Assembly (NCBI RefSeq): GCF_020037015.1
Contig: NZ_JAIQDE010000007.1
Span: forward strand, 1-51,885
From: Corallococcus sp. AS-1-6
Lineage (GTDB): Bacteria > Myxococcota > Myxococcia > Myxococcales > Myxococcaceae
Reading direction: 5' to 3'
DNA: 51,885 nt
Of the stretch, positions 1 through 51,885 are shown piece after piece; the first letter of the stretch is position 1; every line of letters starts with the position of its first letter. The notes beneath the pieces are model-generated. The model worked only from the letters and a program-made list of their open reading frames with translations, was not told the origin of the DNA and searched no databases. A program made the position numbers and the translations under genes.

Positions 1-135
1 GTCATGCCGGGCGACAACATCGCCATCGAGGTGGAGCTCATCACCCCGGTCGCGATGGAGAAGGAGCTCCGGTTCGCCGTCCGCGAGGGTGGCCGTACGG
101 TGGGCGCCGGCGTCGTTGCGGAGATCATCGCCTAG
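1..135 (+). CDS. tuf: Elongation factor Tu, C-terminal fragment (cut by window edge)
   Basis: Frame 1 gives 44 residues ending in [18 protein letters not shown] and a TAG stop, which is the canonical C-terminus of EF-Tu domain 3. The protein is the GTPase that brings aminoacyl-tRNA to the ribosome. The start and the G domain lie outside the window. It precedes rpmG, tRNA-Trp and secE-nusG, the usual bacterial order, so this is the tuf copy linked to the RNA polymerase operon. Confidence 0.95.
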
Positions 136-177
136 TCGGCTTCCCGCCGACCGGCTTTCACGGGCACTGAGTTGCGG

Positions 178-210
178 AGGGGAGGGCTGCTTTTGTAGCC
201 TTCCCTTCTC
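178..210 (+). terminator. Hairpin after tuf
   Basis: Bases 178-190 pair with 195-207 around a TTTT loop, giving 12-13 base pairs with two or three G-U pairs, followed by TCTCGC. There is no real T-run, so it may be a weak terminator, an attenuator or an mRNA processing or stability element between tuf and rpmG. Confidence 0.35.
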
Positions 211-229
211 GCATCTGGTGAAATGAACC

Positions 230-394
230 ATGCCTAAGGGTAACCGTTCCATCATCTCGCTCGAGTGCACCACGTGCAAAGAGCGGAACTACACGACCAC
301 GAAGAACAAGCGGAAGAGCCAGGACAAGCTTGAGCTGAGCAAGTTCTGCCCTCGCTGCCGCAAGCACACGGACCACAAGGAAGGCAAGGTCTAG
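230..394 (+). CDS. rpmG: 50S ribosomal protein L33
   Basis: The 54-residue protein starts MPKGNRS and has two CxxC pairs (CTTC at residues 13-16 and CPRC at 40-43), the zinc-ribbon form of L33. Length and basic composition fit the family. It is a small protein of the large ribosomal subunit near the E site. The start ATG at 230 follows GGTGAA a few bases upstream. The tRNA-Trp gene begins 22 bases after the stop, so mRNA and tRNA are very likely transcribed together. Confidence 0.95.
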
Positions 395-416
395 GTCGTC
401 GGTTTCATGAAGGTTT

Positions 417-492
417 AGGCCAGTAGCTCCAACGGTAGAGCAGCGGTCTCCAAATCCGCGTGTTGGGGGTTCGAATCCCTCCTGGCCTGCCA
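417..492 (+). tRNA. trpT: tRNA-Trp (anticodon CCA)
   Basis: A complete cloverleaf is visible. Acceptor stem 417-423 pairs with 482-488, the D stem is GCTC/GAGC (426-429 with 438-441), the T arm is GGGGGTTCGAATCCCTC, and 3' CCA is encoded at 490-492. The anticodon CCA is at 450-452. The anticodon stem has a T-T mismatch at its loop-closing pair (447/455), where a U-A pair is more usual. Confidence 0.96.
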
Positions 493-501
493 GCTTCAGT
501 A

Positions 502-545
502 CAGGGACCCCCGGTACCGAGCGGTGCCGGGGGTCCCTGCCTTTT
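502..545 (+). terminator. Strong hairpin between tRNA-Trp and secE
   Basis: Bases 502-518 pair with 523-539 over 17 positions (the only non-Watson-Crick pair is a T-G), closed by a GAGC tetraloop and followed by CCTTTTCG. It looks like an intrinsic terminator or a tRNA 3' processing boundary. secE starts only 36 bases later with no evident promoter between, so it probably terminates only partly. Confidence 0.6.
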
Positions 546-580
546 CGCAGTCCCGCTTCCGCAGTCCCTCGTGAGGCACC

Positions 581-1024
581 ATGGCGACGGCATCTGAGGC
601 CAGCCAGCAGGCTAACCGCTCGGGCATCGACCCCAAGCGGCTCGTGGTCATCTTCTATCTCGTCTCCGGCATCGTCCTGGCCCTCTTCCTGGAGCACGTC
701 TTCGGGTTGCTCTGGAGCCGGTTCGGCTGGAGCGACGCGGAGCTCTTCGAGGGCCTCGGCTGGCGCGTGTCGACCCTGGTGGGCTACGCGGCCGGCCTGG
801 CCGTGGTGCTGGCGGCCTACTTCCACCCTCGTACGCACGCCCTCTCCATCGACGTGGCGTCCGAGCTGATGAAGGTCACCTGGCCTACCTGGTCGGAGAC
901 CCGCGCATCGACCATGGCCGTGGTCGTCGCCTCGCTGGTGGCGGCCGTTCTTCTCTTTTGCATCGACACCGTCGCCTACAACTTGATGGTGGAGTGGCTG
1001 CCTGCGCTGTGGGGGAAGCTGTAA
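581..1024 (+). CDS. secE: Preprotein translocase subunit SecE
   Basis: The 147-residue protein has three hydrophobic spans (about residues 21-45, 64-81 and 112-135). The conserved amphipathic segment SELMKVTWPTWSE lies just before the last span and is diagnostic for SecE. It clamps SecY in the SecYEG protein-export channel. Three spans is the longer, E. coli-like form. Many bacteria have a single-span SecE. The start is the ATG after GTGAGG. The stop overlaps the nusG start (TAATG), the classic secE-nusG coupling. Confidence 0.95.
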   Translation: MATASEASQQANRSGIDPKRLVVIFYLVSGIVLALFLEHVFGLLWSRFGWSDAELFEGLGWRVSTLVGYAAGLAVVLAAYFHPRTHALSIDVASELMKVTWPTWSETRASTMAVVVASLVAAVLLFCIDTVAYNLMVEWLPALWGKL

Positions 1025-1572
1025 TGGCGAAGAAATGGTTCACGGTCCAGACCTACTCGAACTACGAGAACCAGGCGAAGAAGAACCTGGAAGAGCAGGT
1101 GCGCCTCAAGGGCCTGCAGGACCAGGATCTGATTGGTGAGATCCTCATCCCCATGGAGCAGGTCGTGGAGATGGTGAACGGCGAGAAGAAGACCACCCGC
1201 CGCAAGCTGTTTCCGGGCTACATCTTCGTCCAGATGGAGCTCAGCGACACCACCGTCCACCTGGTGAAGAACACCTCCAAGGTGACGGGGTTCCCGGGCG
1301 TCGGCCAGAACGAGCAGCCCCGGCCCATGTCGGACCGCGAGGTCGAGCGCCTCACCGCGCAGGTCACCGAGGGCGCCCACAAGGCCAAGCCCAAGGTCCA
1401 GTTCGAGACCAGCGACACGGTGCGCGTCATCGATGGCCCGTTCGCCAACTTCAATGGCACCGTGGAAGAGGTCAACCCGGAGAAGGGCCGCGTGCGCGTG
1501 CTCGTCAGCATCTTCGGCCGTGCGACCCCCGTGGAGCTCGACTTCATGCAGGTGGAGAAGACCACCGGCTAG
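1024..1572 (+). CDS. nusG: Transcription termination/antitermination factor NusG
   Basis: The 182-residue protein begins MAKKWFTVQTYSNYE (NGN domain, about 1-115) and ends with the KOW domain (DTVRVIDGPFANFNGTVEEV, about 125-180). Length and both domains match bacterial NusG, which binds RNA polymerase and links it to Rho and to the ribosome. A longer reading from 958 exists, but the ATG at 1024, overlapping the secE stop, gives the family-typical N-terminus. It is translated from the secE transcript. Confidence 0.97.
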   Translation: MAKKWFTVQTYSNYENQAKKNLEEQVRLKGLQDQDLIGEILIPMEQVVEMVNGEKKTTRRKLFPGYIFVQMELSDTTVHLVKNTSKVTGFPGVGQNEQPRPMSDREVERLTAQVTEGAHKAKPKVQFETSDTVRVIDGPFANFNGTVEEVNPEKGRVRVLVSIFGRATPVELDFMQVEKTTG

Positions 1573-1585
1573 TTTCACAAGTCTT

Positions 1586-1680
1586 CCGCGCCCGGGTGAC
1601 GGGCGCGGATCAACGGGTGGGAGGGTCGCCCCGTCTGGCGGCCCGTCGGAACCACCCTCTCGAAAGGCAGCAGTCCGCCG
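1586..1680 (+). promoter_or_regulatory. rplK leader with hairpins, possible L1 autoregulatory site
   Basis: Between nusG and rplK, 1585-1593 pairs with 1601-1609 (9 pairs, 7-base loop), and GGGTGG at 1615-1620 can pair with CCACCC at 1652-1657 around a GC-rich inner region. In many bacteria L1 represses rplK-rplA by binding such a leader. No T-run follows the first stem, so it is less likely to be a terminator. The L1 role is inferred from position only. Confidence 0.35.
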
Positions 1681-2127
1681 ATGAAGAAGGTCACAGGTCA
1701 GGTCAAGTTGCAGATCCCCGCCGGCAAGGCGAACCCCGCCCCGCCGATTGGTCCCGCGCTCGGTCAGCAGGGCGTGAACATCATGGAGTTCTGCAAGCAG
1801 TTCAACGCCAAGACGCAGGCGGAGGCCAAGGAGGGTCTGATCATCCCGGTGATCATCACCGTGTATCAGGACCGCTCCTTCACCTTCATCCTGAAGACCC
1901 CTCCCGCCGCCATCCTCATCAAGAAGGCCGCGGGTCTCCACACGGAGAAGAAGAAGGGTTCGGGCGCGAAGAAGCCGGGCAAGGAGAAGGTGGGGCAGAT
2001 CACCCGCAAGCAGCTCGAGGAGATCGCCAACAAGAAGATCCAGGACACCACCGCCGCGTCCATCGAAGCCTGCATGAACACCATTGCTGGCACCGCGCGC
2101 TCCATGGGCATCGACGTCGTCGGCTAG
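1681..2127 (+). CDS. rplK: 50S ribosomal protein L11
   Basis: The 148-residue protein begins [31 protein letters not shown], the conserved L11 N-terminal domain, and its C-terminal rRNA-binding domain is full length. L11 forms the GTPase-associated centre with 23S rRNA and the L10/L12 stalk and is the thiostrepton site. It is followed 28 bases later by rplA in the usual pair. Confidence 0.97.
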
Positions 2128-2155
2128 CCCGCCCTCTCTCTCAAGGATTCCTGCA

Positions 2156-2869
2156 ATGGCTAACTCCGGAAAGAAGTTCCGCGCGTCCAACGAGCTGGTG
2201 GACCGCAACAAGCGCTACCCCGTCGCCGAGGGTTTCGCGCTGCTGAAGAAGACGGTCGAGGCCCGCGCGACGAAGTACGACCAGACGGTCGACGTCGCCA
2301 TCAACCTGGGCGTGGACCCGAAGCACGCGGACCAGATGGTCCGTGGCGCCGTGGTGCTCCCGCACGGCACCGGCGCCACCGTGCGCGTGGCCGTGTTCGC
2401 CAAGGGTGAGCGCGCCACCGAGGCCACCAACGCCGGCGCGGACATCGTCGGCGCCGAGGACCTCCAGAAGCGCATCGAGGAGGGCTTCCTCGACTTCGAC
2501 ACCGTCATCGCGACGCCGGACATGATGGGCATCGTCGGCCGCCTCGGTAAGGTGCTCGGTCCCCGCGGCCTCATGCCGAACCCGAAGGTCGGCACCGTGA
2601 CCATGGACGTCGCCAAGGCCATCCGCGACTCCAAGGGCGGTAAGGTGGACTTCCGCGCGGAGAAGGCGGGCATCGTCCACGCCAAGATGGGCAAGGCCTC
2701 CTTCGCCTCGGACAAGCTCGAGGCGAACTTCAACGCGCTGGTGGACCTGGTGATGAAGCTCAAGCCGGCCACCGCCAAGGGCGTGTACCTGAAGGGCATC
2801 GCCATCTCGACGACCATGGGGCCGGGCATCAAGCTCGACACCCAGGAAATCCTGGCGCGTCACCGCTAA
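2156..2869 (+). CDS. rplA: 50S ribosomal protein L1
   Basis: The 237-residue protein starts [16 protein letters not shown] and contains the L1 signature [20 protein letters not shown]. Length is typical. L1 forms the mobile stalk at the ribosomal E site and in many bacteria represses its own operon. An in-frame start at 2084 would overlap rplK by 44 bases. The ATG at 2156, after AAGGATT, gives the family N-terminus. Confidence 0.97.
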
Positions 2870-2879
2870 TCGCGGGTGT

Positions 2880-2928
2880 CAGGACGGGCAGGGAAGGGTG
2901 CGCTCCCTCACAGGGAGCGCCAGTCCTG
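2880..2928 (+). other. Compound hairpin downstream of rplA
   Basis: GCGCTCCCT (2900-2908) pairs perfectly with AGGGAGCGC (2912-2920), and an outer CAGGAC (2880-2885) pairs with GTCCTG (2923-2928). There is no T-run, so this is more likely an RNA-stability or leader structure than a terminator. It sits 40 bases before a proper terminator. Confidence 0.4.
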
Positions 2929-2970
2929 TCGCCCGGAGAACGTCATCCAGATAGAAAGTGCTGGATCTTT

Positions 2971-3006
2971 GCGAAAGCCGGGGGTATAGGCCCCCGGCTT
3001 TTGCAA
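2971..3006 (+). terminator. Intrinsic terminator of the rplK-rplA unit
   Basis: Bases 2971-2984 pair with 2991-3004 (14 pairs, one G-T) around a six-base loop TATAGG. The stem has an A-run on its 5' side and TTTT on the 3' side (2999-3002), the classic bidirectional intrinsic terminator form. It separates rplKA from rplJL-rpoBC and may act as an attenuator that sets stoichiometry. Confidence 0.75.
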
Positions 3007-3266
3007 TTGGAGCGCCATGTCGAGAGACGCGGCGTTCCGACCTGGTTCATGACAGCAGGGACCTGGATTGGGGAAGGCGCGTCCGTTGGGAACCGGGCAA
3101 CCGGTCGGGCCGTCCATCCGCTCCTGGTTCAAACGGCCGCAAGGCCAGCCCTGCCGAGACTGGAGGTGCGGTGTGGTGCCTCTCGGAGGCTCCTCTCTCG
3201 CTCTGCCACTTTGGCCCAGGCATCACGCCCGACCGTCAAGTCGGGCCATGAAGGAGGTGAGTCAAG
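3007..3266 (+). promoter_or_regulatory. rplJ leader region with hairpin before the ribosome binding site
   Basis: This 260-base non-coding stretch precedes rplJ. GCCCGAC (3227-3233) pairs with GTCGGGC (3240-3246) around a six-base loop, four bases before a near-perfect Shine-Dalgarno AAGGAGGTGA (3251-3260). Ribosomal protein L10 commonly autoregulates through a folded leader at this place. No convincing -35/-10 pair was found in the rest, although a promoter is expected because a terminator lies just upstream. Confidence 0.45.
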
Positions 3267-3788
3267 GTGCTGAAGAGCGAGAAGGAAGAGATGATCAAGG
3301 AGCTTCACGAGAAGTTTTCGCGGACCAAGACCGCGGTGCTCGTGGAGTCCTCCAAGGTGAACGTCGAGACCGTCACCAAGCTGCGTCGCAAGTTCCGCGA
3401 GGGCAAGGTCGAGTACAAGGTCATCAAGAACACGCTGGCGCGCCGTGCCGCTCAGGGTACGACCGTCTCCGCGATTTCTGATGACTTCACCGGTCCCGTG
3501 GCGCTGTGCATCAGCTACGACGACGAGGTGGCTCCTGCGAAGATCCTGATGGATTTCATCAAGGACATGGAGACCATCAAGGTCCGTAGCGCCGTCGTCG
3601 CCGGTAACAAGGTCGACGCCAACGGCGTGAAGGCGCTGGCGAAGCTGCCGGGCCTCAATGAGCTGCGCGGGATGTTGCTCGGCATGCTCAACCAGCCTGC
3701 AGGCAAGCTGGTCCGGACCATCGCGGCCCCCGGGTCGCAGCTCGCGCGCGTCATCCAGGCGCACGCGGACAAGGCGCAGGGGCAGTAA
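3267..3788 (+). CDS. rplJ: 50S ribosomal protein L10
   Basis: The 173-residue protein begins (V)LKSEKEEMIKELHEKFSRTKTAVLVE, matching L10, and ends with the helical L12-binding tail. L10 anchors the L7/L12 dimers to L11 and 23S rRNA. The start is GTG at 3267, chosen because AAGGAGGTGA lies six bases upstream. An ATG inside that region (3248) is in another frame. rplL follows after 89 bases that include AGAAGGAA. Confidence 0.96.
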   Translation: MLKSEKEEMIKELHEKFSRTKTAVLVESSKVNVETVTKLRRKFREGKVEYKVIKNTLARRAAQGTTVSAISDDFTGPVALCISYDDEVAPAKILMDFIKDMETIKVRSAVVAGNKVDANGVKALAKLPGLNELRGMLLGMLNQPAGKLVRTIAAPGSQLARVIQAHADKAQGQ

Positions 3789-3877
3789 TCGTCCCGAGAA
3801 GTTTTTCTACCGCAACCTCTTCGGCCGAGCCGCCCAAATGGGTCGCCGGCCGTTAGTCAACCAGAAGGAACAGTTCC

Positions 3878-4249
3878 ATGGCCGATTTGAACGCGATTGC
3901 TGAAGAACTCTCGAAGCTCACCGTCCTCGAGGCGGGCGAGCTCGTGAAGCTGCTGGAGAACAAGTGGGGCGTTTCCGCCGCCGCGGTGGCCGTTGCCGCC
4001 GCCGGCCCCGCCGCCGCCGCCGCTCCTGTCGAGGAGAAGACGGAGTTCAACGTGGTGCTGGCGAACGCCGGCGCCAACAAGATCAACGTCATCAAGGAGA
4101 TCCGCGCCATCACCGGCCTGGGCCTGAAGGAGGCCAAGGACCTGGTCGAGGGCGCGCCCAAGACGGTCAAGGAAGGCGTCAACAAGGACGACGCCAAGAA
4201 GATCAAGGACCAGCTCACCGCGGCTGGCGCCACCGTCGAGATCAAGTAG
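3878..4249 (+). CDS. rplL: 50S ribosomal protein L7/L12
   Basis: The 123-residue protein has the N-terminal dimerisation domain (about 1-33), a flexible alanine/proline hinge (about 34-52) and the C-terminal domain with [20 protein letters not shown], the L12 signature. It forms the multi-copy ribosomal stalk that recruits translation GTPases. The strongly acidic, alanine-rich composition is normal for the family. Confidence 0.97.
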
Positions 4250-4313
4250 TTCTGTACAGGGGCTGCCCTGTTCTTCCGGGAAATCCCGGGTAGCCGCCTG
4301 ATCGGATGAGCAG

Positions 4314-4345
4314 GCCGGCGCTCCCTTTGCTGGGGCGCCGGCTTT
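4314..4345 (+). terminator. Attenuator-like terminator between rplL and rpoB
   Basis: Bases 4314-4324 pair with 4332-4342 (11 pairs, including one T-G) with a seven-base loop, followed by TTTG. The position matches the known rplL-rpoBC attenuator of enterobacteria, which lowers polymerase expression relative to ribosomal proteins. The short T-run suggests partial termination. Confidence 0.6.
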
Positions 4346-4430
4346 GCCCATTTGACATTTGCCAAATTTCCCGGCGCCGCCGCGCGTTACTGAAGTTTGC
4401 CCCGCCCGAGCAGCCGTCCCCGGAGACCGA

Positions 4431-8657
<4,227 letters not shown>

Positions 8658-8696
8658 GGCCTAGGCCTTTTCAAAGAAGCCGGTGCGCCCGCCTGA

Positions 8697-8735
8697 CCGG
8701 CTGGCTGCTCCCTCGTGGAGGGAGCGGCTGGCCGG
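8697..8735 (+). other. Long intercistronic hairpin between rpoB and rpoC
   Basis: Bases 8697-8714 can pair with 8718-8735 in an 18-pair stem (three or so G-T pairs) closed by a GTG loop. The inner eight pairs GCTCCCTC/GAGGGAGC are perfect. There is no T-run, so it is better read as an RNase III-type processing or mRNA-stability element than as a terminator. A small palindrome AAGGCCTAGGCCTT covers the rpoB stop (8656-8669). Confidence 0.5.
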
Positions 8736-8796
8736 GCGCAGGGCGGGGGCCCGAAACGTTTGGCGCCTGAGGCGCTCATAAGTTTTCGGAGGCAAC

Positions 8797-13008
<4,212 letters not shown>

Positions 13009-13046
13009 TGCTTGCGTAGGGAGCGTCCCTGACGCTTCGTGAGTCC

Positions 13047-13091
13047 GCCGCCGTCCTGGTGTCATGCCGGGGCGGCGGCTTTCTCGTTTTG
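13047..13091 (+). terminator. Intrinsic terminator after rpoC
   Basis: Bases 13047-13059 pair with 13067-13079 (13 pairs, two T-G) with a seven-base loop, followed by TTTCTCGTTTT. This is a strong end to the rpoBC transcript. A smaller hairpin AGCGTC/GACGCT (13022-13036) lies just before it. Confidence 0.8.
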
Positions 13092-13112
13092 CACACTTCG
13101 TTTCCTGTTTGC

Positions 13113-13146
13113 TTGACAGCATGTCGCGGTGCGTTATCTTGACGCA
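13113..13146 (+). promoter_or_regulatory. Sigma-70 promoter with a dyad over the -10
   Basis: TTGACA (13113-13118) is followed after 16 bases by TATCTT (13135-13140). TGCGT (13130-13134) and ACGCA (13142-13146) form an inverted repeat centred on the -10, so a repressor could block the promoter there. It drives the first phasin-like gene, whose ATG is about 40 bases downstream of the expected start site. Confidence 0.6.
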
Positions 13147-13186
13147 TCACGTTATGAGACCCGGAACACCCGGGGGGGAGCGCGAC

Positions 13187-13648
13187 ATGGCGACGACGAC
13201 TGAGAAGGCTGACGCGAAGACGGGCGTGACGCAGAACGTGGAGGCCTACCTGAAGGGGCGGTTCTCCGAGGCGCAGAAGCGGTTCCAGGGCCTGGAGGGG
13301 GAGGCGAACAAGGCCTTCCGTGCGCTGGAGACGCGGGGCCAGGTGGCGGCGAAGGAGGTCCAGGCCCTCTGGACGAAGGTGCAGGCCGCTGAGCTGCGCG
13401 CCGACCCCCGGGTGCAGGAGCTTGGCAAGAAGGTGGACGCCGCGGGCGTGGAGCTGCGCAAGCGGCTGGATGGGCTCCAGACGAAGGTCGTGGAGGCGGT
13501 GGGAGTTGCCAGCCAGTCCCAGGTGGAGCAGATCACCCGGGAGCTGGACCGCCTTTCGAAGAAGCTGGATGTGCTCCTGAAGCCCACCCGTCGTGCCCAC
13601 CGGACGACCAAGAATTCGGGCAGCGGGGCGTCTTCTCCGCGGGCCTGA
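13187..13648 (+). CDS. Phasin-like coiled-coil protein
   Basis: The 153-residue protein is almost wholly helical, charged and heptad-patterned, with alanine-rich segments, a basic C-terminal tail (PTRRAHRTTKNSG) and no signal peptide or membrane span. This resembles phasins, which coat polyhydroxyalkanoate granules, but similarity is by composition and architecture, so the function is not proven. The ATG at 13187 follows GGGGGGAG. Upstream in-frame starts would lie within the terminator or promoter. A second, shorter coiled-coil protein follows. Confidence 0.45.
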   Translation: MATTTEKADAKTGVTQNVEAYLKGRFSEAQKRFQGLEGEANKAFRALETRGQVAAKEVQALWTKVQAAELRADPRVQELGKKVDAAGVELRKRLDGLQTKVVEAVGVASQSQVEQITRELDRLSKKLDVLLKPTRRAHRTTKNSGSGASSPRA

Positions 13649-13705
13649 GCAGCGTTTTCATCACCCATGGGGTGTGCTTAGGTCGCAAACCCCTTTGAAT
13701 GCCCA

Positions 13706-13729
13706 GGGTTCCTTCCATTGGAAGGGCCC
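13706..13729 (+). other. Hairpin between the two coiled-coil genes
   Basis: CCTTCC (13711-13716) pairs with GGAAGG (13720-13725) around ATT, extended by T-G and GGG/CCC pairs past a one-base bulge. There is no T-run. It lies 23 bases before the next start codon. Confidence 0.3.
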
Positions 13730-13752
13730 GGGGTAACTCCCGGAGCGACTTC

Positions 13753-14103
13753 ATGGACAACAACACCGAGGCCCCCCGAGAGAAGACCTCCGTGGCGGAG
13801 GCATTCGAGCGGATCTGGAGCCAGGCGCTCCTGGCGGTGAACACGGCGGAGGAGGAGGCTTCCCGCGCCGTGCAGCGCGTGGCGTCCGTCGCGGGCTGGA
13901 GCCAGGACGAGGTGAAGCGCCAGGCCCGTGAGTTCGCGGAGCGGCTGACGGGGCACCGCAAGGACCTGGAGCACAACGTGGAGGAGCGGGTCCGCACGGC
14001 CCTGACCCTCCTGAAGCTGCCGCGCCGCGAGGAGCTGCAGGCATTCGGAGCCCGCCTGGAGCGTCTGAGCGAACGCATCCAGGCCCTGGAGCACCGCAAG
14101 TGA
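13753..14103 (+). CDS. Phasin-like coiled-coil protein, short
   Basis: The 116-residue protein has an N-terminal helix pair (AEAFERIWSQALLAVNTAEE) and a C-terminal coiled coil, LPRREELQAFGARLERLSER. The LPRREELQAF-type segment is typical of PhaF/PhaI-like phasin tails. There is no signal peptide or membrane span. The start ATG at 13753 has CGGAG seven bases upstream. An earlier in-frame ATG (13699) lies in the hairpin region and lacks a site. Its stop overlaps the next start (GTGA). Confidence 0.5.
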   Translation: MDNNTEAPREKTSVAEAFERIWSQALLAVNTAEEEASRAVQRVASVAGWSQDEVKRQAREFAERLTGHRKDLEHNVEERVRTALTLLKLPRREELQAFGARLERLSERIQALEHRK

Positions 14104-14861
14104 GTGGACCCGCCGCCTCGGGCGGCAGGTCGTTGGGAACGCGGTTCTTCGCGGGGCTGCATGCCCTGAGCAGCGGGTGCTCCCGGCTCCCGCTGCTCGC
14201 GGGCGTGGCGCTCGTGGTGTCCGCGCGGGTGGTGCCCCTCCTGGAGGAGTCCGCCCCCCAGCCCGTGGTCCCCGAGGTGGTGGCGCAGGAGGCCGTCTCC
14301 GAGGAGGCGGCCCTCATCGACGCCGTGCTGGCCAAGCGCGCCCCGGACCTGGGGCTCACGCTGCGCCGGCGGCTGGGGCAGGCCATCGACGAGGAGTCGC
14401 GCCGCACGGGGTATGACCCGCTGCTGGTGCTGGCCCTCATCGACGTGGAGTCCGACTTCGAGGAGGAGTCCGTCTCCGAGAAGGGCGCCCGGGGCCTGAT
14501 GCAGATCAAGCCCAGCACGCTGCACTTCCTGGCGGAGAAGGAGGGCCTGCGGCTGTCGCGCGAGGAGGTGGTGGCGGATCCCGCCGTCTGCGTGCGCCTG
14601 GGCATCCGCTACCTGCGCAACCTGCAGGGCCGCTTCGGCGGCGACCTGGACCTGGCGCTGATGGCCTACAACGCCGGCCCCACGCGCATCCGGGACGCCA
14701 TGAAGGCCGGGGAGCTGGAGAAGTTCCGCCGCTACCCCCGGGCCGTGCGGCGCGACTTCCGCCGCTTCCGCGAGGGCCATGGCTTGGGCGGGGACTGGGC
14801 GCTCGCGCAGCGCGAGCTGCCTCCGCCGGCGCCCGACGAGACGCCGACCGCGGCGCCCTGA
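14100..14861 (+). CDS. Lytic murein transglycosylase, SLT domain
   Basis: The 253-residue protein has one N-terminal hydrophobic anchor (about residues 28-46) and an SLT domain from about 85 to 215. The SLT signatures are present: catalytic Glu117 in DVESDFEEES, then ARGLMQIKPST and LMAYNAGPTRI. Such enzymes cleave the MurNAc-GlcNAc bond of peptidoglycan and form 1,6-anhydro ends. They often open the wall for envelope machines. The start is GTG at 14100, overlapping the preceding TGA. It lacks extra LysM or SH3 modules. Confidence 0.85.
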   Translation: MSGPAASGGRSLGTRFFAGLHALSSGCSRLPLLAGVALVVSARVVPLLEESAPQPVVPEVVAQEAVSEEAALIDAVLAKRAPDLGLTLRRRLGQAIDEESRRTGYDPLLVLALIDVESDFEEESVSEKGARGLMQIKPSTLHFLAEKEGLRLSREEVVADPAVCVRLGIRYLRNLQGRFGGDLDLALMAYNAGPTRIRDAMKAGELEKFRRYPRAVRRDFRRFREGHGLGGDWALAQRELPPPAPDETPTAAP

Positions 14862-15022
14862 CGGCCTCCGCGGCCGGACTGGAAGACGGGCCCCCGGGTG
14901 AATGTTCGGGGCGGCGGAGCGCTCCAAGGTGGGCCGTCCCCGCCTTGTCCCGCTCCCCCGGGTGCGCTAAGTCGTTCGCAAGCTCCCGGGACTGTTGAGG
15001 ATTCCCAGGAGGAATGCCCGCC

Positions 15023-15703
15023 ATGCCCCGTCCATCCGCTCGAATCGCCATCACCCTCGCGGCCTCGCTCGTCCCCATGCTGGCCCTGGCCGGTTCGGTC
15101 TTCCTGAACGGCGTGAAGATCGACGGGGTGACGAACACGCGCTTCGAGAAGGCCACCGTCCGCATCGACGCGGAGGGCAACGTCCACATCGACGCGCCGG
15201 GGTACGCCGCCCGCGTGACGACCGTGACGCCCACGCCCTCGCCCCCGCCGCCTTCCACCGCCACGCCTCCGGCCGCCGCGCCCCTGGACGCGGGCGTCGC
15301 CGCGCAGGCCCCCGCGCCCGCCGCTCCCGCGACCGCGCCGGGGCGCATCACCCAGCGCTACTGGCTGGTGACGGAGCAGACGACGCCGGGCATGACGGAG
15401 TTCGACATCGACGTGTACGTGAACTCACGCTGGCTGCGCCGTTTGCGCAACAACGAGGACCAGGTGGTGGTGGACATCACCAGCCAGTTGCGTCCTGGCG
15501 CGAACGCGGTGACGCTGATTGCCCGCAAGCAGAGCGCGGGCAGCCGCCGGAGCACGTCCCCCGGGAACGTCTTCAAGGTGATCATCGGCGAGGGGAACGA
15601 GGGCGGCGGCAACGTGATGATTGACACGCCCCTCATCCGCTTCCAGAAGACGGCTGCGGACTCGCAGGACGCGACCGAGGAGTTCACCCTCACCACCCGT
15701 TAG
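15023..15703 (+). CDS. Secreted protein of unknown function
   Basis: The 226-residue protein has a clear signal peptide (MPRPSARIAITLAASLVPML, cleavage near LALA-GS). A small beta-rich module (SVFLNGVKIDGVTNTRFEKA) is followed by a proline/alanine linker (about residues 70-110) and a second beta-rich domain. No catalytic motif is recognised. The ATG at 15023 is chosen over 15014 because AGGAGG (15007-15012) is ten bases from the former but only one base from the latter. It lies two genes before the Tgl-like gene, which may hint at envelope work. Confidence 0.7.
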   Translation: MPRPSARIAITLAASLVPMLALAGSVFLNGVKIDGVTNTRFEKATVRIDAEGNVHIDAPGYAARVTTVTPTPSPPPPSTATPPAAAPLDAGVAAQAPAPAAPATAPGRITQRYWLVTEQTTPGMTEFDIDVYVNSRWLRRLRNNEDQVVVDITSQLRPGANAVTLIARKQSAGSRRSTSPGNVFKVIIGEGNEGGGNVMIDTPLIRFQKTAADSQDATEEFTLTTR

Positions 15704-15726
15704 GGTGCGCGGGAAGGGAGACGACG

Positions 15727-16191
15727 GTGTTCACCATCGACGAGCGCTACCGGGGCCTTCCCGCCAACCGCGACCAGGTGCTCGCGCTGCACCTGTCCCT
15801 CAACGCGCCGCACGTGGCCATCCCCGGCAAGCAGGCCGGGCCCGCGCAGGCCTTCGTGGTGGGGCTGCGCGGCGGTCAGGGCGCGGGCGTCTTCGTGTAC
15901 CTGTACCTCGTGGAGGCGGGGGACTGCGCGGTGTACGTGTCCGGCCGGCGCATCCAGTCCGCGGATGAGCTGCGCGAGGACGAGGACGACGCGCTCGCGT
16001 TCGTGGAGTCGCTGGGCTTCATGATGGACAACGCGAACTGGCGGGCCGCGGCCCCCGCGCAGCAGGACGAGTGGCTGAAGACGCTGCCCGTGTTCTTCCG
16101 GGAGCCCACGCTCGTGCCCGCCGTGAAGGCCCGCGCCGAAGAGAAGCGCAACGTCGCCACCACCCTGGGCCGCTTCCTGGCCGCGTTCTGA
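15727..16191 (+). CDS. Conserved cytoplasmic protein of unknown function
   Basis: The 154-residue protein starts at GTG 15727 after AAGGGAGA. It has no signal peptide or membrane span. A beta-rich N-terminal half (AFVVGLRGGQGAGVFVYLYL) is followed by an acidic helix and a basic C-terminus. I do not recognise the family. It is 23 bases from both the upstream secreted-protein gene and the downstream Tgl-like gene, so the three are probably co-transcribed and may share a role in pilus or envelope assembly (inference). Confidence 0.65.
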   Translation: MFTIDERYRGLPANRDQVLALHLSLNAPHVAIPGKQAGPAQAFVVGLRGGQGAGVFVYLYLVEAGDCAVYVSGRRIQSADELREDEDDALAFVESLGFMMDNANWRAAAPAQQDEWLKTLPVFFREPTLVPAVKARAEEKRNVATTLGRFLAAF

Positions 16192-16214
16192 CCCTCCACC
16201 CCGGATTGGCACCC

Positions 16215-16973
16215 ATGTCCCGCATCACTTCCTCCTGCTTCCTCGCGTTCGCGCTCGCGTCGGCGGGCTGTGCGCACGTCCCCACGGAGAAGGAGCGCCA
16301 GAGCTCGGAGATCCACTACGACCTGGGCGTGCAGGCGCAGCAGCTCGGCCATGTGCAGGACGCGCTCGCGGAGTACCAGAAGGCGCTGGAGAAGAACCCG
16401 GACAACGCGGAGGCCCACAACGCGGTGGGCCTGCTGCTGCACCTGTCCTTCCGGCGGCTCGACGAGGCGTCGTCCCACTACGAGAAGGCGCTGAAGCTGC
16501 GGCCGACCTTCTCCGACGCGCGCACCAACCTGGGCAACCTGCGGCTGGACCAGGGGCGCTACGACGACGCCATCAAGCTGTACGAAGAGTCGCTCAACGA
16601 CATGCAGTACCGCTACGGCTTCTCCGCGCAGGGGAACATGGGCTGGGCGTTCTACAAGAAGGGCGACACGGCGAACGCGCTGCAGAACATCAAGGCCGCC
16701 GTCACCACCAACCCGGACTTCTGCCTGGGCTACAAGAACCTGGGCATCATCTACGACGAGACGGGCAAGACGGAGGACGCGTGCCGGCAGTTCGGGCGCT
16801 ACCGTGAGAAGTGCCCGGACGTGGCGGACGCCTACCGCCGTGAAGGCGTGTGCCAGGCGAAGCTCGGGCGGGTGGACGAGGCGAAGAAGGCCTTCGCGGA
16901 CTGCGAGGCCAAGGCCCAATCCAACGAGCAGGAGCTCAAGGAAGACTGCCGCTCACTGCTGGACCACCTCTAG
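16215..16973 (+). CDS. tgl: Tgl-like TPR lipoprotein for type IV pilus assembly (PilW family)
   Basis: The 252-residue protein has a lipoprotein signal peptide ending ALASAGC (Cys19) and about six TPR units (for example LGVQAQQLGHVQDALAEYQK, then AEAHNAVGLLLHLSF). Its C-terminus is cysteine-rich. This fits Tgl of Myxococcus xanthus, an outer-membrane pilotin needed for PilQ secretin assembly and transferable between cells. No Shine-Dalgarno is visible. A generic PilW/PilF assignment is the fallback. The neighbours (RodZ-like HTH protein, recO) are not pilus genes. Confidence 0.75.
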   Translation: MSRITSSCFLAFALASAGCAHVPTEKERQSSEIHYDLGVQAQQLGHVQDALAEYQKALEKNPDNAEAHNAVGLLLHLSFRRLDEASSHYEKALKLRPTFSDARTNLGNLRLDQGRYDDAIKLYEESLNDMQYRYGFSAQGNMGWAFYKKGDTANALQNIKAAVTTNPDFCLGYKNLGIIYDETGKTEDACRQFGRYREKCPDVADAYRREGVCQAKLGRVDEAKKAFADCEAKAQSNEQELKEDCRSLLDHL

Positions 16974-16994
16974 CCGCGGGGGCCCCGAAAGACC

Positions 16995-17381
16995 GTGGAC
17001 CACGTCGACTTCGGCAAATACCTCAGCCAGCAGCGCGAGCTTCGCGGCCTGTCTCGCGAGGACGTCTCCCGGGAGACGAAGATTCCCCCCAGCCTCGTCG
17101 CGGCGCTGGAGGCGGGGCAGGTGGAGCGGCTGCCCGAGCGCGTGTTCGTGCTGAACTACATCCGCGCGTACGCGCAGGTCATCGGCCTGTCGCCGGAAGA
17201 GGCGGCGCTGCGCTACGAGGAGGTGGACCGGGCGGTGCCCGCGCCTTCGCCGGCACAACTCGAGAAGGCGCGGCGCAAGCGGGCGTACGTCATCCTGGCC
17301 GTGCTGCTGGCGGTCCTGCTCCTGGGCGCGGGGCTGTTCCTGGTGCTGTCCGGGAAGCTGCCGCCCCCCGCCGCGCGTTGA
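16995..17381 (+). CDS. Short RodZ-like protein: HTH domain plus one membrane span
   Basis: The 128-residue protein has an N-terminal Cro/C1-type helix-turn-helix of the RodZ class (FGKYLSQQRELRGLSREDVS, about residues 6-72) and one transmembrane helix at about 98-118, then only ten residues. RodZ links MreB to the cell-wall machinery and normally has a large periplasmic domain, which is missing here. GTG at 16995 is the start. The gene is 21 bases after the tgl stop and 9 bases before recO. It may be a reduced RodZ or a membrane-bound regulator. Confidence 0.7.
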   Translation: MDHVDFGKYLSQQRELRGLSREDVSRETKIPPSLVAALEAGQVERLPERVFVLNYIRAYAQVIGLSPEEAALRYEEVDRAVPAPSPAQLEKARRKRAYVILAVLLAVLLLGAGLFLVLSGKLPPPAAR

Positions 17382-17390
17382 AGAGGGATC

Positions 17391-18125
17391 ATGGAGCGGT
17401 ACGCCGACGACGCGTTCGTGCTGTCCACGGTCGACTACGGAGAGTCCGACCGGCTGGTGACGCTGCTCACGCGTGAGCACGGCAAGCTGACCGCGTTCGC
17501 CGCAGGCGCGCGCAAGAGCAAGCGCCGGTTCGCGGGGGCGTTGGAGCCGTTCATGCGGCTGCGCGTGCAGCTCGTGGAGACGCGGGGCAGCACGGTGCGG
17601 ATCGACTCGGCGGACATCGTCGCGGGCTTCTACGCCGCGCGCGAGGACCTGTCGCTCATCGCCCGGGCGCTCTACGCGGTGGAGCTGTGCCGCGAGCTCA
17701 CGCGCGAACACGAACCGCACCCGGAGCTGTTCGAGCTGGTGGAGGGCTACCTGCACCGGCTGGACGCGAAGGAGGCGGGGCCCACGTCGCTGCTCGCGTT
17801 TGAGCTGGCGGCGCTGGCGCAGGCGGGGTTGATGCCGCGGTTCGACTCCTGCTCGCTGTGTGGCGGTCTGCCCGGCGAGCGGCCCCGGTTCGACCAGGGG
17901 CACGGTGGCGCGGTGTGCGAGCCGTGTGGCGGGCGCGCGCGCGACTCGGTGCCGGTGCCGGTGGCGCTGCTGGCCGGGCTGCGCTCGCTTCAGGAAGGGC
18001 AGCGCACGCCGCTGCCCGCGGACCTCCGCGCTCGGGCGCGGGGGCTGCTCAACGTCTTCATCGCGCACCACGTGGGCCGCAAGCTCAAGAGCGTGGACTT
18101 CATGGCGCAGGTGGGCCTGGACTGA
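17391..18125 (+). CDS. recO: DNA repair protein RecO
   Basis: The 244-residue protein has the N-terminal OB fold (AFVLSTVDYGESDRLVTLLT), the helical middle and a zinc site made of CSLC and CEPC in the C-terminal part (about residues 153-185). It acts with RecF and RecR to load RecA on SSB-coated single-stranded DNA. Length is usual. The ATG at 17391 follows AGAGGGA. It appears co-transcribed with the preceding HTH gene. Confidence 0.93.
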   Translation: MERYADDAFVLSTVDYGESDRLVTLLTREHGKLTAFAAGARKSKRRFAGALEPFMRLRVQLVETRGSTVRIDSADIVAGFYAAREDLSLIARALYAVELCRELTREHEPHPELFELVEGYLHRLDAKEAGPTSLLAFELAALAQAGLMPRFDSCSLCGGLPGERPRFDQGHGGAVCEPCGGRARDSVPVPVALLAGLRSLQEGQRTPLPADLRARARGLLNVFIAHHVGRKLKSVDFMAQVGLD

Positions 18126-18156
18126 CAGGCAGCGCGCGGTCCCCAGGGGAGCTGTC

Positions 18157-19161
18157 ATGCACGAAGCCGGGCCGCTGGACGTGGTGTGTGTCGGCGAAAC
18201 GCTGGTGGACTTCCTTCCCGTGGCCGGCGGCGCCTCGCGCGTGCGGGACGTGGAGGCCTGGAAGCCCTCGCCGGGTGGCTCCCCGGCCAATGTCTCCGTG
18301 GGGCTCGCGCGGTTGGGCCTGCGCTCGGCGATGGTGGGCGTGGTGGGCTCCGACGAGTTTGGCCACTTCCTGCGCGACCGGTTGGCGGCGGACGGCGTGG
18401 ACGTGAGCCGCCTGCGGCAGGTGGACCACGCGCGCACGGGCCTGTTGTTCGTCTCACTGGATGCGCACGGCGAGCGCAGCTTCACGTACTTCCGAACTCG
18501 TTCAGCGGAGTTCCTGCTGGATGACTCCGACGTGGACGGTGGCTTCGTGCGGCGCGCGAAGGCGCTGCACTGCGGCTCCAACTCCCTGCTCCTGCCACCA
18601 GCGCGCGAGGCCATGGTGCGCATGCTCACCCTGGCCCGCGATGCCGGGATGCTGGTGAGCTGTGATCCGAACCTGCGGCTGCACATGTGGACGCAGCCCG
18701 AGGAGCTGCGCGCCCTTTTGGGGCGCATGCTCCCGTTGTGCACGGTGGTGAAGCTGTCCGAGGAGGAGATCCACTTCGCGACCGGCGAGCACTCGCCCGA
18801 GGCGGCCCTGCACGTCCTGGCCGCGTGGGGCGTGCCGCTGCCCGTGGTGACGCTGGGGCCTCGCGGCGCGGTGTTCCTCTGGCGGGGGGAGGTCCTCTCC
18901 GTCCCCGCGCCCCAGGTGACGGTGGTGGACACGACGGGCGCGGGGGATGGCTTCGTGTCCGCCATGTTGAGCGGCCTGGTGCGCGGGTACGGCGACGCGC
19001 GCTCGCTGGCGGAGGCGACACGCGAGGAGCTGGTCGCGCTGATGACCTTCGCGGCGGGCGTGGGGGCTCGGGTGGTGACGAGGCTGGGCGCGGTGTCGGC
19101 GCTCCCCCTGGCCTCCGAGGTGGAGGGGCTGTTGCCCGCCGTGCGACGCATCGCGCGCTGA
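18157..19161 (+). CDS. PfkB-family sugar kinase (fructokinase-like)
   Basis: The 334-residue protein has both PfkB signatures: the GGSPANVSVGLARLG motif near residue 40 and DTTGAGDGF at 258-266, with Asp264 as the catalytic base. Family members phosphorylate fructose, ribose, 2-keto-3-deoxygluconate or nucleosides. The DFLPVAGG and GGSPANVA-type N-terminus favours fructokinase, but substrate cannot be fixed from sequence. The start is ATG 18157 after AGGGGAG. Much longer in-frame readings overlap recO and are not credible. Confidence 0.88.
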   Translation: MHEAGPLDVVCVGETLVDFLPVAGGASRVRDVEAWKPSPGGSPANVSVGLARLGLRSAMVGVVGSDEFGHFLRDRLAADGVDVSRLRQVDHARTGLLFVSLDAHGERSFTYFRTRSAEFLLDDSDVDGGFVRRAKALHCGSNSLLLPPAREAMVRMLTLARDAGMLVSCDPNLRLHMWTQPEELRALLGRMLPLCTVVKLSEEEIHFATGEHSPEAALHVLAAWGVPLPVVTLGPRGAVFLWRGEVLSVPAPQVTVVDTTGAGDGFVSAMLSGLVRGYGDARSLAEATREELVALMTFAAGVGARVVTRLGAVSALPLASEVEGLLPAVRRIAR

Positions 19162-19239
19162 CGGGAAGCGCCGTGCCGGGTCAGGCTCCCGTGCTTCGCT
19201 GCGTCCTGCGTGGCCCACCATCCCATCCAGGAGGGACCG

Positions 19240-20529
19240 ATGAGTGACACCCGCGAGGCTTCTTCCTCCGCTCCGGCGCGCGTCCGGGGGCTGGAGCAGA
19301 TCGACCGGCTGTCGGTGCCCCTGCCGCATGGCACCGAGGTCACCACCCGCGTGGAGCGCGTGGCGTCCGGGGGGCGCCGCATCCCCCAGGGCGTGGTGGG
19401 CCGCGTGGTTCGCGCGCATGACGGGGGCTTCGACGTACAGATTGTCGGCGTGGGCGAGGTGTGGTTCGCCCGCGACGAGCTGGTGCCCCGGCGCGCGGGA
19501 CAGGTGCAGTTCGCCCAGCGGCGCGAGGCGGCCTGGAGCGCGCTGCGGCCGTGCGTGGTGCTGGAGACGCGCGTGGGCAGTCACGCCTGGGGACTCGCGG
19601 ACGAGCGCTCCGACGTGGACGTGCGCGGGGTGTTCGCGCTGCCGCTCCCGTGGACGCTGGGCCTGGGGCAGCCGCCGCAGGACCTGGTGAGCGCGGATGG
19701 CAGCACCACGTACTGGGAGGTCCGCAAGACGGTGGAGCAGGCGCTGCGCGCGGATCCGAACACGCTGGAGACCCTCTTCGTCCCCGGCGCGACGGCGGTG
19801 GACGAGCTGGGCACGTGGGTGCTGGAGGCGCGCGAGGCGTTCGTCTCCAAGGCCATCTTCGGCAGCTTCGGGCGCTACGCCATGAGCCAGCTCGACAAGC
19901 TCACCCGCAGCCAGCGGCTGGCCGAGCACCGCGACCTGCTCCTCGCGTGGCTGTGCGAGGAGCCCACGCCGGACCTGGACGAGGTGGCCCGCCGCCTGGC
20001 CGCCGTGTCCCCCCGCGCCGCGCCCACGCCCGAGGACGGGGTGCTCGCGGCCAAGACGTACGTCAAGCAGCTCTACCGCTCGCTCTGGGACCAGGGGCTG
20101 CTCGCGGCGAACGACTTCGCGGCGCTCACGGCGTACGCGCGCGGTGGGGGCCAGCGCCCGCCGTCCGCTCGGGAGCTGCGGCCGAAGAACGCGTACAACC
20201 TGCTGCGGCTGGTGGCGCTGGCGACCGGCTGGCTGCGCGACGGCGTGCCGACCTTCGAGGCGACGGGAGCGTTCAAGGCGCGGCTGCTCGACATCAAGGG
20301 CGGAGCGGTGCCCCTGGAGGACGTGCTGCGCGACGCCGAGGCCATGGCTCCGGCGCTGGAGGCCGCGCACCGCGAGAGCCGGCTGCCGGAGCATCCGGAC
20401 TACGCCCGCGCGGACCGGCTGCTGCGGCGTGTGGGAGACGAGGTGGCGCGGCGCTGGGTCTTGAAGACGCCCGGTCCGCTGGGCCGTGACGCGCCGGAGG
20501 CTCCGGCGCTGGAAGGAGGGACGGAATGA
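19240..20529 (+). CDS. RlaP/YcgL-type nucleotidyltransferase with N-terminal beta-barrel-like module
   Basis: The 429-residue protein has a polymerase-beta-fold core with GSHAWGLADERSDVDVRG (Gly113, Ser114, Asp125, Asp127), the metal-binding pattern of the COG3541 family. Residues of about 15-85 form a separate beta-rich, KOW/SH3-like module (RIPQGVVGRVVRAHDGGFDV) that may bind nucleic acid. Family members occur in predicted RNA repair or end-modification systems. The substrate is unknown. ATG 19240 follows AGGAGGGA. It overlaps the next, related gene by four bases. Confidence 0.8.
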   Translation: MSDTREASSSAPARVRGLEQIDRLSVPLPHGTEVTTRVERVASGGRRIPQGVVGRVVRAHDGGFDVQIVGVGEVWFARDELVPRRAGQVQFAQRREAAWSALRPCVVLETRVGSHAWGLADERSDVDVRGVFALPLPWTLGLGQPPQDLVSADGSTTYWEVRKTVEQALRADPNTLETLFVPGATAVDELGTWVLEAREAFVSKAIFGSFGRYAMSQLDKLTRSQRLAEHRDLLLAWLCEEPTPDLDEVARRLAAVSPRAAPTPEDGVLAAKTYVKQLYRSLWDQGLLAANDFAALTAYARGGGQRPPSARELRPKNAYNLLRLVALATGWLRDGVPTFEATGAFKARLLDIKGGAVPLEDVLRDAEAMAPALEAAHRESRLPEHPDYARADRLLRRVGDEVARRWVLKTPGPLGRDAPEAPALEGGTE

Positions 20530-21314
20530 AGGGCAGGGTGACGGAACATCAGGAGCGCATGGCGGACCGCGTGCTGGACGCGGAGTCCCTCCTGCGCGAG
20601 CACCTGGTCATCTCGCTGTCCGGCGCGCATGCGTATGGCTTCCCGTCGCATGACAGCGACCTGGACCTCAAGGCCATCCACATCGCGCCCACCGCCGCGC
20701 TGCTCGGCCTCCAGCCCCGGCACGTGCCGGCGGAGCGGCTGGAGGTGCTGGAGGGCGTGGAGGTGGACTACTCCTCCAACGAGCTGCAGCCCGTGCTGCT
20801 GGGCATCCTCCAGGGCAACGGCAACTACATCGAGCGGGTGCTGGGCGCCATCACGGTGCGGGCCCTGCCGGAGCTGGAGGCGCTGCGGCCCCTGGTGCGG
20901 GCCGTGCTGTCGCGCCGCGTCCACCGGCACTACCGCGGCTTCGCGCAGGGACAGCTCCGTGAATGGGAGAAGAGCGGATTCCGCTCCGTGAAGAAGTTGC
21001 TGTACGTACTGCGCACCACGCTCACCGGAACGCATGCGCTGCGCACGGGCGAGGTGGAGACGGACGTCACCGGCCTGCTGGAGCCGTATGGTTTTGGCGA
21101 GGCCCGTGCGCTGGTGGAGCGCAAGCGGAGCGGGGAGCGCATCGAGCTGACCGACGCGCTCAGCGAGCAGTGGCGGGGGGAGGTGACGCGCGCTTTCGCC
21201 GTGCTCGACGCGGCGGACGCGGCCTCCGTGTTGCCCCTGGAGCCACCCCCGCCGGCCGTGGCCGCGCTCGAGGCCTGGATGCTCGACGTGCGGCGACGGC
21301 GGTTCGGCGCCTAA
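20526..21314 (+). CDS. Second RlaP/YcgL-type nucleotidyltransferase
   Basis: The 262-residue protein has SGAHAYGFPSHDSDLDLKAI (Asp45 and Asp47 as the metal-binding pair), the same fold as the upstream gene but without the N-terminal module. It is not a duplicate fragment, because the motif is complete and the remaining sequence is divergent. The ATGA overlap with the preceding gene implies translational coupling and perhaps a heteromer. No RNA ligase gene is adjacent, unlike many RlaP loci. Confidence 0.78.
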   Translation: MKGRVTEHQERMADRVLDAESLLREHLVISLSGAHAYGFPSHDSDLDLKAIHIAPTAALLGLQPRHVPAERLEVLEGVEVDYSSNELQPVLLGILQGNGNYIERVLGAITVRALPELEALRPLVRAVLSRRVHRHYRGFAQGQLREWEKSGFRSVKKLLYVLRTTLTGTHALRTGEVETDVTGLLEPYGFGEARALVERKRSGERIELTDALSEQWRGEVTRAFAVLDAADAASVLPLEPPPPAVAALEAWMLDVRRRRFGA

Positions 21315-21370
21315 ACCGCTTTCTCCGGGCTCCTGGCCCGGGGGGAGCGGCCTGTCTGGAAAGACGGTCA

Positions 21371-21399
21371 TCGACCTGGGAGGGTTCGGCGGGTAACAT
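21371..21399 (+). promoter_or_regulatory. Putative promoter of the Ser/Thr kinase gene
   Basis: TCGACC (21371-21376) and TAACAT (21394-21399) are 17 bases apart. The ATG is only 11 bases after the -10, and the gap is a CG-only stretch without a Shine-Dalgarno, so the transcript would have a leader of about five bases. Confidence 0.4.
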
Positions 21400-21410
21400 C
21401 CGCCCCCGCC

Positions 21411-23675
21411 ATGAGTACGCAGGGAGTCGCCGGAGACGATCCCGACCGGGGGCGGCGCATTGGAAAGTACGAGATCCTCACCCGACTCTCGATGGGCGGG
21501 ATGGCGGAGCTGTTCCTCGCGTACACCTCCGGGCCCGGTGGCTTCCGCAAGTTCGTGGCGGTGAAGCAGATCCTCCCCGACATCAAGAAGGACGATCAGT
21601 TCGTCAAGATGTTCCTCGACGAGGCGCGCATCACCGCGGCCTTCTCGCACGCGAACATCGGACAGGTGTTCGACCTGGGGGAGGAGGACGGCGAGCTGTA
21701 CCTCGCCATGGAGTTCCTGCCCGGCCAGAACCTGGAGCAGGTGGTGAAGATGGCGGAGCGGCGCAAGTACGCGCTGCCTCTGGGCTTCAGCGCGCGCGTG
21801 ATGCGCGACACGTGCCTGGGCCTGCACTACGCCCACCACTTCATGGACCCGTCCGGCCGCCCCGTGGCGGTGGTGCACCGCGACGTGTCCCCGAAGAACG
21901 TGATGATCACCTACGACGGCGTCGTGAAGGTGATCGACTTCGGCATCGCCAAGGCGCGCGGCAAGCTGGGCCGCACGCAGGTGGGCACCGTGAAGGGGAC
22001 CAGCGGGTACATGTCCCCGGAGCAGGTGCGCAACAAGGACCTGGATGGCCGCAGCGACCAGTTCTCCACCGGCGTGATGTTCCACGAGCTGCTGGCCGGA
22101 CAGCGCCTGTTCAACGCGCCCGGCGAAGCCGCCGTGATGATGCAGATCGTGGACGGGGACATCCCGGCGCCGCGCTCGCTCAACGCGGCCGTGCCGGAGG
22201 CCCTGGAAGCGGTGGTGCTCAAGGCGCTGTCGCGCGATGCCACCCAGCGCTTCGGCACCTGCCGGGAGATGGCGCGCGCCATCGAGGCCACGCTGGGCGC
22301 CGAGCTGTTCGACGAAGACCAGATGACCGCCGTGATGGGCGAGCTCTTCGAGGAGAAGCGCCAGAAGACGCGCACGCTCCTGGAGCTGGCCAGCCGCGCC
22401 GAGGACGCCCGCGTCAGCGAGGCCGCCGGTGCGCTCCAGGTGGAGGAGGGGGGGGACCAGGCCTCCGCCGCGGCCACCGCGCAGGTGAAGTCGCCGCACG
22501 CGGAGGCCCCTGCCGCGGACGCCGCGGCGTCCTTCAAGCCCACGCCCGTCCGCCGCGCCGCGGCCGAGTCCGCGACGCCCGCCCCCCGCGCGACCCCGCG
22601 TCCCGCGAACGAGGCCGTGGAGGCCCGCGCCTCTCGCGTCAACACGCCCACCGTGACGCCGCGAGCGCAGCGGCCCTCGGGCTCGGACGCGGCGCCCGTT
22701 CCCCGGGTCATCCGTCCTCCCGCTGACGCCGCGCGGCCGCCCGCAAGGGCTCGTCCCAGCGCGCGGCCCGAGCCCACCGAGCCGCCCTCCGACGGGCTGA
22801 TGGATCCGCCCAGCGAGCTCCAGACCCAGCGCTTCAAGGCCCGTCCGGTGCGCGGCACCTCGCGGCCTCCGCGCCAGGTGGAGGAGGCGGAGTCCGTTGA
22901 AGCGCCCCCCGTGGCCCCGCCCCGGCGCGAGGGCTCCGGCTGGGGCATGCGGTTGTTCCTGCTCCTCCTGCTGGGGGGCGTGGCGTACCTGGCGACGCTC
23001 GAACCCGTGCGCCGGCTGTTCATGCCGGCGTTCGACTCCGCGAAGCAGTGGGTGAAGGCGGAGCTGGACCCGGCTCCCCCCGTGGACCCCGCCGCGAACG
23101 GACAGTGGCCGCCGAAGCCCTCCGGTCCTCCGCCGGGCTTCGTCCAGAAGACCACCCCCGAGCCCGAGCCCGAGCCGGCGCCCGTGGAGGCGCCGACCAC
23201 GCCCGAGCCGGTGGTGGACGCGGCGCCCGCCGACACGAAGAAGACCCCCGCCGCCAAGGGCGTACGCCGGACGAAGCCGGCCGTCACGCCGGAAGCGCCC
23301 GTGGTGGCGAAGGTGGAGCCGCGCCCCGCGAAGCCCGAGCCCTCGGCGCAGGTCCCGGAGCCGGTCACCACCGTCACGCAGACGGAGGCCCCGGAGGTGC
23401 TCGACACGACCACCTCGAAGGGCGCGGCGAAGGCGGGCCTGGGCTGGCTGACGCTCTACACGGTGCCGAAGAACGCGGCCGTGTTCGACGGCGCCACGCA
23501 ACTGGGCACGTCCCCGTTGATCAAGTTCCCCCTGCCCATCGGGACGTACCGTCTGCGCGTGGTGGACCCGCAGGACCCCGGCGGTACGAGCAAGCTGTTG
23601 TCCGCTCCCATCCGTCCCGGAGAGGTGACGAAGCTGCAGATTCGACTGGCCGACCTCCCGGCCTACTCGAACTGA
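21411..23675 (+). CDS. Membrane Ser/Thr protein kinase with C-terminal PEGA-like domain
   Basis: The 754-residue protein has a PknB-type kinase domain at about residues 20-290: glycine loop RLSMGGMAEL, Lys52 in VAVKQIL, HRDVSPKN with Asp157, and DFGIAK with Asp175. The loop has SPKN where most kinases have KPEN, as in many myxobacterial kinases. A proline/alanine-rich linker, one membrane span (RLFLLLLLGGVAYLATL) near residue 518 and a C-terminal PEGA-like beta domain (GWLTLYTVPKNAAVFDGA) follow. It could phosphorylate FHA partners, and the FHA cluster lies 7 kb downstream. Confidence 0.92.
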   Translation: MSTQGVAGDDPDRGRRIGKYEILTRLSMGGMAELFLAYTSGPGGFRKFVAVKQILPDIKKDDQFVKMFLDEARITAAFSHANIGQVFDLGEEDGELYLAMEFLPGQNLEQVVKMAERRKYALPLGFSARVMRDTCLGLHYAHHFMDPSGRPVAVVHRDVSPKNVMITYDGVVKVIDFGIAKARGKLGRTQVGTVKGTSGYMSPEQVRNKDLDGRSDQFSTGVMFHELLAGQRLFNAPGEAAVMMQIVDGDIPAPRSLNAAVPEALEAVVLKALSRDATQRFGTCREMARAIEATLGAELFDEDQMTAVMGELFEEKRQKTRTLLELASRAEDARVSEAAGALQVEEGGDQASAAATAQVKSPHAEAPAADAAASFKPTPVRRAAAESATPAPRATPRPANEAVEARASRVNTPTVTPRAQRPSGSDAAPVPRVIRPPADAARPPARARPSARPEPTEPPSDGLMDPPSELQTQRFKARPVRGTSRPPRQVEEAESVEAPPVAPPRREGSGWGMRLFLLLLLGGVAYLATLEPVRRLFMPAFDSAKQWVKAELDPAPPVDPAANGQWPPKPSGPPPGFVQKTTPEPEPEPAPVEAPTTPEPVVDAAPADTKKTPAAKGVRRTKPAVTPEAPVVAKVEPRPAKPEPSAQVPEPVTTVTQTEAPEVLDTTTSKGAAKAGLGWLTLYTVPKNAAVFDGATQLGTSPLIKFPLPIGTYRLRVVDPQDPGGTSKLLSAPIRPGEVTKLQIRLADLPAYSN

Positions 23676-23684
23676 CCGCCGTCC

Positions 23685-23713
23685 TTGACGCTCCTGGACC
23701 CCCTCACTAGGGT
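23685..23713 (+). promoter_or_regulatory. Sigma-70-like promoter of glyQS
   Basis: TTGACG (23685-23690) and TAGGGT (23708-23713) are exactly 17 bases apart. The glyQ ATG is about 50 bases further with AGAAGGA upstream, so this transcript has a conventional leader. Confidence 0.6.
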
Positions 23714-23764
23714 CCGCCGCGTTCCGCCTTCGCCTTCGACGCACTGCGAGAAGGACTCGCCATC

Positions 23765-24757
23765 ATGTATTTCCAGGACCTCATCCTCACGCTCCAGAAG
23801 CACTGGGCCGACCAGGGATGCATCGTCACCCAGTCGTACGACACGGAAGTCGGCGCGGGCACGATGGCCCCGTACACGTTCCTGCGCGTGCTCGGTCCCG
23901 AGCCGTGGAACGTCGCCTACGTGCAGCCCTCGCGGCGCCCCGCTGACGGCCGCTTCGGTGAGAACCCGAACCGCCTGTTCCAGCACCACCAGTTCCAGGT
24001 CATCCTCAAGCCCGCGCCGAAGAACGTCCAGGAGCTGTACCTGGAGTCGCTGCGGAAGGTTGGCCTGGACCCGCTGGAGCACGACATCCGCTTCGTCGAG
24101 GACGACTGGGAGTCCCCCACGCTGGGAGCCTGGGGCCTGGGCTGGGAGGTGTGGTGCGATGGCGAGGAGGTGACGCAGTTCACCTACTTCCAGCAGTGCG
24201 GCGGCTTCGACTGCCGTCCCGTGGCCGCGGAGCTGACGTACGGGCTGGAGCGCCTGGCCAGGTACCTCCAGAACGTGGAGAGCGTCTTCGACATCGAGTG
24301 GGTCAAGGGCGTGAAGTACCGCGAGGTCTTCCACGCGAACGAGGTGGAGATGAGCAAGTACGCCCTCCACGAGTCCGACCCGCAGATGCTCTTCACGCTG
24401 TTCGACGCGTACGAGAAGGAGTGCAAGCGGCTCATCGAGCGCCACCTGCCGATGCCCGCGTACGACTACGCGCTGAAGTGCTCGCACACGTTCAACCTGC
24501 TGGACGCGCGCGGCGCCATCTCCGTCACCGAGCGAGCCAACTTCATCAAGCGCGTGCGTGACAACGCGCGCCTGTGCGCGGAGGGATATCTCCAGATGCG
24601 CGAGCGGCTGGGCTACCCGCTGATGAAGACGCCGTGGACCGTGGGTGAGCAGCCGCCGGTGCTGGAGGGCAAGCCCGCCAGCGACTACTGGAAGACGGTG
24701 CAGCTCAACAAGCCGGTGGAGAAGAAGGAGAAGTCGGAGGTGGCCCGTGGCGCGTGA
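23765..24757 (+). CDS. glyQ: Glycyl-tRNA synthetase alpha subunit
   Basis: The 330-residue protein begins [18 protein letters not shown] and contains [20 protein letters not shown] and [17 protein letters not shown], hallmarks of the bacterial alpha chain. It is the class II catalytic subunit of the alpha2-beta2 enzyme that charges tRNA-Gly. It is slightly longer than the usual 300 residues because of a charged C-terminal tail ending [12 protein letters not shown]. The stop overlaps glyS by 11 bases. Confidence 0.97.
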
Positions 24758-26846
24758 TCTGCTGCTGGAGGTCGGTGCCGAGGAGATCCCGGCGTCGTTC
24801 ATCGTCCCCGCGCTGGAGGACCTGAAGCGCGTGCTCACCGAGCGCATGGCCGACGCCCGCCTGAAGCACGGCGAGGTGCGCACGTTCGGAACGCCGCGCC
24901 GGCTGGCCATCTGGGTCCGCGACGTGGCGGACGCGGGCGAGGACATCACGAAGGAGGTGCTGGGGCCCAGCGCCAAGGCCGCCTTCGACGCGCAGGGCAA
25001 GCCCACCAAGGCGGCGGAGAAGTTCGCCGAGGGGCTCAAGCTGACCGTGGACGCGCTCGGCCGCACGACGACGGCCAAGGGCGAGTACGTGTCGGCGCGC
25101 GTGGAAGAGAAGGGACGCCCGGCGAACGCCATCCTCCTGGATGCGCTGCACGCCGCGGTGCACGGCATCAACTTCAAGAAGTCCATGCGCTGGGGGGACG
25201 TGGACACGTCCTTCGCGCGCCCCGTGCAGTGGATGGTGGCGCTCCTGGGCGACACGGAGCTGCCGGTGGTGCTGGGCGACGTGAAGGCGGGCCGCACCAC
25301 CTACGGCCACCGCTTCCTCGCGCCGGGGCCCATCCCGCTGAAGGCGCCCGCGGACTACGAGTCCGCGCTGGAGAAGGCGCATGTGCTGGCGGACCTCGGC
25401 AAGCGCCGCGCGTCGCTCGTGGAGAAGCTGCACGCCGCGGCGAAGGGCGCCGGCGGGCAGCTCATGGAGGACGAGGGCCTGGTGGACCAGGTGACGAACC
25501 TGGTGGAGCTGCCAAACCCCGTGGTGGGCAGCTTCGACCCGCGCCACCTGGACCTGCCGCCGGAGGTGCTGGTGCAGGAGATGAAGAGCCACCAGCGCTA
25601 CTTCTCGCTGCTGGACGCGCAGGGGAAGCTGCTGCCGCGCTTCATCGCCGTGTCCAATACGCCGGTGCGCGACGCGCAGTTGTCGCTGCGTGGCTACGAG
25701 CGCGTGCTGCGCGCGCGGCTCGCGGACGGGCGCTTCTTCTTCGACGAGGACCGCCGCACGCCGCTGGCCGACCGCGTGGAGAAGCTGGGCCGCGTGGTGT
25801 GGCAGGGCCAGTTGGGCACGTACCTGGAGAAGGTGGAGCGCTTCCGCGCGCTGGCGGGCTGGCTGGCCCAGGCGACGGGCAGGGCAGGGGAGGCGGCCAC
25901 GGTGGAGCGCGCCGCCACGCTGTCCAAGGCGGACCTCGTCACCGGCATGGTGGGCGAGTTCCCGGAGCTCCAGGGCGTGATGGGCCGCGAGTACGCGAAG
26001 GCGGGCGGCGAGCCCGACGCGGTGGCGCTGGCCATCTTCGAGCACTACCTGCCCCGCGGCGCCGAGGACGCGCTGCCGTCTCAGGACGCGGGCGCGCTCA
26101 TCGGCCTGGCGGACCGGCTGGACTCGCTGTGCGGCATCTTCGCCATCGGCAAGGCGCCGTCCGGCGCGGCGGATCCGTTCGCGCTGCGCCGCGCGTGCCT
26201 GTCCATCATCCGCATCGTGCTGGGGCGCGGCTACCGCTTCAGCCTGTCCGCGGCGGTGGATGAGGCGCTGCGCCTCTTGGCCCCCAAGCTGGCCAACGTG
26301 AAGCGCAAGCCGGGGGAGGCCGCCCCGCGCGAGCAGGTGCTGGAGTTCTTCCGCGGCCGCCTCAAGGCGCTGTGGGGCGAGCAGCACCGCACGGACGTCG
26401 TGGAGGCGGTGCTGGCCGTGGGCTTCGACGACCTCGTCGCGGCGCAGAAGCGCCTGGAGGCCTTGAGCCGGCTCGTGGGCCACTCGGACTTCCAGCCGCT
26501 CGCGGCGGCGTTCAAGCGCGTGGTCAACATCGTGGAGAAGCAGGGCAGGGACGTGGCCGGCGGGCAGACCAACCCGCTGCGCTTCACCGACGAACCGGAG
26601 AAGAACCTCCACACCGCCTTCACCCAGGCGCGCGACAAGGTGGGCGAGCGCGTGCGCGCGGACGACTTCGCCGGCGCGCTCAAGGAGATCACCGGCCTGA
26701 AGCCCGCCGTGGACACCTTCTTCGACAAGGTGATGGTGATGGCCGAGGACAAGGACCTGCGGGAGAACCGCATCCGGTTCCTCACGGAGATTGGCGCCCT
26801 GTTCAACCAGGTGGCGGACTTTTCCAAGATCCAGGCCGAGGCCTGA
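24747..26846 (+). CDS. glyS: Glycyl-tRNA synthetase beta subunit
   Basis: The 699-residue protein starts (V)[18 protein letters not shown], the conserved beta-subunit N-terminus, and ends with the DALR anticodon-binding segment ([20 protein letters not shown]). Length fits. The start is GTG 24747, five bases after GGAGG. A longer reading from 24645 would overlap glyQ heavily. It pairs with glyQ in one operon. Confidence 0.96.
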
Positions 26847-26879
26847 GCCCCCCGTCACCGCGCCACGGACGGAGCGTGC

Positions 26880-26902
26880 CCGTTCCCCCACCAGGGGAGC
26901 GG
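26880..26902 (+). terminator. Possible hairpin terminator after glyS
   Basis: Bases 26880-26888 pair with 26894-26902 (nine pairs, one T-G) around a five-base loop. There is no T-run, so termination would need Rho or be weak. Confidence 0.3.
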
Positions 26903-26970
26903 CGCACGCCCTCCGGGCGGGGGCGGATGTCGGCGGGAGGGCGGCCGGGAATAGCGACAGCCCTATTCAG

Positions 26971-27000
26971 TTGCCCGGGGCAGGGCCGCGTTCCTACACT
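26971..27000 (+). promoter_or_regulatory. Putative promoter of the lipoprotein/Tad-like cluster
   Basis: TTGCCC (26971-26976) and TACACT (26995-27000) are 18 bases apart. The ATG at 27014 is 13 bases after the -10 and has no Shine-Dalgarno, so the expected leader is about seven bases. Confidence 0.45.
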
Positions 27001-27013
27001 CCGCCCCCCTCTG

Positions 27014-28543
27014 ATGCGCCTCTACTTCCTGACCCCCGCGCTGCTGCTCCTCGGGGCGTGTTCGCTTGAATCCGAACCGAACCCGCCCCCGTCCACCCGC
27101 TTCGTGTACCCCAGCGGGGTGGCGTTCTGGCGCCCTCCGGCGGCGGGAGGCCCCTCGGCGAGCAACGGCTACCTCTTCGTCGCGAACGCCAACTTCGACA
27201 ACTGCTACGACTCCGGTTCGGTGGTGGCGCTGAACCTGGACACGCTGAGCACGCAGGTGGACGGGCAGGCCGTCATGGTCCCCCACCTGGGCGGCGCGCT
27301 CCCGGACTCCGCGCTCTCCTTCGAGGACCTGAGCTCCGCGGACGAGTCTCTGGTGCAGATCCGCAGCTTCGCGGGCGAGCTGGGCCTGTGGGTGAACCCG
27401 GCCACGGGGCTGCCGCGCCTGTTCGTCCCCTCGCGCGCGGAGGGCAACAACCTGAACGCGGTGGACGTGAGCGTGGAGGCCAACGGCGCTCCGGTGCTCA
27501 CCTGCGTGCAGGGCGGCGTGGACTGCCGCGACGGCGCGCTGTCGCTCACCGACGACATCCCGTCCTCCCTCAGTGACGAGGGACGCGCGGGCCTGCCCCG
27601 CGCCCCGTCGCCCATCGGCGTGACGGTGGATGAGGCGAGCGGCAACCTGTACGTGACGCACTCGGAGGCGGCGGACTCGCCCGCGAAGTCCAGCAGCAAC
27701 TTCGAGAACTACCTGGCCACGGTGAAGCTGGACAACCCCACGCGCGACACGCTGGGCTTCATCTCGCTGTCCCCCTCGGGCTACGCCTACGGCGGCTCGG
27801 ATTCGGTGACGGTGGGCGCGGGCTTCCTCTACGTGACGGGCCGCAACTTCGTGGCCGGCATCAGCGGCACCGTGCCCGGCAACTTCGTGCTGCGGCTGGT
27901 GGACAAGAACGACCCCGGCACCATCCTGGAGCCCTCGCTGCAGGCGAGTTTCCGCATCCGCGAGGCGCGCGCGGCGCGCGTGGTGCCCCGCCCGGTGACG
28001 GCGGAGGAGCTGGCGGCGCGTCCGAACTTCGTGCGCGAGCGGCTGTACATGCTGGCGCGCGGCCCGGACACCCTGCTCACCATCGACTTCGAGTACGACG
28101 CGGTCCCGGGAGGGGCCTCCACCCAGCCCTTCTTCCGGGTGGTCTCCGCGGTGCCCATGCCCGACGGCGTGAGCGACATGCAGGTCATCTCGCGGACGCC
28201 GGGCGTGCCCAACGCGGACACCCACATCATCGCGGTGACGAGCACCGGCGACAGCGCGGTGTCCCTCTACGACGAGGCGCTCGGGCAGGTCGTGGCGCAG
28301 GTGCCGCTCGTCAACAACCAGAACCAGACCAGCAACCCGTCGCAGGCCTTCGGGCTGACGGTGGACAACCCCGCCGGGACGAACGCGGCGCGGCTGTTCG
28401 TGACCAATTTCGGTGACGGACAGGTGGCCATCGTGGACATCCCCGACCTCGGGCGTCCCCAGGACGCGCGGGTGGTGGCGAAGCTGGGCACGCAGCAGCA
28501 GCGTGATCCGAACCAGGGCACCAGCGTGTGCCAGGAGAACTGA
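27014..28543 (+). CDS. Large lipoprotein, beta-propeller-like, start of the Tad/Kil-like cluster
   Basis: The 509-residue protein has a lipoprotein signal (MRLYFLTPALLLLGAC, Cys16). It contains repeated strands such as NLYVTHSEAADSP, FLYVTGRNFVAGISG and RLFVTNFGDGQVAIVDIPDL that resemble YVTN/NHL-type propeller blades. It should be anchored in the outer or inner membrane, facing the periplasm or surface. It probably corresponds to the first gene of a seven-gene Kil locus in M. xanthus (from memory). The next gene begins three bases after its stop. Confidence 0.7.
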   Translation: MRLYFLTPALLLLGACSLESEPNPPPSTRFVYPSGVAFWRPPAAGGPSASNGYLFVANANFDNCYDSGSVVALNLDTLSTQVDGQAVMVPHLGGALPDSALSFEDLSSADESLVQIRSFAGELGLWVNPATGLPRLFVPSRAEGNNLNAVDVSVEANGAPVLTCVQGGVDCRDGALSLTDDIPSSLSDEGRAGLPRAPSPIGVTVDEASGNLYVTHSEAADSPAKSSSNFENYLATVKLDNPTRDTLGFISLSPSGYAYGGSDSVTVGAGFLYVTGRNFVAGISGTVPGNFVLRLVDKNDPGTILEPSLQASFRIREARAARVVPRPVTAEELAARPNFVRERLYMLARGPDTLLTIDFEYDAVPGGASTQPFFRVVSAVPMPDGVSDMQVISRTPGVPNADTHIIAVTSTGDSAVSLYDEALGQVVAQVPLVNNQNQTSNPSQAFGLTVDNPAGTNAARLFVTNFGDGQVAIVDIPDLGRPQDARVVAKLGTQQQRDPNQGTSVCQEN

Positions 28544-28545
28544 CC

Positions 28546-30774
28546 TTGAAGCGCGGCTTTCTTGCTGCCCTGTTGCTGAGCGGCGCGAGCCTCGCGCTCG
28601 CCTGCTCCGACACCACCTCCACTGCGGGCGCCGCCGGCCTGTCCGGCACGTACGACGTGGTGCTCGCCAACCAGCTCGTCTTCGTCACCTCGCAGGACCG
28701 GGATGAGTTGCGCGTGCTGGACCTGACGCGCTCGCCGCGTGAGTTCATCCCCGCGCCCAACCCGCTGGAGCCCCTGGCCATCCCCGTCATCGCGCGGCCG
28801 GACTCACTCACGCGCGACGTGGGCTACGACGCCGCGGGCAAGGACGTGTCCGGCCCGTACATCTACGCGCGCAGCTCCGGCGGCCGCGGCATCTCCGTGG
28901 TGGCCGCGGACCGCGCGCGCCTCAACGAGGTGACGCGCCTGGCGACCGGCCAGCTCATCACCGCCTTCGCCGCGCACGCCCCGGTGGCGGAGGGCGCGCC
29001 GAGCGTCCTGTACTACGCGCTCCAGACCCGCCCGGAGGCCGCCGAGCAGCTCTGCGGTCCCTTCGGCGGCGGGGTGGTGATGCGCCAGGACCTGCCCGGC
29101 CCCGAGGGCTTCGACGCGAGCGCGCTGCCTCCGGCGCTGCCCGTCTTCTGCCTCAAGCCGGCGGACACGGTGCTGTCCATGGTCACGCTGCCCGCGCGGG
29201 CCGACGCGGCGGACTCGCTGGTGGTCGCCATCCGCAACGTGTCCGGCACCAGCCGGCTGGTGCGCGTCGTCGCGGACGGGGCGTCCGTGGAGGTCGCGTA
29301 CAAGCGGCCGCGTCCGGCTCCCTACGCGGTGCCCGACTACGCGGACCTGGTGGACATCCCGGCGCGGCTCGTGGCCACGCACCCCAGCTACGAGGTGCAG
29401 AAGCCCAAGCTCGACAATGGGACCTGCCCGGCGGGCAGCGAGGAGAAGAGCCGGGAGGACGGGACCACGTACTGCAGCGAGTCCTGGCCCGCGGGCCGCT
29501 TCGTGTTCGCGGTGCTGGACGAGCTGACGTGCAACTCGTCTGACTGCGAGGGCGTCATCGCGCTCGACAACGGGCCGGACCCGGTGGCGGCTCCGTCCCC
29601 GGCGCCGGTGCTCGCCCGCGACATCACCGGCGCGCCCATGCTGACCCTGCGGCCCACCGCGGGGCTGCCCACCGGCCTCACGCTGCGCACGGGCCTGGAG
29701 GTCCGCGAGCTGCTGGCGGACGGCGTGGGCTACACCACCGGTATCCCGCTCCTGGGCATCATGCCGTCGTCCGACGGGAAGATTACCCTCTTCCGCGCGG
29801 ACGAGCGGCGCGCGTTCAACCTGGACCGCGGCTCCGACAACGTTCCCCTGGACGCGTCCGTGTCCGCGGAGCTGCGCGACAGCAACGAGCTGACGCGTGC
29901 GGATCAGTTCCCGGGCATCCTCGTGGAGCAGCCCGGCTGTCCCCAGGTGCAGAACACGACCAACGTGACCGCGTTCCTCTGCAACGGCTCGGTGCCCAAC
30001 GGGACGTACCGCTTCGTCTTCCAGGGCGTGCTGCCCGGACTGGTGGGCCTCTCGCGCGACCTGACCCAGGAGGACCCCGCGCTCCTCGTGGAGACGTCCG
30101 TGGCGACGGCCCGCGGCGTGATCCCGGGAGACTCCATCATCCTGGCGAACAACGCGGGCGCCTGCCCGGCGGTCATCCCCATCCTGCGCCTGGAGGACCA
30201 GGGCAACGGCCTCACCCGGCTCTACCCGAACCTGTCCGACCCGGCGGTCGCCGCCGCGGCGGAGCCCTGCGCGTCGTTCCCGTCGTTCTCCGTGCGCGCG
30301 GGCCCGAAAGTGAAGCCCTTCGTGCTCTATGCCGGCGCGGAGACCCGCGACAGCTACCTGCAGCGCCTGGACGTCAACGAGGCGTACACGGTCTCCACGT
30401 TCCTGGACTACTACTACCACGCGGACGGCTTCGACCTGGGGCTGGACCCGCCCCGCTCGCCGACCACCTTCGCGCCCGCGCCGTTGACGCTCAAGATCAC
30501 GCCCACCATCGGCGTGGAGAGCCGGCTCAACGCCGGTGACCGCTACCTGGTGACGCTGCTGCCGCGCTTCCGCCGCTACGTCTTCGGCGTGGACACCACA
30601 TCGGCGAGCAACCTGGCGGTCTACACCCTGCCTTCCTCCGTGGTGGCCACGGACGTGGACGGCTCCAGCCTGGCCTACGTCGCGTACCCCTCGGCGGACG
30701 GCGTGCTCCAGGTGGCCCTGGAGTCGATCACCGACAACCTGGACAACCTCACGTATCTCCGGGCGTTCCAGTAA
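28546..30774 (+). CDS. Large lipoprotein of unknown function, Tad/Kil-like cluster
   Basis: The 742-residue protein starts at TTG 28546, because AGGAGA lies seven bases before it. A GTG at 28528 in frame is an alternative that adds six residues before the signal. The N-terminus reads (M)KRGFLAALLLSGASLALAC with Cys20 in the lipobox. The mature part is beta-rich, with several cysteines that could form disulfides (CNSSDCEG, CPAGSEEKSREDGTTYC). I do not recognise a catalytic site. It is tightly coupled to the upstream lipoprotein, so the two may form an envelope complex. Confidence 0.7.
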   Translation: MKRGFLAALLLSGASLALACSDTTSTAGAAGLSGTYDVVLANQLVFVTSQDRDELRVLDLTRSPREFIPAPNPLEPLAIPVIARPDSLTRDVGYDAAGKDVSGPYIYARSSGGRGISVVAADRARLNEVTRLATGQLITAFAAHAPVAEGAPSVLYYALQTRPEAAEQLCGPFGGGVVMRQDLPGPEGFDASALPPALPVFCLKPADTVLSMVTLPARADAADSLVVAIRNVSGTSRLVRVVADGASVEVAYKRPRPAPYAVPDYADLVDIPARLVATHPSYEVQKPKLDNGTCPAGSEEKSREDGTTYCSESWPAGRFVFAVLDELTCNSSDCEGVIALDNGPDPVAAPSPAPVLARDITGAPMLTLRPTAGLPTGLTLRTGLEVRELLADGVGYTTGIPLLGIMPSSDGKITLFRADERRAFNLDRGSDNVPLDASVSAELRDSNELTRADQFPGILVEQPGCPQVQNTTNVTAFLCNGSVPNGTYRFVFQGVLPGLVGLSRDLTQEDPALLVETSVATARGVIPGDSIILANNAGACPAVIPILRLEDQGNGLTRLYPNLSDPAVAAAAEPCASFPSFSVRAGPKVKPFVLYAGAETRDSYLQRLDVNEAYTVSTFLDYYYHADGFDLGLDPPRSPTTFAPAPLTLKITPTIGVESRLNAGDRYLVTLLPRFRRYVFGVDTTSASNLAVYTLPSSVVATDVDGSSLAYVAYPSADGVLQVALESITDNLDNLTYLRAFQ

Positions 30775-30837
30775 CTGGGCGCGCCCGAGCGGCTCTGCTA
30801 TCGTCCCTCACGTCCAGCATTTCCCGAGCCAAGACCG

Positions 30838-31695
30838 ATGATCGATCAGAACTCCCGTCCCGCACGCAAGGTCGGCATCGCCGAGCACCTGTGGGAGACG
30901 TACGAAGAGATGGCCCAGCAGATGGGCTCGGATCGCGACGCGCTCATCAACCAGGCGCTGTTCATGTTCGCGCGCCTCAACGGCTTCATCGACGTGAGGA
31001 CGAAGGGCGAGCCCGCCGTGGCGGCGGTGCCGTCCGCCGCGCCCGCGCCGGCGGCGCGTCCGGCCGCTTCCACGCCCCCGGCCTCGGCGGCCAAGGGCGC
31101 TCCCCCGGTCCTGGCCCCCGCGCCGGCCGCCCGCCCCGCCGCGCGCAACGCGGAGGAGCGGCCCTCCTCCAACGGGCTGGACAATGATCCGGTCCGCCGC
31201 GAGGTCGCCGAGCGCGTCCTGGAGACGGCCGCCGAGCTGGAGCGGCTCATCAAGGGCAAGAACGAGCCACCCCCGCCCTCCGCGGACGACATGATCGAGG
31301 ACGAGGAGGAGCCCCTGCCCGAGCAGGAGGAGCCGCCGCTCGACGACATGCAGGACGAGCCTCCCGAGGAGGCCGAGGAAGAAGAGCCCATGGAGGAGCC
31401 GGACGAGGAGGAGGGCGCCGCGCTCTACCTCGTCACGGAGTCCGGCGAGCAGGAGAAGATCGTCAAGGACCGCTACGTCATCGGCCGCGGCAAGCACTGC
31501 GACTTCGTCATCAACTCCGGCAAGGTGTCGCGCGAGCACGCCGTCATCGCCCGCGACGGCGGCGACTTCTACATCGAGGACCTCGGCTCCTCGAACGGGA
31601 CCTGGTTCAACAAGCAGCGCATCAAGCGCCGCAAGGTCGAGGACGGGGACGAGTACTTCATCTGCAGCGAGAAGATCCGCCTCGTCATCCACTGA
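30838..31695 (+). CDS. FHA-domain protein with N-terminal RHH-like helices and acidic linker
   Basis: The 285-residue protein has an N-terminal helical part (GIAEHLWETYEEMAQQM, about 13-55) that resembles ribbon-helix-helix proteins. An alanine/proline linker, a very acidic stretch (about 140-195) and a C-terminal FHA domain follow, with GRGKHCDF, SREHAVI and LGSSNGTW. FHA domains bind phosphothreonine peptides, and the conserved Gly-Arg, Ser-x-x-His and Asn-Gly residues are present. No membrane span. A TATCGT at 30799 is a weak -10. It sits directly before the prepilin peptidase gene and may be a signalling adaptor. Confidence 0.8.
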   Translation: MIDQNSRPARKVGIAEHLWETYEEMAQQMGSDRDALINQALFMFARLNGFIDVRTKGEPAVAAVPSAAPAPAARPAASTPPASAAKGAPPVLAPAPAARPAARNAEERPSSNGLDNDPVRREVAERVLETAAELERLIKGKNEPPPPSADDMIEDEEEPLPEQEEPPLDDMQDEPPEEAEEEEPMEEPDEEEGAALYLVTESGEQEKIVKDRYVIGRGKHCDFVINSGKVSREHAVIARDGGDFYIEDLGSSNGTWFNKQRIKRRKVEDGDEYFICSEKIRLVIH

Positions 31696-31742
31696 TGCCG
31701 GGATGACGCGGGGCCCCACGGTGCGATGGCCTTGTTCAGGAA

Positions 31743-31772
31743 TTGACGGGCTGAGGGCCTCCATTGTTTGAT
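31743..31772 (+). promoter_or_regulatory. Putative promoter of the prepilin peptidase-secretin unit
   Basis: TTGACG (31743-31748) and TTTGAT (31767-31772) are 18 bases apart. The -10 lies inside a small CCAT/ATGG dyad. Confidence 0.4.
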
Positions 31773-31780
31773 GGGGGTCG

Positions 31781-31801
31781 CCTGCTCCCCATGGGAGCAG
31801 G
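31781..31801 (+). promoter_or_regulatory. Perfect hairpin over the ribosome binding site of the prepilin peptidase gene
   Basis: CCTGCTCCC (31781-31789) pairs with GGGAGCAGG (31793-31801) around a CAT loop. The right arm contains GGGAG and AGGTG, the only Shine-Dalgarno-like sequence before the ATG at 31808, so folding would hide the ribosome binding site. Confidence 0.6.
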
Positions 31802-31807
31802 TGCCGA

Positions 31808-32344
31808 ATGACACCTGTTCAGCTCGCGCTGTGGACGATTCTGGGAGTGGCCCTGGTGATTGCGGTGGTGACCGACGTGCTGCGCCGGCTCATCCCGAAC
31901 GCCGTGACCTATCCGCTCATCGTGCTGGGGCTCGGGGTGCGCGGTGTGTCCGAAGGGGTGGGCGGGCTGGAGTCGGGGCTGGTGAGCGGGCTTCTGGCGG
32001 GCGCGGGACTCGCGCTGCTGCTGGTGCCGGGTGCGCTGCGCGGGCGCATGGGGTGGGGTGACGTCAAGCTGATGGCGGGCGTGGGCTGCGTGCTGGGCTT
32101 TCCCACGGTGCTCGCCGCGGCGGCCTTCATCTCGCTCACGGGTGCGCTGCAGGCCCTCGTCACGCTGCTGTGGCAGGGGGCCGTCTGGGACACGCTGGCG
32201 GCGGTGGCCCGCCGCTGGGCGGTGCGGATGAAATGGATGCGCGAGGAAACCTCGCCCGCTCCGGTGCGACACATCCCCTACGGCGTCTCCATCGCGCTCG
32301 GGACTTTCTGGGCCATGTGGTGGCAGCAACAACATCTGGGATAG
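31808..32344 (+). CDS. CpaA/TadV-type prepilin peptidase (A24 aspartyl protease)
   Basis: The 178-residue polytopic membrane protein has the two aspartates of the A24 family: Asp23 in AVVTDVLRRLIP and Asp85 in MGWGDVKLMAG. It is the short form without the N-terminal methyltransferase domain of PilD, as in Tad and Kil systems. It should cleave the leader of Flp-type pilins at the inner membrane. It lies just before the secretin. By order it matches the prepilin peptidase (probably KilA) of the M. xanthus Kil locus. No pilin is encoded nearby. Confidence 0.87.
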   Translation: MTPVQLALWTILGVALVIAVVTDVLRRLIPNAVTYPLIVLGLGVRGVSEGVGGLESGLVSGLLAGAGLALLLVPGALRGRMGWGDVKLMAGVGCVLGFPTVLAAAAFISLTGALQALVTLLWQGAVWDTLAAVARRWAVRMKWMREETSPAPVRHIPYGVSIALGTFWAMWWQQQHLG

Positions 32345-32390
32345 CGCGCCGTCAGGCCGGGCGCGCGCACGCAAGAAGGGGACTCACACG

Positions 32391-33839
32391 ATGTTCACTC
32401 GCTTCACGCAAGCCCTGGCGCTCGGCGCCGTCGTCACGGTGGTGGCCAGCGCCCCTGCCCAGGCCCAGGAGGGCAGCTCCGTCAGCCTGGGCGTGGGTAC
32501 CCAGAAGGTGCTCACCATTCCCGGCCTCAGCCGCGTCGCGCTGGGTGATCCATCCATCGCCGAGGTGAAGACGCTCGGCACCGGCCAGTTGCTCGTCACC
32601 GGTAACGCCGAAGGCAAGACGACGCTGCTCGTCTGGAAGTCCTCCGGTCAGCGCATCAGCTACCTGGTGACGGTCCGCAAGCAGGACCCCAACGAGGTCA
32701 TCTCCGAGATCAAGCGCCTGCTCGGCGAAATCGAAGGCGTGTCCGTGCGCATGGTGGGTGACCGCATCTACCTGGACGGTCAGGCCTACACCACGCAGGA
32801 CGCGGACCGCATCGAGCAGGTGGTGAGCCTGTACCCGAACGTGAAGTCGTTCGTGAAGATCGCCCCCAACGCCAAGAAGCTGGTGGCGCAGAACCTGAAC
32901 GCGGCCTTCCAGAAGGCGGGCCTGAAGAACGTGCAGGCGAACGTGGTGGGCGCGACCATCTTCCTGGAGGGCTCCGTGGAGAGCCAGCAGGACCTTCAGA
33001 AGGCGGAGCTCATCACCAAGGCCATCGGCGAGAAGGTGGAGAACCTGCTCGTGGTCGGCATCAAGCGGATGATCCTCTCCGAGGTCCAGTTCGTCGAAAT
33101 CCGCCGCAACAGCCGCGACCGCTACGGCATCAAGTACCCCACGGACATCACCGGCACGCTGACGGCCACCGCCACGCTGAACAAGGCGCTCATCCCGTCT
33201 GGCGACGCCATCTCCAACCTGGTGATGGGCGCGACGGGCGGCTCCGACCTGAGCATCGGCTTCCAGGCCAACGACGGTTACGGCCGCCTGCTGGCGCAGC
33301 CCAAGCTGGTGTGCGCCAGCGGTGAGAAGGCGGAGTTCCTCGCCGGCGGCGAGGTGCCCATCCCCCTCATCACCAACACGCAGTTCACGGTGGAGTACAA
33401 GCCCTACGGCGTCATCCTGAACATCCGCCCCACCGCGGACCGCAACGGCAACATCCAGACGGAGGTGGAGGCCGAGGCCTCTGAAATCGACACCTCCGTG
33501 TCCGTGTCCTTCGGTGGTTCGTCCGCCATCCCCGGCTTCCGCACCCGCAAGGTGAAGACGAACGTCACCGTGCGCCACGGCGAGACCATCGTGCTGTCCG
33601 GCGTGTTCAGCCACGACGAGCAGAAGGCCGTCGCGAAGCTGCCCGGCCTGGGTCACATCCCCATCGTGGGCGAGCTGTTCAAGAACCGCGCGTTCGACTC
33701 CACCAAGCGCGAGCTGGTGATCTTCGTCACCCCGCGCATCGTGAACCCGGACTCGGACAAGGTCCGCAGCATCATCGAGGACGTGAAGACCCGCTACAAG
33801 CAGGCCCGCTCCGAGGTGAACTTCAACATCTTCGACTGA
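32391..33839 (+). CDS. kilC: Secretin of a Tad/Kil-like apparatus (CpaC/RcpA family)
   Basis: The 482-residue protein has a signal peptide (cleavage near AQA-QE). The pilus-assembly N-terminal domain follows (VGTQKVLTIPGLSRVALGDP), then a BON-like domain with repeats (about 100-170), and a secretin core from about 220 (GYGRLLAQPKLVCASGEKAE). The core ends with the conserved VPGLGHIPIVGELF-type motif, here LPGLGHIPIVGELFKNR. It should form the outer-membrane pore. The ATG follows AAGAAGGGGA. A terminator follows, so the downstream ATPase is on another transcript. The symbol rests on my recollection of the M. xanthus locus. Confidence 0.88.
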   Translation: MFTRFTQALALGAVVTVVASAPAQAQEGSSVSLGVGTQKVLTIPGLSRVALGDPSIAEVKTLGTGQLLVTGNAEGKTTLLVWKSSGQRISYLVTVRKQDPNEVISEIKRLLGEIEGVSVRMVGDRIYLDGQAYTTQDADRIEQVVSLYPNVKSFVKIAPNAKKLVAQNLNAAFQKAGLKNVQANVVGATIFLEGSVESQQDLQKAELITKAIGEKVENLLVVGIKRMILSEVQFVEIRRNSRDRYGIKYPTDITGTLTATATLNKALIPSGDAISNLVMGATGGSDLSIGFQANDGYGRLLAQPKLVCASGEKAEFLAGGEVPIPLITNTQFTVEYKPYGVILNIRPTADRNGNIQTEVEAEASEIDTSVSVSFGGSSAIPGFRTRKVKTNVTVRHGETIVLSGVFSHDEQKAVAKLPGLGHIPIVGELFKNRAFDSTKRELVIFVTPRIVNPDSDKVRSIIEDVKTRYKQARSEVNFNIFD

Positions 33840-33867
33840 CGGCCTTTCGCGCCGCCACGTCGGATCC

Positions 33868-33918
33868 GGGCCGGCCCCATCCCTGCTTCAGAGGGGGAGG
33901 GTGCCGGCCCGTTCGTTT
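33868..33918 (+). terminator. Terminator after the secretin gene
   Basis: GGGCCGGC (33868-33875) pairs with GCCGGCCC (33903-33910), with an inner CCCT/AGGG stem, followed by GTTCGTTT. This would separate the peptidase-secretin transcript from the ATPase gene. Confidence 0.5.
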
Positions 33919-33952
33919 CCGGGCAGCAGGCGGGCGAGCGTCTCAGGAGTCT

Positions 33953-33980
33953 TTGAGGTCGTAGGAGGGCTTGGTAGCAT
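33953..33980 (+). promoter_or_regulatory. Putative promoter of the FHA-ATPase gene
   Basis: TTGAGG (33953-33958) and TAGCAT (33975-33980) are 16 bases apart. The ATG at 33989 is only eight bases after the -10, with CCCGACCC between and no ribosome binding site, so the mRNA may be leaderless. Confidence 0.45.
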
Positions 33981-33988
33981 CCCGACCC

Positions 33989-35740
33989 ATGTTTCTCATC
34001 ACGCTGACGGAGAAGGGCGGCGGCTCGGAGCAGCGGGAGTACCCCAAGAACGAGATCACGATCGGCCGGATTGCTGGCAACGACATCGTGCTCGCCAAGG
34101 GGAACGTCTCCAAGACCCACTCCCGCATCGTCGAAAAGGACGGCCGCTTCATCATCGTGGACATGAAGTCCACGAACGGCACCTTCGTGAACGGCAAGAA
34201 GATCGCCGGGCCCATGGTGCTCAAGCCGACCGACCAGGTCTCCATCGGCGACTACATCCTCAACGTCGAGCCGCTGGAAGAGGAGCCCGCCGACGAGGGC
34301 TACGACGAGGAGCAGGGCGAGGAGGCCTACGAGGAAGAGGCCTACGAGGAGGAGGAGCCCTACGAGGAGGAGCCGCCTCCGCCCGCCCCCGCGGCGCCCA
34401 GCCGCATGCCCGCGTCCATGGCCGCGGCCATGGCGAAGAACAAGCGCAAGGTGGACCCCCGGCTGGAGCGCTACTCGCGGCTCCAGAAGGAGATCCACGA
34501 CCGGCTCATCGAGTACCTGGACCTGCGCCGCATGGACATGGACCGGCTCGGGGACGAGGAGCTCTGGCGCCGCACCGAAAAGGCCATCCGGGACATCATC
34601 GACCAGATGGAGGCGGACCAGGAGCTCCCCGGGGACGTGGACCGGGAGGAGCTGCTCACCGACGTCATCAACGAGGCGCTGGGCCTGGGGCCCCTGGAGG
34701 CGTTCCTCGCGTCGGAAGAGATCAGCGAGATCATGGTGAACCACGCCAACCAGATCTACATCGAGCGCAAGGGCAAGCTGACCCTGTCGGAGAAGACGTT
34801 CTCCTCCAACCAGGCGGTGCTCGGCGTCATCGAGCGCATCGTGGCGCCCATTGGCCGCCGCATCGACGAGTCCAGCCCGCTGGTGGACGCGCGCCTCAAG
34901 GACGGCAGCCGCGTGAACGCCATCATCCCGCCGCTGGCGCTCAAGGGCCCCTGCATCACCATCCGCAAGTTCAAGAAGGACGCGCTGAAGATCCAGGACC
35001 TCATCAAGTACAAGACCATCACCGCGCAGATGGCCGAGTTCCTGGAGATGTGCGTGACGGCCCGGCGCAACATCGTCATCTCCGGCGGCACGGGCTCCGG
35101 GAAGACGACGACGCTGAACATCATCAGCTCGTTCATCCCGGAGGGTGAGCGCATCATCACGGTGGAGGACGCGGCGGAGCTCCAACTGCCGCAGGACCAC
35201 TGGGTGCAGTTGGAGAGCCGCCCGCCCAACCTGGAAGGCAAGGGCGCCATCACCATCCGCGAGCTGGTGAAGAACTGCCTGCGCATGCGGCCGGACCGCA
35301 TCGTGGTGGGCGAGTGCCGCTCCGGTGAGACGCTGGACATGCTCCAGGCCATGAACACCGGCCACGACGGTTCGCTCACCACGCTGCACGCGAACACGCC
35401 GCGCGACGCCATCGCCCGGCTGGAGACCATGGTGCTCATGTCCGGCATGGAGCTGCCGGTGAAGGCCATCCGCGAGCAGATCGCCAGCGCCGTGCACCTC
35501 ATCGTGCAGCAGACGCGCTTCTCCGACGGGACGCGCAAGATCTGCTTCGTCACGGAGGTGTCCGGCATGGAGGTCGACATCGTGACCCTCCAGGACATCT
35601 TCTATTACAAGCAGGACGGCTTCACGGAGGACCACAAGGTGCGCGGGCGCTTCGTGGCTTCGGGCTTCGTGCCGAAGTTCTACGACGAGCTCCAGCGCAA
35701 GGGCATCCCCGTGAACATGAGCATCTTCCGCGAGGACTGA
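33989..35740 (+). CDS. kilF: FHA-CpaF fusion: secretion ATPase with N-terminal FHA domain
   Basis: The 583-residue protein has an FHA domain at about 1-95 (IGRIAGNDIV, KTHSRIV, STNGTF) and a repetitive acidic linker with YEEE units (about 98-130). A CpaF/TadA secretion ATPase fills about 150-583. Walker A is GGTGSGKT (residues 366-373, Lys372), with RIVVGECRSGETLDML and GHDGSLTTLHANTP downstream. It should be the hexameric motor of the Tad-like machine at the inner membrane. Ordinary CpaF proteins lack an FHA domain, so phosphothreonine binding may recruit or gate the motor. The ATG at 33989 gives the FHA start. A TTG at 33971 is also in frame. Confidence 0.9.
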   Translation: MFLITLTEKGGGSEQREYPKNEITIGRIAGNDIVLAKGNVSKTHSRIVEKDGRFIIVDMKSTNGTFVNGKKIAGPMVLKPTDQVSIGDYILNVEPLEEEPADEGYDEEQGEEAYEEEAYEEEEPYEEEPPPPAPAAPSRMPASMAAAMAKNKRKVDPRLERYSRLQKEIHDRLIEYLDLRRMDMDRLGDEELWRRTEKAIRDIIDQMEADQELPGDVDREELLTDVINEALGLGPLEAFLASEEISEIMVNHANQIYIERKGKLTLSEKTFSSNQAVLGVIERIVAPIGRRIDESSPLVDARLKDGSRVNAIIPPLALKGPCITIRKFKKDALKIQDLIKYKTITAQMAEFLEMCVTARRNIVISGGTGSGKTTTLNIISSFIPEGERIITVEDAAELQLPQDHWVQLESRPPNLEGKGAITIRELVKNCLRMRPDRIVVGECRSGETLDMLQAMNTGHDGSLTTLHANTPRDAIARLETMVLMSGMELPVKAIREQIASAVHLIVQQTRFSDGTRKICFVTEVSGMEVDIVTLQDIFYYKQDGFTEDHKVRGRFVASGFVPKFYDELQRKGIPVNMSIFRED

Positions 35741-35747
35741 CGCGTCC

Positions 35748-37964
35748 ATGCCTACCCTGGTCGTCCGTCACCCTGACGGCACTGAGCACGAGCACGAGAT
35801 CGCGGGCGAGCTGAAGATCGGCCGCCAGCAGGGCAATGACCTGGTCCTCACGGAAGGCGGGGTGTCGCGGCAGCACGCGCGCGTCTACGTGGAGGGCGGC
35901 GCCGTCTACATCGAGGACGGGGGCAGCCAGAACGGCACCTTCGTGGACGGCGAGCGCATCGAGGGGCCCACGGCGCTGACGCCGGCCTCGCAGGTGCTGC
36001 TGGGCGACTACGAGCTGAAGCTCAAGGGCAGCGCCCGGAGCACCAGCGGCCGCCGCGCGGCGACGCCTCCTCCCGGCGATCCCGCGACGCTCGCGGACGC
36101 GCCCGTGAAGGGCACGCGCGCCATGCCCAGCATCCGCGCCAAGGCCACGCAGAACGGGGCCGCGAAGCCCGAGGGCGCGCTGGCGAAGCGGCCGGCGCGC
36201 TCGACGTCCGCGGGGGCCGCTGCCGCGGCCGCGGCGGGCGCGAGCTCGGGGCCGGTGCTCAAGGGCATGACGGGGCCGTGGGCGGGCAAGTCCTATCCCA
36301 TCAACGGCACGGTGCTGGTGGGCCGGGCGCCTCCGGCGGCGGTCGTCCTGGATGACGACTCCGTGAGCCGGAAGCACGCGGAGGTGAAGCGCGAGGGCTC
36401 CGGCGTCATCGCGCGCGACCTGGGCAGCGCCAACGGCACCCTGCTCAACGGCGAGCTGCTGGGCGAGGAGTTCGTCGACCTGCAGCCCGGGGACGTCCTC
36501 CAGTTCGGCGTGGTGGAGATGACCTACGAGGCCGCCGACACGCCCTCGCGCCGTCCCGGTGCGGGCGCGGCGCCGGCCCGTCGCGGCGGCCGGGCGGCTC
36601 CCGAGGCGGACAAGAAGCGCAAGCTGCTGGTGGTCGCGGGCGGAGTGATCGCGCTGCTGGCGGTGGCGGCGGTGGTGAAGACCTCCATCGGGGCGCCGCA
36701 GAAGGCGCAGAAGACGGGGCCCGCCGCGCCGCTGGATCCCGCGGCGCAGGTGCAGGAGTTCCTCAGCGAGTGCCGCTCGTACTCCTCCAACGAGATGGGG
36801 GCTCCCGACTGGGACCGCGCCGAGAAGGCGTGCGAGCAGGCCCTGGACATGGACCCCATCAACGCCGAGGCGAACACCCTCGTGCGGCGCATCAAGCTGG
36901 AGAAGGAGGCCTTCGGCAACTTCGAGGCGGCGAAGAAGGCCATCGAGCTCAACCGCGAGAAGGACGCGCTGGAGTACCTGCGGAAGATTCCGAAGGAGAG
37001 CGAGTACTTCCGCCGCGCCCGCTCCAAGGCGAAGGAGACGGCCGAGCAGTTCGTGGAGCGCGCGAAGTTCGACTGCAATCGCTACCTGAACAACTCGCAG
37101 TGGGGGCCCGCGGTCCAGCGCTGCCAGCAGTACATGGAAGTGTGGTGCCAGAAGCAGAGCAAGGAGGACCTGGAGCCGCCCATCGGTCAGACGCTCCGCC
37201 TGGAGGGCGGCCTGCGCAAGAACGAGTGGCGCCCCAAGGACGCCATGTTCGTGAAGTTCCTGGTGGCCCGCAACCGCGTGGACCGCAACGCCCAGCCGTG
37301 GACGTGCCCGGTGTCCGACATCCTGCAGGAGGATGGGCTGGGCGTGGATCAGGCCAGCGAGGTGCGCGCCATGTTCGCCAAGCGCTACGCACCGAAGCTC
37401 GTCCAGGCGGCGATGATGGACTACTGGAACGGCCGCGGCAGCGAGGCCATGGCGACGCTGCAGAAGCTGCGCTCGAAGGAAGACCAGGCGCAGTACCACC
37501 AGTTGGCGGACGACCTCATCCGCGACGTGTCCAACGTGGATCAGCTCTTCAAGACGGGCGAGAGCTCCATCACCAACGACGACCCCGAGCGCGCGGTGGC
37601 GCCGTTCAAGGACGCGCTGGCGACGGACAAGCGCATCATGGCGGAGCTGGCGGAGTCGCACCTGTCCTTCTACCGGAAGAACATGTTCCAGGACCTGGCG
37701 GCCTCCGCCTACCTGCGCGGCAAGCACTTCGCCGACCGCGAGGACCGCCGCCGTGGCTGCCGCATCTGGAAGATGGGCTTCGACTTCTACAAGGGCAACA
37801 CGAACCTGAACCGCGTGGTGGCCTTCTGCTCCACGCAGGCGCAGAACGCGTTGAACAACGTGGGCGGTTGCTCGGACTTCCAGGCGGTGGAGGACTACGC
37901 CGTGCCGGGTGACGGCATCGCCGAGCAGATGGCCGCGAAGAAGGCCGAGCTGAAGTGCCGCTGA
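35748..37964 (+). CDS. Membrane protein with two FHA domains and TPR-like region, Tad/Kil-like cluster
   Basis: The 738-residue protein has FHA domain 1 at about 1-95 (IGRQQGNDLV, SRQHARV, GSQNGTF) and FHA domain 2 at about 175-265 (VGRAPPAAVV, SRKHAEV, GSANGTL). One membrane span lies near 293-311 (KLLVVAGGVIALLAVAAVV), followed by a long helical, TPR-like periplasmic part with several cysteines. The FHA domains face the cytoplasm if the span is single. It begins seven bases after the ATPase stop. It likely corresponds to an FHA component of the Kil apparatus and could tie kinase signalling to the machine. Confidence 0.8.
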   Translation: MPTLVVRHPDGTEHEHEIAGELKIGRQQGNDLVLTEGGVSRQHARVYVEGGAVYIEDGGSQNGTFVDGERIEGPTALTPASQVLLGDYELKLKGSARSTSGRRAATPPPGDPATLADAPVKGTRAMPSIRAKATQNGAAKPEGALAKRPARSTSAGAAAAAAAGASSGPVLKGMTGPWAGKSYPINGTVLVGRAPPAAVVLDDDSVSRKHAEVKREGSGVIARDLGSANGTLLNGELLGEEFVDLQPGDVLQFGVVEMTYEAADTPSRRPGAGAAPARRGGRAAPEADKKRKLLVVAGGVIALLAVAAVVKTSIGAPQKAQKTGPAAPLDPAAQVQEFLSECRSYSSNEMGAPDWDRAEKACEQALDMDPINAEANTLVRRIKLEKEAFGNFEAAKKAIELNREKDALEYLRKIPKESEYFRRARSKAKETAEQFVERAKFDCNRYLNNSQWGPAVQRCQQYMEVWCQKQSKEDLEPPIGQTLRLEGGLRKNEWRPKDAMFVKFLVARNRVDRNAQPWTCPVSDILQEDGLGVDQASEVRAMFAKRYAPKLVQAAMMDYWNGRGSEAMATLQKLRSKEDQAQYHQLADDLIRDVSNVDQLFKTGESSITNDDPERAVAPFKDALATDKRIMAELAESHLSFYRKNMFQDLAASAYLRGKHFADREDRRRGCRIWKMGFDFYKGNTNLNRVVAFCSTQAQNALNNVGGCSDFQAVEDYAVPGDGIAEQMAAKKAELKCR

Positions 37965-37988
37965 GCGGCGCTCCGGTGTGGGGCTTCG

Positions 37989-38017
37989 TGGACAGACAGC
38001 GGTAGGCGCGCTAGGGA
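37989..38017 (+). promoter_or_regulatory. Promoter of polA, leaderless type
   Basis: TGGACA (37989-37994) and TAGGGA (38012-38017) are 17 bases apart. The ATG at 38024 is six bases after the -10, so transcription should start at or within a base or two of the start codon. Confidence 0.55.
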
Positions 38018-38023
38018 CGGGGG

Positions 38024-40729
38024 ATGGCCGACACCAGCCCCCCGCGCTCCGAGCGCCGCCTGGCGCTCTTCGACGCCTCTGGCTTCATCTTCCGCGCCTA
38101 TCACGCCATCCCCCCGCTCACGACGAGCAAGGGGGTGCCCACCAACGCGGTGCTGGGCTTCACCCGCATGGTGCTCAAGGCCCTGCAGGAGCTGAAGCCC
38201 ACGCACGTGGCGCTGGCGTTCGACAAGTCCGGCCGCGTGGAGCGTCAGAAGATCGACCCCACGTACAAGGCGAACCGCAAGGCGCCGCCGGAGGACCTGA
38301 CGCCCCAGTTCCCGCTCATCCGCAAGGTGGGTGACGTGCTGAACCTGCCCTCGCTGGACGCGGAGGGCTGGGAGGCGGACGACGTCATTGGCACGCTGGC
38401 GATGCAGGCGAAGGCGGAGGGCTTCCAGGTCCTGGTCATCACCAGCGACAAGGACTTCATGCAGATCGTCGACGAGGACATCACCCTCTTCGACCCCGCG
38501 AAGAACAAGCGCATCGGCGTCGCGGACGTGCAGGAGAAGATGGGCATCCTGCCCGGGCAGGTTCGCGACTTCCTGGCCCTGGTGGGCGACGCGGTGGACA
38601 ACGTCGCCAAGGTGCCCGGCGTGGGCGACAAGACGGCGGTGGAGCTGCTCCACCAGTTCGGCGACGTGGAGACGCTGCTCGCGCGCGTGGAGGAGGTGAA
38701 GAAGCCGAAGATCCGCGCGGCGCTGGAGTCCCACCGCGAGAGCCTGACGCGCGCCAAGCAGCTCGTCACGTTCAACACCGGGCTGGCGCTCAACGTGAAG
38801 CTGGACGACCTGGTCCGCCGCGCGCCGGACGCCACGCGCGCCAGGGACCTGTTCACGGAGCTGGAGTTCTACGCGCTCCTGCGCGACCTGCCCGCGGAGG
38901 AGGCCCCGGCCCGGCCGGACGTGGCGCCGCTCGCCACCACCACCACGCTGGTCACCACCGAGGCGGAGCTGAAGGCGCTGGCGGACGCGGCGAAGGCGGC
39001 CGGGGCCCTCACGCTGGTGCCCGCCTTCGAGGGCATGCCCTTCGCGGCGCCCCTGGTGGGCCTGGGCGTGGCGCTGCCGGACGGCTCCACGCGCTACGTG
39101 CCGCTGCGCCACCAGCAACTGGGCGCCACCCAGGTGCCGGTGGCGGCCTTCACCTCGGTGATGAAGGACGTCGTGGCGGACGCGGCGGTGAAGAAGGGCG
39201 GACACGACCTCAAGGCGCTCACGCTGGTGCTGGCCAATGAGGGGCTGACGCTGGAGGGCGCGCACGACGACGTGGAGCTCTTGAGCTACCTGCTCAACCC
39301 GTCGCGCCGGGAGCACGCGCTGGCGGACCTGGCGCGGGAGCGGCTGCGCTCGGAGCTGCCCGCGCTGCCCGCGTCGGTGGAGGGCAAGAAGGGGCGGCCG
39401 CTGGCGGACCACGGGCCGGAGGAGGTGGCCGCGGCGTACGCGGTGCGCGCGGACGCGGCGCGCAGGCTGGCGCCGGAGCTGTGGAAGGAGCTGGAGCTGG
39501 GCGGGCTCGCGGAGCTGGCGCGCACGCTGGAGCTGCCGCTGCTGCCCGTGCTCGCGCGCATGGAGCGCGAGGGCGTGAAGCTGGACGTGGCGGAGCTGGG
39601 CCGCACGTCCGAGCGCGTGGACGTGGAGGTGAAGGCGAAGGAGGCCGAGTGCCACCAGGCCGCGGGCCACGCCTTCAACCTGGGCTCCAACCCGCAACTG
39701 GCGCAGGTGCTCTACGAGGAGCAGAAGCTGCCCATCCTCAAGCGCGGCAAGACGGGCCCGTCCACGGACCAGGAGGTGCTGGAGAAGCTGGCGGAGGAGC
39801 ACCACAGCGTGCTCGCGCGCGCGCTGATCGAATACCGGGGCCTGTCCAAGCTCAAGAGCACCTACCTGGACACGCTGCCCACGCTGGTGGCGAAGGACGG
39901 GCGCATCCACACCACGTACCACCAGGCGGCCACCGCCACCGGCCGGCTGTCCTCGTCCGACCCGAACCTCCAGAACATCCCCATCCGCACGGAGCTGGGG
40001 CGGGAGATCCGCCGCGCCTTCGTGGCGGACGCGGGGCACCAACTGGTGAGCGCGGACTACTCGCAGATTGAGCTGCGGCTGTTGGCGCACATCGCGGAGG
40101 ACCCGGTGCTCATCGAGGCCTTCCGCAACGACGAGGACATCCACAGCCGCACGGCGGCGGAGATCTTCGGCGTGGACCCCAAGGACGTGGACCGCGAGCA
40201 GCGCCGCGTGGCGAAGACGGTGAACTTCGGCATCGCCTACGGCCTGTCCGCGCACGGCCTGTCCACGCGCCTGGGCATCTCCCAGGAGAACGCGCGCGAC
40301 GTCATCGAGCGGTACTTCACCCGGTACGCGGGCATCCGCCAGTACCTGGAGGACACCGTGGAGAAGGCGCGCAAGGTGGGCTACGTGGAGACGCTCTACG
40401 GCCGCCGCCGCCTGATGGGGGACCTGCTCTCCAAGAACCGGGCGGTGGCCCAGGCCGCCGAGCGCGCCGCCATCAACATGCCCATCCAGGGCACCGCCGC
40501 GGACCTGATGAAGAAGGCCATGCTGGCCGTGGACGCCGCGCTCAAGGAGCAGAAGCTGAAGACGCGCGTGCTCCTGCAGGTGCACGACGAACTGCTCTTC
40601 GAGGCGCCGGACGCGGAGGTGGAGGCCGTGAAGGCCCTGGCCGTGAAGAGCATGGCCTCCGTCGCCGAGCTGAAGGTGCCGCTCAAGGTGGAGGTGGGCG
40701 CGGGGAAGAGCTGGGCGGACGCGCACTGA
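38024..40729 (+). CDS. polA: DNA polymerase I
   Basis: The 901-residue protein has the 5'-3' exonuclease domain (LFDASGFIFRAYHAIPPL and ITSDKDFMQIVDEDI), a degenerate 3'-5' exonuclease domain (about 310-490) and the polymerase domain. Motif A is SADYSQIELRLLAH, motif B KTVNFGIAYGLSAHGLS and motif C LLQVHDELLFEAP. In the middle domain the DxE of motif I is replaced by AFEG, and the Yx3D of motif III reads YAVRAD, with the Asp one residue late. It fills gaps in repair and Okazaki processing. Proofreading is probably absent (inference). Confidence 0.95.
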   Translation: MADTSPPRSERRLALFDASGFIFRAYHAIPPLTTSKGVPTNAVLGFTRMVLKALQELKPTHVALAFDKSGRVERQKIDPTYKANRKAPPEDLTPQFPLIRKVGDVLNLPSLDAEGWEADDVIGTLAMQAKAEGFQVLVITSDKDFMQIVDEDITLFDPAKNKRIGVADVQEKMGILPGQVRDFLALVGDAVDNVAKVPGVGDKTAVELLHQFGDVETLLARVEEVKKPKIRAALESHRESLTRAKQLVTFNTGLALNVKLDDLVRRAPDATRARDLFTELEFYALLRDLPAEEAPARPDVAPLATTTTLVTTEAELKALADAAKAAGALTLVPAFEGMPFAAPLVGLGVALPDGSTRYVPLRHQQLGATQVPVAAFTSVMKDVVADAAVKKGGHDLKALTLVLANEGLTLEGAHDDVELLSYLLNPSRREHALADLARERLRSELPALPASVEGKKGRPLADHGPEEVAAAYAVRADAARRLAPELWKELELGGLAELARTLELPLLPVLARMEREGVKLDVAELGRTSERVDVEVKAKEAECHQAAGHAFNLGSNPQLAQVLYEEQKLPILKRGKTGPSTDQEVLEKLAEEHHSVLARALIEYRGLSKLKSTYLDTLPTLVAKDGRIHTTYHQAATATGRLSSSDPNLQNIPIRTELGREIRRAFVADAGHQLVSADYSQIELRLLAHIAEDPVLIEAFRNDEDIHSRTAAEIFGVDPKDVDREQRRVAKTVNFGIAYGLSAHGLSTRLGISQENARDVIERYFTRYAGIRQYLEDTVEKARKVGYVETLYGRRRLMGDLLSKNRAVAQAAERAAINMPIQGTAADLMKKAMLAVDAALKEQKLKTRVLLQVHDELLFEAPDAEVEAVKALAVKSMASVAELKVPLKVEVGAGKSWADAH

Positions 40730-40734
40730 GCACG

Positions 40735-40777
40735 AAAAAACGCGGGAGAGCGCCCACCCCCGTAGGCGCCCTCCCGC
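40735..40777 (-). terminator. Intrinsic terminator facing the minus strand
   Basis: GCGGGAG (40742-40748) pairs with CTCCCGC (40771-40777), with an inner GCGCC/GGCGC stem. On the plus strand AAAAAA lies just 5' of it (40735-40740), so on the minus strand the stem is followed by six T residues. It therefore stops transcripts of the minus-strand gene at 41,026-41,550, about 250 bases downstream of its stop, and protects polA from antisense transcription. Confidence 0.65.
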
Positions 40778-41025
40778 TGCCCCATCCCCAATCCCCCCGA
40801 CAAAACATGCCGATCCGTCCGACCGGCGGAGCGCGCGGACCCCCATCCACACGTTCCGGCGTTCGACTGTGTGCGGCTCACCGCTCCCCCGAGCAGGAAC
40901 TCGCACCCTCAAGGCGCGTCACGGACCCCCATCCATGACAGCGCTCCCTCCCGCCAGCCCCCGGACCCTTCCTCAATGAGGAGTGTCAAGCCGGACGGAT
41001 CGGCAAACCTTTAAACCCAATCCTC
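40778..41025. other. Non-coding stretch between polA and the minus-strand gene
   Basis: No gene, repeat or RNA is seen here. Long reading frames in the region are low-complexity shadows without ribosome binding sites. It is the 3' untranslated tail of the minus-strand transcript. Confidence 0.5.
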
Positions 41026-41550
41026 TCAATGCATGGCGGACCGCTCGTCGCGGCGGCCCATGGGGGCCCGGCGCGCGTGGGACGGCCGCTCGAAGTACTC
41101 CACCACCAGACCGCCGAACGGCACCCGGGGCCCATCCGCCTTCGGGTCCGCCATCCGCTGGAGCAGCGCCACCGCGCTGTCCACGGCCTCGTCGAGCGCG
41201 CTGTTGATGCGCTGGCGCTCCGCGTCTCCACCGCCCAGCACCTCCAGGGCGTCCACCAGGCACCGCCGCAGCAGTGCGAACTCGTCATGCAGGGCGCGCG
41301 CGCCACGCTCCGGCGCCAGGCGCAGCACCGCGCGGGTGCGGCTCCAGGGGCTGGACTCCACGCCCTCCAGCGTCAGCCCCAGCTCCCGGACGAAGGGCTC
41401 CACCAGTCCGTCCAGCAGGCTGGGGCCCGGAACGCCCTGGCCCTCGTGCGCCGCCAGCCGCATCCGCCGCCACAGGGCCGCGATGCGCTCCGGCTGCTTG
41501 CTGAAGACCCGGGCCGCCCCGGCCTTCTTCCGTCCCCGCTCCGCCGCCAT
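41026..41550 (-). CDS. Protein resembling RsbRD-type N-terminal sensor domains
   Basis: The protein is about 174 residues, starting MAAERGRKKAGAARVFSK. It is helical. The segment FALLRRCLVDALEVL and then INSALDEAVDSAVALLQRM resembles the sensory domains in front of myxobacterial histidine kinases and RsbR proteins, but no kinase or STAS domain follows. The frame could start at 41,637 (GTG), 41,583 or 41,568. I chose 41,550 because a sigma-54 promoter at 41,584-41,600 would start transcription near 41,573. No ribosome binding site is obvious. The C-terminus contains a conserved-looking PRVPFGGLVVEYFERP. Confidence 0.55.
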   Translation of the reverse strand: MAAERGRKKAGAARVFSKQPERIAALWRRMRLAAHEGQGVPGPSLLDGLVEPFVRELGLTLEGVESSPWSRTRAVLRLAPERGARALHDEFALLRRCLVDALEVLGGGDAERQRINSALDEAVDSAVALLQRMADPKADGPRVPFGGLVVEYFERPSHARRAPMGRRDERSAMH

Positions 41551-41583
41551 GTCCGTTGTCGTCCGCATCGCGAGCAAAGACAT

Positions 41584-41600
41584 AGCAAGGGCTTTGCCAA
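41584..41600 (-). promoter_or_regulatory. Sigma-54 (-24/-12) promoter
   Basis: On the minus strand the sequence is TTGGCAAAGCCCTTGCT, which fits TTGGCAC-N-TTGCW with GG and GC exactly ten bases apart. It lies just upstream of the sensor-like gene. Sigma-54 promoters with enhancer-binding activators are abundant in myxobacteria. A chance match cannot be excluded. Confidence 0.6.
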
Positions 41601-41750
41601 CGCCAGACGGTTGCCGGTCCCCAGTGAAATCGCCCACTTGGGCAATGGGGCTGCCCTGAAGGGTGGCCGGAGGACGTAAATCCTACGGGGCGGGTGTTGA
41701 AAGGCGGGGGGCAGGGGAAGAACCTTCCCTGCCTGGGAACGCCGCGCCTC

Positions 41751-43034
41751 TCAGTGGAGCGTCGGCTTGGGCGGGCGGCCCGACGGGGCCTCGCCGTCCA
41801 GCTCGTACTCGCCGCTGGGGGACTCCAGCTCCTCGTCATCCCCGTCCATCCCGTCCGGGCCCTCCGGATGGCCCGCGCCCGACTCCAACGTCTCCGGCGC
41901 GCCCTCCAGGGCCTCCGGCTGGCTGGGCGCGGACGGATTGGGCGGGGCGGCGGGCGGGGTGGCGGCGGGCCACTCCGGCCAGGGGAGGGCGGGGGACAGC
42001 GGCTCGGCGCCGTCCACGGGGACGGGCCCCGCGGCGCGGGCGGCGGCGAGCAGGCGCAGCGCGGCGTCCTCGGCGGCGTCCTCCGCGGCCAGCTCCGTCA
42101 TGCGGGCGGCCTTCTGGCGCATGCGGCGCGCGAAGGCGGCCACGCACAGGATGGAGGCCGTGAGCCACAGGAGCGCGGAGCTGGTGGTGAGCGGCAGCCA
42201 GCCGTAGCGGGCCGCGAGCCCCTCGCGCCAGTCCTGCTCCTCCAGCAGCAGCGACGTGCGGAAGGCCTTGCCGAAGGCCTGCTCGAAGGGCTCACCCGCG
42301 CGCACGCCGTCCACCAGCAGGCCCATGGCGTGCGCGCCGTGCTTGCCGGTGAGGAAGGCCACGAAGGCGGCGCTCTGGGCGTAGGCGATTTCGACGTCCG
42401 CGGGCACGTCCGGCCACTCGTCGGACAGGTCCTCGAAGTGGAAGACGCGCTCCTGGGTCACCGCGCGGAAGAGGGCGCTGTAGTGGGCGACGGAGAAGCG
42501 CTCGTCGGTGAGGTTCTGCGCCACGCCCTCCTGGAACCAGCGCGGCCAGTCCTTCGCGAGCTGGCCCAGCGCCACGTGCGCCAGCTCGTGCCGCAGCGTG
42601 GTGGGGCCCTCCGAGTCGCTCAGGCTGAGCGCGTCCAGCAGGATGATCTGATGCCCGGGGTAGGCGAGCGCCACGGCCCAGCCCGGAGGCTTGCCACCGG
42701 GGAGCGCCAGCGCCTCGAACTCCTGGCGGCCCACGCCCAGGCGGATTTCAGTGGTGCCCGGCCAGTCGCGCCCCAGCATCGCGCCGAAGGCGTCCCGCAC
42801 GCCTTCAATCTGCCCGGCCAGGGCCCGGGCCGCGCCCGCCGCCTTCGCGGTGTGGAGGATGACGAAGCGCTGCGTCTTCAGCTCCCCCGCGACGATGGCC
42901 GGGCGGGCGTGGGGCACGAGCGCGGCGTCCGTGACGACGGCCTCCGTGGCGTGGATGCCCCGGGGGCCTTCCTCCTGCGCGAACACGCCCGGCGAGGCCA
43001 GCAGCATCATCAAGAAGGCGAACAGGCGGAGCAT
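41751..43034 (-). CDS. Membrane-anchored gluzincin peptidase (peptidase MA-like)
   Basis: The 427-residue protein has a signal peptide (MLRLFAFLMMLLASPGVFAQ) and a zinc peptidase core with HELAH at residues 149-153 and a third-ligand glutamate in WFQEGVA (Glu169). A membrane helix lies near 285-303 (SALLWLTASILCVAAFA), and a long acidic proline-rich cytoplasmic tail follows. The catalytic domain should face the periplasm. The start ATG at 43,034 is seven bases after GTGAGG. A GTG at 43,046 overlapping the previous gene is the alternative. Substrate unknown. Confidence 0.8.
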   Translation of the reverse strand: MLRLFAFLMMLLASPGVFAQEEGPRGIHATEAVVTDAALVPHARPAIVAGELKTQRFVILHTAKAAGAARALAGQIEGVRDAFGAMLGRDWPGTTEIRLGVGRQEFEALALPGGKPPGWAVALAYPGHQIILLDALSLSDSEGPTTLRHELAHVALGQLAKDWPRWFQEGVAQNLTDERFSVAHYSALFRAVTQERVFHFEDLSDEWPDVPADVEIAYAQSAAFVAFLTGKHGAHAMGLLVDGVRAGEPFEQAFGKAFRTSLLLEEQDWREGLAARYGWLPLTTSSALLWLTASILCVAAFARRMRQKAARMTELAAEDAAEDAALRLLAAARAAGPVPVDGAEPLSPALPWPEWPAATPPAAPPNPSAPSQPEALEGAPETLESGAGHPEGPDGMDGDDEELESPSGEYELDGEAPSGRPPKPTLH

Positions 43035-43042
43035 GCGTGGCC

Positions 43043-43342
43043 TCACGGTCCACCAGAGATAACAGCCTCGGCCGCCGCCGCATCAACCCCTTCCACCCTC
43101 AATCGCTTACGGCGCGACGTGTCACCCGCCACGAGTGTCACCTGGCGACGCGGCACGCCCAGCGTTTTGGCGATGAATTCCACCAGGGCCGCATTCGCTT
43201 CACCATCCACGGGCGGCGCGGCGAGCTGGATTTTAAGCTGGCCGTCATGCTCGCCCACCACCTTGGTGCGGGACGCGCGCGGCTGGACGAGCACCGTCAG
43301 CTCCACCCCGGCGGGTATGGCCTTGATCCAGGGGGCGGTCAT
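43043..43342 (-). CDS. DUF167/YggU family protein
   Basis: The 99-residue protein starts [20 protein letters not shown] and has the family motif [28 protein letters not shown] (shown here only in part: [16 protein letters not shown]). Members are small conserved proteins of unknown function, often near YggT/ProC or cell-division genes. It lies 10 bases after divIVA and just before the peptidase gene, in one operon. Confidence 0.88.
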
Positions 43343-43352
43343 GCGCGTGACG

Positions 43353-43880
43353 CTAGTCGTTGGAGGTGGCCTTCTTCTGCGACAGGAACGCGACGTTGTC
43401 CTCCACGCGCGCGTAGTCGCGGTCCGCGAAGGTGGGCGCGGCGAACGTCTCCAGCAGCTTGCGGTGGGCCTCCACCACGGAGCGCACCTGCGACTCGAAC
43501 TGGGTGCGCTGGCGCTTGAGCTCGTTGATGTCCTCCACCACCTGCACCAGCCGTTGGTGGGCGCCGTGGACGATCTTCTCCGCCTGGTGCTCCGCGTCCG
43601 CGATGATGATCTCCGCTTCCTTCTTCGCGGCGTCCTTCAGGTCCTCGCTGATGCGCTGGGCGGTGACCATCGTCTCCTGGAGGGTGCGCTCGCGCTCCTG
43701 ATGCTGCTCGAGCCGCGCCTGCGTGCGCTTCAGCTCCTCCTTGAGCGCGATGTTCTCCTTCACCACCTCCTCGAACTCGCCGGCGATCAGCTCCAGGTAC
43801 GCGCCCACTTCGGGACGCGCGAAGCCGCGCATCACCGTCTCGAAGCGCTTCTGCCGGATGTCGAGGGGGGTGATCTTCAT
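43353..43880 (-). CDS. divIVA: DivIVA-domain protein
   Basis: The 175-residue protein begins [19 protein letters not shown], the DivIVA lipid-binding N-terminus, followed by a long coiled coil (about 30-140). DivIVA/GpsB/Wag31 proteins sit at curved membrane and poles and organise cell division or polar growth. A TAGACT -10-like element lies seven bases before the ATG on the minus strand. It heads the operon with yggU and the membrane peptidase. The symbol denotes the family. Confidence 0.85.
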
Positions 43881-43968
43881 GCGCCCCAGTCTAACCCATA
43901 CACGCGCGCACTCCAGGAATCGGCCCGGGCGGGGCGTCAGGCCCGGAGGGCAGACAGGCAGGCGTGTT

Positions 43969-44538
43969 TCAGGGCGCGGCGGCCGGGGCGGCCTCCCACT
44001 GCGACGCCACCGAGCGCGCGGCGTTCTGCACCGCGTAGCCCACGCGGCTGTCCGCGGCCACGTCCTGCACCACCCGGCGTGCGGTCTGCGTGCGCTGGTA
44101 GAGCAGCCCGCTCAGCGCTTGAATCTTCAGGGCGTCCGGCAGGCGCGGGTGGCGCACGACGTTGCCCAGGATCTCCTCCGCGCGGCGGTGCTGGAAGAGG
44201 GCCACCGCGCGCAGCGCGGCCTGCTGGATGCGCGGGTTCGGGTCCCAGATGAACGCGGCCAGCGGGTCCAGGGCGCGCGGGTCGCCCAGGAGCGCCAGGT
44301 CCTCGATGGCGAGCGCGCGGATCTCCTCCGGCGCGGGCTCCGCCGCCCACAGCAGACCCCTCAGGAGGGAGACGTCGGCGGCGCCGGCATCCACCGGGGG
44401 CCGCGCGGGGGCGGCGCGCTCCGCGGGGGCCTTGTCGGCCTTCGGGGCGGCCTTGGGCGCCACGGCCGGGGAGGCCGACGGGGCCTGGGCGTGCGCGGCG
44501 GCGGTCAGGAGCAGGGCGGCGGCGAGGAGCGGTCGCAT
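43969..44538 (-). CDS. Secreted HEAT-repeat protein
   Basis: The 189-residue protein has a signal peptide (MRPLLAAALLLTAAAHAQA), a proline/alanine/lysine linker and two or three HEAT-like helical repeats (AIEDLALLGDPRALDPLAAF, then PRIQQAALRAVALFQHRRA). It should be a periplasmic or surface scaffold. The start ATG at 44,538 gives the signal peptide; the frame is open further upstream without a ribosome binding site. TAGAAC lies seven bases before the ATG on the minus strand, so it may be leaderless. Confidence 0.7.
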   Translation of the reverse strand: MRPLLAAALLLTAAAHAQAPSASPAVAPKAAPKADKAPAERAAPARPPVDAGAADVSLLRGLLWAAEPAPEEIRALAIEDLALLGDPRALDPLAAFIWDPNPRIQQAALRAVALFQHRRAEEILGNVVRHPRLPDALKIQALSGLLYQRTQTARRVVQDVAADSRVGYAVQNAARSVASQWEAAPAAAP

Positions 44539-44684
44539 GGGGCTCGTTCTACCCGAAACCCGGGAAGCCCGGCAGCGCACCGGGGCCACCCCCCGGGTCG
44601 TGCGCGACATTTTCTTGACGGGATCCGCCGCTGTGGGAGTTTGCCGGTGCTACAGGCGTGTTGCGAACGGAGGTCGAAGTCACC

Positions 44685-45200
44685 ATGGGTGCGGCGGTCG
44701 CGAGCTGGCAGACACTGGAGAACGTCACGGTGGAGTGCACCCACTGCGGCGTGATGATGACACTCCAGCCCGGAACCCGGGTGAAGTACTACCGGTGCGG
44801 TTCGTGCCACCGCTGGGTGTCCAGCACCTACAGCGAGGTGTTCCGCGCGGACGCGAAGATGCGCACGCACCCGGTGAAGGACACCTCGGACGCGGACGCG
44901 CGCTTCGTGGAGGTGAAGGACCGGCTGGACAAGTGGCTCTCCGCCGTCCAGGAGCAGTGCCCGTACCAGACGCTGGGCGTGTCGCCGCTGGATTCGCCGG
45001 ACGTGATTCGCGCGCGCTTCCACGCGCTGGCCCTGGAGCGGCACCCGGACCGGGGCGGCTCCGCGGAGCAGATGCGCGAGGTCAACGACGCGTACGAGCG
45101 CATCCTCAAGCACCGTCAGCGCAAGCGGCTGGAGGCCATGGCGTCCGGCACGTCCTCGCGCGCCACGCCCGCGTCCGTCCTGCCCGCGCGCAACAGGTAG
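44685..45200 (+). CDS. Zinc-ribbon J-domain co-chaperone
   Basis: The 171-residue protein has an N-terminal zinc ribbon (Cys18, Cys21, Cys38 and Cys41: ECTHC and YYRCGSC) and a J domain at about 93-150 (YQTLGVSPLDSPDVIRARFH, with the HPD motif at 120-122). The J domain stimulates DnaK ATPase. There is no glycine-rich region or DnaJ-type zinc repeats. ATG 44,685 is 11 bases after GGAGG. Its last 85 bases overlap the 3' end of the convergent spoIIM-like gene. Confidence 0.8.
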   Translation: MGAAVASWQTLENVTVECTHCGVMMTLQPGTRVKYYRCGSCHRWVSSTYSEVFRADAKMRTHPVKDTSDADARFVEVKDRLDKWLSAVQEQCPYQTLGVSPLDSPDVIRARFHALALERHPDRGGSAEQMREVNDAYERILKHRQRKRLEAMASGTSSRATPASVLPARNR

Positions 45201-46126
45201 AGCCAGAAGAGGGCTCCCAGCGACAGGCCCAGCCCCACCTTGGCCCAGGTGGGGAACAGGTGGCCCGGGGAGATGAAGCCCTCCACGAAGCCGATGCCGG
45301 CCAGGAAGGGCGCGCAGCCCACCACCAGCTTCACGGCTTCACGCCCGCGCGCCTGGAGCGCCTGCGCGCGCGGCAGTTCGCCGGGGTCGATGAGCGCCTG
45401 GCCCACCATCAGCCCCGCGCCGCCCGCGATGACGATGATGGACAGCTCCACGGGCCCGTGCGCGGCGATGAAGTCCAGGAAGCCCGCGGCCATGCCCTCG
45501 CGGAAGCACAGCGCCCCCACCGCGCCAATGAGCACACCGTTGTTCACGAGCGTGAAGATGGGCCCCACGCCCAGCAGGATGCCGGACGCGAACGCGAACA
45601 GCGTCACGGTGAGGTTGTTGGTCGCGATGCCGGAGGCCACGGCGTTGGGCGGCGCCACGGACAGCAGGTCATCCGTCCACATGCGCCCCTGCGCCACGTA
45701 ACGCCGCACGCCCTCCGGCACCAGCAGCTCCGCGCCGCGCGGCTCCAGCGTCACCACCAGCGCGCCCAATAGCAGCCCCAGCACCAGCAGGCCCGCGCTC
45801 ACGCCCACGAAGCGCGCCTCGCGGCGCAGGGTGGCGGGGAAGTCCCGGCGGAAGAAGTCGCGCGTGGAGGCCCAGCGCTCGCGCGGCGGCTGGTAGATGG
45901 CGCCATACGCCCGCGCGCACAGTTGGTTGAGGAAGCGGTGCGCGTCCGTGCCCGGATAGAACGTCTGCGCCCGCGCCAGGTCCGCGGCCGCGCGCCGGTA
46001 CAGCGTGTCCAGCGTGCGCAGCTCCGCCAGGCTCAAGCGGCCCGCGCGCTGGCGCGTCAGCAGCGCCTGGAGCGCGTCCCAGTCCGGCCGGCGCCGCGTG
46101 ACGAACGTGGGCAGGGGCGCGGCCAT
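45116..46126 (-). CDS. SpoIIM family membrane protein
   Basis: The 336-residue protein has a soluble N-terminal helical part (about 1-100), then about five membrane spans (VSAGLLVLGLLLGALVVTLE, FAFASGILLGVGPIFTLVNN and others). It belongs to the SpoIIM/DUF95 family, named for a Bacillus forespore-engulfment protein but widespread outside sporulation. It starts one base after the RDD gene stop. The pair usually travels with MoxR, DUF58 and DUF4129 genes, none of which are nearby here. Confidence 0.85.
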   Translation of the reverse strand: MAAPLPTFVTRRRPDWDALQALLTRQRAGRLSLAELRTLDTLYRRAAADLARAQTFYPGTDAHRFLNQLCARAYGAIYQPPRERWASTRDFFRRDFPATLRREARFVGVSAGLLVLGLLLGALVVTLEPRGAELLVPEGVRRYVAQGRMWTDDLLSVAPPNAVASGIATNNLTVTLFAFASGILLGVGPIFTLVNNGVLIGAVGALCFREGMAAGFLDFIAAHGPVELSIIVIAGGAGLMVGQALIDPGELPRAQALQARGREAVKLVVGCAPFLAGIGFVEGFISPGHLFPTWAKVGLGLSLGALFWLYLLRAGRTDAGVAREDVPDAMASSRLR

Positions 46127-46127
46127 G

Positions 46128-46892
46128 TCAGTGGACCGCCTTCGCGCGCGTGCGCAGGAAGGCCTCCGTGGCCTCCGGCGACTGGAGCACCCGCGCGCGC
46201 TCCTCGTCCGTCAGGGACGCGCCCACGCGGTCCACCAGCCGCGCGCCCAGCCGCCGCCGCACCTCCGGCTCCAGGCCGGGCGCGCGCGACAGGAACGCCA
46301 GCACCAGCTCCACGTCCTCCGCGTCCAGGGGGCGGTGCGCGCCCGCGTCTGGCGCGTCCACCGCGGGCGCCTGCGTGTACTTGTCCAGGTCGATGGCCTC
46401 CTCGCGCACCAGCACGGTGCCGGCGAGCATGTCTCCCAACCGGCGGTGGCGTGAGTCCAGCAGCATGGTGATGCAGCCGGTGGCGTAGAGCACTGGCAGG
46501 AAGTCCACGGCACGGCAGAGGTTCCTCACCGCGCTTTCGAAGAAGCCCACCGGCGAGCCATCCTCTCGCACCACGCGGATGCGCAGCACCCGCTTGCCGG
46601 GTGTCTGTCCATGGAAGAAGACCTCCGCCAGCGTCCAGTACAGCCATTGCGTGGCGAAGAGGCCCACCGCGAGCAGTGTCTGCGTGAGCCCCGACAGCGC
46701 CTGGAAGGCCCCCAGCACGTCGGACACCAGCAGGGTGATGACGAAGTAGAGCGCCACCCAGAAGAAGAACAGCAGGCTCGCGTCCACCAGCCACGCGAGA
46801 CAGCGGTAGCCGATGCCGGCCACGGGCAGGGACAGGGCCACCCGCTCGGGCGTGGCGACGTCGACATGGGGTGCGGGGGCGGAGGGAGTCAT
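46128..46892 (-). CDS. RDD family membrane protein
   Basis: The 254-residue protein has an N-terminal RDD domain with two or three spans (YRCLAWLVDASLLFFFWVAL and onward), the motif GQTPGKRVLRIRVV and RRLGDMLAGTVLVR, then a charged helical C-terminal part. RDD proteins are membrane proteins, some linked to ion transport. The first reasonable ATG is at 46,892 (MTPSAPAPHVDV). Readings starting further upstream lack a site. The operon with the SpoIIM gene is a common pairing. Confidence 0.85.
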   Translation of the reverse strand: MTPSAPAPHVDVATPERVALSLPVAGIGYRCLAWLVDASLLFFFWVALYFVITLLVSDVLGAFQALSGLTQTLLAVGLFATQWLYWTLAEVFFHGQTPGKRVLRIRVVREDGSPVGFFESAVRNLCRAVDFLPVLYATGCITMLLDSRHRRLGDMLAGTVLVREEAIDLDKYTQAPAVDAPDAGAHRPLDAEDVELVLAFLSRAPGLEPEVRRRLGARLVDRVGASLTDEERARVLQSPEATEAFLRTRAKAVH

Positions 46893-47376
46893 GCGCGCGG
46901 GACGCACAGCATACGCCCTTGCCATCCAGGACGCGCCATCTCCATGCATGCCGGGGCCTCGCCCGGGCATGGGACGAAACACCGATGAAAACATCCGAAT
47001 CTGGACGCGGGACGTATGTCCCTGGGCTGACAGCGATCACGACCTGACGGACGAGGCCCTGGATTTCCATGCGTTCCGTGCGCAATTGACAGTCCTGCTC
47101 GGGTCCGTTCGCAAGAGGCCTTGGATGATGTTAGGGTCTCGGTTGGCTGGATTTGCTTGAAACGAAAAAGGAGGTTCGGCCCGGACGGGCCAGTTCGGCA
47201 GTCGCAGACGCAGTCCGCAGGGCAGCAGTCACAGGACCCCCGGATGGAGTTGAAGCGCGGTTCTCGCACGCTCAGCACAGGCGGAAGTTCCGCCGCGGTT
47301 CCACCGACTCCGGGGCAGGTTGAAGTCGACAGGTAGCATTGAAAGCAATTCGCCACGACGGCTGGGGGGCCATCGC
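46893..47376. promoter_or_regulatory. Divergent intergenic region of 484 bases
   Basis: It separates the minus-strand RDD-SpoIIM unit from the plus-strand regulator. Apart from a TAGCAT (47,334-47,339) that could be a -10 for the regulator, a TTGACA (47,086-47,091) without a good -10, a small GGCCCG/CGGGCC dyad (47,178-47,191) and the palindrome at 47,280-47,294, I see nothing. Reading frames in it lack the strong GC third-position bias of neighbouring genes. Confidence 0.5.
47280..47294 (+). promoter_or_regulatory. 15-base palindrome, possible operator
   Basis: GGCGGAA-G-TTCCGCC is a perfect inverted repeat with one central base. It lies 40 bases before the TAGCAT -10-like element and 82 bases before the regulator's ATG, a position suited to an activator or autoregulator. 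Confidence 0.4.
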
Positions 47377-48063
47377 ATGGCAGCGAATCAATCGGCAGTT
47401 CGAATTTCGATTCTCGAAGGACCGTGGGCGGCCTGGCAGGGCCTTTCCGACGGGCTTCGGGGTGAGGGTCATTCCACTTCGGTGACGCGCGACGTGCGCG
47501 GCTTCCTGGACGGGCTCGGGACGGATCCACCGCAGGTGGCCATCCTGGACGTGGAGAGCGACGGCGAGGCCGCCATCGGGTGCTCCGTGACGGAGGGGCT
47601 CAACCTGCTGCGCGAGGCCCGCAAGCGCCGGCTGGAAGTGCGCATGCTGCTGCTGTCCGCGGTGAGCACGCCGGAGGTCATCTCCCAGTGCTTCGACGAA
47701 GGGGCCTCCGGGTATCTCTTCCGCGCGGGGCTGGGCGTGAACGCGGTGTCCTCCGCGGTCCAATCGCTGGTGCGGGGGGAGCGCCTCTTCCCGGTGCAGC
47801 TCCTGCGCAACGACTTCGAGCACCCGCCGGTGACGTCACCCACGGCGAGCGTCCTGTTGCTGCTCACGCAGCGCGAGCGCGAGGTGCTCCAGTACGTGGC
47901 GGGCGGGGCGGACAACCTGAAGATCGCCGCGCACCTGCAAATCGCGGAGCGCACGGTGAAGTCACACGTCACGCAGCTCTACCGCAAGCTGGGCGCGGAG
48001 AACCGCACCCAGCTCGCCCTGCGCGCCTGCCACCTGGGCGTCAGGCCTCCGCCGGACCTCTAG
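47377..48063 (+). CDS. LuxR/NarL-type response regulator with atypical receiver
   Basis: The 228-residue protein has an N-terminal receiver-like domain (about 7-130) and a LuxR-type HTH (about 160-225: LTQREREVLQYVAGGADNLK and IAERTVKSHVTQLYRKLGAE). The phosphoacceptor-like Asp58 is kept (VAILDVES), but the N-terminal acidic pair is missing (ISILEGPW) and the conserved lysine is Arg (GYLFRAG). It may be phosphorylation-independent. ATG 47,377 has GGGGGG upstream. It is a transcription factor whose targets are unknown. Confidence 0.87.
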   Translation: MAANQSAVRISILEGPWAAWQGLSDGLRGEGHSTSVTRDVRGFLDGLGTDPPQVAILDVESDGEAAIGCSVTEGLNLLREARKRRLEVRMLLLSAVSTPEVISQCFDEGASGYLFRAGLGVNAVSSAVQSLVRGERLFPVQLLRNDFEHPPVTSPTASVLLLLTQREREVLQYVAGGADNLKIAAHLQIAERTVKSHVTQLYRKLGAENRTQLALRACHLGVRPPPDL

Positions 48064-48076
48064 CGGGGCCGGCCCA

Positions 48077-48100
48077 CCCTCCCCGTTGAAGCGGGGAGGG
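48077..48100 (+). terminator. Hairpin between converging genes
   Basis: CCCTCCCCG (48,077-48,085) pairs perfectly with CGGGGAGGG (48,092-48,100) around TTGAAG. It lies between the stops of the regulator (plus) and the MbtH gene (minus). There is no T-run on either side. Confidence 0.45.
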
Positions 48101-48124
48101 CGTGGTGGGAAGCGCACGCGGCCT

Positions 48125-48352
48125 TCAGTTCTTGTTGCGGGCCGCGTCCTCTTCCATCTTCTTGCGGAGGCTCAGGGGACGCATGTCCGTCCAGACCTCC
48201 TTGATGTACTCCAGGCACTCGGCCTTCAGGCCCTGCTTGCCGGCGTCCTTCCAGCCCAGCGCGTTCTCACGGTCCGCGGGCCAGATGGAGTACTGCTCTT
48301 CGTGGTTCACGACGACCTTGTAAACGGTCGTGTCTTCGCGCTCGTCGCTCAT
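48125..48352 (-). CDS. MbtH-like protein, orphan
   Basis: The 75-residue protein matches the MbtH consensus: [20 protein letters not shown], then [27 protein letters not shown] with the paired Trp residues. MbtH proteins bind and activate adenylation domains of non-ribosomal peptide synthetases. No synthetase gene is in the window, so this copy probably serves enzymes elsewhere. The start ATG at 48,352 has AGGAG ten bases upstream. Much longer readings in this frame are artefacts. Confidence 0.93.
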
Positions 48353-48504
48353 GGGGTGTGACTCCTGGAAGCTGGGGACCCCCCTTTCGTCGCACACCCA
48401 GGGAAAAGCGGTCAAGGTAGGCGGTTGCGACAAATCCCGGTCCTTCCCGGGAGGGGGGATCCGCGCCCGGCCGCCCGCCGGGACCGCCCCCGGAAGCCGC
48501 CTCC

Positions 48505-48534
48505 GTGACACGAGCGGCACGGGGCGCGGATACT
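48505..48534 (+). promoter_or_regulatory. Putative promoter of the DUF4105 gene
   Basis: GTGACA (48,505-48,510) and GATACT (48,529-48,534) are 18 bases apart. The ATG at 48,542 is seven bases after the -10, again with no ribosome binding site. Confidence 0.45.
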
Positions 48535-48541
48535 CGGCCGC

Positions 48542-49549
48542 ATGCGCATCTGGAAGAACGCCGTGTCGGGGCTCGTGCTCCTCCTGGGGGGCGCCTGGGC
48601 CTCGCTGGCCCTGGCCCTGACGGGGACGGGGCCGGAGGGGCCGCACGGGGCCCGGAGCCTCGTGGCGGGGGCCCTGGTGGCCCTGGCGGTGGCGGCCTGG
48701 CGGTGGCGTTCGCGGCGCTGGGGCGTGGCGGTGATGCTCCTGGGCTGCCTGTCCGTGTACGGGTGGGTGCGGACGTTCCAGCCCTCCAACACGCGGGACT
48801 GGGCGCCGGACCTGTCGCGGGCGCCATGGGCGGAGGTGGCCGGGACGCAGGTGACGCTCCACGACGTGCGCGACTTCCGCTACCGCAGCACCACGGACTG
48901 GGACCCCGCCTGGTACACGGCCACCTACGACACGGACGCACTCACGGACGCGTCGTTCATCGTGGAGCCGTTCTCCGGCTTCTATGGCGCCGCGCACACG
49001 ATGGTGAGCTTCGGCTTCCAGGACGGCCGCCACGTGGTGTTCTCCGTGGAGGTGCGGCGCGAGCAGGGGGAGACCTTCTCCGCGCTGGGGGGGCTGTTCC
49101 GCCGCTTCGAGCTCACCTACGTCGTGGGCGACGAGCGGGACCTGGTGCAACTGCGCTCCAACTTCCGCCATGACGACGTGTATGTGTATCCGGTGAACGC
49201 GTCGAAGGAGCGCATCACCGCGTTCTTCATGGACATGGTGCGGCGGATGAACGGGCTGCACACGCAGCCGGAGTTCTACGACACGCTCACCAGCAACTGC
49301 ACCACCAACCTGGTGCACCACTTCGAGAAGGTGGCCACGAAGGACGTGCCGTACGACCACCGCACGCTGATGCCGGCGTTCTCGGACGCGCTCGCGTACG
49401 AGCTGGGCATCATCGACACGGACGTGCCGCTGGAGCAGGTCCGCCAGCGCTACCACATCAACGCGCGAGCGCTGGCCGCGCAGGGGCGGGACGACTTCTC
49501 CGCCCGCATCCGCGCGCCGCTGGAGACCGCCGCCGCGCCGGTGCCCTGA
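48542..49549 (+). CDS. DUF4105 (Lnb-type periplasmic domain) membrane protein
   Basis: The 335-residue protein has two or three N-terminal membrane spans (about 8-28, 36-52 and 60-80) and a periplasmic DUF4105 domain with the conserved cysteine in [13 protein letters not shown] (Cys253). The domain is a papain-like fold. In Bacteroides Lnb it transfers acyl groups in lipoprotein maturation, while in others its role is unknown. The domain core is complete. Confidence 0.85.
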
Positions 49550-49568
49550 GCCCTGGCGCCGTCTGGCT

Positions 49569-50330
49569 TCAGGTGCCCGTCGCGGCCCGGGGCTGCTCGG
49601 GCATGGGGCCGCGCTTCAGGTGCTTGTCGTAGTGGGCCTCCAGCGCGGTGAAGTAGCCGCGCTCGTCCCACATCTCCTGGAGGAGCCGGTCCGTGAGGGA
49701 CCGCACCTCCGCGCTCTCGTCCTTCGGGTCGGGCACGCGGGCGCCGCCGCGCTTCGGATCCAGGAAGGCGCGGGTGGCCTCGGCCATCAGCACCCGGCTG
49801 CCGCGGAAGAGCCGGCGCAGGGCCTGGTTGATGGGGCGGGCGTCCATCTCCGAGCAGGCGGCGACGATGGCGGCCTGCACCCTGCGGGGCGCGTCCCCCT
49901 GGAGCGAGGCCGCGTCCAGGTCGCCTCGCTCCAGCGCGTGGTGCAGCAGGTAGCCGTGGTGCAGGCACACGCTCGTCAGGTCCACGCAGTCCTTCACCCA
50001 GAGGACGAAGAAGACCTTGCGGAACACCTTTCGCACGGGGAAGAGGGCCACGGCCTTGAGGTAGGACACCAGCCGTCCGCCCAGGCCGCGCGCTTCGTAT
50101 GAGCCGGCGAGCACCGCCACGGCCTTGTCCGGGGCTTTGAGGCCCTTGTCCTTGAGCTGGTCGCGCACGGACTGCTCGCGCACCTGGCGCAGGGCGTAGT
50201 CGTCCAGGAAGGGCACGGGGATGAGCGGGGTGAGCCCGGCCGCCACGGCGTGGAAGGCCACGCGGGCGAGCGAGGGCGGCACGGCGTTCGGCGGACGGGC
50301 GTGGGTGGAATCATCCATGGCGTGGTTCAT
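49569..50330 (-). CDS. Conserved protein of unknown function
   Basis: The 253-residue protein starts near [15 protein letters not shown] hydrophobic [19 protein letters not shown] segment may be peripheral or monotopic, and a later stretch ([20 protein letters not shown]) could be membrane-associated. No catalytic motif is recognised. Starts at 50,330 and 50,318 are both possible. It is convergent with the DUF4105 gene and divergent from the YdeI-like gene 46 bases away, so the two promoters share a short region. Confidence 0.65.
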
Positions 50331-50376
50331 AACCGCTTCCGCCCGGGCCGCCTTCCGCCGGTAGAGTGGGATTGTC

Positions 50377-51009
50377 ATGAACCCGGCGCGAGCCAGGGGG
50401 CAGGGAAAGGTGTTGGACCGCATGAAGGCGAAGGCGAAGCAGGAGCTCCCCGTCGTGCCCTTCGCGTCGGAGAAGGCGTGGGAGAAGTGGCTGGAGAAGA
50501 ACCACGTCGACTCGCCGGGGGTCTGGGTGAAGCTCGCCAAGTTGGAGTCCGGCATCCCGTCCGTGACGTACGCGCAGGCGCTGGAGGTGGCGCTCTGCTA
50601 CGGCTGGATCGACGGGCAGAAGGGCGCGCTCGACTCGGAGTACTGGCTCCAGCGCTTCACGCCGCGCAAGCCGCGCAGCAAGTGGTCGAAGATCAACTGC
50701 GGCAAGGTGGAGACCCTGGTCGCCGCCGGACGCATGAAGCCCGCGGGCCTGCGCGAGGTGGAGGCCGCGCGCGCGGATGGCCGCTGGGAGGCGGCGTACG
50801 CGGGGCAGAAGACCATGGAGGTGCCGGAGGACCTGACGCTCGCGCTGGAGAAGAACCCGAAGGCGAAGGCGGCCTTCGCCACGCTCAAGGGCGCCAACCG
50901 TTTCGCCATCCTCTTCCGGCTCCACGACGCGAAGAAGCCGGAGACGCGCGCGCGGCGGCTGGAGAAGTTCATCGCGATGCTGGAGGCCGGGGAGCTGATC
51001 CACGGCTGA
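50377..51009 (+). CDS. YdeI/OmpD-associated family protein
   Basis: The 210-residue protein has the family pattern: WEKWLEKNHVDSPGVWVKLA, then YAQALEVALCYGWIDGQKG, and RFTPRKPRSKWSKINCGKVE. A C-terminal helical half with FATLKGANRFAILFRLHDAK completes it. Members are small cytoplasmic proteins of unclear function, some linked to stress. A start at 50,422 would skip 15 poorly conserved residues and is possible. Confidence 0.87.
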   Translation: MNPARARGQGKVLDRMKAKAKQELPVVPFASEKAWEKWLEKNHVDSPGVWVKLAKLESGIPSVTYAQALEVALCYGWIDGQKGALDSEYWLQRFTPRKPRSKWSKINCGKVETLVAAGRMKPAGLREVEAARADGRWEAAYAGQKTMEVPEDLTLALEKNPKAKAAFATLKGANRFAILFRLHDAKKPETRARRLEKFIAMLEAGELIHG

Positions 51010-51028
51010 TGCCGGTCGCGATGACTGG

Positions 51029-51697
51029 CTAAGGCAGGATGCGCTGCAGGAGCGCGCTGCCCGCGATGAGGTGCGCGCGGGTCTCGCCGCTCATCAGCGA
51101 CGCCGCCATGCTTACCCCCAGCGGCTGCTGCCGGAAGAACGCGGTCTCGCGCATCGCGAACTCCCAGATGTTGGAGGGCGTCGCGGGCCGGTTGAGCAGC
51201 TCGCGGTTCGCCTCGTAGAAGTCACCCACCTGGCCCGCCGCCGCCTCGCGTCCCGCGGCCTGTCCCGCGCGTGCCTGCTCCTGCATCCGCTGGAGCAGGT
51301 GGGGGGCCATCTGGGACTGGGCCATGCCCTCCACGCCCAGGGCCGCCGCGCCCGGCGCAGCACCTGCCGCGTAGCCCACCGCGCCCATCGCCTGCATCGC
51401 GCCGGACAGCAGCGGGCGGATGGCCGCGCCCACCGAACCCGGGGGCGCCTGCCGCACCACCTCCAGCGCCCGCTCGCGCTGCCCCATCGGCGCCGGACCG
51501 CCCGCGCCCGTCAGGTTCACCGGGGCCGGAGCGCGGGGGCCCTCGAAGCCATCCTGTTGCAGCGCCACCTGCCGTGGCGTGCGTGCGGGCGCGGCCGGAG
51601 CCGTGGAGGCGGCTGGAGCCGCCGGACGGGCCTCCGTCACCGGGTTGGACACGGGGAGCGAGACACTCCGGTTGCCGACTGGACCTATGTTTCCCAT
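51029..51697 (-). CDS. Alanine/proline-rich protein of unknown function
   Basis: The 222-residue protein starts MGNIGPVGNRSVSLPVSN. It has a low-complexity alanine/proline N-terminal half and a helical C-terminal half (MRETAFFRQQPLGVSMAASL). There is no signal peptide. A glycine/alanine-rich central stretch (about 100-130) might insert in membrane or be structural. The start ATG at 51,697 has GGAAGA just upstream. I do not recognise it. Confidence 0.6.
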   Translation of the reverse strand: MGNIGPVGNRSVSLPVSNPVTEARPAAPAASTAPAAPARTPRQVALQQDGFEGPRAPAPVNLTGAGGPAPMGQRERALEVVRQAPPGSVGAAIRPLLSGAMQAMGAVGYAAGAAPGAAALGVEGMAQSQMAPHLLQRMQEQARAGQAAGREAAAGQVGDFYEANRELLNRPATPSNIWEFAMRETAFFRQQPLGVSMAASLMSGETRAHLIAGSALLQRILP

Positions 51698-51755
51698 GTC
51701 TTCCACTTTAACACGGGTTCCTCCGGCCCTGCCGTGGCCGGGTAGCCTCGGCGGC

Positions 51756-51885
51756 ATGAGCACCCCGATTGATTCCGTCATGCGCGTGGCCTACCGCGGC
51801 GCCTATCACCTGGCGCTCGCGTGGTGGTTCGTGCGCCGTCCGCGCACGGAGGGCACGCTCGTGGGGGTGTGGCGGGGGCGTGAGG
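51756..51885 (+). CDS. NUDIX hydrolase, N-terminal part (cut by window edge)
   Basis: The first 43 residues read MSTPIDSVMRVAYRGAYHLA and continue through RRPRTEGTLVGVWRGRE, matching the first strands of NUDIX proteins. The NUDIX box itself would lie beyond the edge, so the call is tentative. TAGCCT ten bases before the ATG is a weak -10-like match. Confidence 0.5.
   Translation, partial: MSTPIDSVMRVAYRGAYHLALAWWFVRRPRTEGTLVGVWRGRE

Follow-up and report, generated by a model that had tools for sequence, protein, structure and literature searches.

In a window of 51,885 nucleotides from Corallococcus sp. AS-1-6 (the window being the whole stretch of DNA that was analysed), two overlapping genes, here called A and B, encode nucleotidyltransferases of the RlaP type, and the question they raise is what such a pair does where no RNA ligase lies beside it. 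The family, the RNA ligase-associating Pol-beta nucleotidyltransferases, was reportedly named in a 2016 paper by Burroughs and Aravind, which may already describe pairs or operons; a literature search over titles and the openings of abstracts found no report of paired RlaP. RlaP has been predicted to restore lost nucleotides (PMC7824862), and in the published excerpts that were available its role is a prediction. Those excerpts place it beside RNA ligases and mention no pair, whereas the genes described here form a conserved pair, include a KOW-like module and have no ligase nearby.

The preliminary description of the locus had suggested that the pair might be a two-subunit RNA or nucleotide modifying system of its own. 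The evidence set out below makes it rather probable that one RlaP-type RNA nucleotidyltransferase for RNA-end repair is built from A and B as its subunits, a putative heterodimer that would add nucleotides to an RNA substrate, with the labour divided between its chains.

Two diverged RlaP paralogues and their predicted folds

The coordinates and the four-base overlap reported earlier were recovered unchanged (Table 1), and both genes start with ATG. In the Pfam profile search, both proteins exceed the curated RlaP (PF10127) cut-off of 23 bits, the match spanning residues 106-225 of A and 30-253 of B, so the assignment of both to the RlaP type stands, as does the remark that they differ in sequence: A and B are diverged paralogues. 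Like the rest of the RlaP family, they share a core and a helical tail and have relatives in an RNA-repair context. They are the sole RlaP matches in a profile search of their own 9.5-Mb genome; NCBIfam gave no match for either, a sequence search of solved structures with both gave no credible one, and both match phage nucleotidyltransferase PHROGs. Purifying selection acts on both genes and is stronger on A, for which dN/dS was about 0.08 against a congener (L043) and 0.17 against another genus (L050), the corresponding values for B being 0.22 and 0.24. The nearest named relatives of the pair are from Corallococcus, and in the window it is surrounded by the genes for RecO, a PfkB kinase, a Ser/Thr kinase and GlyQ. 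With a consensus for sigma-54 promoters, no pattern of the RtcR type was found upstream of A, and the whole window contained 11 matches to the pattern against 21.5 expected; scans for sigma-70 promoters and terminators around A-B returned zero.

Table 1. Positions of the two genes and of their main features in the window.
Feature	Positions	Strand	Basis
Gene A, large RlaP-type nucleotidyltransferase with N-terminal barrel	19240..20529	+	429 aa; PF10127, 72.6 bits
A residues 27-85, SH3/KOW-like small barrel	19318..19494	+	AlphaFold2 model and fold matches
A residues 106-225, Pol-beta-type nucleotidyltransferase core	19555..19914	+	PF10127 match
A residues 125-127, Asp-Val-Asp	19612..19620	+	D125 and D127 in 58/58 aligned
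A residues 153-155 (DGS)	19696..19704	+	D153 in 58/58; position 155 is S in 54, T in 3, A in 1
A/B overlap, ATGA (stop of A and start of B)	20526..20529	+	Sequence
Gene B, small RlaP nucleotidyltransferase	20526..21314	+	262 aa; PF10127, 89.9 bits
B residues 45-47, Asp-Leu-Asp	20658..20666	+	D45 and D47 in 51/51 aligned
B D81, presumed third catalytic acid	20766..20768	+	51/51 aligned

The first 85 residues of A had been described as a beta-rich module with the look of a KOW/SH3 domain, and structure prediction had been proposed as the check. The AlphaFold2 model of A (mean pLDDT 87.0; 93.7 for the model of B) has very low confidence over residues 1-16 and values between 77 and 91 for the ten-residue blocks of residues 21 to 90, where strands 33-36, 53-60, 63-68, 72-77 and 81-83 are predicted to form a small KOW/SH3-like barrel of about five strands. 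This is a fold of the kind used by nucleic-acid modules, and an unrelated fold was not seen. The barrel was matched to the N-terminal part of Hpy99I (Z 9.4, 1.1 Å over 54 residues), to KOW2-KOW3 of Spt5 (Z 8.0, 1.3 Å over 50) and to NusG (Z 7.4, 1.7 Å over 51), several of the barrel Z values sitting in a range that is rated common for such fold searches, and it also resembles many chains of the ribosomal large subunit. In contrast to the KOW domains of Spt5 and NusG, residues 1-107 of A gave no Pfam family, KOW included, at E up to 1, and Tudor, PWWP and SH3 domains, as well as a restriction-enzyme barrel, fit equally well. Besides RNA, barrels of the SH3 type also bind proteins. An HMM of the module alone, derived from 58 A sequences, was run against 5627 ORFs and recovered the A proteins of the three Deinococcus (E 7e-9 to 5e-8) as well as two from other Myxococcota; it was weak or silent (E 0.01 or worse) on the fused genes described below and on A proteins of a second phylum (that of G206, a record titled Verrucomicrobiota), so that the module rests there on the full-length alignment.

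The nucleotidyltransferase part of both proteins retains the Asp-x-Asp noted at the outset (Table 1), together with an invariant G113 and S114 in A (58/58) and G33 in the 51/51 alignment of B. The two proteins part at the third acid: position 155 of A, a serine, aligns with D81 of B, an equivalence that is drawn from the alignment and from the same strand-helix register of the models rather than from superposition. Stand-alone A proteins with the KOW-like module, examined in three phyla, have no acid at this position, which is S, T or A in all 58 aligned sequences and Gln in three second-phylum and three Deinococcus proteins. With the third acid altered in stand-alone KOW-bearing A and complete in its partner B, the A protein looks catalytically altered at the level of sequence, and may be an RNA-reading subunit. 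A somewhat unlikely alternative is that both subunits are full nucleotidyltransferases of different nucleotide or end specificity which act one after the other, as in the case of GlnE with its two catalytic halves. It would fit the invariant G113, S114 and Asp-x-Asp of A, where the equally invariant D153 could replace the third acid; it would also fit the Deinococcus A proteins, which carry acids close by, at aligned positions 152 and 156 and, in two of the three, also at 153, and four A-B fusions (L059-L062), whose A halves have E or D at the third-acid place itself, as do six examined large members of the family that have no module. Among the closest solved folds to B are AadA/AAD(9), HalB, DrrA and GlnE (Z 9.5-10.4), and B resembles both nucleotidyltransferase domains of GlnE (Z 9.5 and 7.9). 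Against this alternative stands the missing aligned acid of the stand-alone KOW-bearing proteins.

The pair as an inherited unit

RlaP was found in 76 of the 96 genomes of the window's family that were surveyed, each with exactly two matches; since other profile searches gave 1 to 8 matches, this number is no ceiling of the search. A and B lie on one contig in 72 of the 76 (70 by the listed matches, G009 and G012 by their loci L021 and L028), and their starts are less than 1.5 kb apart in 65 of the 70 pairs with both matches listed. The genes are paired in relatives, so the outcome that would have counted against the pair did not arise; a point against it is that one closed genome of the same genus (G029) has neither gene. 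In a survey of named genomes that covered the best 80 of 108 relatives, 61 had B on the same strand within 150 bp after A; the distance was 150-1000 bp in 4 and 1-10 kb in 4, and no B was seen in 11; the four-base overlap was present in 48 of the 61 close pairs (ATGA in 42, GTGA in 5, TTGA in 1). A second RlaP was found elsewhere in the genome in 7 of the 11, and in the other 4, incomplete MAGs among them, A was the only RlaP match.

The two genes might be neighbours through tandem duplication only and have no joint function. They are indeed homologous and adjacent, and the 11 loci in which A has no B beside it could be read in this way, yet the explanation is highly improbable on several grounds. 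The flanking genes vary between genera and the A-B order persists; in L094 order and strand have survived an interruption of about 7 kb between A and B. Fusions occur in both orders. Four Myxococcota genomes outside the family have a single-frame fusion of the order A-B, and in the second phylum, where 288 genomes were surveyed and 38 contained RlaP, 21 had an adjacent pair or a fusion on manual reading, with the order B-A in the fusions of five genomes (L209-L212, L221). A tree was made from 41 hand-picked sequences (20 A, 17 B and 4 other RlaP) of Myxococcota, the second phylum, Deinococcus and one record titled planctomycete; a branch supported at 100/99 separated the A from the B sequences, the 4 other RlaP lying on the B side. 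By these sequences the A/B split is older than the sampled phyla.

The tandem-duplication explanation also sits badly with the four remaining RlaP-positive family genomes (G039-G042), in which another, foreign-looking RlaP on a different contig accompanies A in the place of B. In the two examples placed in the tree (L037, L006) this extra RlaP clusters with B proteins from Deinococcus and the second phylum, again at 100/99, and by its sequence a foreign B seems to have replaced the native one, perhaps in one event. The extra gene stands beside a LigT-like (LigT/2H phosphoesterase) gene in all four, Pfam-confirmed for L037.

Several single loci deserve mention in their own right. The extra RlaP and the phosphoesterase gene at L037:7631-8989 make a compact two-gene candidate for RNA repair. 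A stop codon interrupts gene A at L035:7076-8353 and in L090, the genome being one of the four that have no native B. At L104:7233-7421, B is cut to 62 aa, reads as both ends joined without the catalytic middle and overlaps the end of A; this could be real or an assembly error. Three records titled Comamonas (L076), Verrucomicrobiota (L140) and planctomycete (L145) contain a Myxococcota-like A at 88%, 50% and 55% identity; L076 looks mislabelled, and the other two may reflect transfer or wrong binning.

RNA-repair genes around relatives of the pair

The statement that no ligase is adjacent is true of the window, where 19 queries for RNA-repair genes and their neighbours found no match. Nor was any repair gene found near A-B in 53 loci of the same family (L033-L052 and L067-L099, partly repeated genomes), the exception being the LigT gene beside the foreign RlaP of L037. 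A survey of neighbours had been proposed, and among the 143 family matches listed no PF09414 ligase comes nearer than 150 kb to A or B where they share a contig. The own genome has rtcR-rtcB-rtcA on another contig and a PF09414 RNA ligase also elsewhere, and no PNKP_ligase match.

Outside the family the neighbourhoods differ. Three Deinococcus plasmids have the order hen1-A-B, the A carrying the KOW-like module, and each of the first two genes overlaps the next by four bases. In Deinococcus gobiensis, for which the Hen1_L and PNKP_ligase matches were verified, pnkp is the next gene after B; in D. ficus one gene separates B from pnkp, and in D. taeanensis the three genes are annotated intact and only fragments of pnkp remain. 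In the bacteria known before, pnkp and hen1 were always in one operon, and a Pnkp1-Rnl-Hen1 complex has been reported (excerpts of PMC4411300). The window differs from this arrangement in having neither hen1 nor pnkp, and the Deinococcus A differs in lacking an insert of about 80 residues.

A second context is that of RtcB, the Rtc operon having been tied to broken tRNAs in the abstract of PMC7790460; the nucleotidyltransferase terms searched for are absent from its main text. In the second phylum, L213 reads RtcB-like, SPFH, DUF4145, A, B and metallophosphatase on one strand, and L214 reads RtcB-like, SPFH, an unknown protein and A, with B about 0.6 kb on. The RtcR-controlled rtcBA/Ro60 (rsr) operon has a fused, paired or single RlaP in or beside it in four loci: L209 and L212 combine RtcR, Ro60-like, RtcB and RtcA genes with a fused B-A gene, L215 has RtcR, RtcA and RtcB with a single RlaP, and in L122, a Myxococcota MAG, A-B adjoins RtcR, followed by a Ro60-like gene, an unknown protein, RtcB and RtcA. 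In two further Myxococcota loci, A without B accompanies Ro60 and RtcB (L129), and RtcR-RtcB lies 4.6 kb past B in Sorangium (L113). The Corallococcus locus differs from these in that its rtcR-rtcB-rtcA cluster is distant and no RtcR-type pattern precedes A.

These identities are Pfam matches for some genes and tblastn matches for others, and such neighbourhoods are a minority: repair genes were found in 5 of the 20 second-phylum loci read up to 16 kb and in none of the other 15, and within the examined stretch of 3 named A loci (best 80 of 108), a fourth, L117, having a LigT-like gene. RtcB is present in all 46 other A-bearing genomes, so finding it together with A is hardly informative; in 5 of the 46, three of them Sorangium, the two genes were accepted as linked at a distance of up to 12 kb. 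The linkages kept were L113, L122 and L129, with RtcB in the locus, and L101 and L119, in which A and RtcB are both on C1 of a single-chromosome record; the rest of the 33 coordinate coincidences were set aside, the RtcB contig being different or unmatched and no RtcB being found in the locus. Also set aside was the co-occurrence of RtcA (74 of 76 RlaP-positive genomes versus 13 of 20 others), because genome size, completeness and ancestry confound it. The PF09414 ligase was rejected as a required partner, 14 of the 76 RlaP-positive family genomes having no match. Pnkp was found in 29 of the 96 family genomes, the own genome not among them, and one of the 29 (G029) has no A-B pair.

The earlier proposal of a two-subunit system has thus fared unevenly. 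The two-gene unit itself is conserved, as fusions, four-base overlaps and co-inheritance attest, and its separateness from RNA repair finds no support: relatives with a KOW-bearing A and a B occur inside operons of the Hen1-Pnkp and RtcB-like kinds, clusters of RtcR/Ro60-like/RtcB/RtcA contain related fusions, and the own genome has RtcR-RtcB-RtcA and a PF09414 ligase elsewhere. Because A and B are kept together or fused in distant bacteria, some of them amid RNA-repair genes, they are probably one two-part enzyme. B would be the complete catalytic subunit, with the Asp-x-Asp and the presumed third acid. The diverged A, whose nucleotidyltransferase fold keeps the NTP- and metal-binding residues and has an altered third-acid position, would contribute the barrel for binding RNA (or the ribosome). 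Jointly, A and B would replace the nucleotides missing from damaged RNA ends, most likely those of cleaved tRNA, and a ligase acting in trans (RtcB, or the PF09414 ligase in some genomes) would then seal the break.

A more general proposal is put forward tentatively, as possible rather than probable: RlaP may often be a heterodimer in which one subunit is active and the other, diverged, carries the KOW module, reads the RNA and has lost or moved its third acid. Such an enzyme would be an end-sensing RNA terminal transferase that plugs into Hen1-Pnkp, RtcB-type and, in myxobacteria, in-trans pathways, with the fusions as its single-chain form. For the bench, the pair indicates which two proteins to produce jointly and in which of them to expect the active site; if a single RlaP were assayed alone, its activity could go unnoticed. 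The Deinococcus hen1-A-B-pnkp operons offer a test ground with characterised repair partners, and a shared nucleotidyltransferase unit links Hen1-Pnkp and Rtc/Ro60, two repair systems that are usually treated apart.

Defence, phage and further candidate genes

The folds of A and B also admit the reading that the pair makes a nucleotide signal or AMPylates a protein, as do defence nucleotidyltransferases such as Hailong HalB, or MNT-HEPN systems. HalB has a similar two-domain nucleotidyltransferase fold and is among the closest folds to both proteins (Z 8.8 for A, 9.9 for B), and the other close folds of B listed above are compatible with this reading as well. The alignments with HalB have 12-15% identity, however, and no constant operon partner of A/B was seen: no third gene was conserved beside the pair across genera in the best 80 of 108 loci (crude gene calls). 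PADLOC returned nothing for A and a chance-level Cas11f match for B (E 0.046). The relatives have Hen1/Pnkp, RtcB/RtcA and Ro60-like genes as neighbours; the resemblance to HalB was not adopted as a functional label, and signalling or AMPylation is judged quite unlikely next to the repair of RNA ends.

A phage origin was considered and rejected. A matches 42 phage records and B 8, all below 60% identity and none covering 80% of the query; the 40 listed phage matches of A start at residue 98 or later, leaving the N-terminal module uncovered. Viral contigs gave one weak A locus and two B-type loci.

Two further sets of genes were noted along the way. On contig C11 of the own genome (L053:1423-3484), the PF09414 ligase, of 226 aa, follows a 175-aa protein of no family and an AAA_21/DUF3696 ATPase, a cluster with the look of a defence or repair cassette in its own right. 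A protein of 222-237 aa with no Pfam or NCBIfam match recurs in the Rtc/Ro60-like cluster of Myxococcota (L122:6967-7641), the RtcB-like cluster of the second phylum (L214:6496-7164) and the Hen1-Pnkp cluster of Deinococcus ficus (L238:8685-9398), with tblastn E values of 3e-19 and 1e-18, and is a candidate RNA-repair factor; in D. taeanensis, pieces of pnkp and of this protein, in its 237-aa form, follow B (L237:8739-9151).
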